Source: Syntrophaceae bacterium
GTDB taxonomy: Bacteria; Desulfobacterota; BSN033; UBA1163
DNA length: 64,000 nt
Direction of reading: 5' to 3'
Assembly: GCA_013388635.1 (NCBI GenBank)
Contig: JACAEX010000014.1
Location: forward strand, 1 to 64,000
Part shown: one piece after another, positions 1-64,000 of the stretch
How the letters are laid out: each line of letters begins with the position of its first letter
Numbering within the stretch: the stretch's first letter is position 1
The notes under the pieces: generated by a model
What the model saw: the letters and a program-made list of their open reading frames with translations, nothing else
What the model was told of the DNA's origin: nothing
Database searches by the model: none
Program-made: the position numbers and the translations under genes

Positions 1-2
1 GG

Positions 3-128
3 AGGGTTTGGACAAAGCTCAAGGGAGAAACCCTATTCATTGAGTCAGGCAAAAAGGTCATCGCTCAGTATCAGATCAAACACGATAGGTTGGATGAACC
101 AAGGGACAATTCAAACTTGAAAAAGTAG
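3..128 (+). CDS. C-terminal fragment, possibly a transposase
   Basis: An open frame enters from the left edge and stops at TAG 126-128, giving 41 residues that begin RVWTKLKGETLF and end DNSNLKK. The last codons overlap a short direct repeat (103-143), as seen at the ends of IS21/IS481-type insertion sequences, whose transposases often terminate close to the element end. The fragment is too short to assign a family from sequence alone, so the transposase identity is an inference. It could also be the end of an ordinary upstream gene. It is not the end of carA, which is the usual partner upstream of carB. Confidence 0.3.
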   Translation, partial: RVWTKLKGETLFIESGKKVIAQYQIKHDRLDEPRDNSNLKK

Positions 129-143
129 GACAATTCAAATTTG
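103..143 (+). repeat. Tandem direct repeat, possible IS end
   Basis: GGACAATTCAAACTTG (103-118) is repeated as GGACAATTCAAATTTG (128-143), 15 of 16 bases identical with a 25-base period. Closely spaced direct repeats of this sort occur in the ends of IS21-like elements. The stretch from here to carB at 292 is AT-rich and holds no gene. Confidence 0.45.
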
Positions 144-291
144 GAATAACAAAAATTTTTGAATTTGATTTTTCATCCCATTTTTTATAGATTATCTCGT
201 TTGCATCATTACTCCTCATCGAAGAGGGCTGGGATGGCTTACCCTTCATGGAAAATATGACCGTTTATAGCCCGCATGGAGAACTTTTCAT

Positions 292-3200
292 ATGCCGAAA
301 CGCGACGATATAAAGAAAGTGATGATCATCGGTTCAGGGCCTATCGTCATCGGTCAGGCCTGTGAATTCGATTACTCGGGCACCCAAGCCTGCAAGGCCC
401 TTCGTGAGTTGGGATATGAGATCCTACTGGTCAATTCAAATCCGGCAACCATTATGACCGATCCTGGAATGGCTGATGTCACCTACATTGAACCCCTGAA
501 TGTACAGACGCTGAAGGAGATTATAGAAAAGGAAAGGCCCGATGCCATACTGCCCAATCTGGGTGGCCAGACCGGACTGAATCTTACAGCGGAACTGTCT
601 CGAGAAGGCATCCTTTTCCTCTATGGTGTGAAGATCATCGGGGTCGACATCGATGCCATTGAACGAGGAGAAGACCGGATTGCATTTAAGGAAACAATGA
701 AGAAGTTGGGCATTGACATGCCGAGAAGCAAACCTGCCTTCAGCGTGGAAGAGGCAGAGGAGATCGCCGCTGAACTGGGCTACCCTGTGGTCATCCGTCC
801 AGCCTACACCTTAGGAGGGACAGGAGGGGGGCTGGTCTATAATGTGGAAGAATTGAAGACTGTGGCCAGCCGGGGCATCTCGGCAAGCCTGGTGGGACAG
901 ATACTGGTAGAGGAATCGGTCCTCGGATGGGAGGAGTTGGAACTTGAAGTGGTCCGCGACTCCAAGAACCAGATGATCACGGTCTGTTTTATTGAGAATG
1001 TGGACCCGATGGGTGTGCATACCGGAGACTCCTTCTGTACGGCACCGATGCTTACGATCTCCCCCGAATTGCAGAAACTCCTTCAGAAATATTCCTACGA
1101 CATTGTGGAGGCCATTCAGGTCATCGGCGGGACCAACATCCAGTTCGCCCATGATCCCAAAACAGGAAGGGTGGTGGTGATCGAGATCAACCCCAGAACT
1201 TCAAGATCTTCTGCCCTTGCCTCCAAGGCCACCGGCTTCCCGATCGCCTTCATCTCATCCAAGCTGGCTGCCGGGATGACGCTCGATGAGATCCCTTACT
1301 GGAGGGAGGGGACATTGGAGAAGTATACCCCATCGGGCGAATATGTGGTGGTGAAGTTCGCCCGATGGGCCTTTGAAAAATTTAAGGATGCCCAGGACAA
1401 ACTCGGCACCCAGATGCGTGCTGTGGGTGAGGTCATGAGCATTGGCAAAACATACAAAGAGGCCTTACAGAAATCGATCCGATCTCTCGAGATCGGCCGC
1501 TACGGATTGGGGTTTGCTAAGGATTTCCATCATCGTTCCCTTGCCGAGCTTATGGATCTCTTGACCGAACCCTCGAGCGAACGCCAATTCATTATGTATG
1601 AGGCCCTGCGCAAGGGTGCGAGCGTGGACGATCTCCATAAGAAAACCTTTATCAAGCCCTGGTTCATAGAACAGATGAAAGAGCTGGTTGAACTTGAAGA
1701 GGAAATACTCCAGTACAGGGGTCGGGCTCTGCCCGATGATCTATTGGTGAGAGCAAAAAAAGACGGTTTTTCCGACCGTTACCTCTCCCAGCTTCTCGGC
1801 CTCCCTGAGAAGGAAATTCGAGATCGCCGCATTTCCCTGGGCGTGGTTCAAGGCTGGGAACCTGTGCCGGTCAGTGGCGTAAAGAACGCCGCCTACTACT
1901 TCTCCACTTACAATGGCCCGGATAAGGTGGGGGTCAGCAAGAAGCCAAAGATCATGGTCCTGGGAGGAGGTCCGAACCGTATCGGGCAGGGCATTGAGTT
2001 CGACTATTGCTGTGTCCATGCGGCCTTTGCACTGCGGGATGAGGGGTATGAGTCGATCATGGTGAACTGCAATCCCGAAACCGTCTCAACGGACTACGAC
2101 ACCTCGGATAAACTTTATTTTGAGCCTCTTACCGTTGAGGATGTCTTGAGCATCTATGAAAAAGAAAAACCCGAAGGGGTCATTGTTCAATTTGGAGGTC
2201 AGACCCCCCTCAATATCGCGAACGAACTGGCCCGTGCCGGAGTGAAGATCATCGGGACTTCACCAGAGACGATCGATCTGGCAGAGGATCGGGATCGCTT
2301 CCGCCAGATGATGGCCAAACTGGCCATCCCCATGCCAGAATCGGGAATGGCCAGCGACCTTGAAGAAGCGCTTCGCGTGGCAGAAAGGATCGGTTATCCC
2401 CTCATGGTAAGGCCCTCGTATGTACTGGGAGGACGAGGCATGGAGGTGGTCCACGACGAGGAGATGCTCAAACAGTACGTCGCCGCAGCGGTGGGCGTGA
2501 CGCCAGAAAGGCCCATCCTGATTGATAAATTTTTGGAAAATGCCGTTGAGACCGAGGCCGATGCGATTTCCGACGGATCCGATGCTTTTGTGCCAGCGGT
2601 GATGGAGCATATTGAACTGGCTGGCATCCATTCTGGAGACTCTGCCTGTGTCATCCCGCCGATCAGCCTCTCGCCTAAACATCTGGAGACCATCTACGAA
2701 TATACTCGAAGAATTGCCATCGAGCTCCATGTGATCGGCCTGATCAATATTCAGTATGCCATTGCGAACGACCAGGTCTATGTCTTGGAGGCAAACCCTC
2801 GCGCCTCCCGGACCGTACCTCTGGTCTCAAAAGTCTGTAACATTCCCATGGCACGTGTGGCCACCCAAGTCATGCTCGGCAAAAAATTGAGTTCCCTCAA
2901 CCTCAGGGCCAGAGCGATCAGACACTATGGGGTGAAGGAAGCGGTCTTCCCCTTCAATATGTTCCCTGAAGTGGACCCACTCTTGGGGCCTGAGATGCGT
3001 TCTACTGGAGAGGTTTTGGGCCTGGCCGACTCCTTTGGCCTTGCCTTCTTCAAAGCGCAGCAGGCGGCCCAACAGTTCCTTCCTCTCGAGGGAACGGTGC
3101 TGATCACTGTCTCAAGCAAAGACAGACCTGCTGTCCTCGAGGTTGCCAAGGAGTTTGATCGGCTGGGTTTCAAAATAAAGGCGACAAACGGGACGCACCG

Positions 3201-3492
3201 GTTCCTGGCTGAACATGGCATTCAGTCTGAACTGATCCTGAAGATGCACGAGGGACGTCCCAATATTGTCGATGGGATCAAAAACAAGGAGATTCAACTG
3301 GTGATCAATACACCCAGTGGCAAACTCAGTATCCATGACGATTCCTATATTCGTAAGGCAGCGATCAAGTATAAGATCCCTTATATTACAACCTTAGCTG
3401 CGGCAAGGGCTGCGGCTAAGGGCATCGCCGCTTACCGGCAGGGAAAGGGCAGCGTGCGCTCCCTCCAGAGTTACCATGGGGATATCCGTTAG
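292..3492 (+). CDS. carB: Carbamoyl-phosphate synthase large subunit
   Basis: Makes carbamoyl phosphate from bicarbonate, ATP and ammonia passed from the small subunit CarA, for pyrimidine and arginine synthesis in the cytoplasm. The 1066-residue length is normal. Two homologous halves are visible: each has a Rossmann-like start (GSGPIVIGQACEFDYSG near residue 13; GGGPNRIGQGIEFDYCC near 558) and an ATP-grasp domain with GGTGGG (about 174) or GGRGMEV (about 717). The C-terminal MGS-like allosteric domain, where ornithine and UMP bind in known enzymes, covers roughly the last 130 residues. ATG at 292 has a GGAGA nine bases upstream. carA is not adjacent on the left, where only a transposase-like remnant is seen, so the carAB operon is split or carA lies further upstream. 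Confidence 0.98.
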   Translation: MPKRDDIKKVMIIGSGPIVIGQACEFDYSGTQACKALRELGYEILLVNSNPATIMTDPGMADVTYIEPLNVQTLKEIIEKERPDAILPNLGGQTGLNLTAELSREGILFLYGVKIIGVDIDAIERGEDRIAFKETMKKLGIDMPRSKPAFSVEEAEEIAAELGYPVVIRPAYTLGGTGGGLVYNVEELKTVASRGISASLVGQILVEESVLGWEELELEVVRDSKNQMITVCFIENVDPMGVHTGDSFCTAPMLTISPELQKLLQKYSYDIVEAIQVIGGTNIQFAHDPKTGRVVVIEINPRTSRSSALASKATGFPIAFISSKLAAGMTLDEIPYWREGTLEKYTPSGEYVVVKFARWAFEKFKDAQDKLGTQMRAVGEVMSIGKTYKEALQKSIRSLEIGRYGLGFAKDFHHRSLAELMDLLTEPSSERQFIMYEALRKGASVDDLHKKTFIKPWFIEQMKELVELEEEILQYRGRALPDDLLVRAKKDGFSDRYLSQLLGLPEKEIRDRRISLGVVQGWEPVPVSGVKNAAYYFSTYNGPDKVGVSKKPKIMVLGGGPNRIGQGIEFDYCCVHAAFALRDEGYESIMVNCNPETVSTDYDTSDKLYFEPLTVEDVLSIYEKEKPEGVIVQFGGQTPLNIANELARAGVKIIGTSPETIDLAEDRDRFRQMMAKLAIPMPESGMASDLEEALRVAERIGYPLMVRPSYVLGGRGMEVVHDEEMLKQYVAAAVGVTPERPILIDKFLENAVETEADAISDGSDAFVPAVMEHIELAGIHSGDSACVIPPISLSPKHLETIYEYTRRIAIELHVIGLINIQYAIANDQVYVLEANPRASRTVPLVSKVCNIPMARVATQVMLGKKLSSLNLRARAIRHYGVKEAVFPFNMFPEVDPLLGPEMRSTGEVLGLADSFGLAFFKAQQAAQQFLPLEGTVLITVSSKDRPAVLEVAKEFDRLGFKIKATNGTHRFLAEHGIQSELILKMHEGRPNIVDGIKNKEIQLVINTPSGKLSIHDDSYIRKAAIKYKIPYITTLAAARAAAKGIAAYRQGKGSVRSLQSYHGDIR

Positions 3493-3569
3493 CTCATCTG
3501 AGCGATTCAGCAGACTCGCCCTACATAGAAGTTGTGAAAACCGCTCAATTCAGTTTTTTGCGGAAGCCC

Positions 3570-3598
3570 TTGACATATCGGAATTAAAATGGCATAAT
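3570..3598 (+). promoter_or_regulatory. Sigma-70 promoter of the cold-shock gene
   Basis: TTGACA (3570-3575) and CATAAT (3593-3598) are separated by 17 bases, a near-consensus housekeeping promoter. The start of transcription would be near 3605, giving a leader of about 130 bases before the cold-shock gene with a terminator-like hairpin inside it. Confidence 0.75.
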
Positions 3599-3642
3599 AC
3601 TAAATGTAGGTTGTAAGAAGTATCTGTTTGGATCATAAAGGG

Positions 3643-3680
3643 TCGCAAAAGTGCTTCTGAGAACTTTTGCGATTTTTTTT
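3643..3680 (+). terminator. Intrinsic terminator or attenuator in csp leader
   Basis: TCGCAAAAGT (3643-3652) pairs perfectly with ACTTTTGCGA (3663-3672) around a 10-base loop and is followed directly by eight Ts. It lies about 40 bases after the predicted start of transcription and 57 bases before the cold-shock start codon. It either ends a small RNA of about 75 bases or acts as an attenuator for the cold-shock gene. Confidence 0.7.
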
Positions 3681-3736
3681 AGGACCAAGGCTATTACAAC
3701 TTACTTGAACCTAAAGTGGAAAGGAGGTGAGTTGTA

Positions 3737-3940
3737 GTGGCCAAAGGTCGTGTCAAATGGTTTAATGAGAAGAAAGGCTATGGGTTCATTTCCAGAGATG
3801 ATGGAGATGATGTCTTCGTTCACTTCTCGGCGATCAAGAGGGATGGTTTCAAGACCCTTTATGAGGGCGACGAGGTGGAGTTTGAAGTGTCCAAAGGGCC
3901 AAAGGGCCCTCAGGCAACCAATGTGGTCGTGCTGAGCTGA
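3737..3940 (+). CDS. Cold-shock domain protein, CspA family
   Basis: A 67-residue single cold-shock domain (OB fold) that binds single-stranded RNA and DNA. Both RNA-binding motifs are present: RNP1-like KGYGFISRD (about residues 13-21) and RNP2-like DVFVHFSAI (about 24-32). The GTG start is supported by a perfect Shine-Dalgarno AAGGAGGTGA (3721-3730). Proteins of this family act as RNA chaperones and, for E. coli CspA/C/E, as transcription antiterminators. That makes the terminator-like hairpin in its own leader notable. A strong terminator follows the stop codon, so the gene is monocistronic. Confidence 0.95.
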
Positions 3941-3965
3941 CATAGAAACTCATTAACCCGAAAAA

Positions 3966-4003
3966 AGAAAAAGACCCCGGGTTTTCTTCCGGGGTCTTTT
4001 TTT
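3966..4003 (+). terminator. Rho-independent terminator after csp
   Basis: AAGACCCCGG (3971-3980) pairs with CCGGGGTCTT (3989-3998) across an 8-base loop, with a T run after it and an A run before it. The A run would give a T run on the other strand too, so it may also serve the minus-strand DUF2905 gene ending at 4051. Confidence 0.9.
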
Positions 4004-4050
4004 GCCAGTCAACTTCCCTGTTTCTCAGAATATTCGGAGAGATCCGGAAT

Positions 4051-4272
4051 TCATCTCCGAAATAATGAGAAGAAAAGGGTCAATAGGATGCTGATCAGAA
4101 TCGACGTAGCGAGGGGAAAGTAAAAGGTGAAATTCTTCTTTCTAATGACAATATCTCCCGGAAGCCTTCCAATCCAGGGAATCTTCTCCGCAATCAATAA
4201 AAGCAGACCAATCCCGATGACGAACAACCCTACCAGAATAAGCATCTTTCCCAAAGAACCCAAACCAAACAT
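4051..4272 (-). CDS. DUF2905 small membrane protein
   Basis: A 73-residue protein with two hydrophobic helices flanking the family signature IPWIGRLPGDIVIRKKNFTF, followed by FPLATSIL. This matches the DUF2905 family of small inner-membrane proteins of unknown role. The start was placed at the ATG reading MFGLGSLG because GGGGAGGAG lies just upstream; an in-frame ATG eight codons earlier has no comparable ribosome site. It follows queH on the same strand but is separated from it by 132 bases holding an inverted repeat, so co-transcription is uncertain. Confidence 0.85.
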   Translation of the reverse strand: MFGLGSLGKMLILVGLFVIGIGLLLLIAEKIPWIGRLPGDIVIRKKNFTFYFPLATSILISILLTLFFSLFRR

Positions 4273-4320
4273 CTCTCCTCCCCAATGCAAGTTCAAATAT
4301 CAAAATCTAAATCAAGTTGT

Positions 4321-4398
4321 GGAATGGTGGAATGCTGGAATAATGATAGAAAAATAAAAACATTTTTTCGTCAACCCATTATTCCAATGTTCCATTTT
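4321..4398. repeat. Imperfect inverted repeat
   Basis: GGAATGCTGGAATAATG (ending 4345) is the near complement of CATTATTCCAATGTTCC (starting 4377), with a spacer of about 30 bases. The arms are built from the direct units TGGAATG and TGGAATA. It sits between queH and DUF2905. It resembles dispersed palindromic debris rather than a terminator, as no T run follows. Confidence 0.5.
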
Positions 4399-4404
4399 CC
4401 CTTA

Positions 4405-4944
4405 TCACCCTTTCGCCCTTTGCAAATATCTCTCCTTTTCAGAATAGATGCAGCCGCAATACTGCTGGCGATACAAACCCATCGCCTTCGATACCTCCAG
4501 CCCTCTTCTCCATCCCTGCCGGAAATCCTCATAGTAGAAAGGAACCCCGATCTCCTGGGCAAAACGCTCCCCCGTCTCACGGATCAGAGGATGGTCCTGG
4601 TGAGTGCTCTGAAGGAGCGTCGTTGAAAATCGATCGAATCCGCTCTTCTTTGCCTCCCTCGCAGTGGCCTCCAAACGAATCGCGTAGCAATATCGGCATC
4701 TCTCCCCTTCCCGATGGGCCACATTCCTCAAGAATTCCTCAAGGAGGTATTCATCTCGGTAGATCATCCTCAACCCCACCTTGTCAGCGTACTCTCTTAG
4801 CGACTCCAGTCTCCTCATATACTCCTGGTAGGGATGGATGTTTGGATTGAAGAAAAATCCTGTCACTTCATCTTCCCCCTTTCTCAGTCGCTCAAGGGGA
4901 TAAATGGCGCAGTTAGCGCAACAGATGTGAAGCAGAAGTCTCAT
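4405..4944 (-). CDS. queH: Epoxyqueuosine reductase QueH
   Basis: Performs the last step of queuosine synthesis, reducing epoxyqueuosine in tRNA to queuosine; QueH is the iron-sulfur type that replaces QueG in many anaerobes. The 179-residue protein shows the family's N-terminal LLHICCANC, the central RCRYCYAIR and the C-terminal YCGCIYS, giving the cysteines expected for the [4Fe-4S] cluster. The family was formerly DUF208. I chose the ATG reading MRLLLHIC; an upstream in-frame TTG is possible but lacks support. It lies 52 bases downstream of ppsA on the same strand and may be read through from it. Confidence 0.93.
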   Translation of the reverse strand: MRLLLHICCANCAIYPLERLRKGEDEVTGFFFNPNIHPYQEYMRRLESLREYADKVGLRMIYRDEYLLEEFLRNVAHREGERCRYCYAIRLEATAREAKKSGFDRFSTTLLQSTHQDHPLIRETGERFAQEIGVPFYYEDFRQGWRRGLEVSKAMGLYRQQYCGCIYSEKERYLQRAKG

Positions 4945-4996
4945 GCAAATTCCAATGGCCAAACGGTACGAGATTTAGATGCTTAAGACTTGGTCA

Positions 4997-7501
4997 TCAC
5001 TGGGTTATCGGTGCTTGAAATTTCGTGCTTGATGGGCTTTGTTCAGATTCTTTCCTCCGCGGTATCCCTAACTCTCTCTCAACCTCTAAGATCTTATCGG
5101 TCGTTTTGACGACCGTATCTGGGTTCAGGGAGATGCTATCAATACCACATCGGACCAGAAACTCGGCAAATTCCGGATAGTCGCTGGGCGCCTGGCCACA
5201 GATGCCGATCTTTTTGCCATTCTTCTTCGCCTTCTCAATCATCCATTGGACCATCCGTTTCACCGTCTCATCTCTTTCGTCAAAGATGTGAGAGACCTTT
5301 TCTGAATCGCGATCGAGGCCCAATACCAGTTGGGTGAGATCATTGGATCCGATCGAAAACCCATCAAAAATCTCACTGAACTCATCCGCCATGATCACAT
5401 TGCTCGGCACTTCACACATCATATAGATCTCCAGACCATTTTGCCCCTGGACCAAACCGTATTTCCTCATCTCCGCGATGACCAACCTTCCCTCCTCCAC
5501 CGTCCGGCAAAAAGGGATCATCAACTTGACATTGGTCAGGCCCATCTCGTCCCGGACCTTCCTCATGGCCAGACATTCGAGTCCAAATCCCTCCTGGTAG
5601 TCCTCATCGTAATAGCGGCAGGCCCCCCGGAAGCCGATCATCGGATTATCTTCCACCGGCTCGAATTCGCCCCCCCCGATGAGGTTGGCATACTCGTTTG
5701 TCTTGAAATCGCTCATCCGAACGATCACATCTTTCGGATAGAACGCCGCAGCGATCTTCCCAACGCCCTGCGCCAGCCGATCGATGAAGAAGAGTTTCTT
5801 ATCTTCGTATCCCGCCGTCAGATGGTCGATCTCCTTTTTCGCATGTTCGTCCCTCAATTCATCAAAATGGATCAACGCCATCGGATGGATCCGGATAGAG
5901 TTGTTGATGATGAACTCCAGCCTGGCCAGGCCCACGCCATCATTTGGGATGAAGGAGAGATGGAACGCATTGTCCGGATTTCCCACATTCATCATGATCT
6001 TCGTCTGGGGTCGCTCAAAATGCTCCATGTCGAACCGCTTCACCTCGAAGTCGAGAATGCCCTCATACACCAGGCCTGTCTCCCCTTCTGCACAACAGAC
6101 CGTAGCGCTCCGATAATCCCTCAGGATTTCACTGCCATTTCCCGTTCCCACCACACAGGGTATTCCCAGTTCGCGGCTGATGATGGCCGCATGGCAGGTC
6201 CTTCCCCCTCGGTCCGTTACGATCCCGGAGGCAATCTTCATGACGGGTTCCCAGTCCGGGTCTGTCATCTGGGTCACTAAGATCTCACCCTTTTTAAACC
6301 TCTCGATCTCCCTGACGCTCGAAATGACATGGATCGGTCCTGTGCCGATCTTCTCCCCGACGCTCTTCCCCTGGACCAGAACCCTTCCCTTCTCCTTCAG
6401 GATATAGGTTTCCAGAATACTTCTCTTTTGCTGGGATTTCACCGTCTCTGGTCTTGCTTGGAGGACAAAGAGCTGCTGTGTGATGCCATCTTTTGCCCAC
6501 TCGATATCCATGGGCATGTAAGAACCTGCCTTTTTGGAATAGTGCTCTTCGATCTTCACCCCCCATTCTGCCAACAGGATAATCTCCTCATCGCTCAGGA
6601 TGAAATTCGACCGATCAGATGCGGCGACAGGAACGTTCTTGGTCGAACTCTCTCCTTCCACCGCATAGACCATCTTGATCTCCTTGGAGCCGAGGGTCTT
6701 CTGAATGATCGGTTTGTATCTCTTCTGGAGGCAAGGCTTAAACACATAAAACTCGTCGGGGTTGATCACTCCCTGAACAATATTCTCTCCCAATCCGTAA
6801 GAGCCCGTGATATAGACGACGTCCGGAAAACCTGATTCCGTATCGATCGTAAACATCACGCCCGAACAGGCCTTATCCGACCTCACCATCTTCTGGATCC
6901 CGATCGATAGGGCTATCTGGAAGTGATCGAACCCTCTGTGGACTCTGTAGGAGATGGCTCGATTGGTAAAAAGAGAGGCGAAACATCGCTTGCAGGCCTG
7001 GATCAGGGCATATTCTCCTCGGATGTTGAGAAAGGTCTCCTGCTGACCGGCGAAACTGGATGTGGGAAGATCTTCGGCCGTTGCGCTGCTCCGAACGGCT
7101 ACGTCCGTGTCCTCCCCATACTCCTTGCACAACTTCCGGTAGGCCTTAACAATCTCTTCGATGATCTCCCTTGGAAACTCAAGGCTGTAGATCAGTCTCC
7201 GAATTCGACTTCCCCGCTCGGAGAGATTCTCAACGTCCTCCACATTGACGTCCGAGAGGATCTCCTGAATACTCTCCCTGATCCTTGGCCTCCCCTTGGT
7301 CTCGTACCAATCCTGGACAATCCCTTCATCCAGAAGGGCATGGTAGGCGTGCACGGTCACCGCAAATCCGTTTGGAATGTTGACACCGTATTTCGAAAGT
7401 TCCCTCCGCATCTCTCCCAAAGAGGCATTCTTCCCGCCCACCAGTGGAAGATCCTTCAGCCCGACTTCATCAAACCAGAGAATGTAGGGTTTATTGGCCA
7501 T
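4997..7501 (-). CDS. ppsA: Phosphoenolpyruvate synthase
   Basis: Converts pyruvate and ATP to phosphoenolpyruvate, AMP and phosphate, the gluconeogenic entry from pyruvate. The 834-residue protein has an N-terminal ATP-grasp domain (GGKNASLGEM near residue 20; DVAVRSSATAEDLP), a central swivelling phosphohistidine domain with GGRTCHAAI (catalytic His about 437), and a C-terminal PEP/pyruvate TIM barrel ending with GICGQAPSDYPEF. An open frame extends 50 codons further upstream, but the ATG at 7501 has AAGGAGGG placed correctly and fits the family's N-terminus. It is transcribed away from ppdK, which performs a related reversible reaction, across a 139-base shared region with a clear promoter. 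Confidence 0.96.
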   Translation of the reverse strand: MANKPYILWFDEVGLKDLPLVGGKNASLGEMRRELSKYGVNIPNGFAVTVHAYHALLDEGIVQDWYETKGRPRIRESIQEILSDVNVEDVENLSERGSRIRRLIYSLEFPREIIEEIVKAYRKLCKEYGEDTDVAVRSSATAEDLPTSSFAGQQETFLNIRGEYALIQACKRCFASLFTNRAISYRVHRGFDHFQIALSIGIQKMVRSDKACSGVMFTIDTESGFPDVVYITGSYGLGENIVQGVINPDEFYVFKPCLQKRYKPIIQKTLGSKEIKMVYAVEGESSTKNVPVAASDRSNFILSDEEIILLAEWGVKIEEHYSKKAGSYMPMDIEWAKDGITQQLFVLQARPETVKSQQKRSILETYILKEKGRVLVQGKSVGEKIGTGPIHVISSVREIERFKKGEILVTQMTDPDWEPVMKIASGIVTDRGGRTCHAAIISRELGIPCVVGTGNGSEILRDYRSATVCCAEGETGLVYEGILDFEVKRFDMEHFERPQTKIMMNVGNPDNAFHLSFIPNDGVGLARLEFIINNSIRIHPMALIHFDELRDEHAKKEIDHLTAGYEDKKLFFIDRLAQGVGKIAAAFYPKDVIVRMSDFKTNEYANLIGGGEFEPVEDNPMIGFRGACRYYDEDYQEGFGLECLAMRKVRDEMGLTNVKLMIPFCRTVEEGRLVIAEMRKYGLVQGQNGLEIYMMCEVPSNVIMADEFSEIFDGFSIGSNDLTQLVLGLDRDSEKVSHIFDERDETVKRMVQWMIEKAKKNGKKIGICGQAPSDYPEFAEFLVRCGIDSISLNPDTVVKTTDKILEVERELGIPRRKESEQSPSSTKFQAPITQ

Positions 7502-7538
7502 AAGCCCTCCTTGGGATCGTATTCGTTCCGCTATACGA

Positions 7539-7567
7539 AATTTAGCCAAATCGCAGAATTCTGTCAA
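7539..7567 (-). promoter_or_regulatory. Sigma-70 promoter of ppsA
   Basis: Read on the minus strand, TTGACA (7567-7562) and TAAATT (7544-7539) are 17 bases apart. Transcription would start about 30 bases before the ppsA ATG. On the plus strand a TATAAT at 7597-7602 may serve ppdK, but it has only a weak -35 match. Confidence 0.65.
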
Positions 7568-7640
7568 GACAAATGGCGATTGTTTTTTCCATAAGATATA
7601 ATTATTGAGATGACTTAAAACCGAGCAAAGAGGACGAATC

Positions 7641-10481
7641 ATGAAAAGCACGAAATATGTCTATCTCTTTGAGGAGGCAGACGGCACGAACAAAAAACTG
7701 TTTGGAGGAAAGGGCGCAGGCCTGGCTGAGATGACCCATATGGGGCTACCTGTCCCGCCTGGATTTATTGTCACCACGGAGGCCTGCCTTCGGTATTTTG
7801 AGAACAGAAAGAGGCTTCCAAAAGGTCTCATGGAAGAGGTTCAAGAAAACCTCAAGAAGATTGAAGAGAAGACCGGCAAGGTATTTGGAAGCTCCCAAAA
7901 CCCCCTCTTCTTCTCTGTCCGTTCCGGTGCAGCCCTCTCCATGCCTGGGATGATGGACACCATCCTCAATCTGGGCTTAAACGACGAAACGATCGAAGGA
8001 TTGATCCAGATTACCTCGGACGGCAGGTTTGCATACGATGCCTATCGGAGGTTCATCCAGCTCTTTGGAAAGATCGCTCTGGGTGTGGAGGAGAAGGAGT
8101 TCGACCAGATCCTCAACAGGATGAAGGAAAAAGAGAAGGCAGTCTATGACACCGATCTCGACGCCGATAGCCTCAAGGATGTTTGCGAACAATATCTCGG
8201 ATTGATCAGGCGGAAGACAGGAACTCCTTTTCCCGAAGATCCCATGATCCAGTTGAGACTTGCCATTGAAGCCGTTTTCAAATCCTGGATGGGGAAGAGG
8301 GCCGTGGATTACCGAAGGGAATTCAACATCACCCCTGAGATGGCCAACGGGACAGCGGTCAATGTATGCACCATGGTCTTCGGAAACATGGGTTTCGATT
8401 CTGCAACCGGCGTGGCCTTTACACGAGACCCTGCAACCGGAGAGAACATTCTCTACGGCGAATACCTGGTCAATGCTCAGGGAGAGGATGTGGTGGCCGG
8501 GATCAGAACCCCCAAACCCATTCAAGAGATGAAGAAAGAGATGCCAAAGATCTATCGGGAATTGGAGCGGGTCCGGAGGGTCCTGGAAGAGCATTTCCAT
8601 GAAGTTCAGGACTTCGAGTTTACCGTGGAGAAAGGAACCCTCTACATCCTCCAGACCCGGAATGGCAAGATGAACGCCCAGGCCATCGTCCGGACCTCGA
8701 AAGAGATGGTCGCTGAAAAGCTGTTCGACAAGGAGAAAGCCGTATCGAGATTGAAACCCAACGAGCTCGAGCAACTCCTTCACAAGCGGATCGATCCCAA
8801 TTTCAAGGGAAAACCCGTGGCCATGGGCCTTGCAGCCTCTCCTGGCGCAGCTTCCGGGAAAGCGATCTTCGATGCCGATGAGGCAGAAAGGGTGGGCAAG
8901 CTCGGCCACCGGGTGATCTTGGTCAGGGAAGAGACAAAACCGGAGGACATCCACGGTTTCTTTGCGGCTCAGGGGATTTTGACGAGCCGGGGGGGAAAGA
9001 CCTCCCATGCCGCAGTGGTCGCCAGGGGCATGGGCAAACCCTGTGTTTCGGGGTGCGAGGAGCTTCACATCGATCCCAAGGGAAGAGAGGCCACCATCCG
9101 GAATATCCACATCAAGGAGGGAGATTTCATCACGATCGATGGCTCCAGAGGCGAGGTCTACCTTGGAGAGGTCCCTACGGTCGACCCCGAGATCAGCGGT
9201 GACCTCCTCACCCTTCTGCGCTGGGCTGATGAAATCAGAACGATGGGTGTCCGGGCCAATGCCGATACTCCTGAGGATGCGGTCAAGGCAAGGCAACTCG
9301 GGGCTGAAGGGATCGGCCTCTGCCGAACCGAAAGGATGTTCAATGCGGTCGACCGTCTTCCGATTGTGAGGGAGATGATCTTGGCAGGATCGAAGGAGAA
9401 GAGGGCAGAGGCGATTGCCAAACTCCTCCCCTTGCAGAAAGGGGACTTCAAACTGATCTTCAGGGCAATGGAGGGGCTGCCCGTTACCGTTCGCCTCCTC
9501 GACCCTCCACTTCACGAATTTCTTCCATCGGCTGAAGAATTGGCCTCGGAGCTCAGAAAACTGGAGGAGATGGAGCGGGCCTTCTCCTCCATGGAGAATA
9601 TCTCTGAGGCGATGAAGTTTGTCGACCCCTCCTTCCGGGAATCTCTCAAACCTCTCGAACATATGGTGGTCGATCTCAATGAGATCAAGGAGAAGAGACT
9701 TGACAGGAAATTGATCCGCAAACAGCAAGAAACCTTTCGCAAGGTGAAGGAGATGATGGAGGTCAATCCCATGCTCGGCCACCGCGGGGTCAGATTGGGA
9801 ATCACCTATCCCGAGATCTACAGGATGCAGATCCAGGCGATCCTTGAGGCGGCTGCCGAATTGATCAAAGAGGGTCTCGATATTCAACCTGAGATCATGG
9901 TGCCTCAAGTCTGCACGGCTCAGGAGCTGAAGTGGGTCTATCAGTTGGTCAAGAAGATCCAGAAGGAAGTGGAAAGTCAATATCAGGTCAAGATTCCGTT
10001 CAAATTTGGAACGATGATCGAGGTGGTCAGGGCCTGTATGAGGGCAGGAAGGCTGGCAGAGGTTGCAGATTTCTTCTCCTTTGGAACGAACGACCTCACC
10101 CAGGCCACCTTCTCCTTCTCGAGAGAGGACGCGGAGAATAAATTTCTTCCCCTCTACAATGAGCGCAAAATCCTTCAGGACAACCCCTTTGAGGTTCTGG
10201 ATGTGAAGGGGGTGGGAAGGTTAATGATGATCACCATCGAATGGGGAAGGAGGACGAAACCAGACCTGAAGATCGGGATCTGTGGTGAACACGGAGGACA
10301 TCCCGAATCGGTTATATTCTGTCATAATATCGGAATATCCTATGTGAGCTGCTCTGTCCCGCGCCTCCCTGTTGCACGCTTAGCGGCTGCGCATGCCAGA
10401 TTGCAGGAAAAGGAGAGGGAGAAAGAGAAGAGACCCCCTGGGAAGTTCGACCCCGACTACCCGTTCACCGTCTTCTTCTAA
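7641..10481 (+). CDS. ppdK: Pyruvate, phosphate dikinase
   Basis: Reversibly interconverts pyruvate, ATP and phosphate with PEP, AMP and pyrophosphate; in anaerobes it can run toward ATP or toward gluconeogenesis. The 946-residue protein is slightly longer than the usual 870-930. Motifs in order are GGKGAGLAEM near residue 22 (nucleotide-binding domain), the phosphohistidine loop GGKTSHAAVV (His about 456), and a C-terminal PEP-binding barrel with GICGEHGGHPESV carrying the catalytic cysteine. The ATG at 7641 directly precedes the conserved KYVYLFEE start. It is divergent from ppsA, so the cell holds two routes between pyruvate and PEP under adjacent control. A large antisense open frame inside it is a shadow. 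Confidence 0.97.
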   Translation: MKSTKYVYLFEEADGTNKKLFGGKGAGLAEMTHMGLPVPPGFIVTTEACLRYFENRKRLPKGLMEEVQENLKKIEEKTGKVFGSSQNPLFFSVRSGAALSMPGMMDTILNLGLNDETIEGLIQITSDGRFAYDAYRRFIQLFGKIALGVEEKEFDQILNRMKEKEKAVYDTDLDADSLKDVCEQYLGLIRRKTGTPFPEDPMIQLRLAIEAVFKSWMGKRAVDYRREFNITPEMANGTAVNVCTMVFGNMGFDSATGVAFTRDPATGENILYGEYLVNAQGEDVVAGIRTPKPIQEMKKEMPKIYRELERVRRVLEEHFHEVQDFEFTVEKGTLYILQTRNGKMNAQAIVRTSKEMVAEKLFDKEKAVSRLKPNELEQLLHKRIDPNFKGKPVAMGLAASPGAASGKAIFDADEAERVGKLGHRVILVREETKPEDIHGFFAAQGILTSRGGKTSHAAVVARGMGKPCVSGCEELHIDPKGREATIRNIHIKEGDFITIDGSRGEVYLGEVPTVDPEISGDLLTLLRWADEIRTMGVRANADTPEDAVKARQLGAEGIGLCRTERMFNAVDRLPIVREMILAGSKEKRAEAIAKLLPLQKGDFKLIFRAMEGLPVTVRLLDPPLHEFLPSAEELASELRKLEEMERAFSSMENISEAMKFVDPSFRESLKPLEHMVVDLNEIKEKRLDRKLIRKQQETFRKVKEMMEVNPMLGHRGVRLGITYPEIYRMQIQAILEAAAELIKEGLDIQPEIMVPQVCTAQELKWVYQLVKKIQKEVESQYQVKIPFKFGTMIEVVRACMRAGRLAEVADFFSFGTNDLTQATFSFSREDAENKFLPLYNERKILQDNPFEVLDVKGVGRLMMITIEWGRRTKPDLKIGICGEHGGHPESVIFCHNIGISYVSCSVPRLPVARLAAAHARLQEKEREKEKRPPGKFDPDYPFTVFF

Positions 10482-10506
10482 CCTGAATTGAGCAATATCT
10501 CTGCTC

Positions 10507-12240
10507 TTAAGCCTGAACCCTTAGGACCTCCCGATCCCTTAATCTGACATAACCGCGGTGGGTGATCCTCAGGTGAGGGATCGCAGGAGAGCCCAGGGTG
10601 TCAACCGTGAGGATAGGCTTCTCCCACCTCGCCCCGTTCTCCATCAGGCACTGATTAAGCCTCTTGACCTCCTTCCCCACTTCCTTCATCGGCTTCAATG
10701 AGGCGAGGCCACAAAGGGGAGCTGGAAATTCTGCGACGACCTCCTCTCCGATCGCATAGACGCCTCCGCCGCCGATCTCCCTGAGCCTTTCGACAACCGT
10801 CTCCATCGATCGGGTATCACACCCGACGACGATGATGTCAGGGGTATCCCAGCACATCGTCGACCCATAAGCTCCTCTCTGAAGACCGAATCCTTTCAAA
10901 AACCCGACGAAACCCTCTTCACTTCCCGATCGATTTAGAGCGAGAGCCATGATCACATCCTTGGATCCTTCAGGATCTCCGAGGTCAATGATGTCTTCCC
11001 TGGTCACAAGTCTGCTCACAAGCTCCATCGCCCTCACCTTCCCTCTGGCGGGAAGAGGCGGAACGCTATAGCCATGAACCTTCACTGTGGCAAACATGGA
11101 GTCCGGAAAGAAGACCCTTTTCGGCTCCACCATGTTCTGGCCATCTCTGAAGATGACCTTTCCATGACAGATCACCCACTGGGGGGTAAATTCTTCTGGA
11201 GAAGGGATGATCACAGCATCTGCCATCCTCCCCGGCGAAAGGGAACCGAGGAGGTGGTCGAGACGAAAATGCTCGGCGACGTTGAGCGTCACCATCTGGT
11301 AAAGCAATCCAGGGGATATTCCAAGCGCTAAAGCCCTCCTCAGAGAGGCATCGAGATAACCTTCATTGAGAAAATCCTCCGGGTCCACCCCGTCGGTCGA
11401 AAGAACTAATCTTCTGAAGTCGATCCCCTTATCAAAAATCCCTCTGACTCCGGCCAACTCCCTTCGTATCGATCCCTCTCGAATCATCACCCAGTAGCCA
11501 AGCCTCAACCTCTCCAGCACCTCATCTTCGGTGATCGGTTCGTGACAGGAGGAGGGCCCAAAACAGGTATAGGCCTGAAGCTTTCTTCCTGATGCGCCTG
11601 CAGTATGCCCTTCGACCCTCTTGCCCTGCTCAACAGCAATGGAAGCAAGCTCCCTCACCCTCTCTCCCTGCAATTCTTTCAAAAAGATATTACTCCAGTA
11701 GATCTCACCCATCCCGAGACACCTCGGGCTTTGCAATAATGGGAGGAGGTCCTCATTGGCAGGAGCATTGATCTCTTCAGAAGAAGTGAGGCCGCACAAG
11801 GGTGCGACCGTATAATAGAAGCGGATGGGCTGTCCCTCAAGACCTCGGACAAGATATTCGATCCCCTCTCTTCCTACCACCGTGGCCAGCTCAATGGTCT
11901 CGGTGACCACTGTGGTCACGCCTGTCGGGATCACATATCTGACGAACTCTTCAATGCCGTACCGGTTGCTGATATGCGTATGCCCTTCTATCAGGCCGGG
12001 CAGAACAACCATCCCCTTGGCATCGATCACAACCCTCCGTTCCCCTCCGGGAGGATCGAGATCCGGCCCCACATAGGCGATGGCTCCATCCTTGATCCAG
12101 ATCGACTGCCCTCTGATAAATTCCCTGGTGAAGACATTGAAGACAGAGCCGTTGGTGATAACCATATCCGGTGGGATATTCCCGAGAGCGACCTCGCTAA
12201 GGATTCTGCTCTGCTCGCTTTTCTTCACGGACGGTTTCAT
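10507..12240 (-). CDS. ade: Adenine deaminase
   Basis: Deaminates adenine to hypoxanthine in purine salvage. The 577-residue protein belongs to the metal-dependent amidohydrolase superfamily in the Ade branch: metal-binding VLPGLIEGHTHI (about residues 94-105), RVEGHTAGASG, an FGPSSCHEPIT segment, and LSTDGVDPEDF with the catalytic Asp. The C-terminal half carries the family's extra domain (GCDTRSM, GGGVYAIG). No purine riboswitch is visible in the leader. The gene converges on ppdK with only 25 bases between stop codons. Confidence 0.93.
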   Translation of the reverse strand: MKPSVKKSEQSRILSEVALGNIPPDMVITNGSVFNVFTREFIRGQSIWIKDGAIAYVGPDLDPPGGERRVVIDAKGMVVLPGLIEGHTHISNRYGIEEFVRYVIPTGVTTVVTETIELATVVGREGIEYLVRGLEGQPIRFYYTVAPLCGLTSSEEINAPANEDLLPLLQSPRCLGMGEIYWSNIFLKELQGERVRELASIAVEQGKRVEGHTAGASGRKLQAYTCFGPSSCHEPITEDEVLERLRLGYWVMIREGSIRRELAGVRGIFDKGIDFRRLVLSTDGVDPEDFLNEGYLDASLRRALALGISPGLLYQMVTLNVAEHFRLDHLLGSLSPGRMADAVIIPSPEEFTPQWVICHGKVIFRDGQNMVEPKRVFFPDSMFATVKVHGYSVPPLPARGKVRAMELVSRLVTREDIIDLGDPEGSKDVIMALALNRSGSEEGFVGFLKGFGLQRGAYGSTMCWDTPDIIVVGCDTRSMETVVERLREIGGGGVYAIGEEVVAEFPAPLCGLASLKPMKEVGKEVKRLNQCLMENGARWEKPILTVDTLGSPAIPHLRITHRGYVRLRDREVLRVQA

Positions 12241-12383
12241 AACAAAAAGATGACTTCTCTGTCAAACGCCCGCACCTCGATATCCCTTGAAAACAGAGAG
12301 ATCCCGGAAGGATTATCCCAAGACGCCTGCAGTAGAGAATACTAACAGGAAGAGACTGAAGGGTGAACGAAAGGGTGATTAAC

Positions 12384-13469
12384 TCAAAAATGGAATTCCA
12401 TGATATTCGTCTCTATATCTTCCTTGATCCGCATTATCTCATCCTTTGCGGCGAAGAAGGCATCGACGACCTTAGGGTCAAAGTGCCTTCCGCTCTCCTC
12501 TCTGATATAGTTGAAGGCCTCTTCCACTGAAAACGGCTTCACCCTGTAAGGACGTTTGGAGGTCAGGGCATCGAAAACGTCAGCAATCGCTGCAATCCGC
12601 CCGACCAGAGGGATCTTTGAACCTTTGAGGCCTTTTGGGTAGCCACTGCCGTCCCACCTTTCATGATGGGTCAGCGCAATGGTCTGGGCCAATTTGATGA
12701 ACCTGGCACCCGAACCCGCCAGGATCTGTGCCCCCATAACCGTATGCTGTCGCATAATCTCCCATTCTTCATCATTCAGCTTACCGGGCTTGAGCAAGAT
12801 GTGATCTGGAATTCCAATCTTGCCTGCATCGTGCATCGGGACCGTATAGAGAAGATCCTCCACGGTCTGTTTGCTCAGCCCCATCTTGCGGGCAACAGCC
12901 GATGCATAGTAGCTCATCCTTTTAATGTGATCACCGGTGTTCTCATCCCTATACTCCGCTGCCCGGCAGAGGTGGCAGATACTTTCGAGCGAGACCTCCC
13001 TGAGCTTCTTAAAGGCCTGCCTCAGCTGGGCCGTCCTTTTGGCAACCTCTGCCTCCAACTCCTTCTGATAATTCCGCATATGATCATTGTAGGCCTTGAC
13101 CTTAAGCAGCGACTGGACCCTTGCTCTGAGTTCGCTCTTATCCACAGGCTTGCTCAGGAAGTCGTCGGCCCCTGCTTCCAGGGCCTTTACCCTATCCTCC
13201 ACTTCGTTAAGGGCTGTCACCATAACAACAGGAATGATCCTGGTCTCATCCTCTCTCTTCAACTCTCTCGCCACTTCAAAACCGTCCATCTGGGGCATCA
13301 TGATATCAAGCAAGATCATATCCGGAGGACTCTCACGCACCTTTTCAAGGGCCTCTCTCCCATTGCTCGCGGTGGCCACCTCGTAGCCAAAGGAGGTCAA
13401 AAGAAGCGTCATCAAACGCAGATTCCGATCTTCGTCGTCTACAACCAAGATCTTGGCTCTCTTATCCAT
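12384..13469 (-). CDS. Response regulator with HD-GYP phosphodiesterase domain
   Basis: A 361-residue RpfG-like protein. The N-terminal receiver (1-120) has the acidic pocket VVDDED, phospho-acceptor Asp55 (ILLDIMMPQMDG) and the SKPVDKSEL lysine. A short coiled linker (about 125-160) leads to an HD-GYP domain with HDAGKIGIPD and HHERWDGSGYPKG. HD-GYP domains degrade cyclic di-GMP, so phosphorylation probably sets c-di-GMP turnover. It stands divergent from the cheR/kinase operon, whose receivers and kinases are plausible partners. All core catalytic motifs look intact. Confidence 0.94.
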   Translation of the reverse strand: MDKRAKILVVDDEDRNLRLMTLLLTSFGYEVATASNGREALEKVRESPPDMILLDIMMPQMDGFEVARELKREDETRIIPVVMVTALNEVEDRVKALEAGADDFLSKPVDKSELRARVQSLLKVKAYNDHMRNYQKELEAEVAKRTAQLRQAFKKLREVSLESICHLCRAAEYRDENTGDHIKRMSYYASAVARKMGLSKQTVEDLLYTVPMHDAGKIGIPDHILLKPGKLNDEEWEIMRQHTVMGAQILAGSGARFIKLAQTIALTHHERWDGSGYPKGLKGSKIPLVGRIAAIADVFDALTSKRPYRVKPFSVEEAFNYIREESGRHFDPKVVDAFFAAKDEIMRIKEDIETNIMEFHF

Positions 13470-13812
13470 GGACTCTTTTCCTAAGAATCTGAGCCTATTT
13501 TTGCATGATCATCAGACTGAGATGAACTTCTTCAGATTTGACCGGGGAGCATATTCCATACCCACAGTCCAATATTTTCGTAAGGCTATGAATTCATTAC
13601 ATTTATCAAGAATTCCAAAAAAAGAAGGGGACTTTTTGAATGCCCAATTTTGTCAACCCCCTGGCACATTTATATCACCCCTTCCATTCCGATTCAATCC
13701 TTTTTCAGGAAAAAAGTACGAATTCCGTGGGCTTATCGTCATGCCTTCAACTTTTCTTGACTTATTTGATGGAATGGATGAAAATTTCTGAATTAAGGGG
13801 TTAAAAAGGAGA
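13470..13812. other. Intergenic region between divergent signalling genes
   Basis: This 343-base AT-rich stretch must hold promoters for the HD-GYP gene and for the cheR operon. TTGACT near 13758 is the best -35 match on the plus strand, but its -10 partner is weak. No gene, strong hairpin or convincing operator is visible. Confidence 0.5.
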
Positions 13813-14649
13813 ATGAGCCCCGTTGATATCAAAGATCTCGATCTCCTCCTTGAAAAGGTGTATCGGGAGGGAGGGTACGACTTTCGGGGATACCGGCGAG
13901 GGACAGTGACCCGACGCCTGGAGAAGAGACTTCATGCTACAGGGAGGGAGACGTGCCAGGACTATATCCAATTTCTGGATACCCATCCTGAAGAGTATGA
14001 GAAACTCGCAGATTGTCTCACCATAAAGGTGAGTGGATTCTTCAGAAACTCGTATGCTTTTCACCAGGTCGCGCACCTGGTGCTTCCTGAATTGGTTTCA
14101 GAGAAGAGAAGACGAAAAGACCGGAGCCTGAGGGTGTGGAGCACGGCCTGCGCCCGGGGCCAGGAACCTTATTCGATTGCCATCCTGATAGCCGAATTCT
14201 TGGGATGTGAGCGAGAGAGGTTTGATATCTCGATCTACGCAACGGATATCAGTCGCACCGCTTTGAAGGAGGCCGAGGCAGGTAGATACTCTCCGAAAGA
14301 AGTCAATGGCCTTCCGAAGACGATCCTTAAAAATTATTTTAGCCACGCCGACGGCCATTACCAGGCAACCGCTGACATGAAACGATCGATCCACTTCTCC
14401 CATTTTGATCTGACCTCATCACCGCAACCTCCTTTTATGAACCTGGATTTGATCTTCTGTTGCAATATCCTGATATATCTTCAGAAACAGCTTCAGGAAC
14501 ATGTGCTTGATATGCTTTATCGTTCGCTCCGCTCCCAAGGATACCTGATCCTCGGAGAGTCGGAAACACTGCCAAACAGTCTTCGTACAAAGCTGAGCTG
14601 TTTAGATACGAAGGCGAGAATATATAAGAAGGTGTCGGTCTGCTTTTAA
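13813..14649 (+). CDS. CheR-type protein-glutamate methyltransferase
   Basis: A 278-residue S-adenosylmethionine-dependent methyltransferase of the CheR family, which methylates glutamates of chemoreceptors. The N-terminal all-helical CheR domain (about 1-80) is followed by the methyltransferase fold with LRVWSTACARGQEPYSIA (SAM-binding motif I), IYATDISRTAL and LDLIFCCNILIYL. ATG at 13813 has AAGGAG just upstream. Unusually, no chemoreceptor, CheA, CheB or CheW lies nearby; it instead heads a run of kinases and receivers. Motif I has SA replaced by TA relative to the common WSAGC form. The target may be a non-chemotaxis signalling protein. Confidence 0.9.
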   Translation: MSPVDIKDLDLLLEKVYREGGYDFRGYRRGTVTRRLEKRLHATGRETCQDYIQFLDTHPEEYEKLADCLTIKVSGFFRNSYAFHQVAHLVLPELVSEKRRRKDRSLRVWSTACARGQEPYSIAILIAEFLGCERERFDISIYATDISRTALKEAEAGRYSPKEVNGLPKTILKNYFSHADGHYQATADMKRSIHFSHFDLTSSPQPPFMNLDLIFCCNILIYLQKQLQEHVLDMLYRSLRSQGYLILGESETLPNSLRTKLSCLDTKARIYKKVSVCF

Positions 14650-14700
14650 ACCCGTTTCCCGAGTCTTGCCCACAGCGATCGGAAAAGGAGAGAGCGAGTC

Positions 14701-16536
14701 ATGAAAAAGAGAAAGGGGATCACAAAAGAGAGTGAGGAGAGATACCGGAGAGAGACGATCGGGCATAGGCAACGCAAGGCATCACCGGTGAAGAGTGGAC
14801 AGACGGTCAGCCGGCTCTCTCAGGAGAATGCCGTCATGGCTGAGATCGGCCGAATTATCAGCTCAACCCTGAACATCGAAGAGGTTTATGAAAGGTTTGC
14901 CGAAGAGGTGCGCAAGCTTATCCCCTTTGACCGAATTGTGATCAATACCATCAACGTTGAAAAGGGCACTGTCATGAATCTTTACATGGCTGGAAAAGGG
15001 GTCACAGGCCGGAAGGTTGGGGAGGTCTACCCTCTCGAAGGTTCAGGCAATGCCGAGATGGTTCGCACCCGCTCAACCATTCTGATCCAGACAGAAGATT
15101 TCAGTGAATACAAAGACCGCTTTCCCATGCTTTTGTCCACCTTTCAAGCCGGGTTTCGATCGATCATGAACGTCCCTCTCTTTTCAAAAGGTCAGCTGAT
15201 CGGGGGATTGCTTTTGAGATCTTACAAACCCTATGCCTACACAGAAAAGGATGTGCGCCTGGCTGAAAGGGTGAGCAGTCAGATCGCTGGCGCCATAGCC
15301 AATGCGCTGCTCTTCGCTGAGCGCGAGCGGGCAGAGGAAGCATTGAGAAGGAGCGAGGAGAGGTACCGGACCATTCTCGAGGAGATTCAGGAGGGCTATT
15401 TTGAGCTTGACCTCTCAGGGAACTTCACCTTCGTGAATGATGCGGAGTGCCGGATCCTCGGATATCCCACCCGGGAGGAATTGATCGGGATGAACCACCG
15501 GCAGTGCGCAGGCGAAAACAGCGCCAAAAAGTTGGATCAACTTTTCAACGATATCTACAGGACAGGGGAACCGGTGAAGGGGTATGATTTGGAATTGATC
15601 AAAAAAGATGGGACAAGGGTATTTAGTGAAATTTCAATCTCTCTGATGAAGGATTCGCAAGGGAAACCGATCGGATTCCGGGGTACCTCCCGGGATGTCA
15701 CCGAGCGCAAACGAATGGAAGAAGCACTGAAAAAGACCGACGACGATCTCAGGGAGTCGATTGAGGAACTTCGGGCCACCGAAGAAGAGTTAAGGGCAAC
15801 CAACGAAGAGCTGCAGGCGGCCAATAAGGTGCTAAAGGAGACACAGGACCAGCTCATCCGCTCCGAAAAGCTGGCGGCGATAGGCAAGCTGGCCGGCGGG
15901 GTCGGGCACGAGCTCAGAAACCCCCTCGGAGCCATCAAGAATGCGGTCTATTACATAAAAGGGAAGGTGACAAATAGCGAATTGGCCAGGAAAGAGCCGA
16001 GGGTCTTAGAATTCCTTGAGATCATAGAGGATGAGATCAATTCTTCTAACAAGATCATCAGCGACCTTTTGAACTTTTCGCGCGTCGGCAAGCCGGCTGT
16101 CTCACCCGCTCAGATAGGGAAGGTGATGGAGGACGCCCTCTCTTACTTAACTTTCCCCGAACATATAGAGGTCATCAACAAGCTCGAGGCCGGTCTGCCC
16201 GAGGTGAAGATTGACAGGGATCAGATCCGCCAGGTATTCGTCAATATCCTTACCAATGCAATGCAGGCGATGCCCCAGGGAGGGAAACTGACGATAGACG
16301 GGAGAAAGGGGGAGAAATTCCTCGAAGTGGCCATCTCGGATACCGGTGACGGAATCTCGGAGGATGTGATAGGAAAGGTTTTTGACCCGCTCTTCACCAC
16401 TCGAGCAAAGGGGATCGGCTTAGGACTGGCGGTTTGCAAATCAATTATGGAGAGGCATGGAGGAACCATTGAGGTGAAAAGCAAGTTGGGAGAAGGAGCT
16501 GTATTTACGGTAAAGCTCCCCCTGGAAGCCAATTGA
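14701..16536 (+). CDS. GAF-PAS sensor histidine kinase
   Basis: A 611-residue soluble kinase without membrane segments. It has a GAF domain (about residues 45-205), a PAS domain with PAC motif (about 218-340, FRGTSRDVTERKR), a coiled coil of ESIEELRATEEEL type repeats (about 345-390), a HisKA domain with GHELRNPL (His about 403) and an HATPase domain with NILTNAMQAM, DTGDGI and GIGLGLAV. The domain set suggests sensing of a small ligand or redox state in the cytoplasm. It probably phosphorylates the double receiver encoded 21 bases downstream. AAAGGAGAGAG precedes the ATG. Confidence 0.94.
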   Translation: MKKRKGITKESEERYRRETIGHRQRKASPVKSGQTVSRLSQENAVMAEIGRIISSTLNIEEVYERFAEEVRKLIPFDRIVINTINVEKGTVMNLYMAGKGVTGRKVGEVYPLEGSGNAEMVRTRSTILIQTEDFSEYKDRFPMLLSTFQAGFRSIMNVPLFSKGQLIGGLLLRSYKPYAYTEKDVRLAERVSSQIAGAIANALLFAERERAEEALRRSEERYRTILEEIQEGYFELDLSGNFTFVNDAECRILGYPTREELIGMNHRQCAGENSAKKLDQLFNDIYRTGEPVKGYDLELIKKDGTRVFSEISISLMKDSQGKPIGFRGTSRDVTERKRMEEALKKTDDDLRESIEELRATEEELRATNEELQAANKVLKETQDQLIRSEKLAAIGKLAGGVGHELRNPLGAIKNAVYYIKGKVTNSELARKEPRVLEFLEIIEDEINSSNKIISDLLNFSRVGKPAVSPAQIGKVMEDALSYLTFPEHIEVINKLEAGLPEVKIDRDQIRQVFVNILTNAMQAMPQGGKLTIDGRKGEKFLEVAISDTGDGISEDVIGKVFDPLFTTRAKGIGLGLAVCKSIMERHGGTIEVKSKLGEGAVFTVKLPLEAN

Positions 16537-16557
16537 AAAGGGATAAGGAGGTCATTC

Positions 16558-17289
16558 ATGGGCCAGACAAACATCTTGGTCGTGGACGATGTTCGGAGCA
16601 TGCGCGTCACTCTGGGAGGCATCCTGGAAGATAAAGGCCACAGGGTGGTCATGGTGGAGAACGGTTATGAAGCGATCGAGGCGGTGAAAAGGGATTCGTT
16701 CGATCTCATCTTTATCGATATCAAGATGCCGGGGATCAACGGGGTTCAGACCTTCAGAGAGATCAAGAAGATCGATCGCAAGGCTGTTGTGATTATGATG
16801 ACCGCCTATTCCGTGGAGGATCTGTTGAAGGAGGCATTGGAGGAAGGGGCCTATGCGACCGTCTATAAACCCTTCGATGTCGACAGGATCATCGCCATCA
16901 TTGAGGAGGTTCTTCGTGAAAAGACGCTGATCCTGGTGGTGGACGATAAGTTTAGCGACAGGGAGACGCTCAAGACCATACTCGAGGACAAGGGATACAG
17001 AGTGGCTACGGCAACGGACGGTAACGAGGCCATTGAAAAGGTCAAAACGAGGCATTACGATATCATCTTTCTGGATGTGGTCCTCCCCGGCATCGACGGA
17101 GTTGAGACGTTTGAACGGGTCAAGAAGATAGACCCCAGAGCAACCGTGATTATGATGACGGGCTATACCGTAGAGGATCTCGTTAGGAGAGCGGTGAGCG
17201 AGGGTGCCTATACCTGCATCTATAAGCCCTTCAATATGGAGAAGTTGATCGAGCTTGTGGAGGGCATCTCCAGGGAGAAGAAGAGATGA
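16558..17289 (+). CDS. Tandem double-receiver protein
   Basis: A 243-residue protein made only of two receiver domains: residues 1-118 with phospho-acceptor Asp54 and 122-240 with Asp173. Each has its own DD pair and the TAYSVEDLL or TGYTVEDLV switch region followed by YKPF. There is no output domain, so it probably works as a phosphate shuttle or sink between the kinases on either side. Its TGA overlaps the next gene's start by four bases (ATGA), indicating translational coupling. Confidence 0.93.
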   Translation: MGQTNILVVDDVRSMRVTLGGILEDKGHRVVMVENGYEAIEAVKRDSFDLIFIDIKMPGINGVQTFREIKKIDRKAVVIMMTAYSVEDLLKEALEEGAYATVYKPFDVDRIIAIIEEVLREKTLILVVDDKFSDRETLKTILEDKGYRVATATDGNEAIEKVKTRHYDIIFLDVVLPGIDGVETFERVKKIDPRATVIMMTGYTVEDLVRRAVSEGAYTCIYKPFNMEKLIELVEGISREKKR

Positions 17290-18455
17290 TGCAAGAGGCG
17301 GCGAAAATTTTAGTGGTCGAGGACGAGGTCGGCTCGCGTCTGACCCTGAGCGGGATACTGGAGGATGCCGGATATGAAGTCACCGGAGCGGAAAAAGGGA
17401 CCCAAGCTTTGGAATTGATAAAGGGCGGCAACTTCAATGTGATCATCACCGATATCAGATTGCCCGATGTCGGAGGGATGTCGATTCTGGAGTTGGCCAA
17501 GGAGGTCAACCCCGACGTGGCCGTGATCATCATGACCGGCTATGCCAGTATCGAAACTGCGGTCAACGCGGTGAACGAGGGAGCTTATGCCTATTTTGTA
17601 AAGCCCATTAACGTGGATGAAATGAAGACCGCCATCGTCAATGCCCTGAGACAGCAGAGGCTTTCCCGGGAGAACAAAAGGCTCGTGGACGACCTGCAGA
17701 GGTCCAACAAGTTGCTTTTCGAAGCGAACAGACAGCTGAGGGCTGCGACGGAGGCCAAATCCGCTTTTCTGGCTCACATGTCGCATGAGCTGCGCACACC
17801 GCTCAATGCCATCATCGGCTTCTCTGACCTGTTGCTCTATGGGATGGCGGGCGAGATCAACAGCCAGCAGAGGCAGTGTCTGGAAGATATCTTGAGCAGC
17901 GGGAAGCATCTGCTCAGCCTCATCAACGACATCCTTGACCTGTCCAAGGTGGAGGCTGGAAAGATCGAGATCAGGCCAGAGAGCCTGAGACTGGCAGATG
18001 TCGTCGATGACGCGGTCACGACCGTGAAGCCGATGCTCGATGAAAGCCGACACGACCTGGCGATCAGCATTCCTGAAGACTTACCCCTGGTCTACGGCGA
18101 TAGAAACCGACTGAAGCAGATCCTTCTCAACCTGTTGAGCAATGCGATTAAGTTCACCCCTGACGGCGGAAAACTATCCATTGAGACCGTCAGGAAGGGC
18201 AATCTCTGCCAGGTCAGCATGGTCGACAATGGGATCGGTATCAGGAAGGAGGATCAGGCCTCCATATTCGAACCCTTCACCCAGGTGGATACCCTGCCCG
18301 GAGAGAAGAAGCAGGGCACAGGACTGGGCCTGGCGCTGACCAAACAACTTGTCGAGCTGCTCGGAGGAAGGATATGGGTGGAGAGTGAGTATGGCCAGGG
18401 AAGCCGGTTCACCTTTACCATCCCCTTTGCAGAAAAGGAAGCGGCGTCTGAATGA
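17286..18455 (+). CDS. Hybrid kinase: receiver-HisKA-HATPase
   Basis: A 389-residue soluble protein with an N-terminal receiver (phospho-acceptor Asp56, TDIRLPDVGG; TGYASIETA), a short coiled linker, HisKA with SHELRTPLNAIIGFS (His167) and HATPase with NLLSNAIKFTPDGG, DNGIGI and GTGLGLAL. It carries no sensor of its own, so its receiver likely takes input from the upstream GAF-PAS kinase. It overlaps by four bases with both neighbours, forming a compact relay cassette. Confidence 0.94.
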   Translation: MMQEAAKILVVEDEVGSRLTLSGILEDAGYEVTGAEKGTQALELIKGGNFNVIITDIRLPDVGGMSILELAKEVNPDVAVIIMTGYASIETAVNAVNEGAYAYFVKPINVDEMKTAIVNALRQQRLSRENKRLVDDLQRSNKLLFEANRQLRAATEAKSAFLAHMSHELRTPLNAIIGFSDLLLYGMAGEINSQQRQCLEDILSSGKHLLSLINDILDLSKVEAGKIEIRPESLRLADVVDDAVTTVKPMLDESRHDLAISIPEDLPLVYGDRNRLKQILLNLLSNAIKFTPDGGKLSIETVRKGNLCQVSMVDNGIGIRKEDQASIFEPFTQVDTLPGEKKQGTGLGLALTKQLVELLGGRIWVESEYGQGSRFTFTIPFAEKEAASE

Positions 18456-18838
18456 ATAAGAAGATCCTGATCGTGGAAGACAATCCTCAGAATATGAGAC
18501 TGGTGGAGATGGCCCTCAGCACAGGGAGCTACACCCTGCTCGAAGCGACGAACGGGGAAGAGGCATTGGAGGTGGCCAAGAAAGAACATCCAGACCTGAT
18601 CATCATGGATATCCAGCTTCCCAAAATGAGCGGCCTGGAGGTGACCAGAAAACTCAGGGAGATCCCGGAGTTCACCCAAACGCCTATCATTGCCGTCACG
18701 GCCTATGCAATGAAAGGAGACGAGAAGAAGGCCCTGGATGCCGGATGTAATGCCTATCTCTCCAAACCTATCAGTGCTCGCGACCTGCCCAACCTGGTTG
18801 CAAAGATGCTGGCTCGAAGACAAGAAGAAAAGGAATGA
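18452..18838 (+). CDS. Single-domain receiver, DivK/CheY-like
   Basis: A 128-residue stand-alone receiver with VEDNPQN at the N-terminus, phospho-acceptor Asp53 (IIMDIQLPKMSG), a TAYAMKGDE switch and a SKPI lysine. It resembles the DivK type that acts through protein contacts. Start ATGA overlaps the hybrid kinase stop. It ends 22 bases before the phosphohexomutase gene. Confidence 0.93.
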   Translation: MNKKILIVEDNPQNMRLVEMALSTGSYTLLEATNGEEALEVAKKEHPDLIIMDIQLPKMSGLEVTRKLREIPEFTQTPIIAVTAYAMKGDEKKALDAGCNAYLSKPISARDLPNLVAKMLARRQEEKE

Positions 18839-18860
18839 TGCCATTCTGAGGAGGGACTCA

Positions 18861-20225
18861 ATGAAGATCAACCCGCAGATTTACAGGGAGTATGACATCC
18901 GGGGGGTGGTCGATAAGGATTTGACCCCTGAGATCGTCAGAAAGCTGGGCCAGGGCTTCGGGAGCCATATGGCTGCTCAGGGCCGATTCAATCTCGTAGT
19001 GGGCAGGGACGGAAGGTTGACCTCAAAGGCCTTCAGGGACGCCCTGACCAAAGGTCTAACCTCTACAGGATGTAACGTTGTCGATATCGGCCTCTGTCCG
19101 ACTCCGGTCTACTATTTCTCGATTTTTCATCTCGATCAAGAGGGTGGGATGATGGTCACGGGAAGCCACAACCCTCCTGAATTCAACGGGTTCAAGATAT
19201 CGGTTGGAAAGAGCACCATCTTTGGAGAAGAGATCCAGGCCCTGAGGCGATTGATCGAGAAGGGAGAATTTCTCAAGGGGCAGGGGACCGTTTCGGAAAA
19301 GGAGATCATCCCGGCTTATCAGGAGCATATCAAGAAGGATATTCGCCTTCGAAAGAGACTCAAGGTCGTGATCGACGCAGGTAACGGAACCGCAGGGGTC
19401 GTGGCCGGCCCGCTTCTCCGTGATCTGGGATGTGAGGTGGAAGAGCTCTATTGTGAGATCGATGGCCGATTCCCGAATCACTTCCCCGATCCCACTATCC
19501 CGGGAAACTTAAAGGATCTGATCGAACGGGTGAAACAAACCGGCTCAGATGTCGGAATCGGTTATGACGGAGATGGAGATCGCATCGGCGTCGTAGACGA
19601 GACCGGGAACATCCTCTGGGGCGATCAACTGATGATCCTCTTCTCCAGGGAGATCCTGAAGGAGCGAAAGGGAGCTACGTTTGTGGCTGAGGTCAAGTGC
19701 TCTGAAAATCTATTCGCCGACATCGAAAAACATGGTGGAAGGGCGATCATGTGGAAGACGGGCCATTCCTTGATCAAAGAGAAGATCAAAGAGGAAAAGG
19801 CGGTTCTCGGCGGAGAGATGAGTGGCCATATCTTCTTCGCAGACCGATATTTCGGCTATGACGATGCCATCTATGCCTCATGCCGTCTTGTTGAACTCCT
19901 TTCAAAAACCGATAAACGATTGTCCCAGCTTCTCGGCGACGTGCCAAAGACCTTCATCACTCCGGAGATTCGGGTGGACTGCCCGGATGAGATTAAATTT
20001 GAGGTGGTCGAAAGGGTGAAGGAGGCGCTGAAAAAAGATTATCCGATTATCGACGTGGATGGGGTCAGGGTTCGATTTGAGGATGGATGGGGGCTGGTGC
20101 GGGCCTCGAACACGCAACCGGTACTGGTGCTCAGGTTTGAGGCCTCAACCGAAAAAAGACTCACCGAGATCAAAAAATTCGTTGAGGAGAAGGTCAAACA
20201 AACCGTCTCAGCTTTAAAATTCTAA
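18861..20225 (+). CDS. Phosphomannomutase/phosphoglucomutase
   Basis: A 454-residue alpha-D-phosphohexomutase of the AlgC/ManB type, interconverting hexose 1- and 6-phosphates for cell-surface polysaccharide precursors. Visible motifs are YDIRGVV at the N-terminus, the phosphoserine loop TGSHNPPEFNG, metal-binding DGDGDRIG, sugar-binding GEMSGH and a C-terminal RASNTQPVL phosphate-binding loop. The open frame extends upstream into the receiver gene, but the ATG at 18861 with GAGGAGGGA is the natural start. Its tight position after the relay genes suggests the signalling output touches polysaccharide supply. Confidence 0.94.
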   Translation: MKINPQIYREYDIRGVVDKDLTPEIVRKLGQGFGSHMAAQGRFNLVVGRDGRLTSKAFRDALTKGLTSTGCNVVDIGLCPTPVYYFSIFHLDQEGGMMVTGSHNPPEFNGFKISVGKSTIFGEEIQALRRLIEKGEFLKGQGTVSEKEIIPAYQEHIKKDIRLRKRLKVVIDAGNGTAGVVAGPLLRDLGCEVEELYCEIDGRFPNHFPDPTIPGNLKDLIERVKQTGSDVGIGYDGDGDRIGVVDETGNILWGDQLMILFSREILKERKGATFVAEVKCSENLFADIEKHGGRAIMWKTGHSLIKEKIKEEKAVLGGEMSGHIFFADRYFGYDDAIYASCRLVELLSKTDKRLSQLLGDVPKTFITPEIRVDCPDEIKFEVVERVKEALKKDYPIIDVDGVRVRFEDGWGLVRASNTQPVLVLRFEASTEKRLTEIKKFVEEKVKQTVSALKF

Positions 20226-20259
20226 ATCCGAAGCACGAAATTCGAGACAAATTCAAATG

Positions 20260-20394
20260 TGATGGTCTCGTAAAAAGTCAAAAAGGGAAGAAAGGGTCAT
20301 GCTGAACTTGGCTCAGTATCTAACACTATCAATGCATTACGAGACCCTGAAACAAGTTCAGGGTGACAAATGGGGACTTTTTACGAATTCATCA
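20260..20394. repeat. Palindromic MITE-like element
   Basis: The outer arms TCGTAAAAAGTC (20268-20279) and GACTTTTTACGA (20375-20386) are perfect complements within a longer imperfect 20-base inverted repeat. Inside, GTCATGCTGAACTTGG and CAAGTTCAGGGTGAC form a second inverted pair. Nested palindromes of this composition are common dispersed repeats in delta-proteobacterial genomes. It occupies most of the gap between the mutase gene and uppP. Confidence 0.7.
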
Positions 20395-20433
20395 TAATTG
20401 AATTTCGGACTTATAAGCTGGTTGTCCCGATTA

Positions 20434-20447
20434 AGGAGGTTTAGATT
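20434..20447 (+). promoter_or_regulatory. Ribosome site and AUU start of uppP
   Basis: AGGAGG (20434-20439) lies five bases before ATT at 20445-20447. A TAG at 20442-20444 in the same frame blocks any earlier start, and the next in-frame GTG/ATG (20577, 20580) would delete the essential BacRS motif. ATT is therefore the apparent start codon. Confidence 0.65.
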
Positions 20448-21227
20448 AATCTCTACCAGGCCATATTTCTTGGCGTCGTTCAGGGGCTGACCGAATTTCT
20501 TCCCGTCAGCAGCTCCGGCCATCTCGTCTTCTTCCAATCCCTTTTCGGTCTGAAAGAAGCTCCGGTCTTCTTCGATGTGATGCTCCATTTCGGAACCCTT
20601 CTGGCGGTGATCATCTACTTCTCGAAGGATATATGGAGAATCATCGTAGGAACAGGATCGGCCCTGAGGGGAAAGGGAGGGGAGGACACAAAGCTCTTTC
20701 TCTGGATCGTGCTTGGAACGGTCCCTGCTGGTCTGGCAGGCATCCTTTTCAAGGATTGGTTTGAATCTCTCTTCTCAAAACCAAAATGGGTCGGCGGAAT
20801 GCTGATCCTTACGGCCCTCGTGCTCTATCTGACCCGTTACACGAAGAAAGAGGGAAGGCCATTAGAAAGGATGAAATGGTTCGATTCGGTCCTGATCGGG
20901 ATCGCCCAGGCCGTAGCGATCATCCCTGGGATTTCCCGGTCAGGGATCACCATCTCAACAGGGCTTTTCTGTGGCCTGGATCGGGAACTCTCCGGCAGGT
21001 TCTCTTTTCTCCTCTCGGTCCCGGCGATTCTCGGCGCCACCCTCCTGGAATTTAAAAAGATCGACCCCGGCCACCAATTCTGGGCCGTGCTTCTGGGAAC
21101 GCTCCTCGCATTCGGCGTGGGAATATTATCGTTGACCTTTTTGATGAAAATGATTAAGCTGGGAAAAATTGCAGGTTTTTCGTATTACTGTTGCGGGTTT
21201 GGGGTAGTGATGATTATATTAACATGA
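20445..21227 (+). CDS. uppP: Undecaprenyl-diphosphatase (BacA family)
   Basis: Dephosphorylates undecaprenyl pyrophosphate at the inner membrane to recycle the lipid carrier for peptidoglycan and polysaccharide synthesis, and gives bacitracin resistance. Starting at ATT 20445 the protein is 260 residues, the normal family length, and begins NLYQAIFLGVVQGLTEF after the initiator, exactly matching the family N-terminus. Motifs are LTEFLPVSSSGHL (about 15-27) and GISRSGITIS (about 165-174), with about seven to eight membrane helices. The start codon appears to be AUU with an ideal Shine-Dalgarno; a single-base sequence error in an ATG is the alternative. It follows the phosphohexomutase in the same direction, another envelope-polysaccharide function. 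Confidence 0.93.
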   Translation: MNLYQAIFLGVVQGLTEFLPVSSSGHLVFFQSLFGLKEAPVFFDVMLHFGTLLAVIIYFSKDIWRIIVGTGSALRGKGGEDTKLFLWIVLGTVPAGLAGILFKDWFESLFSKPKWVGGMLILTALVLYLTRYTKKEGRPLERMKWFDSVLIGIAQAVAIIPGISRSGITISTGLFCGLDRELSGRFSFLLSVPAILGATLLEFKKIDPGHQFWAVLLGTLLAFGVGILSLTFLMKMIKLGKIAGFSYYCCGFGVVMIILT

Positions 21228-21258
21228 GAGGTAAAAATAAAGAAGGGGAGGGATGGCT

Positions 21259-21924
21259 ATGAGAATCAGGGATGTGATGACAAAAAATCCGATTACGGTC
21301 GACAGTGAAACACTGGTGATCGACGCCCGAAAGATCATGCAGGAAAATAACATCCGGAGGCTTCCGATCGTGGACAAGGGGAAATTGGTTGGCATCGTTA
21401 CCCAGCACGACCTGCTCGAGGCCTCGCCTTCTCCTGCCACATCGCTGAGCGTCCACGAATTGAACTATCTTCTTTCAAAAATGAAGGTCAAGGAGATCAT
21501 GAAGAGGAACCCGGTGACCATCAGTCCGGACACTCCTTTTGAGGAGGCCCTGAAGATCGGACAGGAGAAGAAGATCGGCTCGTTCCCCGTGGTTGAGAAC
21601 GGAAAACTGGTCGGGATCGCGACCGAATCGGACATCGTCAGATTTATGAGCCGTGCCCTGGGGATAAGGGAAGAGGGATCGAGGATCACCATCGAAGGGT
21701 TGCGTGGTAAGTTAGGCGATCTCGAAAAGATCATTTCGATCGTGAACCAGCATAATACGATCCTGTTAAGTATGATCTCTCTGCCTCGACCGGAGAAGAA
21801 GGACTGGATGATCGTGCTTCGATTGAAGACGACCGACCCCGATCCGATTGTCCAGGATTTCAAGAAGGCCGGTTTCAATGTCACCTATTCAGCCTGGTTT
21901 CGCTGTGAAACCGGGGCGAAGTGA
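21259..21924 (+). CDS. CBS-pair protein with C-terminal ACT-like domain
   Basis: A 221-residue protein with two CBS domains (RDVMTKNPITV about residue 4; KEIMKRNPVTI about 78) and a C-terminal region of about 70 residues that looks like an ACT domain (GDLEKIISIVNQHNTILLSM). This is the AcuB-like layout. CBS pairs bind adenine nucleotides and the protein is probably an energy-state sensor; its target is not indicated by context. The ATG at 21259 has GGGGAGG at proper distance; the ATG six bases upstream sits too close to it. It converges on uvrC with 13 bases between stops. Confidence 0.85.
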   Translation: MRIRDVMTKNPITVDSETLVIDARKIMQENNIRRLPIVDKGKLVGIVTQHDLLEASPSPATSLSVHELNYLLSKMKVKEIMKRNPVTISPDTPFEEALKIGQEKKIGSFPVVENGKLVGIATESDIVRFMSRALGIREEGSRITIEGLRGKLGDLEKIISIVNQHNTILLSMISLPRPEKKDWMIVLRLKTTDPDPIVQDFKKAGFNVTYSAWFRCETGAK

Positions 21925-21937
21925 GAAGCCTGAGGGC

Positions 21938-23806
21938 TTAATCCTTCCGTGACGTTGGATCGAGGGGTTCGTCCTGACCTTTGAGAAAGAAGGAGTGGAC
22001 GGCAAGGGCAAGCTTCCTGTTCATTTTGGGCGCCTTCTCCAGGGCTTCCAGGCTTGCCTGCCGAATCTTGTCAAGGCTTCCGAAGTGTCTCAGGAGCTCC
22101 CTCTGCCTGGTCTTTCCAATGCCCGGGATATCGGCCAGGGCTGATCCTATCGTCTTCTTCCTCAGCTTCTTATGGTAAGTGATGGCGAAGCGGTGGGCCT
22201 CATCCCGGATCCGGTCGAGTAGATGGAGAAGGGGTGAATCTCTCCCCAATGGGAAAGGCTCCTTGAACTGCGGGTGAAAGACCTTTTCCTCCATCCTCTG
22301 CCCTCCGGAAGGACCGGACCCCCGAACAGTCCTCTCTTTGGCCAGGCTGATCAGATCGATCTCCTTGATCCCCAGCTCCTGAAAGACCTGCTGGGCTACA
22401 TTGAGGTGCCCCCTGCCTCCGTCCAGTATGACCAGATCCGGAAGGTCTTCCTCCTCAACCGCCCTTTGATATCGGCGGAGCAGAACCTCATACATCATAC
22501 CGTAATCGTCTGAGCCTTCGACTGTCCTGATCCTGAAATGGCGGTATCGCTCCCTTGCAGGCCTCCCTCCTTCAAAAGAGACCATGGATCCCACTGCCAA
22601 TTCTCCCTGGAGATTTGAGATATCGAAGGCCTCGATCCTCCGGGGAACCTTTCTCAGACGAAGCTTCTCCTTCAAGGCCTCGAGAAGTCTCTCTTCGTCC
22701 TTTCCCAATGCATCTTCTTTGAAAAGAAATTGCTTGGCATTCTCACACGCCATTTGAAGAAGATGTTTCCTCTCTCCCTTTACAGGGACGAAGATCCGAA
22801 CCCTTTTCCCTTTGACCTCGGTGAGCTGCTCTTCGAGCAGGGTCTGCTCAGGAATCCTCTTCGGGATCAAGACCCGGTCAGGGATGAACCTCCCTTCACG
22901 ATAGTATTGGACAAGAAATGAGGAAAGGACCTCCTCATCTGGAAGGCCGGAAGATGAAAGGACAAAACCCTTCCCTCCTAAGAGTCTTCCTCCCCTGACG
23001 AAAAGCGGGTGAATGGCAACCCTGTGGTCTTGGAGGTAAAATCCGATCACATCCTGGTCTGAGAAGTCCCGGGAGACGATCTTCTGTTTCTCGATCACCC
23101 TTTCAATATGTTGAATCTGATCTCGAATCTTAGCAGCGGCTTCAAAATGGAGTTGTTCCGATTCCTGCTCCATCTTCTTCTTTAGCCTTTCAATCAGATC
23201 TTCGTTCTTTCCCTCAAGAAACATCCTCACCTGCTGGACAACCCCCTGATATCGGGTCTTCTCCACCTTCCCGCAGCAAGGCCCGAGGCATCGGCCCATC
23301 TCATAATTGATACATGGCCGCAGCCGATGGCTAAATTTTGTATCGAGGCAGGTCCGGATGGGAAAGAGCCTCCGGACCAGTCTCAAGGTCTCCTTGAGAG
23401 AGGTGGCAGAGGGATAGGGTCCGAAGTAGAGGGAGTCGTCTTTCTTGATCCGCCTCACAATGGTCAGGGTTGGAAATTCATCCTCCACGGAGAGCCTGAG
23501 ACAGGGGTAACTCTTATCGTCCCTCAGCTTCACGTTGTAGCGAGGACGGTGTTCCTTGATCAGGTGGTTCTCCAGGATCAGGGCCTCTTTCTCTGTATCG
23601 GTGACGATGGTCCCAACATCCGCCACCTTCTCGATCATCGTCAGGGTCTTTGTGTCCTTTCCAGTCGGTTTCTGGAAATAGGAACTGACCCGGTGTCTGA
23701 GATTGCCCGCCTTCCCCACATAGAGGATCGTTCCCTTATGATCCTTGAAAAGATAAACACCCGGGCTGGTGGGCAGATGCTCAATCTTCTGATCCAAAGC
23801 CTTCAT
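21938..23806 (-). CDS. uvrC: Excinuclease ABC subunit C
   Basis: The nuclease that makes both incisions in nucleotide excision repair after UvrB is loaded on damaged DNA. The 622-residue protein has the N-terminal GIY-YIG domain (GVYLFKD, YVGKAGNLRHRV), a UVR motif (about 200-235), the RNase-H-like endonuclease domain with FDISNLQG and ILDGGRGHL, and C-terminal helix-hairpin-helix motifs (DIPGIGKTRQRELLRHFGS). It lies 135 bases downstream of uvrB on the same strand, an arrangement that would allow joint expression. Confidence 0.97.
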   Translation of the reverse strand: MKALDQKIEHLPTSPGVYLFKDHKGTILYVGKAGNLRHRVSSYFQKPTGKDTKTLTMIEKVADVGTIVTDTEKEALILENHLIKEHRPRYNVKLRDDKSYPCLRLSVEDEFPTLTIVRRIKKDDSLYFGPYPSATSLKETLRLVRRLFPIRTCLDTKFSHRLRPCINYEMGRCLGPCCGKVEKTRYQGVVQQVRMFLEGKNEDLIERLKKKMEQESEQLHFEAAAKIRDQIQHIERVIEKQKIVSRDFSDQDVIGFYLQDHRVAIHPLFVRGGRLLGGKGFVLSSSGLPDEEVLSSFLVQYYREGRFIPDRVLIPKRIPEQTLLEEQLTEVKGKRVRIFVPVKGERKHLLQMACENAKQFLFKEDALGKDEERLLEALKEKLRLRKVPRRIEAFDISNLQGELAVGSMVSFEGGRPARERYRHFRIRTVEGSDDYGMMYEVLLRRYQRAVEEEDLPDLVILDGGRGHLNVAQQVFQELGIKEIDLISLAKERTVRGSGPSGGQRMEEKVFHPQFKEPFPLGRDSPLLHLLDRIRDEAHRFAITYHKKLRKKTIGSALADIPGIGKTRQRELLRHFGSLDKIRQASLEALEKAPKMNRKLALAVHSFFLKGQDEPLDPTSRKD

Positions 23807-23941
23807 ATCTGATCTTAATTATCTCAGATTATGGAAGAAATGCAAACACCCGGAAGGTCTGCTCTCTAATGCCGATGCTACAACAATTATAAAGAATTAC
23901 GTTGGAACTTTGGATTTTGAAATTTGAACTTTAGTTTTGGG

Positions 23942-25936
23942 TTATCTCATCTTTAACTCCATCTCTTCAAGGCGATGGATCTTATCCCGGATCTCTGCAG
24001 CCCTCTCAAATTCCAACCGACTCGCTGCCTCCTTCATCTCTCTCTTCAGCCTCTGAATCATCGAAGGGATCTCTTTGATGGGCACATACCCCTCCTTGAT
24101 ATCGGAAACAGCCGGAACGCTGAAGTAGTCCGCCTCATAGATCGAGGACAGGATATTTCGGATCGATTTCTTTACGGTCTGCGGCGTGATTCGGTTAACC
24201 CTATTGTACTCCTCCTGAATCCTTCTCCTCCGATTGGTCTCCAAAATCGCCTGGTCCATAGCGCTTGTCATCTTATCCGCATAAAGGATCACATGGCCGT
24301 TCACGTTCCTCGAGGCCCGGCCAAAGGTCTGGATGAGCGATTTTTCAGACCGAAGAAAACCCTCTTTGTCCGCATCTAAGATGGCCACCAGGGAGACCTC
24401 TGGTAAATCAAGGCCCTCCCTCAGGAGATTGATGCCGATGAGGACATCGAACTTGCCCAGGCGGAGGTCTCTGATGATCTCCACCCGGTCAAGCGTGTCG
24501 ATATCGGAATGAAGGTATTTGACGCGGATCCCGAGGTCGGCGTAGTATTCGGTCAGGTCTTCTGCCATGCGTTTGGTGAGCGTGGTGACCAGAACCCGCT
24601 CTCCTCTCCTGATGCGTCTCTGGATTTCTTCTAACAGATCATCAACCTGGCTCCTGGCAGGCTTGACCTCGACAGAGGGATCGCTCAGCCCTGTGGGACG
24701 GATGATCTGCTCCACGACTCGGCCCTTGCTCATTTCGATCTCGTAGTCGCTCGGGGTTGCCGAGACATAGATGACCTGATGGGTGCGCTCCTGAAACTCC
24801 TCAAACATCAAAGGACGATTATCCAGAGCCGATGGCAGACGAAACCCGTACTCCACCAATGTCTCTTTCCGGGATCGGTCTCCCCGATACATCCCGATCA
24901 ACTGAGGAATGGTGACATGGCTCTCATCGATAAACAAGAGGTAATCCCTGGGATAGTAGTCGAGGAGGGTCGGAGGAGGCTCTCCGGGTTTTCTTCCTGT
25001 CAGGTGCCGGGAATAGTTTTCTATGCCCTGGCAGTAACCGAGCTCCTCAAGCATCTCCAGATCGAAATTTGTCCTCTGCTCAAGCCTCTGGGCCTCTAAG
25101 AATCGGTTCTTCGATTTAAACCACGCCACCCTCTCCTTCAACTCTTCTCTGATATTCTGAATGGCGATCCGCATCCGGTCTGGAAAGGTGACATAGTGGC
25201 TTCCCGGGTAGATGGGGACTTTATTCAATGGCTGAATCACCTTTCCTCTGATCGGATCGATCTCCGCAATCCTCTCGACCTCATCCCCAAAGAGCTCGAT
25301 CCGGATGGCTCGGTACTCCTCATGCGCTGGAAAAACCTCGATCACGTCGCCCCTTACGCGAAACGTCCCCCGATGAAAGTCCATATCGTTTCGCTGATAC
25401 TGGATCTCCACTAATTTTGAGAGGATCTCTTCCCGGGAAATGGCCATCCCTTTTTCGAGATAGAGGAGCATTCCGTGATAGGCTTCTGGAGACCCCAGAC
25501 CGTAGATACAGGAGACACTGGCCACGATGATGACATCGTTTCTCTCAAGGAGCGATCTTGTGGCTGAGTGCCGCATCTTGTCGATATCCTCATTGATCAA
25601 GGTATCCTTTTCAATATAGGTATCGGTCGATGGGATATAGGCTTCAGGTTGATAATAATCGTAATAACTTACAAAAAATTCAACGGCGTTCTCTGGAAAG
25701 AGCTCTTTGAACTCTCCGTAGAGCTGGGCAGCCAGGGTCTTATTATGGGAGATGACCAGGGTGGGTTTCTGGACCTTCTCAATCACATTGGCCATGGTGA
25801 AGGTCTTCCCGGAACCGGTCACCCCTAAGAGGACCTGGTGCGGGATTCCCTTCAGAACGGCCTCGCTTAACGCCTCAATGGCCTGAGGCTGATCGCCTTT
25901 CGGCTTGAAGTCGGAGACCAGCTTAAAACGATTCAT
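23942..25936 (-). CDS. uvrB: Excinuclease ABC subunit B
   Basis: Damage-verifying helicase-like subunit of nucleotide excision repair. The 664-residue protein has Walker [14 protein letters not shown] (about residue 39), the beta-hairpin region [21 protein letters not shown] (Walker B), helicase motifs in the second RecA domain ([26 protein letters not shown]) and a C-terminal UVR motif that binds UvrC. The start [17 protein letters not shown] matches the family. No Shine-Dalgarno is visible before the ATG; instead a TAGAAT at 25948-25943 lies six bases upstream, so the mRNA may be leaderless. The neighbouring region upstream is a decayed accessory strip reading toward it. Confidence 0.97.
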
Positions 25937-25985
25937 GGAATCATTCTACAATACAATAAAGGAGAATAGAAGGGAAAGGAGGGAA

Positions 25986-26193
25986 TTATATTGTTTTGAA
26001 GATAAAAGCCTCGCCAAGAGGAACCTTCCAAAGCACAATCTCTTTATCCGGATATTTCTCTTTGGCCTTTGTGTAGACAACCTCCGGATCTTCATCTTCG
26101 CATACTAATTCTTTGCCTTACTATAGAAGAGATGTATTTGTCTTCGTATTGACTTAGATCCGCTTTTGTAAACCAGTTAAAGGTCTCATCCAT
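25986..26193 (-). pseudogene. Frameshifted DUF5678-like small gene
   Basis: From ATG 26193 (preceded by AGAGAGGTGA) the frame reads MDETFNWFTKADLSQYEDKY, then ends early at a TGA in MRR-stop. A one-base shift around AGGCAAAGAATT restores a fitting continuation, KELVCEDEDPEVVYTKAKEK, which runs on through EIVLWKVPLGEAF to a TAA at 25988-25986. The joined product of about 70 residues resembles DUF5678 proteins (a short beta-rich family with YxxKYVA and VPxGE type motifs). Read as a recent frameshift; a sequencing error is possible. It is the last unit of the accessory strip before uvrB. Confidence 0.6.
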
Positions 26194-26245
26194 CGTCCAA
26201 TCACCTCTCTTTTATGGTTCATCATACCATAGTCTTAATCTTAGC

Positions 26246-26291
26246 GGCCAACGATCAAGCGCAAACGAAACCTTTGGTTTGTTTGTTAACC
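26246..26291 (-). repeat. Weak attC-like palindrome
   Basis: Between the decayed hicA and the DUF5678 remnant. On the minus strand GGTTAAC (26291-26285) can pair, with two G-T wobbles, with GTTGGCC (26252-26246). Inside, GGTTTGTTTG pairs with CAAACAAACC except for one extra G, around a TTT loop. The extrahelical base and the AAC/GTT ends recall integron recombination sites, but 46 bases is short for one. Confidence 0.25.
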
Positions 26292-26359
26292 GTTTGTGCT
26301 GTGTTAACAGATGTATGACCCGCTTTTCAGGCAGCCTCTAATTTTCGCTCATTCTGTCA

Positions 26360-26521
26360 CTATAGCATAACAGGTACCCCTGGAACCTCCTTTGACCCAC
26401 GATAATCAACTCGCATGAGACGATCCCAGCCCGATTTGCCATAATATCTGATAGATCCCTTCTCTTTCACGATCTTGAACCCATTCGCTTGCAACAGCTT
26501 CACGAGTTCGCTAAATTTCAT
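26360..26521 (-). pseudogene. Truncated HicA-like toxin gene
   Basis: ATG 26521, preceded by GGAG, opens a 53-residue frame MKFSELVKLLQANGFKIVKE that continues with KGSIRYYGKSGW and VDYRGSKEVPG, then stops at TAG 26362-26360. The first 47 residues match HicA-type mRNA-interferase toxins (double-stranded RNA-binding fold). These carry a catalytic His, normally in GSH, which is Ile here. Adding one base in the G run after KEVP would give GTCYAIV, the usual HicA continuation, so a one-base deletion in the G run probably truncated the gene. No HicB antitoxin lies beside it. A TATAAT (26543-26538, minus) sits just upstream. Confidence 0.65.
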
Positions 26522-26566
26522 TCACCACTCCAAAAATATTATACCATGAAAAACATATCACATGTC

Positions 26567-26633
26567 TGCTAACGTTCAGGGCTAAAAGAAGTGCGACAGC
26601 ATTTGGATGTGGATCTTTTGGCCGATGTTAGGT
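26567..26633 (-). repeat. attC-like recombination site candidate
   Basis: A 67-base imperfect palindrome. On the minus strand it opens ACCTAAC (matches RYYYAAC; 26633-26627) and closes GTTAGCA (26573-26567; GTT core, imperfect GTTRRRY). Internally GGCCAAAAGA pairs with TCTTTTAGCC in 9 of 10 positions. The unpaired spacers between outer and inner arms differ in length (3 and about 5 bases). The TAA stop of the DUF2283 gene lies inside the first box, the typical place of an integron attC after a cassette gene. Confidence 0.45.
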
Positions 26634-26843
26634 GATGTGTTTTCTTAATTCAATCGAAAGCGGTTTCTGCTCTTTTAGTGCGCTAGCCTTCAGTATGGAA
26701 AACCCGATAATGTTTCCCTCTTCATCGACTTTTTCTATCACCGCGTCGTTGTCAGTTTCTTTAAAATAACCGGCTTTTCGTTCAAAGAGAACTTCAAGGT
26801 AGTCTCCCTCTTTGTCGTACCAAACTTTTATCGCTTCCACCAT
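26628..26843 (-). CDS. DUF2283 family protein, probable antitoxin
   Basis: A 71-residue protein with the DUF2283 pattern: VWYDKEGDYLEVLF, then DNDAVIEKVDEEGNIIGFSIL. DUF2283 proteins are commonly encoded next to small toxin-like genes and are suspected antitoxins. Its ATG lies inside the last codons of the upstream toxin-like pseudogene (16-base overlap), which is the typical coupled layout of such pairs. The toxin partner carries a premature stop while this gene is intact, consistent with loss of toxin first. Confidence 0.8.
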   Translation of the reverse strand: MVEAIKVWYDKEGDYLEVLFERKAGYFKETDNDAVIEKVDEEGNIIGFSILKASALKEQKPLSIELRKHIT

Positions 26844-27142
26844 AGTGTTTCACCTCTCTTCATGGTGTCAGTAAAATATGCAGTTAATATGAAAAGGTCA
26901 TCACCTCTTACCTTAACGGTAACACATAAGTATTTTTCACTAACAGGGGTTCCTGAATAACGCCTGGAGAAAGGCTCCGCTTCCCAATCTGTTCGTCATC
27001 CGACAACGACGTCAGGGTTAACCAATGTCTCTGCTATTTTATCAATCTGACCAGACATTTCTGGATGGTCAAGCTCGGTATGCTCCAGACGCTCATCCGT
27101 CAAGCGGATATTTCTGTTGAAGACATCTTCAAACCACTTCAT
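26828..27142 (-). pseudogene. Toxin-like gene with in-frame TGA
   Basis: From ATG 27142 the frame reads MKWFEDVFNRNIRLTDERLE, then HPEMSGQIDKIAETL and NPDVVVG, and meets TGA at 26998-26996 (codon 49). The same frame continues without other stops through RTDWEAEPFSRRYSG, EKYLCVTVKVRGDD and LFILTAYFTDT to TAA 26830-26828. The whole, about 104 residues, looks like the PBECR/DUF4258-like barnase-EndoU-ColicinE5 related small toxin family that accompanies DUF2283; the family name is from memory. One nonsense change appears to have killed it. Confidence 0.65.
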
Positions 27143-27184
27143 TTTTTAGTCCTAATTTATCCGTATTTTTCACGTAAACATGTC

Positions 27185-27213
27185 GCCTAACTCGTTCACA
27201 TCCGAACTTAGGT
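27185..27213 (-). repeat. Short palindrome with GTTAGGC end
   Basis: On the minus strand ACCTAAG (27213-27207) and GTTAGGC (27191-27185) flank GTTC and GAAC arms, forming a 9-bp stem with a 3-base bulge. GTTAGGC is a perfect GTTRRRY core. At 29 bases it is much shorter than a functional attC and may be a deletion derivative. It lies between the recombinase remnant and the toxin-like pseudogene. Confidence 0.3.
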
Positions 27214-27269
27214 CCGGATATACCGACTCTGGCGATACCCCAGAATCCCTATGCCTCTGATAAATATTG

Positions 27270-27617
27270 TCACTCATCACCCCCCTTCTCTAATTCAAGG
27301 ATGTCTAAAGGGCTCAAGATTTTTCCCAGGCTTTTCGTGCTCACGTGAGCAATTAAAACAAGCTCCCTTCGGAGGTCCTCAAAGGCAATTTTCGGATACA
27401 CTCCCGATTCTAATCCCCCTTCATCCCCCTTAACTTAAGGGGGGAATGGAGGGTTAATGTTCTGTTGGTATTTGGAAAACCCGAATGTTTTTGGTCAGGA
27501 TGCCATCTCCGACCAGCAAGGGTCTTAACCTTTTCAACCAGGAGGGGATCATAGGGGAAGGAGACGACGATATGACCAGACGGATGGATCATTTGAGATT
27601 TGAATTCTGGCCAACAC
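27270..27617 (-). pseudogene. Scarred tyrosine recombinase
   Basis: Pieces of one integrase are stitched together. A GTG at 27617, after AGGAGG, starts VLARIQISNDPS; a frameshift leads to PSGHIVVSFPYDPLLVEKVK and GRRWHPDQKH, the N-terminal region of many prokaryotic tyrosine recombinases. A palindromic repeat interrupts it (27425-27443). Further on, VYPKIAFEDLRREL (start of the core-binding domain) is fused directly to HVSTKSLGKILSPLD, the extreme C-terminus after the catalytic tyrosine. The whole catalytic domain, with the R-H-R-Y residues, is deleted. It cannot be functional. Confidence 0.7.
27425..27443. repeat. REP-like perfect palindrome
   Basis: CCCCCTTAA and TTAAGGGGG are perfect complements around a single central C. 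The flanks TCATCCCCC and GGGGAATGGAGGG are typical of a widespread short extragenic repeat. It is inserted within the recombinase remnant. Confidence 0.6.
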
Positions 27618-27759
27618 GCACCCTCCTTTTAGAGTTAAGGGAAAACGGATGAGAAGCGTATGTTTTTACGCACAAATTATCATAACCGCAAAATATGTCA
27701 ATTCTTTTTTGTGCTCGGGTGTGTGGAAGGGAAAACAGATGGTGACAAGCGGGGCAAGC

Positions 27760-27926
27760 CTTGCTCAATTTGTCATTCCTGGCTTGACCAGGAATCCAGG
27801 GTTTCCTGTGAAAACAGGAACCCAGTTTTACACGTTCCTGGTTCCCTGCCTACACAGGGACAGAGCCTGGATTCCCGCCTTCGCGGGAATGACGTTACAG
27901 CTTGTCAATTAAAGACTCGTTAGTAA
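27760..27926. repeat. Palindromic mobile repeat, copy 1
   Basis: About 150 bases shared nearly base for base with 40721-40877. The core carries inverted arms GTCATTCCTGG and CCGCCTTCGCGGGAATGAC plus internal hairpins (GGTTTCCTGTG/ACAGGAACC; GTTCCCTGCC). It codes for nothing and looks like a small non-autonomous element. The left terminal repeat seen in copy 2 is not evident here, while the right end TTAGTAA is. Confidence 0.75.
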
Positions 27927-28023
27927 CAATAAGGACACGACCCCGAATCTTTGACCCATTACTGTAATACCCGTAACAGGTCTTTGACGAAAAGGCAAAT
28001 CAGCCTATTCGCCAGCTGAAATA

Positions 28024-28317
28024 CTATGTCATTTTAATATAGGGTTTACGGGAAATCCCGATCGTATAGGACTCAAACTTCTCTATCAATGCCCGACATT
28101 CCGGGTTTTGCTCGTGGGTGGGCATAACCGTTTTCATGGTATGGATGTCGGCGAAGTCCATTGTCTTGATAAAGGCATCTTCCCCCTCGGCTTGCCACAC
28201 GTCATAAGCCAGACAACCATGGGATTCCCACCAGGGTTTCGTCCCGGATTTTACAAACTCCAGGAACTCGGCCTGCTTCTCCTTGGGAACTCTAAACGTG
28301 AACACAACCTTGACCAT
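28024..28317 (-). CDS. Antibiotic-biosynthesis-monooxygenase-like protein
   Basis: A 97-residue protein with the pattern of dimeric alpha/beta-barrel proteins: FTFRVPKEKQAEFLEFV at the start, CLAYDVWQAEGED in the middle and a final short strand. Members bind or oxidise small quinol-like or aromatic molecules without cofactors, but many have no known role. A strong AAAGGAGGCC precedes the ATG. It lies downstream of the amidohydrolase and may belong to the same operon. Confidence 0.6.
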   Translation of the reverse strand: MVKVVFTFRVPKEKQAEFLEFVKSGTKPWWESHGCLAYDVWQAEGEDAFIKTMDFADIHTMKTVMPTHEQNPECRALIEKFESYTIGISRKPYIKMT

Positions 28318-28331
28318 ATGTGGCCTCCTTT

Positions 28332-28507
28332 CTAAGAAACCGTGCCGTAATTAATGAGAAACTGCTTTGCCTCCGACATGGGACAGGCGGTCAGGTGACG
28401 AAGCTTTAGGGCGGAAACCTTTTATCGTCCAGCTCCCGGGTCTCAAGTTCATGAAAGGGATCCCATTTCCAAGAAGGACGATGACCCATCACTCTAAACG
28501 ACCGCAT
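28332..28507 (-). pseudogene. Possible decayed small ORF
   Basis: In the 256-base gap between the amidohydrolase and the monooxygenase-like gene, ATG 28507 opens MRSFRVMGHRPSWKWDPFHE, which runs to ELDDK. A frame change then allows KVSALKLRHLTACPMSEAKQ to continue to a TAG at 28334-28332, just before the next gene's ribosome site. Composition looks protein-like but no family is recognised. It could equally be chance. Confidence 0.2.
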
Positions 28508-28573
28508 CCTAAAGTTGAGGAGCCTGAGCGTGTGTCCCGCTGACGTCGACCGCCTGCCAGAGGTTGCAAAGGA

Positions 28574-29596
28574 TCATGTTGCTGGTGCGATCCCGATCCG
28601 CTTTGCATTAAGATAGTAAATCTTCTCTTTTTCTCTTTGAGAGAGGTTGATCCGCTGAAGAAAACGCATGCAGGGATCCATCTCTTCAAATGGATAATCC
28701 GTACCGAGGAGGATTCGATCGATTCCCATGGCTTCATAAGTGCATCGAAAGGCAGGCTCATAATGGTTTCCGCTGGTTGCCACGAATATGTTGCTTCGCA
28801 AATACTCGCTCGGCTTCTTTGAAATCTTCGGCCTCAGATTCGGGTCAAAGGGCCTGAGGTAAGCCCAATCCACTCTCTCCATAAAGAAGGGGAGGCCTTC
28901 TCCGAGGTGTCCAAGGATGACCATCAATCTGGGAAATTCATCGAAGATGCCAGCATAGATCATACGGAAGAGGCATAACAAGACCTCAAATCCAAAGCCG
29001 AAAGGAGGGCCCGCCAGAGGAAATCCATATCTATCCGCCTGTGAATAGGCTGAGACCGTCGGATGGAGATAGATGGGGACATTCAGTCTCTCTGCCCTCT
29101 CAAGGATCGGTCGATACTGTTTTTCATCTAAATAGGAGTCTCCATAATGGGCATGGGTATTCCAGCCAACAAAACCAAGATCCTTGACGCATCTTTCAAG
29201 TTCATCCGCCGCCTCTCCGGGCCGTTTGGGAGCCAATGCAGCAAACCCCATAAACCGGTCCGGATATCGATGGATGACTTCTGACAGGGCATTATTGGTC
29301 TCTACTGCCAGGGCCGACCCTACCGCGGGGTCCAGCTGTTCAATGCCAGGGGCGGCCAGACTGAGGATCTGGATATCCACTCCTGATGCATCCATTCTCT
29401 TGAGCCGGCCCTTGCCATGATCTAACAGAGACTCAAGCAAGGGATCGCCAAAGGGCTGTACCACCTCTTCGTTATACCAGAGACGCCGGGAATGGTTCTG
29501 CGCATCCTCAACGAATCTCGGATATCCCTTATTCTCTGAGAGCGTTTTCAGATATTTTTCTGTCCAAAAATGGGCTTCAAAATCGATTTTCTTCAT
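28574..29596 (-). CDS. Amidohydrolase-2 family decarboxylase/hydrolase
   Basis: A 340-residue TIM-barrel protein of the ACMSD/gamma-resorcylate decarboxylase group. It shows the metal-binding N-terminus IDFEAHFW (Glu-x-His), IYLHPTVSA carrying the next His, ILGHLGEGLPF and the C-terminal GTDYPFEEMDP with the catalytic Asp. Relatives non-oxidatively decarboxylate hydroxybenzoates or aminocarboxymuconate semialdehyde; others are hydrolases. It is 41 bases downstream of livM in the same direction, so its substrate is probably what the importer brings in. The exact substrate cannot be read from the sequence. Confidence 0.82.
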   Translation of the reverse strand: MKKIDFEAHFWTEKYLKTLSENKGYPRFVEDAQNHSRRLWYNEEVVQPFGDPLLESLLDHGKGRLKRMDASGVDIQILSLAAPGIEQLDPAVGSALAVETNNALSEVIHRYPDRFMGFAALAPKRPGEAADELERCVKDLGFVGWNTHAHYGDSYLDEKQYRPILERAERLNVPIYLHPTVSAYSQADRYGFPLAGPPFGFGFEVLLCLFRMIYAGIFDEFPRLMVILGHLGEGLPFFMERVDWAYLRPFDPNLRPKISKKPSEYLRSNIFVATSGNHYEPAFRCTYEAMGIDRILLGTDYPFEEMDPCMRFLQRINLSQREKEKIYYLNAKRIGIAPAT

Positions 29597-29637
29597 CTCT
29601 CCTTCCTTTCCTTATACTTTCCTCTCTGCCCAAGAGA

Positions 29638-30579
29638 CTACTTGCGCCGGGGAGAGAGAAACTCAAACCCGAGTTTTTCCTGAACGGTGCCCATGATTCC
29701 TTTTGGGGCGATCAGGATGGCTCCGATCGCAATCGAGCCCAGTATCAGCAAACTGACGTTTGGATATTCGGAAAGCCACTGGTGGAGAAACACATAGAGG
29801 AAGGAACCGATGATCGGCCCCTCAATCGTTCCGATTCCTCCGATGATTGTGATAAAGACCATCTGGACGGTCCAATCGATTCCGAAGGCGCTGTAGGGTT
29901 GAATAAAGATATGATGAAGGTACATCACGCCTGAAACCGCACCGGTTACGCCAGCACTGATTAAGAAACAGCAGAGCTTACAGCGGAAGATATCGACCCC
30001 CAAGGTTTCGGATGCCGTCTCTTCATCCCGGATGGCCATTAAACCCAGGCCGAGCTTGGACCGGAGAAGGAAATAGACGAGCGCAACGGAGGCCACTCCA
30101 GCCCCCAGAGCAGTGAAATAGATGGTGTTGAATGAAAGGGCATAAGTGGGCTTGACGAAGAGGCCCATGCCATATCCTACATACTTCCAATTACTGAAAA
30201 GGATCCGGAGGGTCTCGGCGACCGTCCATGTCCCGATAGCAAAATAGACCCCCCTCATTCTAAAAATGGGCGCAGAAATCAAAAGGGCGAAGAGGACGGA
30301 AACCGTCCCTCCAAGGATGATGCTCAACCAGATCGGAAACCCGTAGTATACCGAAAAGACAGCAAGGGCATAGCCTCCCAGGCCAATGAAGGCCTGTTGA
30401 CCGAGAGAGATGAGGCCGGAATAACCAGCGAGGAGGTTCCACATCTGGGAAAGGGCAAGGTTGAGGGAGAAGAGGAGTACCAGTAAGATCCAGTAACGAG
30501 ACGCCCAGTAGGGAAGGGCGATCAGGCCGAGTAGGATCAGGATGATTCCGATGAATCGGCGTGACCGAAGAAGTTCCAT
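29638..30579 (-). CDS. livM: Branched-chain-type ABC permease LivM
   Basis: The second membrane subunit of a LivKHMGF-type importer. About 313 residues with eight or more hydrophobic helices and the family segment LLAGYSGLISLGQQAFIGLG, then AIRDEETASETLGVD, the coupling region facing the ATPases. The ATG reading MELLRSRRF was chosen; it lies five bases after the livH stop and avoids a 24-residue extension overlapping livH. Such systems import branched-chain amino acids, amides, urea or aromatic acids. Confidence 0.92.
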   Translation of the reverse strand: MELLRSRRFIGIILILLGLIALPYWASRYWILLVLLFSLNLALSQMWNLLAGYSGLISLGQQAFIGLGGYALAVFSVYYGFPIWLSIILGGTVSVLFALLISAPIFRMRGVYFAIGTWTVAETLRILFSNWKYVGYGMGLFVKPTYALSFNTIYFTALGAGVASVALVYFLLRSKLGLGLMAIRDEETASETLGVDIFRCKLCCFLISAGVTGAVSGVMYLHHIFIQPYSAFGIDWTVQMVFITIIGGIGTIEGPIIGSFLYVFLHQWLSEYPNVSLLILGSIAIGAILIAPKGIMGTVQEKLGFEFLSPRRK

Positions 30580-30584
30580 TCTCC

Positions 30585-31460
30585 CTATCCCTTTGCGAAA
30601 AGGCCAGTGGGTTTGAAGGTGAGCACAATCAACAGGATCAAATAACCACAAAGGAGCTGAAACCCGGCGCCTAAGAAATGAGCCCCCAGAATCTGAGCCA
30701 GACCGAGGATCAGCCCCCCTAAGAAAGTCCCTAACAGGCTTCCCAGACCACCGACGATGACCACGCCAAAGGCGATGATCAGATATTCAGGGCCGGTGTG
30801 GGGATAAAAGGTAAAGGTCATTCCTACCAGGACTCCTGCGATAGCGGCCGTTCCAGTGGCAATGCCCATAGCAAAGCTGTAGATCGTTCTCGTGTTAATC
30901 CCCATCAGTTGGGCAGCACCCTCATCATCCGAAGCAGCCCGGATAGCCTTCCCCATATAGGTCCTGTTAAAGAATCGGCTGAGCAGGGCGATCGTAATCA
31001 GGGAGACAATGAAATCCACAAGATAGACCAACGGAATATTGAGAAAGCTGCCGAGAGAGATGGTTTTGACAGAGATCGAAGTCATCAATGTCCTGGCATC
31101 CGGTGTAAAGACCAGGAGCAATAGATTCTGCAGGATGATCGAGAGGCCAAAGGCCACCAGAAGGGGAGGGTTCATCCCCTTACCCAAGACCCGGTTCAAC
31201 AGGCAGTATTGAACGATAAATCCGATCAGGGCCATCACCGGAATGACCACGATCAACGTGAGCAAGGGACTGATCGGGAAGAAGGTCATGGTGACCAGGC
31301 TCAGATAGCTCGCCAAGATGACCAGGTCGCCATGGGCCAAATTCACCATGCGTACAATGCCGAAGATCATCGACAATCCAATTCCAATGATCCCGTAAAG
31401 ACCCCCGAGGAGAAGGCCATTGGTGATTGGAGCTTTCAGTTCATTTAAGAAGGAGAGCAT
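30585..31460 (-). CDS. livH: Branched-chain-type ABC permease LivH
   Basis: A 291-residue membrane subunit partnering LivM, with about eight helices, the N-terminal GLLLGGLYGIIGIGLSMIFG and the coupling loop AIRAASDDEGAAQLMGIN. It starts 12 bases after the livF stop codon and is followed almost immediately by livM, so the transporter is translated as a coupled unit. Confidence 0.93.
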   Translation of the reverse strand: MLSFLNELKAPITNGLLLGGLYGIIGIGLSMIFGIVRMVNLAHGDLVILASYLSLVTMTFFPISPLLTLIVVIPVMALIGFIVQYCLLNRVLGKGMNPPLLVAFGLSIILQNLLLLVFTPDARTLMTSISVKTISLGSFLNIPLVYLVDFIVSLITIALLSRFFNRTYMGKAIRAASDDEGAAQLMGINTRTIYSFAMGIATGTAAIAGVLVGMTFTFYPHTGPEYLIIAFGVVIVGGLGSLLGTFLGGLILGLAQILGAHFLGAGFQLLCGYLILLIVLTFKPTGLFAKG

Positions 31461-31472
31461 GGCTTTAACGTC

Positions 31473-32186
31473 CTACACTCCGAAATAGGCCTTTCGAATG
31501 TCCTCCTGGGACAGCTCGCCAGGCCTGCCTTCAAGACGAATCTTCCCAGACTGCATCACATAGACCTTATGGCAGGCCTTCAGACTCCTCTGAATATCCT
31601 GTTCCACTAAGAGTGCGGAGATCCCTTCTGAATGGATCTGTTTCACCGTCTGATAGATGTTCTTGATCACCAGAGGAGCCAACCCCAAAGATATCTCGTC
31701 CAAAAGAATAAGTCTGGGTTGGGACATCAGGGCCCGGCCGATGGCCAGCATCTGCTGTTCCCCTCCACTGAGTGTGATGGAGAACTGGTTTTTTCTCTTT
31801 TCGAGAATCGGAAAGAGTTCATAGATCTTTTTGAGAACCTGATCCCTCTTCTGCCTGGCCTTGGGGACATAACATCCCATCTCCAGATTCTCCAGCACCG
31901 TTAAACGGGGAAAGATCCTTCTTCCCTCGGGAACCATTGAGATGCCTTCGGCAACCATCTGATAGGGCATCCAGCCATCGATTCTTTTGTGATCGAATTC
32001 GATGATCCCACTGGACGGACGCAGAACGCCTGCAATCGTATTGAGAAGGGTTGACTTCCCTGCCCCATTGGCACCGATGATGGAGACGACCAGACCTTTC
32101 TCCACCTCAAGGGAAACATCCCAGAGAGCATGAAAATCGTGGTAAAAGACCTCGATATGTTGAACTCGGAGAAGGGGTTTCGCCAC
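31473..32186 (-). CDS. livF: ABC transporter ATPase LivF
   Basis: A 237-residue ATPase with Walker A GANGAGKST, signature LSGGEQQMLAIGRAL and Walker B RLILLDEIS. I placed the start at GTG 32186, whose first base is the last base of the livG stop codon, with GGAGGAAGG upstream. The longer frame beginning MHGIEG overlaps livG and is not LivF-like. It energises uptake together with LivG. Confidence 0.93.
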   Translation of the reverse strand: MAKPLLRVQHIEVFYHDFHALWDVSLEVEKGLVVSIIGANGAGKSTLLNTIAGVLRPSSGIIEFDHKRIDGWMPYQMVAEGISMVPEGRRIFPRLTVLENLEMGCYVPKARQKRDQVLKKIYELFPILEKRKNQFSITLSGGEQQMLAIGRALMSQPRLILLDEISLGLAPLVIKNIYQTVKQIHSEGISALLVEQDIQRSLKACHKVYVMQSGKIRLEGRPGELSQEDIRKAYFGV

Positions 32187-32911
32187 TATCCTTCCTCCAC
32201 CCCCAAATAAACCTCCTGGACTTCCTTCGATTCCATGCATTCCTTCGGGTCACCGCACATCAACGTCTTTCCTCCGCTGATCACCAAGAGACGATCCACC
32301 CCCTTGTTCATCATCATCATAATATGTTCCACCCAGATGATGGTGATCCCTCTCTGCTGAATAGCCTTGACAATTTGAAGCAGGTTCTCAATTTCAACCT
32401 CGGTCAATCCGGCAGCCACCTCATCGATCAGGAGAAGCCTCGGTTTGGTTGCCAACGCCCGGGATAGCTCGAGCCTCTTCCTATCGAGGAGAGGTAGTTT
32501 TCCCGCGAAAAGATCTTTTTTCGGCAACAGCCCGGTGAAATCCAGAATTTCAGTTGCCTCCTGGCGGGCCTCCCTTCCTTTGAGGTTGGCCCCATATTCG
32601 GCCCCGACTAAAAGGTTTTCAAAAACGGTCATGTTCTCGAAGGGCCGGGGGATTTGGTAAGTCCGGCCGATTCCTAAGCGACATCGGTGAGCGGCTGAAA
32701 GATGTGTGATATCGGTCTCCTCGTAAATGATCTTCCCGCTGTCGGGCTTATAGACGCCTGTGATCAGATTAAAGACCGTCGTCTTCCCTGCCCCATTAGG
32801 TCCCATCATCCCCAAGATCTCCCCCTTTTGAACGTCGAAGGAAAGGGAGTCGACCGCGGTCAGATTTCCGAAGGTCTTGGTCAGATTTTTTATGGCCAGG
32901 ATCTCAGGCAT
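32186..32911 (-). CDS. livG: ABC transporter ATPase LivG
   Basis: A 241-residue ATPase with Walker A GPNGAGKTTVFNLITG, a modified signature around PLLDRKRLELSRAL (LLDRKR in place of LSGGQ, common in this branch of LivG proteins) and Walker B RLLLIDEVAAGL. Its stop overlaps livF by one base. It follows the binding-protein gene after a 165-base gap that contains a strong stem-loop. Confidence 0.92.
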   Translation of the reverse strand: MPEILAIKNLTKTFGNLTAVDSLSFDVQKGEILGMMGPNGAGKTTVFNLITGVYKPDSGKIIYEETDITHLSAAHRCRLGIGRTYQIPRPFENMTVFENLLVGAEYGANLKGREARQEATEILDFTGLLPKKDLFAGKLPLLDRKRLELSRALATKPRLLLIDEVAAGLTEVEIENLLQIVKAIQQRGITIIWVEHIMMMMNKGVDRLLVISGGKTLMCGDPKECMESKEVQEVYLGVEEG

Positions 32912-32988
32912 TTCAGTTTCCCGTCAGGACAAACCTGCCCACGAGTCAAGCGATGGGATGGGGAAGGTTGTTGCCGGCGAGATGGCAT

Positions 32989-33021
32989 CCGCAGAAGGGA
33001 CCTTTGAGGCCCCTTCTGCGG
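32989..33021. other. Stem-loop between livK and livG
   Basis: CCGCAGAAGGG (32989-32999) pairs perfectly with CCCTTCTGCGG (33011-33021) around an 11-base loop. There is no T run in the direction of transcription. A hairpin in this place usually protects the upstream binding-protein message, allowing more binding protein than permease. Confidence 0.55.
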
Positions 33022-33076
33022 GCAGGGTGTTCAGTTCTCTTTCTCTTCCAGTCTTACGTCTTGAGTCGATCCTCGA

Positions 33077-34369
33077 TCATTTGATTCCGCGGAGTTCATG
33101 GATGGAGACCATTTTCGCTTCCTTGGGCAGCATTTTGTAGTTTCCATTCGAAACGAGAACGGGATGGAAGGGAAACTTTTTGCCCTTGATCCATTGAAGC
33201 CCGCCGGTCGGAACGATTGAAATATTCTTCTCATTGAATTTGATATGACCCTGTATCGTACTGAGGTTCGTGGCAGCGAAGGCCTTCCGCAGCGTCTCCT
33301 TGTCAAGCGTCTGAGCGCGTTTGAGCACATCGGCCACAATTTCATAACCCCCGTATAATCCACCCAGAGGCGCAGTCCACTGTTTACCCGAAGCCGATTC
33401 ATAGGCAGCGGCCAAATCCTTTGCGGACTCACCGGTGAGGGAAGACTTGAATGGGTAGGAGGGATGCCATAAAGATTCTGACGAAGTTCCCAATCCGAGA
33501 TCCCCGCCAATCGCTTCGACCGCTGTAGGGAACATCAGCGCCCTTCCAACCGTGCAGATTTTTGGAATGAAGTTCTCCCGGAAGCATTGCCTCCAAACCC
33601 TGGCGAAATCAGGAGGAGACATGTTTGCGAACATGATCTCCACATTCTCCTTTTTCCATCCGCTGATGATCGTGCCGTAGTCCATGGTCCCGGGTGGAAA
33701 TCTCCCGATGTCGATCACCCTGTAACCCGCGGGCTCAAGGGCTTTTTTCGACCCCTCGGTCCAGGCCACTCCATCAGGGTCGTTCTGGGCCAGGAGACCA
33801 ACGATCTTGTTGGTCTTGACATCTTCCCACATCTCCAAGAAAGATGCCATGTAGTCTCTCACGCTGAAGGAGGCATCAAATGCCCAATGAAAGGGACCGC
33901 CGAGCAAAAACATTTCAACTGGCATCATCGTGCTGACACATGGGACCTTAAACCTTTCGCAGACAGCGGCCACAGGACTCACCGTCGCTGGAGTTGCGGA
34001 AACATACATGATGTCCACATTGTCATTGAGGATCAGCTTGGAGCCGACATCGCCCGCCTTCGAAGGATTGCTCTCCGTATCCACAATCTTCACTTTCACC
34101 GGAAGCTTCTTCCCAGCCTCTTTGATATAGATCCCTCCGTCCCTGTTAATATCGGCGATCGCCTTGTCGTCGATCCAGGGAGACACAGTGGTGAAAGCAG
34201 AGACAGGGCCCGTAATCGGAAGGGGCCGTCCGATAAGAATGTAATCCCTCGTGGCTGCCCGTGCTGGCCTGAGAAATCTGGGGATGGAAGAAGACAGGCC
34301 AACCGCAGCCGCCGTAACTCCAGCCTTCTTAATGAATTCCCTCCGACTGATATCCTTTTTCTTTCTCAT
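33077..34369 (-). CDS. Tat-exported ABC substrate-binding protein
   Basis: A 430-residue periplasmic-binding protein of the LivK/type-I fold. The N-terminus carries a twin-arginine signal, DISRREFIKKAG followed by a hydrophobic stretch and ending near RPARA. The mature part begins with ILIGRPLPITGPVSAF. It would capture the substrate for LivHMGF. Export folded through Tat is seen for some Liv-type aromatic-acid binders. A perfect AAGGAGGTTGAG precedes the ATG and a promoter is visible upstream. Confidence 0.92.
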   Translation of the reverse strand: MRKKKDISRREFIKKAGVTAAAVGLSSSIPRFLRPARAATRDYILIGRPLPITGPVSAFTTVSPWIDDKAIADINRDGGIYIKEAGKKLPVKVKIVDTESNPSKAGDVGSKLILNDNVDIMYVSATPATVSPVAAVCERFKVPCVSTMMPVEMFLLGGPFHWAFDASFSVRDYMASFLEMWEDVKTNKIVGLLAQNDPDGVAWTEGSKKALEPAGYRVIDIGRFPPGTMDYGTIISGWKKENVEIMFANMSPPDFARVWRQCFRENFIPKICTVGRALMFPTAVEAIGGDLGLGTSSESLWHPSYPFKSSLTGESAKDLAAAYESASGKQWTAPLGGLYGGYEIVADVLKRAQTLDKETLRKAFAATNLSTIQGHIKFNEKNISIVPTGGLQWIKGKKFPFHPVLVSNGNYKMLPKEAKMVSIHELRGIK

Positions 34370-34451
34370 CTCAACCTCCTTATTTTTTTTCGAAATTCAG
34401 AATCGCTTTTCTTAAATGTCACTTAAACTTCCTGTTTCCGATTGAGCATTA

Positions 34452-34480
34452 ATATCTTACTATGTTATCAGGTTTGTCAA
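34452..34480 (-). promoter_or_regulatory. Promoter of the liv operon
   Basis: Minus-strand TTGACA (34480-34475), 17-base spacer, AGATAT (34457-34452). Transcription would start about 75 bases before the binding-protein ATG. Confidence 0.5.
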
Positions 34481-34501
34481 GAGAAAAGTGGTTGTCGCTT
34501 A

Positions 34502-34531
34502 TTGACATAACTGCAGGTTAATATTAAGAAT
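34502..34531 (+). promoter_or_regulatory. Promoter of the aldehyde oxidoreductase gene
   Basis: TTGACA (34502-34507), 18-base spacer, AAGAAT (34526-34531). It lies back to back with the liv promoter, so one regulator could control both. No clear operator is visible between them. Confidence 0.45.
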
Positions 34532-34634
34532 ATCCGTGACATATAACTGAAATCACCCGTTTCCACAAAGGGCTTAATGCAGGAATCAATAAAGGATACC
34601 CTTGTACTGGAGCTCGAAGGGAGGGAAGGCTGAG

Positions 34635-36512
34635 ATGTATAGCGGCGGATATACAGGAAAGATTCTCCGGGTTAATCTTACGGATCAAACCGCAAAGAAA
34701 GAAAAGCTGTCATCAAAGATTGCAAAGGATTTCATCGGAGGAGCCGGTTTTGGAGTGAAGTTTCTCTTCGACGAGGTGAAGGCAGGGATAGACCCGCTCA
34801 GTCCGGAGAATAAACTCATCTTTGCTCCGGGGCCCTTTACTGGAACGCCTGTTCCCTGTACCAGCCGTCTGACCGTGACAGCAAAATCTCCTCTGACCAA
34901 TTTGGTGGGAATGGGTTTATCCGGCGGCTTCTTCCCCGCAGAGCTGAAGTTTGCCGGCTACGACATCCTCATCATTGAGGGCAGGGCCGAAAAGCCCACG
35001 TTTATCACGATCAAAGATGGGGAGGTACATTTTCGAGACGCCAGCAAGATCTGGGGAACCCAAACCTTTGATTGCCAGCAGATCATCAAAGATACGCTCA
35101 GCGATCAGAACTTCCGGATCTCCTGCATCGGTCCTGCAGGGGAGCGTTTGAGCAGAATTGCGTGTATTATGAATGAGAGAAGGGCGGTCGGCCGTAAAGG
35201 GCTCGGGGCTGTGATGGGATCCAAAAACCTGAAGGCCATTGCCGTCAGGGGAAGCGGCTCCTTAAATATTTCATCCCAGGAGAAATTTAAAACAGCAAGG
35301 TCTCAGATGCTAAAAGCGATGAAGCAGAGCCCGGTCCTCTATCCCGAATTTTCCATGACGGGGACTCCGACCAATGTCGACAATACCTGCGCACTGGGGA
35401 TCTTCCCGGCCAAGAACTGGTCAGCCACAGGGTTGTTCACACCTGCGGATCAGATTGGGATAGAGGCCCTTCAGACCCGGCGGATCGGGAAGGAACCCTG
35501 CTACGGCTGTCCGGTGGGCTGCAGTCAGTTGAGGTTGGCTCGGACAGGTCCCTATGCCGGCATTTTGACCGAAGGACCGGAATTCGAGACGCTCTACTCC
35601 CTGGGCGGACAGACCGGTGTGGACGATATGGACAGCATTATTGCCGCGGATCGTCTATGTGACGAGCTGGGATTGGACAGCATCTCAGCAGGGGTGACGG
35701 TCGGCTTCGCCATGGAATTGTTTGAGAAGGGGATCCTGACGCTCGCGGATACAGGAGGATTAAAACTCAACTTCGGCAATCACGAAGCGATGAACAGATT
35801 GATCCGGCTGATCGCCTTCCGCGAAGGGATCGGAAGCGTCCTGTCCGACGGTGTCAAGATTGCCTCAGAAAAGATAGGGAAAGGGGCTGAGAGGTTTGCC
35901 ATGCATATCAAAGGGCTTGAGCTGCCCGGTTATGACGTGCGGGGTGCCAAGGCCCACGGATTGAGTTATGCCACCTCCTATACAGGAGCGGATCATAATC
36001 GCGGGTATGCCTTCCAGGAGATATTCGGGATCCCGGTCCCCTACCCCGTAGATCGTCTGAGCATAGAAGGGAAAGGAAAGCTCACCAAATGGAACCAGGA
36101 CGTGAGGACGGCAACCGCTGACTGTCCGACCCTCTGTGTCTTCATCTTTGATATGGCCCTCGCAGGCACTTCGCTCAAGAACACGGCTTCTCTGATGGAG
36201 GCGGTGACGGGAATCGCTTTCACGCCTGAGGAGGTCGCCCGGGTCGGGGAGCGGGTCAATAATCTGGCCAGGGCCTTTAACGTAAGGGAAGGGGTGACGA
36301 GGGCCGATGACAGATTCCCTGAAAGACTGATGACCGAGCCTTTAAAGGGCGGCGCGGCCAAAGGACAGCTGATCAGCGAGGAAGATCTCAAGGTGATGCT
36401 CGATGAATATTATACGGTGAGGGGCTGGGATCTGGATACCGGCATCCCGAGCAGAGAAAAACTTGTTGAATTGGGTCTTGAGTATGTCGCCGATCAATTG
36501 GGTGTGAAGTAA
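34635..36512 (+). CDS. Aldehyde:ferredoxin oxidoreductase (tungsten type)
   Basis: Oxidises aldehydes to carboxylic acids with ferredoxin, or the reverse, using a tungstopterin and one [4Fe-4S] cluster. The 625-residue protein has the family N-terminus GGYTGKILRVNLT, pterin-binding ERRAVGRKGLGAVMGSKNLK, the cluster motif CYGCPVGCSQ and the later DCPTLCVF cysteine, and the second pterin motif RGAKAHGLSYATS. ATG 34635 with MYSGGYTG was chosen over an earlier one because it matches the family start. A MoaD-like gene follows eight bases after, an arrangement typical of these enzymes. The substrate is unknown; the adjacent decarboxylase operon suggests aromatic compounds as one option. Confidence 0.93.
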   Translation: MYSGGYTGKILRVNLTDQTAKKEKLSSKIAKDFIGGAGFGVKFLFDEVKAGIDPLSPENKLIFAPGPFTGTPVPCTSRLTVTAKSPLTNLVGMGLSGGFFPAELKFAGYDILIIEGRAEKPTFITIKDGEVHFRDASKIWGTQTFDCQQIIKDTLSDQNFRISCIGPAGERLSRIACIMNERRAVGRKGLGAVMGSKNLKAIAVRGSGSLNISSQEKFKTARSQMLKAMKQSPVLYPEFSMTGTPTNVDNTCALGIFPAKNWSATGLFTPADQIGIEALQTRRIGKEPCYGCPVGCSQLRLARTGPYAGILTEGPEFETLYSLGGQTGVDDMDSIIAADRLCDELGLDSISAGVTVGFAMELFEKGILTLADTGGLKLNFGNHEAMNRLIRLIAFREGIGSVLSDGVKIASEKIGKGAERFAMHIKGLELPGYDVRGAKAHGLSYATSYTGADHNRGYAFQEIFGIPVPYPVDRLSIEGKGKLTKWNQDVRTATADCPTLCVFIFDMALAGTSLKNTASLMEAVTGIAFTPEEVARVGERVNNLARAFNVREGVTRADDRFPERLMTEPLKGGAAKGQLISEEDLKVMLDEYYTVRGWDLDTGIPSREKLVELGLEYVADQLGVK

Positions 36513-36519
36513 TCCGGTA

Positions 36520-36810
36520 GTGATCAAGGTCAAGATTTACACCATTATGGAACTGAAAAAGGTCTGTGGCCAGAGGGAGTTTGAACTCTCCATTCCGGAG
36601 GGAAGCACGGTCAGAGATCTCCTTTCGTTGATGATCAATCAGTGGGGAGACCAGTTGTCTGTCAGGCTTTATAAACCCGGCAGCGACTCCGTTCTGCCGC
36701 ACATTCGGTTGATGGTCAACGGTCGCTCAATCGAATTCCTAAAAGGAATGGAGACCGTCCTTCAAGACGGAGATGAATTTTCAATGCTTCCCCTTGTCGC
36801 GGGTGGATAG
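36520..36810 (+). CDS. MoaD/ThiS-family sulfur carrier
   Basis: A 96-residue ubiquitin-like protein ending in VAGG, the double glycine that is thiocarboxylated in sulfur carriers. The start is GTG at 36520. MoaD supplies the dithiolene sulfurs of molybdopterin and tungstopterin, and a dedicated copy behind an aldehyde oxidoreductase gene is common in anaerobes. At 96 residues it is slightly longer than standard MoaD (about 80). Confidence 0.88.
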   Translation: MIKVKIYTIMELKKVCGQREFELSIPEGSTVRDLLSLMINQWGDQLSVRLYKPGSDSVLPHIRLMVNGRSIEFLKGMETVLQDGDEFSMLPLVAGG

Positions 36811-36836
36811 AGGGGCCACCTCGCCCAACCCATGAA

Positions 36837-37604
36837 TCAGAATTCGATCCCCGCCTCTGCGAAGGGGCCTTTGAACTTCAGAGTTGCCTTGACATCCTTC
36901 TCGTCTATCTTTACGCTTTCGTACCGGTAGCCGCCTGATAGAAAGAAGACCTTGAAGGGTTTGATCTTCAGCCTCCCGATTAGGTCATAATAGTGATTGG
37001 AGCTATAGGCTACCCCTCTTCCCTCGGCCTCAACCGCTAAGAACTTGACCGGTTTAATCTGTATGGCTCCGTAGGCCATCGGGACGGCGAACGTTAAACT
37101 CTTTGATTCCTTAATCCCGGTAGTGGGCTGGTCTACCTTGGCCTCGAAATCGATGATCCGGCCGTTCAGCCCAAGTTCTATATTCAGTTTTCCGAAGGTG
37201 GCCTTTTTTAGGAATGGGAGGCCATAATACAGGCAGATGTCGTAATGGTCTGCTCGAACGCTCGATTTGAAGGGAACGTTCGCAGCAAATGTCTTATCTC
37301 CAAATGTAAAGTTAATATTCTTGACTCCTTCTTCTTCTTCAAACTTCATCGGGGTCGCCATCAGATAAATGTTCGGAAGCCAGAGCGGCAGGTCTATCTT
37401 GGCCCTGCCGAAGATTCTGTTCTCAGAGTCGTATTTCAATTCGTTTTCAACGCTCAGCTTCTCGCCCTTATAAGCGATGTCCCCTGAAGGGTCCTGCCTC
37501 CACCCTCCTACTGCAACCTCCAAACCAATGGCAGAGGTGATCTCCGGCACCAGAAGGATTACCAGCAGAAATAGGATTCCTTCGACAACCAATAATCGCT
37601 TCAT
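36837..37604 (-). CDS. TIGR04219-type outer-membrane beta-barrel protein
   Basis: A 255-residue protein with a cleavable signal (MKRLLVVEGILFLLVILLV, cleavage near ITSA). The mature part of alternating strands opens with LEVAVGGWRQDPSG and closes with KFKGPFAEAGIEF, a terminal Phe as in outer-membrane barrels. The layout fits the TIGR04219 family. Start chosen at the ATG preceded by GGAGGAGG. Function is unknown. It converges on the MoaD-like gene. Confidence 0.75.
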   Translation of the reverse strand: MKRLLVVEGILFLLVILLVPEITSAIGLEVAVGGWRQDPSGDIAYKGEKLSVENELKYDSENRIFGRAKIDLPLWLPNIYLMATPMKFEEEEGVKNINFTFGDKTFAANVPFKSSVRADHYDICLYYGLPFLKKATFGKLNIELGLNGRIIDFEAKVDQPTTGIKESKSLTFAVPMAYGAIQIKPVKFLAVEAEGRGVAYSSNHYYDLIGRLKIKPFKVFFLSGGYRYESVKIDEKDVKATLKFKGPFAEAGIEF

Positions 37605-38133
37605 AAATTCCTCCTCCGGGGGAGTCCTGCAAGCCCGGGCTCGCAGCGGATCTATCCCCAAAGAAATTAACAAAGGTAAGGACCGGGGTTAACCGGTATG
37701 AGATGAAAGGTGGTTCATTTCTCTCTTATAGGAGAAGTAGCAATTCTAATACCAAATTTTCGGGTTCGGGATCCCCTGTATAATTATTTGTAATTATTCG
37801 CTTCTTCCCCTTTACCCTGCATCGCCAAGAGCATAAGATTCTTCGGAAGTGTCGTTTATTGTAATTCGATTGTCCAAATTTTACCCGCCTTCGCAGAAAG
37901 CCACGGGCTTTAGTCCGTGAATGAATGCGAAAAGGGTATTGTGCCGAAGTCCCGTGTTAACGAGACGAAGGCGGATGCGCTTCGGCGGGCGTTCGCCTGA
38001 GCTGGAGCCGGTGCCGCGGACTTCAGTCCGCAGGGCGGCTCCTCTTCTTTAAACAGCACCAAACAGGAACTCATCGAGACAAACGGTTAATCCTGGAATG
38101 GTGATGGACTTTAATTTGGGGACCTCTTCTTGC
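37605..38133. other. Gene-free region with hairpin repeats
   Basis: No credible gene in 528 bases. It contains CACGG-GCTTTAGT-CCGTG (37902-37919) and, further on, a nested hairpin (38004-38042) in which GGAGCCG/CGGCTCC encloses GCGGAC-TTCA-GTCCGC. The second is followed by TCTTCTTT. These look like short dispersed repeats; the phrases gggctttagtccgtg and ggacttcagtccgc are variants of one motif. Confidence 0.6.
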
Positions 38134-38826
38134 TCATCTTCGAGGACTAACTGCCGATGGGGTTATATGATCAGGTAACTTTTCAATCAACTTTCGGCTG
38201 GTGGCTTTCGCAAGCTCATTAAAAGAAATGGGGCGAGCCCTGAATTCCTCCTGCGTAATGATACCCTCTGCCGAACTCTCCCACACAATTCTTCCCTCCA
38301 CGTCCCAGATCTGCATGAAGATTCGCATCTTCGCCTCTTGAGAATCGATCACTCTCAGTCCAAATGTACTTAATCTGGTGAAGGCATATTGATTGAAACT
38401 GGCCAATTTTAAGTGAACTAAGAACTGAACGCCAATAGCCTTTTTTATCTTTTGCAAAATTGTCTTATCAAAAACTCCACTGGTATGATACAGATGGATC
38501 ATCCTGTTATATTCCTCAGCCATTCCGGATTGATTGATCAGACTCAGAATTCGACTGGGCGGGATCACCTCGACGTCTTCTCGCATCTCCTTAAAAGTAT
38601 CCGCCAAGATATTCAAAAGGATCCATCTATCCTCTTCCAATCCGAGAGCAGAGCTTGGAGTAAGAAATCCGATCCTAACTCCTTTTAAATTAAAATCCGG
38701 TTCGGAATACGGTCTTTCCACAAAAAACTTCGCCTGCCTGAATGGACCAGCACAACCGAATAGGCTTAAAATCGACAGGATTCCAATCAGAATCGGAAAC
38801 TTTGCTTTCGACCCTTTCCTATTCAT
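38134..38826 (-). CDS. Putative lipoprotein
   Basis: A 230-residue protein with a lipoprotein signal ending in the lipobox LFGC (Cys25) and GGAGGTGATC before the ATG. The mature part has RIGFLTPSSALGLEEDRWI, a central mixed alpha/beta region with a VQFLVHLKLASFN strand, and IWDVEGRIVWESSAEG near the end. The pattern resembles small secreted proteins that sum lipoprotein-like envelope components, but no named family is recognised. Probably anchored to a membrane facing the periplasm. Confidence 0.7.
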   Translation of the reverse strand: MNRKGSKAKFPILIGILSILSLFGCAGPFRQAKFFVERPYSEPDFNLKGVRIGFLTPSSALGLEEDRWILLNILADTFKEMREDVEVIPPSRILSLINQSGMAEEYNRMIHLYHTSGVFDKTILQKIKKAIGVQFLVHLKLASFNQYAFTRLSTFGLRVIDSQEAKMRIFMQIWDVEGRIVWESSAEGIITQEEFRARPISFNELAKATSRKLIEKLPDHITPSAVSPRR

Positions 38827-38876
38827 CGTTGATCACCTCCGAATTTTTTATCTCACACTCCTTCTCGCTCTCCCGT

Positions 38877-40577
38877 TCAAGTCGCATATTTCCTGCGCTC
38901 GCTCAGTTGCGCCTCTGTGATCGGGCTTGGAAGGCACTCCGTGATCACATTGATACAAGCTGGCAATCCGGAATCGAAGGCCCTTTGTAAGGCAGGGGCA
39001 ATATCCTGAGGATCCTCGACCAATTCGCCATAGCCCCCCAGATCCTCTACTATCTTATCATATCGGATCAAACCCAGTTCTGTCCCCACTACCCGCTGAT
39101 CCCCATAAAGACCTATCTGATCGTTCTTGATCATCCCCCAGGCACCGTCGTTGCTGATCACAGCAACGAAAGGGGTCTTATGCCGGACTGCTGTGCTGAA
39201 CTCCATGATGTGGAAGCCGAGGGAACCGTCTCCACTGACTAAGATTACCTTTTCCTCAGGCCTTGCCAGTTTCGCACCGATCGCAAAAGGGATTCCCATG
39301 CCAATCCCTGCTATCGGACCTGTATCGATGAGGCGAGCTGGCCCATAGGCCGGCATACTGATCCGAGCCCACTGCAAAATATCTCCGCCATCCAGGACGA
39401 CCGTGCTATTCCCATCGACCAGTTTACGGACCTCATTACATAGGCGAAGCGGATGGATGGGCCTCTTTGAAGATTCCAGACAGGGTCTCCATTCTTCAAA
39501 AAAGTCACGCTGGTATGAACAGACTCTTGCCATCCAATCCTTCCGGTCGACCGGATGCCTCGGGTCAAAAGCTTCGTTCAACTGTTCCAGCACGATCCTG
39601 ACATCGCCGACAATGCCAATCTCCACCTGCCGGTTCCGTCCAATCTCCTCAGCACAGAGATCGACCTCTATCAACCTGGCCTCCGGATTAAAGGTCGGGG
39701 GCCGGCCATAATTGAGACGGAAATTCAATCTCTGCCCGATCAGCATGATGACGTCGGCCTCCCGGAATGCCCTGGCCGCGCCATTGAGCCTTGCGCTCCC
39801 ATAACCAAAACTCAGCGGATGATCATCTGGAAACACTCCCCGGCCCAGGCCCATGGAGAAGATCGGGACCTGATAGGTCTCTGCAAACTTCTTCAGGGCC
39901 GCACCAGCCTTCGACCATAATGCCCCACCTCCCACAATCACGGCTGGCCTTCTCGCAGATCGTAAAAGTCTGGCAGCTTGATCAACCGTTTCCGGATCCC
40001 CGGCAGGAGGGCTTTCGGTACGGTACTGCCTTGGTTCGAATTCCTTTAGGAGAGAGATATCCACCTTTTTCAATAAGGCATCCTGGGCAAAGCTCAAATG
40101 GACTGGTCCCGGGATTCCTGACATCACCTGGCGAAATGCAATGGCCATGTATTTTGGAATCATGGTTGGATCTGTGATCAGTTTTGACCATTTGGTGATC
40201 CGCCTGACGAACGCAATCTGGTCCATCTCATGCATGGGGCCCATCTCATCATGGACGGCCTCAGAATTTCCGCTGATGGCGATCACACGGCTCAAGGCAT
40301 TCCAGGCAGTGGCTATCCCTGTCAGCGAATTCGTGTGTCCAGGACCAGAGGTGACGGCGGACACGCCAACCCCTCCGGTGATCCGGGACCAGACATCCGC
40401 CATATGGACAGCAGCTGATTCATGACGGGTATCAATCACCCGAATTCCGGTGTCGAGACAGGCGTCGTAAATGGGATCGATCGAACTTCCACAAAGGGTG
40501 AAAAGATACTTCACGCCCTCTTTTCTCAAGGCCTCTGCCACCAGCCTACCACCCGATATCCTGTCCATAGAAAACAT
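38877..40577 (-). CDS. Thiamine-diphosphate-dependent enzyme, acetolactate-synthase-like
   Basis: A 566-residue protein of the POX/AHAS superfamily. The N-terminal PYR domain has YLFTLCGSSIDPI and the activating Glu in TRHESAAVHMADV, the middle domain spans about 195-340, and the C-terminal PP domain carries GDGSLGFHIMEF with Asn in SNDGAWGM, the ThDP/Mg motif. The start reading MFSMDRISGG has GGAGGGAGGA just upstream. Family members include acetolactate synthase, benzoylformate decarboxylase, oxalyl-CoA decarboxylase and others. No small acetolactate-synthase subunit is adjacent, so a catabolic decarboxylase or ligase is as likely. The substrate is undetermined. Confidence 0.82.
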   Translation of the reverse strand: MFSMDRISGGRLVAEALRKEGVKYLFTLCGSSIDPIYDACLDTGIRVIDTRHESAAVHMADVWSRITGGVGVSAVTSGPGHTNSLTGIATAWNALSRVIAISGNSEAVHDEMGPMHEMDQIAFVRRITKWSKLITDPTMIPKYMAIAFRQVMSGIPGPVHLSFAQDALLKKVDISLLKEFEPRQYRTESPPAGDPETVDQAARLLRSARRPAVIVGGGALWSKAGAALKKFAETYQVPIFSMGLGRGVFPDDHPLSFGYGSARLNGAARAFREADVIMLIGQRLNFRLNYGRPPTFNPEARLIEVDLCAEEIGRNRQVEIGIVGDVRIVLEQLNEAFDPRHPVDRKDWMARVCSYQRDFFEEWRPCLESSKRPIHPLRLCNEVRKLVDGNSTVVLDGGDILQWARISMPAYGPARLIDTGPIAGIGMGIPFAIGAKLARPEEKVILVSGDGSLGFHIMEFSTAVRHKTPFVAVISNDGAWGMIKNDQIGLYGDQRVVGTELGLIRYDKIVEDLGGYGELVEDPQDIAPALQRAFDSGLPACINVITECLPSPITEAQLSERRKYAT

Positions 40578-40686
40578 TCCTCCCTCCACCTATATATCAT
40601 GTTTCATCGCCTCCGGCGAGCCCGTTTCCAGTTGCCCAACGGACTTGATAATATCTTACAGGTATCTTCTAAAAAATTAAGCTGTC

Positions 40687-40877
40687 TTACTAATGAGTCC
40701 ATCATCGTATAGACACTCGCCTTGCTTTGTCATTCCTGGCTTGACCAGGAATCCAGGGTTTCCTGTGAAAACAGGAACCCAGTTTTACACGTTCCTCGTT
40801 CCCTGCCTACACGGAGCCTGGATTCCCGCCTTCGAGGGAATAACGTTATGTCTTGTCAATTATGGACTCCTTAGTAA
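40687..40877. repeat. Palindromic mobile repeat, copy 2
   Basis: Terminal inverted repeats TTACTAATGAGTCCAT (40687-40702) and ATGGACTCCTTAGTAA (40862-40877) match in 15 of 16 positions. The interior from 40721 on repeats copy 1 (27760-27926) almost exactly, apart from a short deletion in the CACAGGGACAGAG stretch. This 191-base non-coding element between the ThDP enzyme and DUF169 genes is a probable MITE. Confidence 0.8.
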
Positions 40878-40955
40878 ATCTCGGAAGAATCGAGTTTGAC
40901 TCCGAACGGGCGCCGATATATATTGATTTTTGGAATTGAAAAGGGGAGGTGACCT

Positions 40956-41714
40956 ATGAATCTCTTCTCTGAAAAAAGCTGGAACATTTTTCAAGATGCC
41001 CTGGGGCTAAAAGAATCCCCTTTGGGGATCTATTACACCAACGATAAGCCCGAAGGGGTCACACCAGAGACTGGTGTTCACGTCTGTATGATCGGCCTCC
41101 TGAAAAAGGCAAGGAGAAAAAGAAAGACTGTCTTTTTTGATAAGGATCATTTCGGATGTCCTGGGGGCGCTTACTATATGGGATTTCGGGATATGCCCAT
41201 GCCGAACATCGAGTATTTTCTCTCCTGCGGAATTGCAGGAGAGATGGAAGGGGAGCGTTATATTAAAACGCCGGAGCTGGCCAGAGAATTTTTTGCGAAG
41301 ATGAGACCGAGGCCAGCACCGGCAACCTACTGCGTCTTCAAACCGATCGAACAATTTTCGGATGGGATCGAACCCGAAGTGGTTGCCTTCTTTGCTCCGC
41401 CGGATATCCTTTCGGGTCTTTTCACCCTGACCCACTACGCCTTGGAAAGAACGGACGCCGTGCTAACCCCTTTTGGTTCAGGCTGTAGTGCCATTCTTAC
41501 TTATCCCTTGAAAGAGGCTGAAAAAGCGGAGCCCCGTGCGATCCTCGGGATGTTTGATGTCTCTGCAAGGCCGATGGTCGAGAAGGACGTCCTCACCCTC
41601 TCGATGCCCTGTTCCGTATTCTTGAGACTTCTTCAGAATGTCGAAGGCAGTTTCCTTGAAACCAAAAGCTGGAACAAGGTACTTCAGAGGATCCAAAAAA
41701 ATAAGCACCAATAA
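40956..41714 (+). CDS. DUF169 family protein
   Basis: A 252-residue protein with the DUF169 pattern: SPLGIYYTNDKPEG near the start, HFGCPGGAYYMGF in the middle with a conserved Cys, and GSGCSAILTYPL later. The family is widespread in strict anaerobes and is of unknown function; conserved cysteines suggest metal or cofactor binding. GGGGAGGTGA sits before the ATG. No partner gene is obvious. Confidence 0.85.
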   Translation: MNLFSEKSWNIFQDALGLKESPLGIYYTNDKPEGVTPETGVHVCMIGLLKKARRKRKTVFFDKDHFGCPGGAYYMGFRDMPMPNIEYFLSCGIAGEMEGERYIKTPELAREFFAKMRPRPAPATYCVFKPIEQFSDGIEPEVVAFFAPPDILSGLFTLTHYALERTDAVLTPFGSGCSAILTYPLKEAEKAEPRAILGMFDVSARPMVEKDVLTLSMPCSVFLRLLQNVEGSFLETKSWNKVLQRIQKNKHQ

Positions 41715-41777
41715 TCCAAACACCAATTTTTTTGTTTTAGTTATTGGATATTAGAAATTATTTGATTATTGGTGCTT
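41703..41777. repeat. Long inverted repeat after DUF169
   Basis: AAGCACCAATAATC (41703-41716) is perfectly complementary to GATTATTGGTGCTT (41764-41777), spacer 47 bases and AT-rich. The left arm covers the DUF169 stop codon. It may act as a 3' stabilising hairpin or be a dispersed repeat. Confidence 0.6.
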
Positions 41778-41850
41778 GGAATTTGGTTATTACGAAACGT
41801 ATCAATCACCTATTTAAGCTTAGAAGATGGTTGTATAGGAGAGGGTCATC

Positions 41851-42276
41851 ATGATCTTTTCAGAAACGATCTCCATAAGAACAAAGGGCTTCAGCGATAT
41901 CCTCGATATAACTCCCCATGTGGTTGAGGTCTTAAAAGATTCGAAGATAGAAAATGGGCTTGTCACGATCTTCTGCCCGGGCTCCACTGGTTCGATCACG
42001 ACGATCGAATACGAATCAGGAGTGCTCAAAGACCTCCAGAAGGCGATCGAAAAGCTCGTCCCGTCGGATGTCCCCTATGAACATGACAAACGCTGGGGCG
42101 ATGGCAATGGGTTCTCCCATGTCAGGGCAGCCCTGATGAAACCAGGCCTGACCATCCCTCTGATTCAAGGACGGCTAAGTCTGGGCACATGGCAACAGAT
42201 CGTCTTCATCGATTTTGACAATCGGAGAAGGGAGAGAAATATACTCATCCATGTGATGGGCGATCAAGGAGATTGA
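41851..42276 (+). CDS. YjbQ family protein
   Basis: A 141-residue protein of the YjbQ/UPF0047 family, with FCPGSTGSITTIEYE, DVPYEHDKRWGDGNGFSH, GTWQQIVFIDFD and RERNILIHVMG. Some members have weak thiamine-phosphate synthase activity; the true role is unsettled. A conserved His and acidic residues line the active site. The 3' end overlaps the convergent tctA gene by 13 bases. Confidence 0.92.
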   Translation: MIFSETISIRTKGFSDILDITPHVVEVLKDSKIENGLVTIFCPGSTGSITTIEYESGVLKDLQKAIEKLVPSDVPYEHDKRWGDGNGFSHVRAALMKPGLTIPLIQGRLSLGTWQQIVFIDFDNRRRERNILIHVMGDQGD

Positions 42277-43802
42277 TTCGATTCGGGATGAGATGGGGCA
42301 TGAACAAGACCCCTCCGCAACCTCTTCCATCCCCATCGAATCAGGGGGGAAAGGTAAGCAAGGATGGCAGCGATGACAAAAAATGCGGAGATCGGCCGGG
42401 TGAAGAAGATGGAAAGACTTCCTCCGGAAATGATGAGGGTCTGGCGAAGTGAATTTTCTGACAAATTCCCAAGAACCAAGGCGAGAATCAGCGGAACGAT
42501 CGGATAGTTGAGCTTCCTCATCAAGTAGCCCAATACCGCAAAGCCGAGCATCATCCACACGTCGAAAAGGCTGTTATTGACGCTGTAAGCTCCTACAGAA
42601 GCAAAGATGACAATAAATCCCATGATGATCGTATAGGGAAGACGAAGCAGGGCCACAAAGGCCGGGATCAAGAAGATATTGATCAGCAATAATAGAAAAT
42701 TGCCAATGTACATACTTGAAATCAGGCCCCATACCAGATCAGGCTTGGTCTGAAAGAGTAAGGGACCCGGACGAATTCCCCACATCATAAAACCTGCCAG
42801 CATCACAGCCGTGGTGGGCGATCCCGGAATCCCAAGCGCCAGAAGGGGAGCAAAGCCGCTGATCGAGGCAGCATTGTTGGCCGATTCGGGTGCCGCCACC
42901 CCTTCAATCGCCCCTTGTCCAAAACGTTCAGGATGTCTGGAAGCCCGCTTCTCAGCCAGGTAAGCCAGAAACGAAGCGGTCGTTATCCCTCCAGCAGGAA
43001 TAATCCCTACGAGGAATCCAATGATTCCACCCCGGATAATAGCCCAGCGCGAGGCGATCCAATCCTGCCATGTCAGAAAGAAATCGCGGAGGCGGAATTT
43101 AGACTTCAGCAATTCCCCTTCCTCAGGCTCCTCAATGCTGCAGAAGACTTCGGCAATTCCAAACATACCACAGATGATGACGATGAAATCAAAACCCCCG
43201 AGGAGTTGAGGAACGCCGAAGGCAAACCGGGGCATGCCACTGACCACATCGAGCCCGATGGTTGCGATCAGAAGGCCCAACATGGTCGAGATAACCGTTT
43301 TGACAGGCTGCTCGCCTCCAAAGACCGTGAGGAGGCCAAACGCCATGAGTGTCAGGCTAAAGTATTCAGCCGGCCCGAACCGTAAAGCAAGCTTTGCCAG
43401 TGCCGGCGCAAAGGCCATCAGGATGACGACTGAAATAGTCCCAGCGACAAAGGAACCGATCGCAGCAACCGATAGCGCAGCACCGGCTCGACCCTTAAGG
43501 GCCATCTGATATCCATCGAGACATGTCATCACCGTGGAAGATTCACCCGGAACATTGATCAGCACCGAGGTGATCGTGCCTCCGTAGGCAACCCCGTAGT
43601 AGATTCCCGCAAACATAATCAGCGCTGAGGTGGGATTTGCCTTAAAGGTAAGGGGAAGCAGGAGGGCGATGGCTGTTGGTGCACCAATCCCTGGCAACAC
43701 CCCAATGATCTGTCCGAACAGAACTCCAACAAGGCAATAGATGATGTTATTGAAAGTGAGTGCAATGGAAAATCCGGTATATAAATTATTGAGAAGGTCC
43801 AT
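42264..43802 (-). CDS. tctA: Tripartite tricarboxylate transporter, large permease TctA
   Basis: A 512-residue inner-membrane protein with about twelve helices. It bears the TctA signatures GVLPGIGAPTAIALLLPLTF, GGTITSVLINVPGESSTVMT, and the repeat unit GIIPAGGITTASFLAY with NNAASISGFAPLLALGIPGS. It forms the transport channel driven by ion gradients. It closes the tctCBA operon. Substrates in this class include citrate, other tricarboxylates and aromatic acids such as terephthalate. Confidence 0.95.
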   Translation of the reverse strand: MDLLNNLYTGFSIALTFNNIIYCLVGVLFGQIIGVLPGIGAPTAIALLLPLTFKANPTSALIMFAGIYYGVAYGGTITSVLINVPGESSTVMTCLDGYQMALKGRAGAALSVAAIGSFVAGTISVVILMAFAPALAKLALRFGPAEYFSLTLMAFGLLTVFGGEQPVKTVISTMLGLLIATIGLDVVSGMPRFAFGVPQLLGGFDFIVIICGMFGIAEVFCSIEEPEEGELLKSKFRLRDFFLTWQDWIASRWAIIRGGIIGFLVGIIPAGGITTASFLAYLAEKRASRHPERFGQGAIEGVAAPESANNAASISGFAPLLALGIPGSPTTAVMLAGFMMWGIRPGPLLFQTKPDLVWGLISSMYIGNFLLLLINIFLIPAFVALLRLPYTIIMGFIVIFASVGAYSVNNSLFDVWMMLGFAVLGYLMRKLNYPIVPLILALVLGNLSENSLRQTLIISGGSLSIFFTRPISAFFVIAAILAYLSPLIRWGWKRLRRGLVHAPSHPESNQSP

Positions 43803-43814
43803 GGTTCCCCTCTC

Positions 43815-44261
43815 TCACCACCCGATCAGTCCTTGTGGCAGGGGGATGGTCAGCCAGGAAATAAAGATCAGATGAATACAGATGGCCGTCACCACAGAGG
43901 TAAGGCCGCATGAGGCCCAGTGATGTCTCCCCATGATCCGCATTGTGATACCAACAAAGAGGCCGAGGCCAATCGAAAAACCGAGGAGAGGTAAAAGGAG
44001 AAAGGTGATGAAGATCATGGCCAACACACGAAGGCCCAGCTTTGTTCGGGCCTTGAAGAATACCCCTATCTTTTCGTGTTTCCTAAGGACATTGACGAGC
44101 ACAAACATGGCGCAACCGACAATCACCACTCCCACCCACAGGGGTAAAAACCCTGGGCCTGGACCATACTCGGAATAATAAGGAAGTTGCGAGGAGAAGA
44201 AGACCACTGCCAGTCCCAATAACAGGACGACCACTCCTCCGATGAGGTCAGCCATGCGCAT
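43815..44261 (-). CDS. tctB: Tripartite tricarboxylate transporter, small permease TctB
   Basis: A 148-residue protein with four hydrophobic helices, starting MRMADLIGGVVVLLLG and containing GPGPGFLPLWVG, a TctB hallmark. AAGGAGGA before the ATG at 44261 fixes the start and excludes a 24-residue extension. It stops 12 bases before tctA. Confidence 0.9.
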   Translation of the reverse strand: MRMADLIGGVVVLLLGLAVVFFSSQLPYYSEYGPGPGFLPLWVGVVIVGCAMFVLVNVLRKHEKIGVFFKARTKLGLRVLAMIFITFLLLPLLGFSIGLGLFVGITMRIMGRHHWASCGLTSVVTAICIHLIFISWLTIPLPQGLIGW

Positions 44262-44342
44262 CCCTGTTCCTCCTTGGGAGAGGTTCATCCGCGCCGGAGA
44301 AGTTCCAGACTGCGGGCGCGGATGATCCGTCACTGGAACTTT

Positions 44343-45329
44343 TTACTTCAGGAGTCCCAGATCTTTCAGAATCTCTTTCGACTCCGCCTCATTCTGAGCC
44401 ACGATCTTGGCGAACTCCTTGCTTCCCATCCAGCCCGGGCTGAGCATATACTTCTTCAGATATTTCTCCTTCCACGAGGACGATTCTGCCATGCGCCTGA
44501 ACATGGTCTCGTAAAAAGCTGCGGCTTCGGCAGGGATGTCAGCTGGGGCTGCAATCCCCCGGTAGAAGAAATAGGTCACATGATGCCCCAGCTCTTTAAA
44601 CGCTGGGACGTCCGGAAATTCCGACATCCGGGAGGTCCTGGCAACGGCCAGAGGGCGCACCATTTTGGCCTCCCACTGGGGCACGAACTCAGGCGGGTTG
44701 GCCCAGATCATATGAACGTGTCCCCCTAAGAGCGCGGTGATACACTCTCCCCCGCTCTTAAAAGGTACGTATCGAAGCCGAATCCCTGCAGACCGTTCGA
44801 AGAGAGACTGGCAGATCTGGTCATCCTGGCCACTGCCCGTTCCTCCAACGGTCAGCTCTCCGGGACGTCGCTTTGCCTCAGCAATGATGTCCGTTATGTT
44901 TTTAAAAGGTGAATCGGTCTTCACCACGATCAACTGCTCGTCCAGGGCAAGATTGCAAATCAATGTGAGCTCGCGGAACGTGGGCGCTCCCTTCCCCGCC
45001 ACCAATGCCGCCTGGGCCTGGCCAGGGATGAAGGTCAAGAGGACGTGGGGGTTGCCACGTTGCTGAACGACCGATGTCGTTCCAATCAGCCCGCTCCCAC
45101 CAGGCCGGTTGACAACGACCAAGGGCTGGGGACAGAGCTTCTCGCCCTCGATGATGCTGGCAATGGACCGAGCTAAGACATCGCTTCCACCTCCTGGGGC
45201 ATATGGGGCCACAAACTCAATCGGCTTGGTGGGCTTCCATTCCGCAGCCGTGCTCCAAATGGGAAGGGCAAATAGTAAGATCGACATGACCACTCCAACC
45301 TCAAACCACTTCATCCCATTTCTTCTCAT
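44343..45329 (-). CDS. tctC: Tripartite tricarboxylate transporter receptor TctC
   Basis: A 328-residue periplasmic solute-binding protein (Bug/TctC fold) with a signal peptide cleaved near IWSTAA. The mature part begins KPIEFVAPYAPGGGSDVLAR, the family's ligand loop, and includes GSGLIGTTSVVQQRGNP and VGGTGSGQDDQICQSL. AAAGGAGGG precedes the ATG. Bug proteins bind diverse carboxylates, so the ligand remains open. Confidence 0.94.
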   Translation of the reverse strand: MRRNGMKWFEVGVVMSILLFALPIWSTAAEWKPTKPIEFVAPYAPGGGSDVLARSIASIIEGEKLCPQPLVVVNRPGGSGLIGTTSVVQQRGNPHVLLTFIPGQAQAALVAGKGAPTFRELTLICNLALDEQLIVVKTDSPFKNITDIIAEAKRRPGELTVGGTGSGQDDQICQSLFERSAGIRLRYVPFKSGGECITALLGGHVHMIWANPPEFVPQWEAKMVRPLAVARTSRMSEFPDVPAFKELGHHVTYFFYRGIAAPADIPAEAAAFYETMFRRMAESSSWKEKYLKKYMLSPGWMGSKEFAKIVAQNEAESKEILKDLGLLK

Positions 45330-45412
45330 GATACACCCTCCTTTCTTTTTAGACGATAACCTACACGTCTCTCCTCAGGCTGTCAAGGACATCGATGGAA
45401 TCCCCTCTCCAC

Positions 45413-47101
45413 TTACCTCCTCCCAAGGCTTTCCATGACCATCCTCGCCTTCTCTGTAGATTCCATCTTCTGTGTCACCACATGAAGCCTTGCCCCAAAC
45501 CTCTCCTCACAGAATGTGGCCAGGCCATCCATCGTCTTCCGACTTCCGGTCACAGGAAGAAACGGCCAGAAATAGGTTGGAATTCCCATGGCCACGGTCC
45601 AGGCTGCCCTGACCACTGCCTTGGCCCGGTTGGCCTCCGGAAAACAAGCAACCACCGGAAGTTCTCTGATCGCTTTCTTCCCTGTATTGGCCAGAGAGAT
45701 GAGAAAATCGGAAACCGTGCCGTTTTCGCAACTTCCAAGATCGACGACGGCTGGAAAGTTCTTTCCAAGGGAGGAGAGAAGGCTTAACAATCCCTTTCCA
45801 CAACTGGCCTCCCGCTGTTTTGGGTTGAGCAGACCGTATTTGGCTAAGCTGACACTGGCACATCCCTCTGAGAGGCAGAAAACGTCGTTCCTCAGCAGAG
45901 TCCTGGCGATTGAGATAATCTCTTGGTCCTGCGTGAATTTGACGTTATTACAGCCAGCCAGAAGAACGATCCCCTTGATCTTCCCCTGACCGAGGGCCTC
46001 CACGACCTTTTTTAAGGTAAGATCCTTTATCGAAAAGCCCATCACTGCAGACTCCTTAATCCCCGGGATATCCATGCTCCCTTTTTCGCGACGGGTATGA
46101 TATTCCTCCTGAGCCCGTTCCACAATTTTCCGGGCCAGGTCTGAAACTTTCCCTCTATTCAGGATCTCCGTCGAAACCACTCCTACTTTATAGAGGCTGG
46201 CCAGCTCCATTAAGGATGGATTGACACACTGATCTCCGGCCACGACCAGGCTGACCGCTCCGGTCATCAATGGAACTTCTTGAGAACCATAATTGGTCAC
46301 AGCCGGAAAGGTATAAGGAGGTAGAAACGGGTCTGTGCAGACGCCCAAGATATTGACCTTCTTCCCTTTTGCCGCCTCTGCGATCCTCCGTTTCAAAAGG
46401 GGTGAGAAATGGCCGTAGAGGATGATATTGGCCGTATCCTTTTGGAGAGTGCCGAAATTGACCTCGACCTCTGAGGCCCCGGGCTCACCGAAGACCGCGG
46501 TCTTCAATCTTCCTTGAAGGATCTGCGCAGCGCAACCGGCCAGGGCAGCCTTAAAGGCCCAGAGAAGGGTATCCTCAACCGTCCCGGTTCCGCCATCCAG
46601 CTTCTGAGAGACCTTGAAGAGGGCCCTGCCCATGCCATCTGGATAGATATCCATCTTCTTCCAGGTCTCAAACAAATTTTGGGGAAACCTCTTCATGGCA
46701 TCTGTGGCGCCATCTTCCAGGAAGCTTCGAATCTCCTTCAAAATCCGCTTGGTCTCCTCCCTCCTTTTCGGAGAAACCTCTCCAGCCCCAACCCCTCTAA
46801 CAAAATCGGAGAGCTGATCCAAATATCCCATCGCACCCTGAAGGACCAGCCTCAAAAAGGAATGAACCCCCAGGACATCCTTATCCTTTCCGCAAACCCC
46901 CACCTTGTTCTGATCCCGAAAGGGATGACTGATGCAGGGTCCCTGAAGACAGTCCCGGCAGTTCAGCCCTGTCTCACAAAATCCGCACTGGGGAAGTGAG
47001 TCTTCATAACGATCCCATACCAGGGAAACACCCTTTTCTTCGGCCTCCCTTAGAAAATGCTCGACCGCGCTATCGGCCGTCTTTCTCTGTACAAACTCCA
47101 T
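45413..47101 (-). CDS. CooS-like Ni-carbon-monoxide dehydrogenase, divergent
   Basis: A 562-residue homologue of the catalytic subunit of anaerobic CO dehydrogenase, shorter than the usual 620-640. B-cluster cysteines C48, C51, C56 and C70 are present (GLNCRDCLQGPC, KVGVCG). The D-cluster region differs: C39 and C42 form C-x2-C (QCGFC) while the usual second Cys next to C48 is Asn47. Likely C-cluster ligands are His231 (YGHFSP), Cys255, Cys292 (DQCVNPS), Cys384 (AGCNNVK), Cys414 (SEGCAS) and Cys458 (LGSCENG). The histidine-rich segment near residue 93 that relays protons in known enzymes reads QGAMGYLDQL, without His. It ends an operon with CooF-like and FAD partners. Real CO oxidation is uncertain. 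Confidence 0.85.
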   Translation of the reverse strand: MEFVQRKTADSAVEHFLREAEEKGVSLVWDRYEDSLPQCGFCETGLNCRDCLQGPCISHPFRDQNKVGVCGKDKDVLGVHSFLRLVLQGAMGYLDQLSDFVRGVGAGEVSPKRREETKRILKEIRSFLEDGATDAMKRFPQNLFETWKKMDIYPDGMGRALFKVSQKLDGGTGTVEDTLLWAFKAALAGCAAQILQGRLKTAVFGEPGASEVEVNFGTLQKDTANIILYGHFSPLLKRRIAEAAKGKKVNILGVCTDPFLPPYTFPAVTNYGSQEVPLMTGAVSLVVAGDQCVNPSLMELASLYKVGVVSTEILNRGKVSDLARKIVERAQEEYHTRREKGSMDIPGIKESAVMGFSIKDLTLKKVVEALGQGKIKGIVLLAGCNNVKFTQDQEIISIARTLLRNDVFCLSEGCASVSLAKYGLLNPKQREASCGKGLLSLLSSLGKNFPAVVDLGSCENGTVSDFLISLANTGKKAIRELPVVACFPEANRAKAVVRAAWTVAMGIPTYFWPFLPVTGSRKTMDGLATFCEERFGARLHVVTQKMESTEKARMVMESLGRR

Positions 47102-47177
47102 CTCACTCTCTCCTTTCTTTCAACCGTTATTCTCTCCTCTCTCCTGCCACCGAGTGGTCAAAGAGATGGGCGGAAAT

Positions 47178-47651
47178 TCAGAAGTCCCGATTTGGAGCAA
47201 ATCCGTACCAGGCAGACCCTTCTTCACGATCCTCCACGACCAGTGCCCGGGTCGGGCAGACCTCCACACAGATGGGATATTCCATGTGACGACAACGGTC
47301 GCATTTCACGGCCACATGCATTTCAGAGGATGGGGCGATGACGCCAAAGGGACAGACCATCACACACATCCAGCAGGCGATGCAGCTGGGCTCATGGACA
47401 TAGACCAGACCTGTCTGCGGATCCCTGCGCATCGATCCGTTCGGACAGGCGTCGACACAGGGCGCGATCTCGCAATGGCGGCAGTGCAAAGGATAAGAAT
47501 TTCCGTCCACATGGACACGGGGGACGGGTTGGGGCGTCTCCAAAATGGCGCTGTTCAGTTCCTTTGAAACTGATCCAATCTCCACTCCGCACCAGAAATC
47601 GCATGTATGACACTGAGTGCACTTTTCCGGATCGACTTTGATCACCTTCAT
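47178..47651 (-). CDS. CooF-like polyferredoxin
   Basis: A 157-residue electron carrier of the CooF/HycB type with four cysteine clusters. The first reads CTQCHTCDFWC; then come HCRHCEIAPCVDACP, CIACWMCVMVCPFG and a final CDRC, paired with CVEVCP. It would move electrons between the CooS-like protein and the FAD oxidoreductase encoded on either side. AGGAGGAAGAG precedes the ATG and only nine bases separate it from the upstream gene. Confidence 0.92.
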   Translation of the reverse strand: MKVIKVDPEKCTQCHTCDFWCGVEIGSVSKELNSAILETPQPVPRVHVDGNSYPLHCRHCEIAPCVDACPNGSMRRDPQTGLVYVHEPSCIACWMCVMVCPFGVIAPSSEMHVAVKCDRCRHMEYPICVEVCPTRALVVEDREEGSAWYGFAPNRDF

Positions 47652-47660
47652 CTCTTCCTC

Positions 47661-48959
47661 CTAAGCTTTTGATGCGGCGAACCGCTGGGTAAGTTCTCTG
47701 TATTCGACCTCGGTGAATTTTTCCTGGTTCTGCTTCACCAGGGGCAAGAGCTCTGCAAAATTGAGCCTCTTGCTCAAAAGGAAGGGAACAACCCCTGAGA
47801 CGTCAAGCTTCTTCCTCATCAGCATGGTCAAAACACCGGCCTTTTGAACCTGACCGACGAGAATGGCCCCGACCAGACGGCCCCCTTTTAGAACGATCTT
47901 CCGGTACATCTCCTTCCCCGAAGCACGAAACTCCTGGTACCCAGGCCCTTCGGATCGCGTGATCCCCATGGAGATCACGGGAAGGCCGAAAACGTCGAGT
48001 GAGTTCATTCGGAAGGAGCCCTCATACTTCGTTTCACGACCTGCCATGTTCAAACCGGCTACACGGCCCTGCTCAAAGGCCACAGGCCAGAGGGCATTCA
48101 CATTCGTCCTCTCCCAGCAGAGATCATAGGTCTCGGCAACGTCCCCGGCGGCATAGATGTCCGGAAGATTTGTTCTCATCCTTTCATCCGCGAGGATCCC
48201 CTCCGCGGTTTTGATCGATGTGGACGAGACGATTTCGAGATTGGGTTCGACGCCCTTGCCCACCACCACCATCTGACAATCGATCTTCTCTCCATTGTCG
48301 AGGACGATGCTCTCCACAAACTCTCCCCCTAAGATCTTCACCGCGTTTCGGCCTGTGATGACATCGATCCCTCTTTCCTGCATCCGTTCCCGGACGAGGG
48401 TCGAGGCTTCCAGATCCAACATCTGAGAGAGGATCCGATCCGAGGCGATGATCAATTTGACCTTCAATCCCCGAAGCGAAAGCGCATAACCGATCCGGAT
48501 CCCGATCAAACCACCGCCTAAGATGCATACGGGTGTGGGTTTGACGAGATGCCTGACCATGGCTTGGGCATGCTCTAAATTCCTCACCACAAAGACGCCC
48601 TTCTTCTCTTTTCCGGGAATGTCCATCAAGTTCGGCCAGGCGCCTGTAGCGATCAACAACCTATCATAGGGATGGTCTCTTCCGTCCTCCGTCCGGATCG
48701 ACTTCGTCTCAGGAGAGATCTTCTCCACCTTCTGGCCTAAGTGGGCCGTCACCCTGTTCTCCTTGAAAAAATCGAGGGGTCTGAAATGGAGTTGTTCCTT
48801 GGAGAGAATCTCGGCAATATAGTAGGAGAGCAAAACCCGAGAATAGACCGGAGTATGCTCCCAGGTGAAGAGTTGAATCTCAGAGGTGGGGTCCACGAAT
48901 CGGATCGCCTCTGCGGCGCTTATTCCTGCGGCGCTTCCTCCAATGATGACGTATCGCAT
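47661..48959 (-). CDS. FAD-dependent NAD(P)H oxidoreductase (CODH-associated type)
   Basis: A 432-residue two-dinucleotide-binding-domain flavoprotein: FAD motif YVIIGGSAAGISAAEAIR at the N-terminus, LLIATGAWPN, NAD(P) motif CILGGGLIGIRIGYAL and the second FAD motif IYAAGDVAE. It resembles NADH-dependent rubredoxin or nitrite-reductase-like reductases. Together with CooF and CooS it matches the cooS-cooF-FNOR layout known from several anaerobes, where electrons pass between CO dehydrogenase and NAD(P). AAGAAGGAG marks the start. Confidence 0.92.
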   Translation of the reverse strand: MRYVIIGGSAAGISAAEAIRFVDPTSEIQLFTWEHTPVYSRVLLSYYIAEILSKEQLHFRPLDFFKENRVTAHLGQKVEKISPETKSIRTEDGRDHPYDRLLIATGAWPNLMDIPGKEKKGVFVVRNLEHAQAMVRHLVKPTPVCILGGGLIGIRIGYALSLRGLKVKLIIASDRILSQMLDLEASTLVRERMQERGIDVITGRNAVKILGGEFVESIVLDNGEKIDCQMVVVGKGVEPNLEIVSSTSIKTAEGILADERMRTNLPDIYAAGDVAETYDLCWERTNVNALWPVAFEQGRVAGLNMAGRETKYEGSFRMNSLDVFGLPVISMGITRSEGPGYQEFRASGKEMYRKIVLKGGRLVGAILVGQVQKAGVLTMLMRKKLDVSGVVPFLLSKRLNFAELLPLVKQNQEKFTEVEYRELTQRFAASKA

Positions 48960-48991
48960 TTTTCACTCCTTCTTAAAGATAATCGCATCGC

Positions 48992-49012
48992 GCCTGCCTG
49001 CGGTAGGCAGGC
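48992..49012. other. Stem-loop inside the GntR-CooS operon
   Basis: GCCTGCCT (48992-48999) pairs perfectly with AGGCAGGC (49005-49012) around a 5-base loop, extended imperfectly by GCGCC and GGCGC outside. It lies in the 95-base gap after the 214-aa protein gene. No T run, so it is more likely an mRNA processing or stability element or a short repeat than a terminator. Confidence 0.45.
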
Positions 49013-49054
49013 AGAGAGTAAGGCGCATAGCGTCATAAAACAGCGGATGACCAT

Positions 49055-49699
49055 TCAATATCGGTTGACCACGTAATAGGGCAGCATCTCCCGGAGCAGT
49101 TTTGCGGCCCGTGTCAGGTTGAAATTGCCACAGGTGCAAGCCTTGGCCATCTCCAGACAGGCCTCCTCGACCGTTCTGCGTCCCTTCTTAATATCCCGGA
49201 GCATCTTTCCAACCAGATCGTTTGCAATCATGGCATGGCCGCACATGGTCGTGATCTTTAACACATCGTATTCTGGCAACCTCTCGGTCTTCCCCCATGT
49301 GCCCATGGAATACTCGACCGTATGGATACGGCCGAGCCCTGCCTCATACATCATCTCCTGGACGATATCGGTGACGCCCGAGACCGTGATCGAAATCCCG
49401 GGTCTCTTCTCCTTCAGCTCTTTGAGCAGGGCGACCACCTTTTCGCGGCTGTCGTAGGTCACCTGAACGATCGTCCCATCGGTCACCCGGGCCAGGATGT
49501 CATCGATGGTCGTATTGTAAATGTTCCCTGTCTTCATATCGCCTTCGTTAATCGGTCCGTGCGTATAGGCGATCCGCAGATACTCTCGCGTCTTGGGCGC
49601 AGATCCCTTCTTATTCACGCCGGTGGCAGGGCAGCCGATCACCACAAAATCGTCCTTCAGACTCTCTCGATCGCCTCTCCGATGCAGACTGTGCGTCAT
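49055..49699 (-). CDS. Uncharacterised 214-aa Cys/His protein, copy B1
   Basis: No family recognised. It has a paralogue of identical length at 52272-52916. Shared features are an N-terminal LHRxG, GxNxxGSAPKxREYL (about residues 27-40), NxGxxxxGNI, a central GISIxxSG, the segment VEYSMGTWG...RLPE and two cysteine motifs near the C-terminus: TMCGHAM and CTCGNFNLTRA. These two Cys/His groups could bind a metal or cluster. There is no signal or membrane segment. It lies 11 bases after the ferredoxin-fused gene A1 and upstream of the FAD/CooF/CooS genes in a likely single operon. AAAGGAGGAGG precedes the ATG. Confidence 0.75.
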   Translation of the reverse strand: MTHSLHRRGDRESLKDDFVVIGCPATGVNKKGSAPKTREYLRIAYTHGPINEGDMKTGNIYNTTIDDILARVTDGTIVQVTYDSREKVVALLKELKEKRPGISITVSGVTDIVQEMMYEAGLGRIHTVEYSMGTWGKTERLPEYDVLKITTMCGHAMIANDLVGKMLRDIKKGRRTVEEACLEMAKACTCGNFNLTRAAKLLREMLPYYVVNRY

Positions 49700-49710
49700 G
49701 ACCTCCTCCT

Positions 49711-50466
49711 TTATCCCTGGTTGTCATAGAACTTGAACTGAGGTTCTCCAAGCCCTACGTTGTTTTTGCTGTTGATCGAATACCAATAACCCAGCTTCTT
49801 GAGAATCGGGATGATCGGAACCTCTCCCTCTGGAGGTACCTTTGAGATGATCTCCACTGAAAAGACTGTATCGACCTTCTCCGCCGCCTTCTTGATAGCC
49901 TCTAAGACCTTCGGAAGACTTTCCAGCTTACACTTCCCTTCGATGATGGCAGAGACCGCCCTTTCGTTGAGCACATCGTCCCTGAGTTTCCCCATCTTCC
50001 TGTCCGACATGAACTGGGTCACAGGGTTCTCCTCCGCGAACTCGTATCCTAAGGGGGCCAACATCTTTGCCACGATCTCCACATCCCGGAAATAGGCCCC
50101 TACCCCTGGCCTTCCCAACTCAATGCCGACGCCGACCTCTCCCGGACGAAATCGTCCGGTGACGTCATTGGTCTTCATCTCCTCGGTCCCACGGCCGGGG
50201 ACCTGAGACCCCTTATATTCAATGAGAGGGTTGCTCAACACGGCCCTGACTTCTCGTGGCCAAGGCTCTGCAGGCTGATAAAGGGCATTGACCGGACAGA
50301 CCTTGGCCCGATAGCACATGCCACAGTCGGTGCACTTATCCTGGTCAATCTCGATATAGACCCTTCCCGGGATCTTCTCGTGCCGGCGAAGGATCTGGAT
50401 CCTCCCCATTGGGCAGTAGGGAAAACACCTCTTGCAACCGATGCACCTGTCGTCACGAACCCTCAT
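49711..50466 (-). CDS. Ferredoxin-domain fusion protein, copy A1
   Basis: A 251-residue protein. The first 65 residues are a two-cluster ferredoxin: C8-C11-C14-C18 (CIGCKRCFPYCP) and CTDCGMCYRAKVCP. The remaining 185 residues form a domain I do not recognise, with GRGTEEMKTNDVTGRFRPGE, ELGRPGVGAYFRDVE, ENPVTQFM and VLNERAVSAIIEGK. The same domain occurs in the 269-aa protein at 51459-52268, so both pairs A1-B1 and A2-B2 derive from a duplication. It is probably a cytoplasmic redox partner for a substrate-binding domain. It is 45 bases downstream of the GntR regulator with GAGAGGAGG before its ATG. Confidence 0.78.
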   Translation of the reverse strand: MRVRDDRCIGCKRCFPYCPMGRIQILRRHEKIPGRVYIEIDQDKCTDCGMCYRAKVCPVNALYQPAEPWPREVRAVLSNPLIEYKGSQVPGRGTEEMKTNDVTGRFRPGEVGVGIELGRPGVGAYFRDVEIVAKMLAPLGYEFAEENPVTQFMSDRKMGKLRDDVLNERAVSAIIEGKCKLESLPKVLEAIKKAAEKVDTVFSVEIISKVPPEGEVPIIPILKKLGYWYSINSKNNVGLGEPQFKFYDNQG

Positions 50467-50511
50467 AAGAACCTCCTCTCAAATCTCTCACCTCTCCTAA
50501 AGAAGAATTCC

Positions 50512-51198
50512 TCAATCTTTAAAAAGGGCCTGAATCGCATCTTGCTTGGCCTCTTCAATATGTTCTCGCATCACCCGCTCACAGAGCTCGGGGTCTCTTA
50601 ACTTCAGGGCCAGAACGATCTTCCGATGGCCATCGATCGTCCTTCTCACTCCATCGGGATATTTCAATGTATTCCTCCGGTACCTCAGGGCATACTTTCT
50701 CACGTTCACCATCAACCGATGAAGCCGGTGTTTATCCGTGACCATCTGATGGAGCGTGTCGTGAAATTTTGTATTCCACCTGTACACCTCGTCGGTCCTT
50801 CCGTTCCTCAAGGCATCCTCTGCCTTTTCAATAAAGACGTTCAGTTCTTCGAGGTGCCCATCGGAAATCGTTTGAGAGATCACCCTCAGCGCATAGCCCT
50901 CCAGGACGGCACGGATCTCAAACAGCTCCTCTACCTCCTCCTTTGAATCGCGAGAAACAATGAATCCCCTCGTTTCAAGAGGTTTGACCAGACCCTCCAG
51001 CTCTAACTTATGGAGCGCCTCTCGGACCGGCGTCCGGCTGACCCCTGTCTCCCTGGCCAAATGCTCCTCTGCCAGCCTCGTTCCTGGATCGAAACGGCCA
51101 GAAAGGATGGCCGACTTCAGATATTCGTACACCTTTTCTCGAACAGGCAGACCTTTCTTTCGGCTGATCTTTCTAAGGGATCGCAAAATTGTATCCAA
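50512..51198 (-). CDS. GntR-family regulator, FCD type
   Basis: A 228-residue regulator with an N-terminal winged helix (VYEYLKSAILSGRFDPGTRL; VSRTPVREALHKLELEGLV) and a C-terminal helical FCD domain (FEIRAVLEGYALRVI; KFHDTLHQMVTDKHRL; REHIEEA) whose Asp/His residues bind a metal and an organic-acid ligand in relatives. The start is TTG at 51198, with a good promoter 20-50 bases upstream. It heads the minus-strand operon and faces a divergent promoter for A2-B2, so it likely controls both and itself. Confidence 0.9.
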   Translation of the reverse strand: MDTILRSLRKISRKKGLPVREKVYEYLKSAILSGRFDPGTRLAEEHLARETGVSRTPVREALHKLELEGLVKPLETRGFIVSRDSKEEVEELFEIRAVLEGYALRVISQTISDGHLEELNVFIEKAEDALRNGRTDEVYRWNTKFHDTLHQMVTDKHRLHRLMVNVRKYALRYRRNTLKYPDGVRRTIDGHRKIVLALKLRDPELCERVMREHIEEAKQDAIQALFKD

Positions 51199-51224
51199 TC
51201 CAGAGCCAATTAAAAAGCAGAGCT

Positions 51225-51253
51225 ATTCTAAAGTCCGTTCTGCCAAATGTCAA
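51225..51253 (-). promoter_or_regulatory. Promoter of the GntR-CooS operon
   Basis: Minus-strand TTGACA (51253-51248), 17-base spacer, TAGAAT (51230-51225). Predicted transcription start is about 20 bases before the regulator's TTG start codon. Confidence 0.7.
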
Positions 51254-51396
51254 GAAAAAATTTTTTTAAAAATTATTATTAAATTACAAAATGTTACAGA
51301 TATATATGAAAAATTCGCCTTATACCGAAGACAAAGACAACTCCGCGTGAGCCCTCGAACACACCCTGTTTTTGGATACAAATTCGGCAAATGCTA

Positions 51397-51426
51397 TTGA
51401 CAGACTAAAAAGGTGAATCGTATAAT
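51397..51426 (+). promoter_or_regulatory. Promoter of the A2-B2 operon
   Basis: TTGACA (51397-51402), 18-base spacer, TATAAT (51421-51426), both hexamers at full consensus. Predicted start near 51433, about 26 bases before the A2 ATG. Such strength implies it is normally held off by a repressor, for which the adjacent GntR protein is the natural candidate. No obvious GntR palindrome was found by eye. Confidence 0.8.
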
Positions 51427-51458
51427 TTTGCATTCCCCATTTTGAGAGTAAGATCCGG

Positions 51459-52268
51459 ATGGAAATTGATAAAAAGAAATGCGTGGGTTGTGGAAACTGC
51501 CATGCGGTATGCACCATGGCTGCGATCTACCTCGACGAGGACGGAAAGTCTGTCGTCAACCAGGATGAGTGCGTGGAGTGCGGGAACTGTTATAGGGTGC
51601 TCCGAAACGAAGGCTATCGCCCCTGGTTCGTCCGGTTGATTCGAAAGATTCTCTCCTCCCTTCGATTGGGTTATCTGGCCGAAGTGGATGTCTGTCCAAC
51701 CGGCGCGCTCACGCCGCGCCAGCTCGATTGGCCGAGGAGCCTTCGTGCGGCCTTCAGTGATCCCTCTACCGTCCATCCGGGCACAGGCGTATCCGGCAGG
51801 GGAACAGAAGAGATCAAGAGCAACGATGTCACCGGAAGGGTCCGGAGAGGAGAGGCTGGCTTGGTCGTTGAGATCGGCAGGCCTGGCATTGGTGCCCATT
51901 TCAGGGATGTGGAGAAGGTGGCCATGGCCATGGCCAGGCTGGGGGTCGCCTTCGAACCGATGAATCCTGTCACCCAGCTGATGGAGGATGAGAAGACCGG
52001 AAAGATCAGGGAGGAGGTTCTTAATGAAAAAGTCCTCTCCGCGATCATCGAGATGAAGGCGGAGTTGAAACGAATCCCCGAATTTTTAAGGGAACTGGAA
52101 AAGGTTCAGGGCGAGGTGGACACCGTGATCAGTGTGGGGGTTGCCTCCAGATGCCTTCCCGACGGGACCATCCCCCACGAGGGGTGGGTGAAGAAGACGG
52201 GCTATACCCCCTCACCCAATGGCAAGACGAATCTCGGCCTGGGCAGGCCACTGTTTCGGGAGGATTGA
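51459..52268 (+). CDS. Ferredoxin-domain fusion protein, copy A2
   Basis: A 269-residue paralogue of the 251-aa protein at 49711-50466. The first cluster is CVGCGNCHAVC, followed by T in place of the usual P. The second begins CVECGNC, but its fourth cysteine (VDVCPTGAL) comes only after an insert of about 30 residues, rich in Arg and Leu (PWFVRLIRKILSSLRLGYL), that may be a membrane-touching amphipathic helix. The C-terminal domain repeats GRGTEEIKSNDVTGR, EIGRPGIGAHFRDVE, MNPVTQLM and VLNEKVLSAIIE. Transcribed from a consensus promoter and followed three bases later by B2. Confidence 0.78.
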   Translation: MEIDKKKCVGCGNCHAVCTMAAIYLDEDGKSVVNQDECVECGNCYRVLRNEGYRPWFVRLIRKILSSLRLGYLAEVDVCPTGALTPRQLDWPRSLRAAFSDPSTVHPGTGVSGRGTEEIKSNDVTGRVRRGEAGLVVEIGRPGIGAHFRDVEKVAMAMARLGVAFEPMNPVTQLMEDEKTGKIREEVLNEKVLSAIIEMKAELKRIPEFLRELEKVQGEVDTVISVGVASRCLPDGTIPHEGWVKKTGYTPSPNGKTNLGLGRPLFRED

Positions 52269-52271
52269 GAG

Positions 52272-52916
52272 ATGACCAATACTCTCCACCGACAGGGGAC
52301 AATCGAGAATCTAAGAAACGACTATGTGATCTTTGCCTACACCGCCAAGGGGATCAACCGTGAGGGATCAGCACCGAAGCTTAGGGAATTCCTGAAAATC
52401 TGTCTGAAGCATCATCCGGTCAATATCGGCAATAGCAGGCAGGGCAATATCCACCAGGACGATATCGATATCGAGCAACTGATTCTCAATCAGGGAGACG
52501 GTGAGGGAGCTATGGCTGTCTTTACGGACCTCGATACCCTTCGGAAGGTGGTTGAAGAACTGATCCAGGCAGACCTGGGAATCTCGATCAACATCAGTGG
52601 GCTTTTGAAAGAAGTCAACGAGTGCTGCCAGAAGGCGGGGATTCAGAGACACAGTGTGGAACAGTCCCTCGGTTTCTGGGGGGCAAGGGATCGACTCCCC
52701 GAGAGAGAGATCTTGATGTTTCACACGATGTGCGGCCATGGAATGGTCTCCTTCAACCTGATTCGGAAGATGATCGAATATGTGAAGCTGCGGCGGTTGA
52801 CACCGGGGGAGGCCTCCAAGATCATGGCCAAATGTTGCGAATGCGGGGCCTTCAATCCTCTCCGTGCTGAGATGCTTTTGGAGAAGGTAAGAAAAGGGGA
52901 GAGGGAGACGAGGTAA
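52272..52916 (+). CDS. Uncharacterised 214-aa Cys/His protein, copy B2
   Basis: Same length as B1 and clearly paralogous: LHRQG, GINREGSAPKLREFL, NIGNSRQGNI, GISINISG, VEQSLGFWG, RLPE, TMCGHGM and CECGAFNPLRA. It has extra cysteines (NECCQKAG and AKCCECG) absent from B1. Start ATG follows GGGAGGATTGAGAG and is three bases after the A2 stop, so A2 and B2 are translationally coupled. The repeated A-B pairing implies that the two proteins act together. The function is unknown. Confidence 0.75.
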   Translation: MTNTLHRQGTIENLRNDYVIFAYTAKGINREGSAPKLREFLKICLKHHPVNIGNSRQGNIHQDDIDIEQLILNQGDGEGAMAVFTDLDTLRKVVEELIQADLGISINISGLLKEVNECCQKAGIQRHSVEQSLGFWGARDRLPEREILMFHTMCGHGMVSFNLIRKMIEYVKLRRLTPGEASKIMAKCCECGAFNPLRAEMLLEKVRKGERETR

Positions 52917-52942
52917 CCTTAGGGTTTGAACTCCTCGATGCC

Positions 52943-53755
52943 TCATTTGAAAAGGATATAGATGCTGATCAGGATGACGAAGAGGGCGAAGAGCTTTCTG
53001 AGAAGAAAGGGATGGGTTTTAAAGGAGACATAGGCACCGACTCTTGCCAAAAAGACCGTGCCCAAGGCAAGGGCCAGGCCTCGCTGAATGTCAACAAAAC
53101 CGAGGCTCCATTGGATCAGATCGGGATGGCCCATCCCATTCACGATATACCCCGTGACCGAGAACAGAGCCGTGATGACAATGGCTGCACTGGACGTTCC
53201 GATCGCCAGTTTTAAGGGCATGTTCAGAATTTGATACATCATCGGCACGGTCACCACACCTCCCCCAATTCCAGCCAGAGCAGAGACGACTCCTGCGACC
53301 AATCCTACCCCGACGAGGCCGGCTGTTTTGGGCCTCTCCTTTAACTCAAATTTCTTCTCCGCTTTCGCTCTGCTCTCGGTGAGCATCCGGATCGCGGCTG
53401 CCATGACAATGATCGCAAAGGCAACGCGCAAATGCCTTCCGCTCAGGGCCGCCGCCAAGCGCGCGGCGCCGAGGGCTGTCAGGGCGCTTGAAAACCCGAT
53501 GGTAAGGACCGCTCGCCAATCGACATTGCCCTGTTTTCGATGTTGATAAGCGCTGGCCACCCCACTGAAGACGACGACCAGGAGGCTGGTCCCGATGGCC
53601 GTATGAGTCAATACCGATGGGGAAACATTTGAATACTCGTAACTCAGGATCAGAATGGGCACCATGACAAATCCTCCGCCCACTCCGAAAAGACCGCCGA
53701 GAAACCCCACCCCGCATCCCATCATCACGAAGACTAAAATTTCACTCAGTGCCAT
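52943..53755 (-). CDS. TauE/SafE family membrane exporter
   Basis: A 270-residue protein with about eight membrane helices arranged in two repeats, each starting with the family motif: GFLGGLFGVGGGFVMVPIL (about residues 17-35) and VSALAGIGGGVVTVPMMY (about 157-174). Family members move sulfite, sulfoacetate or other organosulfur and organic anions across the inner membrane. It converges on B2 with 26 bases between the stops; a link to the A-B modules is only positional. Confidence 0.9.
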   Translation of the reverse strand: MALSEILVFVMMGCGVGFLGGLFGVGGGFVMVPILILSYEYSNVSPSVLTHTAIGTSLLVVVFSGVASAYQHRKQGNVDWRAVLTIGFSSALTALGAARLAAALSGRHLRVAFAIIVMAAAIRMLTESRAKAEKKFELKERPKTAGLVGVGLVAGVVSALAGIGGGVVTVPMMYQILNMPLKLAIGTSSAAIVITALFSVTGYIVNGMGHPDLIQWSLGFVDIQRGLALALGTVFLARVGAYVSFKTHPFLLRKLFALFVILISIYILFK

Positions 53756-53898
53756 CTCGTCAATAACCTAACACTCCAAAGGGCATCTGTAAAGCGGCTA
53801 TTCCAAAAATCGCAGATCTGAATCAATGCTCAAAGGGTTCAGCTTTCGACTTTAAGCTTTGAACTCCTGACGGTATGCTCCATGCCTTCTGCGAAAAC

Positions 53899-55128
53899 CT
53901 ATTCATACCGCAATGCTTCAATCGGGTTGAGCAGGGAGGCCTTCCTTGCCGGGTAAAACCCGAAAAACACCCCCACGGAGCCAGAGAAGAGAAAGGCCAA
54001 AAGGATTGCCTCGATTGAGAAGAGGGTTGGCCACTGGGTAAGGCTGGATAAGATAAGCGTTCCCACCACTCCCATCCCGATACCCACAATCCCTCCGATC
54101 AGACTGAGCACCAGAGATTCGATGAGAAACTGCAGAAGGATATCCCGTCCCTTTGCACCCACGGCGATGCGAATACCGATCTCCCTGGTCCTCTCGGTGA
54201 CCGAGACGAGCATGATGTTCATAATCCCGATCCCACCGACGATGAGAGAGATGGAGGCAATGGCACCCAGAAGCAAAGACATGACATTGGCCGACTGTTC
54301 AGCACTTGAGAGCACCTCCGTCAGATTTCTAACCGAAAAATCGTTCTCCTGATTGGGTTGAATCCGGTGCCTCTGCCGAAGCAGATCGGTGATCTGATTC
54401 TCCACGCTCTTCATCACTTCCGGTTCTCTCGCCTGGACGGAGATCACCCTCACCATTCCCGGGAATTGCATCCCGAAGAGTCTCTTTTGAGCCGTGGTCA
54501 GGGGAACGAAGATGATATCATCCTGATCCTGTCCCCACGTCGATTGTCCCTTGGGTGCGAGGACGCCGATCACGGTGAAAGGAACGTTCTTGATCCGGAC
54601 GATCTGACCGATCGGATCAATTCCACCGAAAAGGTTATCGGCCACGGTCTTTCCCAAGAGGCAGACCTTTGTCGCTCCATCAATATCCTGCTGGGTGAAG
54701 GATCGGCCCGAGGCAAGAGGCCAGTCCCTGATCTCCAGAACTTCAGGAGTTGAGCCATTGATGATGGTCGACCAGTTCTGATTTCCGAAAACGACCTGGG
54801 CGACCCCGCTCAGGCTGGGAGCCACATACTTGACTCCGGGGATCTCGTTTGATATCGCCTTCGCATCCTCAACGGTCAGCGTGGGTACGGTGCCTGAGCC
54901 ATGCCGGAGTCCACCGCTGGTGGAGCTTCCGGATAGGACGATCAGCATGTTCGATCCCATGCTGGCGATCTGCTCCGCAATCCTGGCCTTTGCCCCTGAA
55001 CCCACAGCGATCATGGCAATCACTGCACCGACACCGATGATGATCCCGAGCATCGTCAGGGCTGAACGCATCTTGTTGACCATCAAGGCTCTCAACGCAA
55101 TGCGGAGGCTTACGAGAAGAGTGCTCAC
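53899..55128 (-). CDS. MacB-type ABC permease
   Basis: A 409-residue inner-membrane protein of the FtsX/MacB fold: one N-terminal helix (LTMLGIIIGVGAVIAMIAVG), a large periplasmic domain (about 55-285), then three C-terminal helices with IGIMNIMLVSVTERTREIGI, the mechanotransmission signature. I chose GTG 55128 (MSTLLVSLRIAL) with GGGGAG upstream, rather than a TTG five codons earlier. With the ATPase and MacA-like adaptor it forms a tripartite efflux pump for peptides, macrolide-like compounds or lipids. Confidence 0.92.
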   Translation of the reverse strand: MSTLLVSLRIALRALMVNKMRSALTMLGIIIGVGAVIAMIAVGSGAKARIAEQIASMGSNMLIVLSGSSTSGGLRHGSGTVPTLTVEDAKAISNEIPGVKYVAPSLSGVAQVVFGNQNWSTIINGSTPEVLEIRDWPLASGRSFTQQDIDGATKVCLLGKTVADNLFGGIDPIGQIVRIKNVPFTVIGVLAPKGQSTWGQDQDDIIFVPLTTAQKRLFGMQFPGMVRVISVQAREPEVMKSVENQITDLLRQRHRIQPNQENDFSVRNLTEVLSSAEQSANVMSLLLGAIASISLIVGGIGIMNIMLVSVTERTREIGIRIAVGAKGRDILLQFLIESLVLSLIGGIVGIGMGVVGTLILSSLTQWPTLFSIEAILLAFLFSGSVGVFFGFYPARKASLLNPIEALRYE

Positions 55129-55152
55129 CTCATCACTCCCCAATTTCCTGAC

Positions 55153-55168
55153 GCAACCTAAAGGTTGC
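55153..55168. repeat. Short perfect hairpin
   Basis: GCAACCT-AA-AGGTTGC in the gap between the ATPase and permease genes. With the flanking GGCTAC it resembles a common short extragenic repeat. It could tune the relative expression of the two pump subunits. Confidence 0.45.
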
Positions 55169-55170
55169 GG

Positions 55171-55878
55171 CTACAACGATTGGATTCTTCCGCCTGAAAG
55201 TGAATCATCAACCACCTTACCATCTTTGAAAAGAATCTTTCTTCTTGCAAACGAGGCAATATCCGGTTCGTGAGTGACCATGATGATGGTAATTCCCAGA
55301 TCTCGGTTGAGACGTTGAAAGACTACCATGATCTCCGTGCTCGTCTTCGAATCGAGATTGCCCGTCGGCTCATCAGCCAAAAGGATGGACGGCTGGTTGA
55401 CCAGCGCCCTGGCGATGGCCACCCGTTGCTGTTCGCCCCCGGAAAGTTGACTGGGATGATGGCCTTCCCTTCCCTCGAGACCGACTTCGGCCAGAGCCTT
55501 TCTGGCCATCTCTTTTCGCCTGGAGGTGGAGACTCTTGCGTATATCAATGGAAGCTCGACATTCTCCATGGCCGATGTCCTGGCCAGGAGGTTGAAACCC
55601 TGAAAGACAAAGCCGATCTTCTGGTTTCGGATCTCCGCCAGTTCGTCTCTTGAGAGATCTCTTCCGTCGATCCCTTCCAAAAGGTATTGACCGCTTGTGG
55701 CCTGATCCAGGAATCCTAAGATATTCATGAAGGTCGACTTGCCCGAGCCCGAGGCGCCCATGATGGCTACGAAGTCGCCTTTTTCGATCGAAAGCGTAAC
55801 GCCTCGGAGGGCCTGAACCTCAACCTCGCCCAACCGGTAGATCTTGACCAGATCTTTTACCTCAATGAATGGCTCCAT
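55171..55878 (-). CDS. MacB/LolD-type ABC ATPase
   Basis: A 235-residue ATPase with Walker [14 protein letters not shown]-loop FVFQGFNLL, signature [15 protein letters not shown], Walker [13 protein letters not shown] and H-loop VTHEPD. It drives the mechanotransmission pump made with the downstream FtsX-like permease. I placed the start at ATG 55878; a TTG two codons earlier is also possible. It follows the adaptor gene by 26 bases. Confidence 0.93.
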
Positions 55879-55904
55879 CTTCAAAACCTAAGATCGATTA
55901 ACCG

Positions 55905-57458
55905 TCATCTCCCCAATCCTCTCGTGACCGGAGAGGGCGCCGTGCCTCGAGCCTTCTTGGTGGAGACCTCCTCCACGATGACCTCAGTTCCTTCTTGAAG
56001 GTCGCCGGATACCACCTCACTGAAAGTGCCGTCCGTAATCCCAACCACGATCTGAACAGGGATCGGTCTTTTCTCCTGCGAAAGAACCCATACCCTGGCC
56101 GGCCTTCCTCCGTCTTTCTGCTGGGATTGGGCCATCTCGCTCCACTTCCTCCTCTGTTCCTCAGTCAAAATCCCCCATACCTTCTGGCGAATCAAGGCTC
56201 GAATTCGAACGTCTGCCTCTTCGGGTTTTGACTTCTCCCGGATCTCCTGAAGTTCTGCCCTGGAGGATTGAATAATCATTTCTAACTTCGCCTGCTGATC
56301 GCCTGTAAGATTGAGTTCACCCTTTAACCGTTCCAGAACCGCTCGGCCTTTCTCCGGTGACGAAGGCTCCTTCCTCTTCTCGCCGGGATCGTCTGCCTTT
56401 GCAGACTCGGGCCGGAATCTCAAGGCGGCATTGGGGATCTTCAAAACCCCTTCCCTGCGTGCAGTCGTGATGGAGACGTTGGCCGTCATTCCAGGCTTCA
56501 GCTTTAAATCCTTATTATCCACTTGAATGACGACGTCATAGGTCACCACATTCTGGACCGTCGTGGGTGCATTTCGAATCTCTGATACCTTCCCCCGAAA
56601 CCTCCTCTCCGGGTACGCATCAACCGTAAAGAAGGCCTCCTGACCTACGGCAACCCGACCGACATCGGCTTCGCTCACATTGGTATCGACCTGCATCTGA
56701 GTCAGATCTTTTGCGATCGTAAAAAGCGTCGGCGCCTGAAGGCTGGCTGCCACGGTCTGACCCACATCGACATTTCGAGAGATGACGATGCCGTTGACCG
56801 GAGACCGGATGGTCGTATATTTCAGGTTGGTCTCCGCCACCCTCAAGGCGGCCTTTGCCTGGGCCACCTGGGCCTTTGAAGATTCCACCTGAGACTTCGC
56901 AGACTCCACCTGGGCCCTGGCCACCTCTCTCTGGGCCACTGCGGTATCATAGTTTGCCTGGGCCGTATCAAGAGTGGCCTGCGCAATCACATTCCTTTCA
57001 AAGAGTGGCCGGTTGCGCTCAAGGGTCCTCTTCGTATCGATGACGGCAACCTCAGCCCTGGCGAGGTTGGCTTTGGCATTCTCAAGATTGGCCTGGGCGG
57101 TCAGCAGATTCGCCTGGGCGCTCAATACATTTGCTCTCGCCTGTTCGACCTGGGCCTCAAAGATGGCAGGATCGATCTGGGCGATCACCTGTCCTTCCTT
57201 CACCTGCGAATTGAAGTCGGCGTAAAGGGCCTTGATCGTCCCTGAAATCTGGCTTCCAACTAAAACGGTGATGACCGGGTTGATCGTCCCTGTCGCTGTG
57301 ACGACGGAGCTGATCTCTCCTCTCTCCACCCTCACCGAACGAAATCTCGTATTTGAACCGCTCTCGCTGAGAAGCCGGTAAGCAAGGAATCCTCCTGCCA
57401 AGATAAGAGAGACGACGATCGCCACTGCTCTCAGAGACCTCTTCCTTTGATTCAGCAT
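55905..57458 (-). CDS. MacA-like periplasmic adaptor with LTxxQ insert
   Basis: A 517-residue membrane-fusion protein. It has one N-terminal anchor helix, a beta-barrel and lipoyl half (VGSQISGTIKALYADFN), a very long alpha-hairpin (about 80-200) rich in Ala and Gln heptads, then the second lipoyl half (IRSPVNGIVISRNVDVGQ). Between about residues 350 and 455 it carries an extra helical segment with two LTxxQ motifs, LTGDQQAKL and LTEEQRRKW, the hallmark of Spy/CpxP periplasmic chaperones. Ordinary MacA is about 370-400 residues and lacks this. It starts one base after the der stop codon. Confidence 0.88.
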   Translation of the reverse strand: MLNQRKRSLRAVAIVVSLILAGGFLAYRLLSESGSNTRFRSVRVERGEISSVVTATGTINPVITVLVGSQISGTIKALYADFNSQVKEGQVIAQIDPAIFEAQVEQARANVLSAQANLLTAQANLENAKANLARAEVAVIDTKRTLERNRPLFERNVIAQATLDTAQANYDTAVAQREVARAQVESAKSQVESSKAQVAQAKAALRVAETNLKYTTIRSPVNGIVISRNVDVGQTVAASLQAPTLFTIAKDLTQMQVDTNVSEADVGRVAVGQEAFFTVDAYPERRFRGKVSEIRNAPTTVQNVVTYDVVIQVDNKDLKLKPGMTANVSITTARREGVLKIPNAALRFRPESAKADDPGEKRKEPSSPEKGRAVLERLKGELNLTGDQQAKLEMIIQSSRAELQEIREKSKPEEADVRIRALIRQKVWGILTEEQRRKWSEMAQSQQKDGGRPARVWVLSQEKRPIPVQIVVGITDGTFSEVVSGDLQEGTEVIVEEVSTKKARGTAPSPVTRGLGR

Positions 57459-57459
57459 C

Positions 57460-58779
57460 TCACCTCTCCTTGCCCTTCTTCCTAAAATGGAGACGGATCG
57501 GGACTCCTCTGAAACCGAACGTCTTCCGAATCTGATTGATCAAATATCTCTCATATGAAAAATGGATGCCCTCCGGCCTGTTCGTATAGATGACAAACGT
57601 GGGAGGGGTGGTCGAAACTTGGGTGATGTAGTTCAGTTTGACGTCACGGTTTTTATAAAGGGGCGGGCTCCGTCGCTCCACCCATAAGCCGAACGATCTG
57701 TTCAGGGGAGAGGTCGGCACCCTCTTCTTCGCCTCCTCCGCCACATCGTCCACCATGTTCAGGATCTTGGGAACCCTCTGACCGGTCAAAGCGGAGACGA
57801 AGAGGATGGGTGCATAGGAGAGGTATTTCAGATCCCTGTAGATCCTTCTCTCAAATTCAACCAGGGTCTGGGAATCCTTTTCAACCATGTCCCACTTGTT
57901 CACGACCAGGATACAGCCCTTCCCCTTCTCATGGATGAAACCACCGATGCGCGCGTCCTGAGCCGTGACCACCTCTTGCGCATCCAACAAGAGCAGAACG
58001 ACATCCGACCGATCGATGGTCCGAAGGGCCTCTACAATGCTGTACTTCTCCAGCCGTAAACCGATCCGGCTCTTTCTCCGGATGCCGGCGGTGTCGATCA
58101 GGACATACCTCTTTCCATCTCTCTCAAAGACGGTATCGATGGCATCTCGGGTCGTGCCCGGGGCCTCATCCACGATCACCCTCCGATATCCTAACAACCG
58201 ATTGATCAGTGAAGATTTTCCTACGTTTGGCCTTCCCACCACCGCCACCCTCGTGGCTTGGCCATCCCATTCCTCCTCATCCGATGCGGGAAGTCCCTTG
58301 ACCACCTCACCCATCAGCTCATCCACCCCATACCCGTGCTCCGCTGAGATGGCGAAGATCTTCTCCGCACCCAAACCGTAAAATTCAAAGACCCGCTCCT
58401 GATGTTTAGGAACGTCAATCTTATTGACGACAAAAAAGAGAGGTTTATTCACCCCCCTCAGAATATTGGCAATCTCCCTGTCTGAAGCGGTCAGGCCTTC
58501 CTTCCCATCCATCAAGAAGAGGATCGCATCAGCCTCTTCCATGGCTAACTGGCACTGCTCACGCATCTGGATGAAGATCCGGTCCTTTGAAACCGGCTCA
58601 AAACCGCCAGTATCGATTAAGGTGAACGACCCTTCTTCCCACTGCACGTCAGCGTAATTCCGATCACGGGTCACCCCGGGCTCATCTGCAACGATCGCCT
58701 TTCTTGACCCGACGATTCGGTTGAACAGGGTCGATTTACCCACATTGGGCCTTCCCACAATGGCGATGATTGACCTCAT
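57460..58779 (-). CDS. der: Ribosome-biogenesis GTPase Der (EngA)
   Basis: Essential double GTPase for maturation of the 50S ribosomal subunit. The 439-residue protein has G1 GRPNVGKSTLFN (about residue 8) with DTGG and NKID, then G1 GRPNVGKSSLIN (about 180) with DTAG and NKWD, and a C-terminal KH-like domain ending RLHFRKKGKER. It heads a minus-strand transcript that continues with macA, the ATPase and macB; the macA ATG is one base past its stop. Confidence 0.97.
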   Translation of the reverse strand: MRSIIAIVGRPNVGKSTLFNRIVGSRKAIVADEPGVTRDRNYADVQWEEGSFTLIDTGGFEPVSKDRIFIQMREQCQLAMEEADAILFLMDGKEGLTASDREIANILRGVNKPLFFVVNKIDVPKHQERVFEFYGLGAEKIFAISAEHGYGVDELMGEVVKGLPASDEEEWDGQATRVAVVGRPNVGKSSLINRLLGYRRVIVDEAPGTTRDAIDTVFERDGKRYVLIDTAGIRRKSRIGLRLEKYSIVEALRTIDRSDVVLLLLDAQEVVTAQDARIGGFIHEKGKGCILVVNKWDMVEKDSQTLVEFERRIYRDLKYLSYAPILFVSALTGQRVPKILNMVDDVAEEAKKRVPTSPLNRSFGLWVERRSPPLYKNRDVKLNYITQVSTTPPTFVIYTNRPEGIHFSYERYLINQIRKTFGFRGVPIRLHFRKKGKER

Positions 58780-58956
58780 GATCCTCTCTCAAAAGCAGCT
58801 AAAGACATTATAAGATAACGATAAACCCCTTACAATTACGGAGCCCTGAGACCAGAGCCCGTGGTCTTCTACCTGAAGAGATAAGGACTTCCCATCCCAA
58901 TGGAATTGTGATAATTTAATTTAGGGAAACGGCGTGATCAACCGCGGGGGTCTGCG

Positions 58957-59442
58957 ATGAAGAAGAAAAATCGCAAAGAAGGCATTTTGTTCTTTTCTGC
59001 ACTGTTTCTTCTCCTCTTCCTGGCCGCGATCAAAGCCTTGCCACAACCTGCGCCAAAAGAAGAACCGAAGCCCCAGGTCAGCCTGGGTGAGGTCATGGTC
59101 AAGTTCAAGGAATTTGAATCGAAACCTTCACCTTTAAAAATCCTGGAGCTCCATGTCGAAATCCTTAACCAAAGCCGGGACGCTACGGCTCCTGCCGGGT
59201 CCGTCAAAGTCGTGGCCACTCCGTTGGGGATGAGAATCTCATCCAACGGCACGACATCTGAATTTCCTTCCGATCCCCAGGAGATGATCCTCGATCGCCC
59301 CATCCCTCCCCGATCCGGGCAGGTGGTGATCTTCGGTTTTCCATTCCCCAGAGAGGATCCAGACTCGGCCACCTTCGAGATCCAGATCAATCCGCCGGAA
59401 GGAGAGAAGAGAACGGTGACGTGGGAGAGTGACAAAAATTAA
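58957..59442 (+). CDS. Hypothetical exported protein
   Basis: A 161-residue protein with an N-terminal hydrophobic helix (ILFFSALFLLLFLAAIKAL) acting as signal or anchor, then a proline-rich linker (PQPAPKEEPKPQ) and a beta-rich domain (ILELHVEILNQSRDATAPAG; GQVVIFGFPFP; FEIQINPPEGEKRTV) that looks like a small immunoglobulin-type fold. No family recognised. Probably in the periplasm. Confidence 0.6.
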   Translation: MKKKNRKEGILFFSALFLLLFLAAIKALPQPAPKEEPKPQVSLGEVMVKFKEFESKPSPLKILELHVEILNQSRDATAPAGSVKVVATPLGMRISSNGTTSEFPSDPQEMILDRPIPPRSGQVVIFGFPFPREDPDSATFEIQINPPEGEKRTVTWESDKN

Positions 59443-59850
59443 ATGGGCGCAACGCACCCGATTTCTCCATCCCTCAGGAGCTTAAGGACCTCAATCTTCA
59501 ACTATCTGTAATACATTCTTTGATGATCAAGACAACAAACTCCCGGCTGTTTCAATGGACAGGGGTAACCCTCCTGATCAACCGGGCGAAACTGGACAAG
59601 TATGTTCCTTAACAAAATTGTTACTGTTCTTGACAAAATGACGTTCCTGGCATCGGACTTTTTCCAGTTTATGTCCCTGAACGTAATCTAAATTAATTTT
59701 ATAAATCAAATACATACCTATATTAAGTCTTCAAAGCCAATCATTGGTATTCATTATGCAGAAAATCCGAAAAACCGCCGTCAGATTAACAGGTTGCTAA
59801 AACCGTCGAAACTTTGACCAAAACGATATCCCTTAAAAGGAGGGGGTGAC
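59443..59850. other. Gene-free AT-rich region
   Basis: In 408 bases no credible gene or clear hairpin was found. TTGACA at 59634 has no good -10 partner. The last part must contain the promoter of the DUF2339 operon, whose ribosome site GGAGGGGGTGA ends just before 59851. Confidence 0.5.
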
Positions 59851-61872
59851 TTGTTCTGTCCCACATGTAAGCAAGAGCTTACAGAGGCAGTATCAAAATG
59901 CAGGACGTGCGGCTTCGAATTCGCCAATGAATTGCAACCCAGACTACGCTTTTATTTTATCCTGAAAGATGAACTGAATAATCTCGTCTCCAGCGGCAAG
60001 CAGCTTAATCTTCGGATCCAGAGCCTCAGCGCGACGCTCGCCGAATACGGGAAAGAGATCCAGGCGGAAATCGATCGGCTGGCTCGGGAGGGGGAAAAAG
60101 AAGAGGAGGAGATTGAGGTCACAATATCAGTTGAAGAAGCAAAGGAAAGAGCAGAATTACTCACCCCAGGGTCCTCCCCTATACAAGAAAGGCCGGAACC
60201 TGCCAAGGAATCAGAAAAAATCCGCGGTACTGTTCCGCCGGAGAAATCGTATCGCGATACCATCGATTCAGAATTTCGTTTCGGACAGAAGTGGCTTCTC
60301 ATTATCGGGATCGTCGCAGTGATCTTCGGTGTAGCCTTCTTCCTGAAATATTCCTTTGATAGAGGCTGGATCGGGCCTGCAGGCAGGGTTTCCCTTGCGT
60401 ATCTCTGGGGCCTTCTGTTTTTGATGACCGGGCATTTTCTTAGGAAAAAGTATCTGACTTGGTTTGGCTTATCCATCTACGGCGGGGGTATCGTCATCCT
60501 TTACTTCGCCACCTACGCCGCGTTTCAAATCTATAACCTCTTACCTCAGGGCTTCTCCTTCTCCATCATGGTTCTCATTACCGTTCTCACATGCGCAACG
60601 GCGATGGCCTATGAAACGCAGGCTCTTGCGATACTGGGGCTTGTAGGAGGGTTCCTGACTCCGATTTTAATGAGCACAGGCCAAGATAATTATGTCGCCC
60701 TTTTCACATATATGGCCATCCTCAACATCGGCATCCTGGTCATCTCTTTCCGCAAGAGATGGCCAATCCTGCAAGGGCTTGGATTTATGGTCACCTACCT
60801 CATCTACACGCTGTGGCATGTGGAGCGATACAGGCCTGAAAAATTCTGGGCCGCGATTCTCTTTCTGAATGGTTTCTATATCATTTATAGCCTCGCACCC
60901 TTTGCCTACTATTTCCTCCGAAAAGAGGCACAGCAGTTATTGGGTGTCTATATATTGATCCTCAATTCGGCTGTGGCCCTCGCGTTCAACTATGCCATGA
61001 TCAAGGGAAAGCATCCGCTGGAGTGGATGAGTGTCATTACTGTCTCCTATGCCATCATCTATCTCTTGTTTGCACATCGGCTCTCTAAGCGGGGTGAGGG
61101 GGCTCGCAATATCCTTGTCGTGATGCTCCTTAAATCCACCCTCTTTTTGATCCTCACCATACCATTGCTTTTCTCCCAGCACTGGATCACCATTTTCTGG
61201 ACCCTCCTCTCAGCTCTTCTCATTATGGGCGGGAAAAAACTGGGCCAGAAGAATTTTGTCTTCTGTGCCGTCGGTCTCTACGTTGTCGTCCTTATTAAAT
61301 TTCTTTTCTACGACCTATCCTTTGTGTTCAAATACACGACAGACCCTATCACCCTCCACATGATGCAACCATACGGATATCTCATTTTCGAGCGGTGGGT
61401 GACGATGGCCCTTGTTGTTGCAGCGCCCTATTTCATGCGACGGATGATGGTCAATGAAATGGAACAGGCTGGGTCCGCTTTTTCCTTCCCCTCCATGAGA
61501 GAATTACCATCCGCGTTATCGGGAATATTTGGCACACTTCTCTTTATTATACTCTCGCTCGAAACATCCGCCTTCTTTTACGAAACCCTCCCCCAGGCAC
61601 GCTTTGCATCTATATCGGTGATTTGGGCAATGTTTTCCATTGTTCTGATGATTTTGGGTTTCCGCAAGAACAATGACCGCATGCGGAAAATCGCGCTCGG
61701 GCTTCTCTTTCTTACTACCTTCAAAGTCTTCCTCTTCGACATCAGGAACATCAGCACCCCCTACAGGATCCTCTCCTTCATTGTGCTGGGCTTGATCCTC
61801 ATACTTATCTCGTATCTCTATAACCAGGCGAAAGGCCGCCTCCTCACTATTGAAGAAGAGAAAAGGGTGTAG
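59851..61872 (+). CDS. DUF2339 multi-pass membrane protein
   Basis: A 673-residue protein. It has an N-terminal zinc ribbon (FCPTCKQEL...CRTCGFEF), a coiled coil with acidic stretch (about 40-110), then roughly eighteen membrane helices beginning WLLIIGIVAVIFGVAFFLKY. This fits DUF2339, large membrane proteins of unknown role. The start is TTG at 59851, directly after a strong ribosome site. The next gene encodes DUF3999, its usual neighbour, and starts four bases on; the pair is thought to work together in the envelope. Confidence 0.88.
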   Translation: MFCPTCKQELTEAVSKCRTCGFEFANELQPRLRFYFILKDELNNLVSSGKQLNLRIQSLSATLAEYGKEIQAEIDRLAREGEKEEEEIEVTISVEEAKERAELLTPGSSPIQERPEPAKESEKIRGTVPPEKSYRDTIDSEFRFGQKWLLIIGIVAVIFGVAFFLKYSFDRGWIGPAGRVSLAYLWGLLFLMTGHFLRKKYLTWFGLSIYGGGIVILYFATYAAFQIYNLLPQGFSFSIMVLITVLTCATAMAYETQALAILGLVGGFLTPILMSTGQDNYVALFTYMAILNIGILVISFRKRWPILQGLGFMVTYLIYTLWHVERYRPEKFWAAILFLNGFYIIYSLAPFAYYFLRKEAQQLLGVYILILNSAVALAFNYAMIKGKHPLEWMSVITVSYAIIYLLFAHRLSKRGEGARNILVVMLLKSTLFLILTIPLLFSQHWITIFWTLLSALLIMGGKKLGQKNFVFCAVGLYVVVLIKFLFYDLSFVFKYTTDPITLHMMQPYGYLIFERWVTMALVVAAPYFMRRMMVNEMEQAGSAFSFPSMRELPSALSGIFGTLLFIILSLETSAFFYETLPQARFASISVIWAMFSIVLMILGFRKNNDRMRKIALGLLFLTTFKVFLFDIRNISTPYRILSFIVLGLILILISYLYNQAKGRLLTIEEEKRV

Positions 61873-61876
61873 TTGA

Positions 61877-63220
61877 ATGAAAAGGAAAATCGTCTCTTCC
61901 TCTCTGGTCCTATTATGCGTGGTGTTTTACTGTCCAGCAAAACTCTGGGCAGGAAGGATCGAGCCGTCGAATTTCCGCTACTCCGCCATATTGAACGAAA
62001 AAATAAAAAAGGGCGCGTTTTACCGAGTCATTCTCCCAGGAGCAATCCTCGAAGGGTGCGAAAGATTTGGGCACGATATACGGATATTCGATAAAGAGAA
62101 TCGTGAAATCCCTTTCGTCGTTCTCGACAATCGAATCCCACCCAAGAAGACCAACCGGTACGCTCTGGAGGTTCTCTCTTATGATGACCAAGCGACAAGA
62201 ACAAAAATCGTTTTGAAGCGCCCGAATCCCATCACCCCGGTTAACCGGATGGAGATAGATTCCCCTGACCGCGACTTCAATAAGGCTGTCACCGTATCCG
62301 GGAGCAGCGATCTGAAAAACTGGAAAACGCTCGCGCGCGAGTCTATCTACGATTTCTCCTCTCGGGTAAACCTGAGGAAGATGTATCTCCAACTGGGAAA
62401 CAATACCTACCCTTATTTCCAACTCATTATCGACGAGGAGAAAGAGAAGGGGATTTTTCAAAACATAAAACTGAAATTTAACGGAATGGACTTCAGTGCT
62501 TCAATGTATACAAAGAAGAAGCTCAAGGTCAGCCGGTTTGTTGTCCTCGATGATACCGAGGGCCATGAAAAGGTGATCTATGATGAATTCAAGCTGCTGC
62601 CATCTGTCTTGACCGATCCAACAAAACGGGTCACTGAGATTGAATTCAATTCTGTCCTTCCTTTTTCAGCTCTTGAATTCGCCATTGATCACCCTTACTA
62701 TTGCCGGCCGGTCAGGCTTTACGGCACAGCCACAGGCCGAAAAAAAGACTCTGTCCTAATTAAGCAGGATTCTCTTTATAGCTTTCCGATCTCGAATCAA
62801 GAGCAAACGAAGAAACATATTGACATACCGATGGCACAGGGATACCGATCTTACAGGGTTGTCATAGAGAACGATGTGAACCCACCGCTCAAAATCGAAG
62901 CGATCACACTTCGGTGGGCACAGAAACAGCTCTTTTTTATCGGGCTTGATGATCACCAGGAATACCGGCTCTTCTGGGGAAGCCCAACCGTTGAAGAGGG
63001 GAATTACGATATTGCGAAAATGATCCGCGCTGACAACTGGTTCAATCAGCCCACCCTGTCTATCCAGATTTCTCCCATTGCACAAAATCCGGGCTACCGA
63101 CCTTTTAAAGGAAAAGACGACAAGAGCCTGATAGAGAAGAATATTCTTGTCATCGTCATCATCCTCGTCGTGATCGTGGTAGCTTTTTTTCTATTTCAAC
63201 TCTGGAAAAAAACCGCATGA
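61877..63220 (+). CDS. DUF3999-like exported protein
   Basis: A 447-residue protein with a signal peptide (cleaved near LWAG), a long beta-rich periplasmic part (FYRVILPGAILEGC; VSGSSDLKNWKTLARES; HPYYCRPVRLYG) and one C-terminal helix (ILVIVIILVVIVVAFFLFQL). This matches DUF3999, the partner of DUF2339. The discoidin-like phrase SSDLKNW suggests carbohydrate or ligand binding. Its stop overlaps the start of the TPR gene (ATGA). Confidence 0.82.
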   Translation: MKRKIVSSSLVLLCVVFYCPAKLWAGRIEPSNFRYSAILNEKIKKGAFYRVILPGAILEGCERFGHDIRIFDKENREIPFVVLDNRIPPKKTNRYALEVLSYDDQATRTKIVLKRPNPITPVNRMEIDSPDRDFNKAVTVSGSSDLKNWKTLARESIYDFSSRVNLRKMYLQLGNNTYPYFQLIIDEEKEKGIFQNIKLKFNGMDFSASMYTKKKLKVSRFVVLDDTEGHEKVIYDEFKLLPSVLTDPTKRVTEIEFNSVLPFSALEFAIDHPYYCRPVRLYGTATGRKKDSVLIKQDSLYSFPISNQEQTKKHIDIPMAQGYRSYRVVIENDVNPPLKIEAITLRWAQKQLFFIGLDDHQEYRLFWGSPTVEEGNYDIAKMIRADNWFNQPTLSIQISPIAQNPGYRPFKGKDDKSLIEKNILVIVIILVVIVVAFFLFQLWKKTA

Positions 63221-64000
63221 ATAAAAAAAACCTCGGAGTCTGTGTGTTATTGACATCCGTTCTCTTTGTCGTTTCTTTAGGAGAAGGATCAACGGATCCG
63301 AACGGAGAAACAAAAACAGCTGCACAACTCCATGCCGAGGGAAACAAACTCTTCAGCCAGGGTCGATATCAAGATGCAATCACCGTCTGGCTGAAGGAAT
63401 TCTCCCTTGATCCCAACAATGCCAATACAGCCAATAATATTGGTATCGCCTATAGAAATCTTGGCGAGCAGTCCACAGCCATTAAGTACCACAAAAGGGC
63501 AATCGAGCTAAACCCTCAGTTCGGCCATGGTTACTATAGTCTCGGTTTAGCCCACTATGACCGGAAGGAATATGAGGAAGCAAGGGATGCTTTCTTGATG
63601 GCAGCCCAATTGAATTGGAGAAAGGGTGTTTCTTACTACAATCTTGGCCTGGTTTATCACGATCTTCGAGACTACCCTAAAGCAGAGGATTCATACCTCA
63701 AAGCCATACAATTCGGCTATAACTCCGAAGCTACCTACAATAATCTTGGGTTGGTCTATTTTGAATGGGGAAATTATGAGAAGGCACTAGCCGCCTTCAA
63801 GGAAGCCAAGAAAATAAACCCTGAATTACCGGGTATTGATTTCCATATAAGAAGATGCAACCAATTTTTGAACAAGCCTCTTTTAGATAGGATTGCGTTT
63901 TGGAAAGGATGGAAAATGAATCAAGAGCGAGCAAGGCCATCCTCAATGGAAAAGGAAAAAATTAGAACGGAGGGTTGGCACTTTCCCTTTCTATCTATCA
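63217..64000 (+). CDS. Exported TPR-repeat protein, 3' end cut off
   Basis: ATG 63217 overlaps the previous stop codon by four bases and the frame stays open to the window edge (at least 261 residues). A short signal-like helix (LGVCVLLTSVLFVVSLG) is followed by about six tetratricopeptide repeats: GNKLFSQGRYQDAITVW, ANNIGIAYRNLGEQSTAIKY, GYYSLGLAHYDRKEYEEAR, SYYNLGLVYHDLRDYPKAE and TYNNLGLVYFEWGNYEKAL. It is a scaffold for protein contacts, most likely serving the DUF2339/DUF3999 pair. Confidence 0.85.
   Translation, partial: MNKKNLGVCVLLTSVLFVVSLGEGSTDPNGETKTAAQLHAEGNKLFSQGRYQDAITVWLKEFSLDPNNANTANNIGIAYRNLGEQSTAIKYHKRAIELNPQFGHGYYSLGLAHYDRKEYEEARDAFLMAAQLNWRKGVSYYNLGLVYHDLRDYPKAEDSYLKAIQFGYNSEATYNNLGLVYFEWGNYEKALAAFKEAKKINPELPGIDFHIRRCNQFLNKPLLDRIAFWKGWKMNQERARPSSMEKEKIRTEGWHFPFLSI

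Follow-up and report, generated by a model that had tools for sequence, protein, structure and literature searches.

What is the function of a pair of genes that belong to no nameable family and lie beside a gene resembling CO dehydrogenase? The question is raised by contig JACAEX010000014.1 of a Syntrophaceae bacterium, of which we analysed 64,000 nucleotides (the window). A preliminary description, made from the letters, had noted two paralogous modules, A1-B1 and A2-B2, on either side of a GntR/FCD regulator with back-to-back promoters. The open reading frames of A1, B1, the regulator, A2 and B2 are found on the strands and exactly at the positions given there. Both promoters were also recovered.

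Organization of the locus

The window shows two divergent gene sets flanking a 260-bp intergenic region. The plus-strand set is A2-B2 (51459-52916). The minus-strand operon has the order GntR/FCD-A1-B1-FNOR-CooF-CooS-TctC-TctB-TctA. The FAD oxidoreductase, CooF and CooS genes follow B1 as had been described, and TctC-TctB-TctA extend the operon to 42264. The features are as follows, with the basis of each in brackets.

42264-43802, minus: TctA, large membrane subunit (clusters with PF01970-matching genes)
43815-44333, minus: TctB, small membrane subunit (position, clustering with TctB genes)
44343-45329, minus: TctC, solute-binding protein (Pfam TctC, 8.9e-35)
45413-47101, minus: CooS-like protein with clade G-1 signature (family search, alignment, published table)
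47178-47651, minus: CooF-like multi-[4Fe-4S] ferredoxin of the HydN/DmsB type (family matches)
47661-48959, minus: FNOR, FAD/NAD(P) oxidoreductase (closest to the curated family PadH, with 272 bits against a cut-off of 475)
49055-49699, minus: B1, 214-aa partner of A1 (87-sequence alignment, structure model)
49711-50466, minus: A1, 251 aa, with a two-[4Fe-4S] ferredoxin domain and a new domain at the C-terminus (Pfam, alignment)
50512-51198, minus: GntR/FCD regulator, first gene of the operon (Pfam FCD 1.7e-23, GntR 6.1e-18)
51189-51198, minus: operator-like palindrome TTGGATACAA, copy 1 (pairs kept before A-B operons)
51225-51253, minus: sigma70-type promoter-like site for the GntR-A1-B1 operon (11/12 consensus positions)
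51372-51381, plus: operator-like palindrome TTGGATACAA, second copy, 183 bp away from the first (same basis)
51397-51426, plus: sigma70-type promoter-like site for A2-B2, TTGACA-18-TATAAT (12/12 consensus positions)
51459-52268, plus: A2, paralogue of A1, 269 aa, with an insertion within the second cluster motif (ORF, alignment)
52272-52916, plus: B2, paralogue of B1 from a different B subfamily (alignment, B tree)

The regulator carries a GntR wHTH and an FCD domain and is thus a GntR-family protein of the FCD subfamily, as first proposed. The adjacent CooS, CooF and FNOR genes form a CODH/FNOR cluster. Beyond the preliminary description, two more A-B pairs in the genome, the altered active site of CooS and the pairing of the operators were observed.

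A and B form a pair of new proteins

The N-terminus of A is a 2[4Fe-4S] ferredoxin with two CxxCxxC motifs and their distal cysteines, and the ferredoxin Pfam matches in A1 are limited to residues 1-67. For the C-terminal domain of A and for B, no Pfam or NCBIfam match reached cut-off, and a B profile had no match among PDB sequences, in agreement with the initial view that neither belongs to a nameable family. The weak Pfam matches of B (SWI2_SNF2, DUF659, Zn_ribbon_Com) were taken as chance because none reaches its cut-off and B1 and B2 do not share them. AlphaFold models of high confidence (pLDDT 93.7 for B and 90.6 for A) were compared with PDB folds using Foldseek. Only ferredoxin-fold fragments were retrieved, with no global match at E<=0.001. 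Our literature search found no paper describing A-B or CODH pseudoenzymes, and the search for a characterised enzyme containing A-B, which would have contradicted the first proposal, returned none. Judged by these searches, A and B are new proteins and the pair is undescribed so far.

Alignment of 85 A sequences reveals invariance of the four cysteines of cluster II, R71, RGT.E.K (92-98), GRP (118-120), N147 of an NP motif, S172 and E176 of an SxxxE motif, and K234. Cluster I is missing in about 13% of A homologues. In 87 B sequences, C153, G154, H155, C188, C190, G191, N194 and R197 are invariant. The three cysteines of B may alternatively bind zinc.

Of 128 B genes, 117 come immediately after an A gene, whose stop codon often overlaps the start codon of B; the remaining ones are cut by a contig end, separated from A by 227-235 bp, or extra copies. 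A-B is an obligate pair and a single unit. Anaerobe genomes in GTDB have at least 298 loci encoding B, and homologues were sampled by fetching the best 80 of these 298 GTDB-contig relatives. Carriers include Desulfobacterota, Bacillota, Dehalococcoidia, Synergistaceae and one bathyarchaeon. A tblastn search of plasmids with B gave no match.

The genome of the window has four A-B pairs, two of them outside the window. The third (G000:C23) has a GntR gene upstream and an aldehyde ferredoxin oxidoreductase (AOR) gene downstream, and the fourth (G000:C18) accompanies genes of the 3-hydroxyisobutyrate-dehydrogenase and D-2-hydroxyacid-dehydrogenase families. As had been noted, the pairs of the window are paralogous in both genes and in the same order, with 47% identity for A1/A2 and 39% for B1/B2. 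In the B tree, B1 falls within a clade of 16, every member of which is CooS-linked. B2 groups with four homologues from related genomes, located near BhcA-like, GlcD/GlcF-like or TRAP genes. A recent duplication was rejected on this placement in separate subfamilies; as the tree has it, A1-B1 and A2-B2 are ancient paralogues. The divergent arrangement recurs in another genome (G008), where A2-B2 is followed by a GlcD-GlcF fusion (L159). In view of this arrangement and of the differing neighbours of the B1 and B2 types, the two pairs of the window are likely co-regulated yet differently wired.

A CooS-like partner with an altered active site

Association of A-B with CooS was surveyed in 59 related genomes not chosen for A-B. 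Short CooS homologues adjoin B in 13 of 15 cases, the two others being only 1.0-1.4 kb away from a contig start. None of 40 full-length CODHs adjoins B. When 20 genomes were added, the counts became 35/40 for short CooS and 0/69 for long CODHs; these genomes were picked for carrying the locus, which biases the counts toward adjacency. Compared with distant genes of the same loci, genes next to A-B are enriched in CooS (p 6.6e-7), FNOR (p 3.6e-7), CooF (p 8.3e-5) and AOR (p 0.025). The neighbours of A-B in other genomes are therefore not random, an outcome on which the first proposal depended. Most A-B loci are devoid of CooS and often have only transporters. CooS is tied solely to the B1 type, and the B2 type occurs with a GlcD/GlcF-like oxidase, a BhcA-like aminotransferase and TRAP/Tct transporters. 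Published surveys dropped sequences with mutated C-cluster cysteines or omitted clades G and H (PMC8776680, PMC13240472, PMC13056359), so the linkage was invisible to them.

The CooS of the window has 562 residues and scores 280 bits against TIGR01702 (cut-off 478). Compared with CODH-II, His93 is replaced by Tyr and Cys295 by Thr, the latter being read from a phmmer alignment and the published table, as the multiple alignment misaligns canonical CODHs at this position. Five of the six C-cluster ligands (H261, C333, C446, C476 and C526) are retained, as is K563. The protein does not have the complete C-cluster ligands together with the catalytic His and Lys found in a functional CO dehydrogenase. 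Its D-cluster is of type III, CxxC(x5)C, with the sequence CGFCETGLNC. The residues H,T,C,C,C,C,Y,K are those given for G-1 in Table 2 of PMC6344411. In that paper (Inoue et al. 2019), clade G/G-1 was represented by one protein, with two of its catalytic residues altered, and more sequences were wanted. A-B provides the missing context for this clade.

The four B-cluster cysteines are present in 33 of 33 A-B-linked CooS. C333, C446, C476 and C526 are jointly lost in 21 of the 33, including proteins of isolates such as Desulfosporosinus lacus DSM 15449 (L070). In ten Bacillota CooS, the replacements are the same throughout: C446 to G, C476 to N and C526 to E (10/10). In the Desulfobacterota branch devoid of the cluster, position 476 is always E, Q or D. 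Pairwise dN/dS values of about 0.1-0.2 in the tested C-cluster-less pairs correspond to purifying selection; these CooS are therefore selected proteins and not decaying genes. CODH homologues retained by selection after loss of the catalytic centre bear on change of function in the CODH/HCP superfamily. In a tree including only the CODHs of the related genomes, A-B-linked CooS are outside the full-length CODH clade (100/100). Tentatively, the C-cluster was lost at least twice among them; long branches meet in this tree and make the deep branching order of the A-B-linked CooS unsure. From its ligands, the CooS partner of A-B is not an ordinary CO dehydrogenase, and A-B-linked CooS genes should not be annotated as such. 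CO oxidation as the purpose of the system was rejected on the same inspection. With five of six ligands and Lys563, the CooS of the window may have some catalytic role.

Electron partners and possible substrates

A is fused to a GltD-type flavoprotein (Fer4_20 + Pyr_redox_2) at two loci (L031 and L056). A third fusion (L061) is assigned by sequence likeness, being near-identical to L056, and at another locus (L075) a separate GltD-like gene is found near the A-B pair. The fusions, together with FNOR, CooF and AOR in the neighbourhood at other loci, suggest that electrons enter or leave the pair through A.

A-B is usually encoded along with genes for the uptake of organic acids. Its recurrent neighbours are TctABC or TRAP transporters, GntR/FCD regulators, a GlcD/GlcF-like oxidase, LarA, glycerate kinase, and tartronate-semialdehyde-reductase-like and GhrA-like proteins. 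A BhcA-like aminotransferase (443 bits, cut-off 650) and a glyoxylate carboligase-like enzyme (750, cut-off 791) are also found beside A-B. This neighbourhood suggests 2-hydroxy or 2-oxo acids as substrates, with glyoxylate as a hub and probably a compound of the glyoxylate type. Taken singly, carbon-metabolism families show no significant enrichment near A-B over genes farther away in these loci, and the contexts vary widely, with PanB, CaiB, HMGL and allantoin-type genes among them. For these reasons the glyoxylate context is a tendency and not a rule. A sulfonate may be an alternative substrate, a TauE exporter gene being found nearby.

Paired operators

With one mismatch allowed, the window has just two copies of TTGGATACAA. 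Both copies are exact and belong to the region described here; the TTG start of the GntR gene overlaps copy 1. Using the degenerate pattern TTGKATMCAA, pairs spaced by 174-196 bp (about 186) were found in 15 unique loci. In 59 whole genomes, 8 of 10 such pairs are directly before A-B, and a reversed-pattern control gave 0 pairs. Of the two others, one is located about 5 kb from A-B (G041) and one at a TctABC/GntR/BhcA-like locus (G014); the latter assembly has operator, transporter and BhcA-like gene, and A-B is absent from it, which speaks against the role proposed below. In two other genomes, an operator pair lies between an IlvD-family dehydratase gene and GntR-CaiB genes. Such constant spacing suggests a repressor that acts by looping the DNA.

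A possible role for A-B and its CooS partner

We propose that A and B would be the subunits of one iron-sulphur oxidoreductase. The ferredoxin clusters and a pocket of conserved polar residues would be in A, and B would probably have a further metal or [4Fe-4S] site formed by C153, H155, C188 and C190. The substrate would be a small 2-hydroxy or 2-oxo carboxylate, the glycolate/glyoxylate type fitting best, taken up through TctABC or TRAP transporters. A-B would give electrons to, or receive them from, interchangeable partners. With A1-B1, these would be the NAD(P)-linked FNOR, CooF and the CooS-like subunit; at other loci, the GltD-type flavoprotein fused to A or an aldehyde ferredoxin oxidoreductase. 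The GntR/FCD protein, bound at both operators, would control A1-B1 and A2-B2 in response to the substrate. We give this proposal as a whole, partners and control included, an even chance of being right. The CooS-like subunit, having lost the work of a CO dehydrogenase and kept its electron-transfer B-cluster, would serve A-B as an electron-transfer or scaffold subunit. That a CODH branch shed its Ni-Fe-S centre more than once and was recruited in this way by a widespread glyoxylate-type oxidoreductase is plausible, at slightly under an even chance.

The preliminary description had imagined a ligand-controlled redox system. Pairing, flavoprotein fusion and linkage to FNOR, CooF and CooS strengthen the redox role, the operator pairs GntR control, and the neighbouring organic-acid genes agree with the kind of ligand. 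That the CooS genes are served by two variants of the complex is not supported, CooS being linked to the B1 type only.

Other readings must be considered. CooS might itself be catalytic, with a new active site at the position of the old C-cluster, A-B merely supplying electrons. Purifying selection and the conserved replacements (G/N/E in Bacillota; E, Q or D at 476 in Desulfobacterota) are in keeping with this, but the replacements differ between the branches, and A-B must function in its own right because most of its contexts, often transporters only, have no CooS. We regard this reading as unlikely. A working CO dehydrogenase, whose electrons A-B would relay to FNOR and NAD as ferredoxin-type helpers of an ordinary CODH/FNOR cluster, is the least probable of all. 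FNOR-CooF-CooS is indeed a recognised CODH cluster (PMC6344411), and H261, the four cysteines and K563 are in place in the window. However, His93 and Cys295 are replaced there, CODH-V with Glu at 295 is reported to be inactive on CO (PMC13240472), the four C-terminal cysteines are gone from 21 of 33 A-B-linked CooS, and A-B occurs mostly at loci devoid of CooS.

Two further readings concern A-B itself. Aldolase or dehydratase genes at several loci would fit a non-redox Fe-S enzyme of the lyase/aldolase type, in which the ferredoxin domain would be structural. Fe-S dehydratases have a cluster with one open site, and the three invariant cysteines of B could hold such a cluster. The invariance of cluster II, the fusion of A to NAD(P) flavoproteins and the linkage to FNOR, CooF and AOR argue against this reading, which is quite improbable. 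Still less probable is a function of A-B in maturing or protecting metalloenzymes, to which the recurrence of CODH-like, AOR and LarA genes beside A-B could point: A-B is also found where transporters or NAD-dependent enzymes are its sole neighbours, and beside CooS in which no metal site remains to be matured.

Comparison with known systems

Several known systems share elements with the proposed oxidoreductase. Clade G/G-1 has in common with the CooS of the window the type III D-cluster, H261, T295, four further cysteines, Tyr for His93 and Lys563, and both are near FNOR and CooF; by contrast, the available part of PMC6344411 does not mention A-B, and many of the relatives found here have lost the whole C-cluster. 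In the CODH/CooF/FNOR clusters of clade C and others, the same three gene types are together, whereas here A-B and organic-acid transporters are part of the operon and CooS is altered and of reduced length. CODH-V (clade D) and the hybrid cluster proteins also have a CODH fold with an altered active site and reportedly no CO activity. CODH-V has kept a hybrid iron cluster, for which many A-B-linked CooS have no cysteines.

The beta-hydroxyaspartate cycle and glycolate oxidase clusters (BhcA, GlcDEF, GlcC/GlcR) resemble A-B loci by the BhcA-like and GlcD/GlcF-like proteins and the FCD-type GntR regulator, although the BhcA match is below cut-off. We know of no A-B in either of these pathways. 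GlcC and GlcR are members of the FadR subfamily (PMC11323563). Phenylglyoxylate:NAD oxidoreductase offers a further comparison: PadH is the best curated match of FNOR, and CooF also matches PadI. However, these matches are under the curated cut-offs, and the locus has no subunits of a 2-oxoacid:ferredoxin oxidoreductase. With its defined regulator, operators and partner modules, the two-gene family makes its substrate directly testable.

Genes surrounding the A-B pairs

In A2-type proteins the motif for the second ferredoxin cluster is interrupted by an insertion of ca 29 residues (window A2: 51465-51700). The following genes are located upstream in the window or adjoin A2-B2.

38877-40589, TPP enzyme, upstream
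40956-41714, DUF169 protein, upstream
41851-42276, conserved protein of 141 aa, upstream
52943-53755, TauE/SafE-type exporter, adjoining A2-B2

Among the other A-B loci, L006, L007 and L010 carry DUF169 and 141-aa protein genes immediately ahead of A-B-CooS. A TauE/SafE-type homolog is found at the end or flank of the GntR or A-B operon in these three loci as well as in L156 and L158.

Pairs of the operator-like palindromes are also observed at a distance from A-B, at L024:3259-3442 and L056:1378-1563. Each is flanked by an IlvD-family dehydratase gene on one side and by GntR-CaiB-ATP-grasp genes on the other.

B and A-B loci in other genomes

In Desulfosporosinus lacus DSM 15449 (L070), an 18 kb region (G059:C15:56805-74718) contains multiple B paralogs, of which some are truncated or belong to a short form (180 aa), together with a second short CooS. 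Contig G061:C68 shows a similar arrangement. In Dehalococcoidia operons (L043, L050, L028, L035), A-B copies are in tandem, with genes for a LarA-like racemase, a TIM-barrel isomerase and GlcD/CCG, as well as for a glyoxylate carboligase-like enzyme or a glycerate kinase. Finally, in an Erysipelotrichaceae MAG (L060:8328-16136), A-B belongs to a cluster that includes, judging from sequence, carbamate-kinase-like and allantoinase-like genes.
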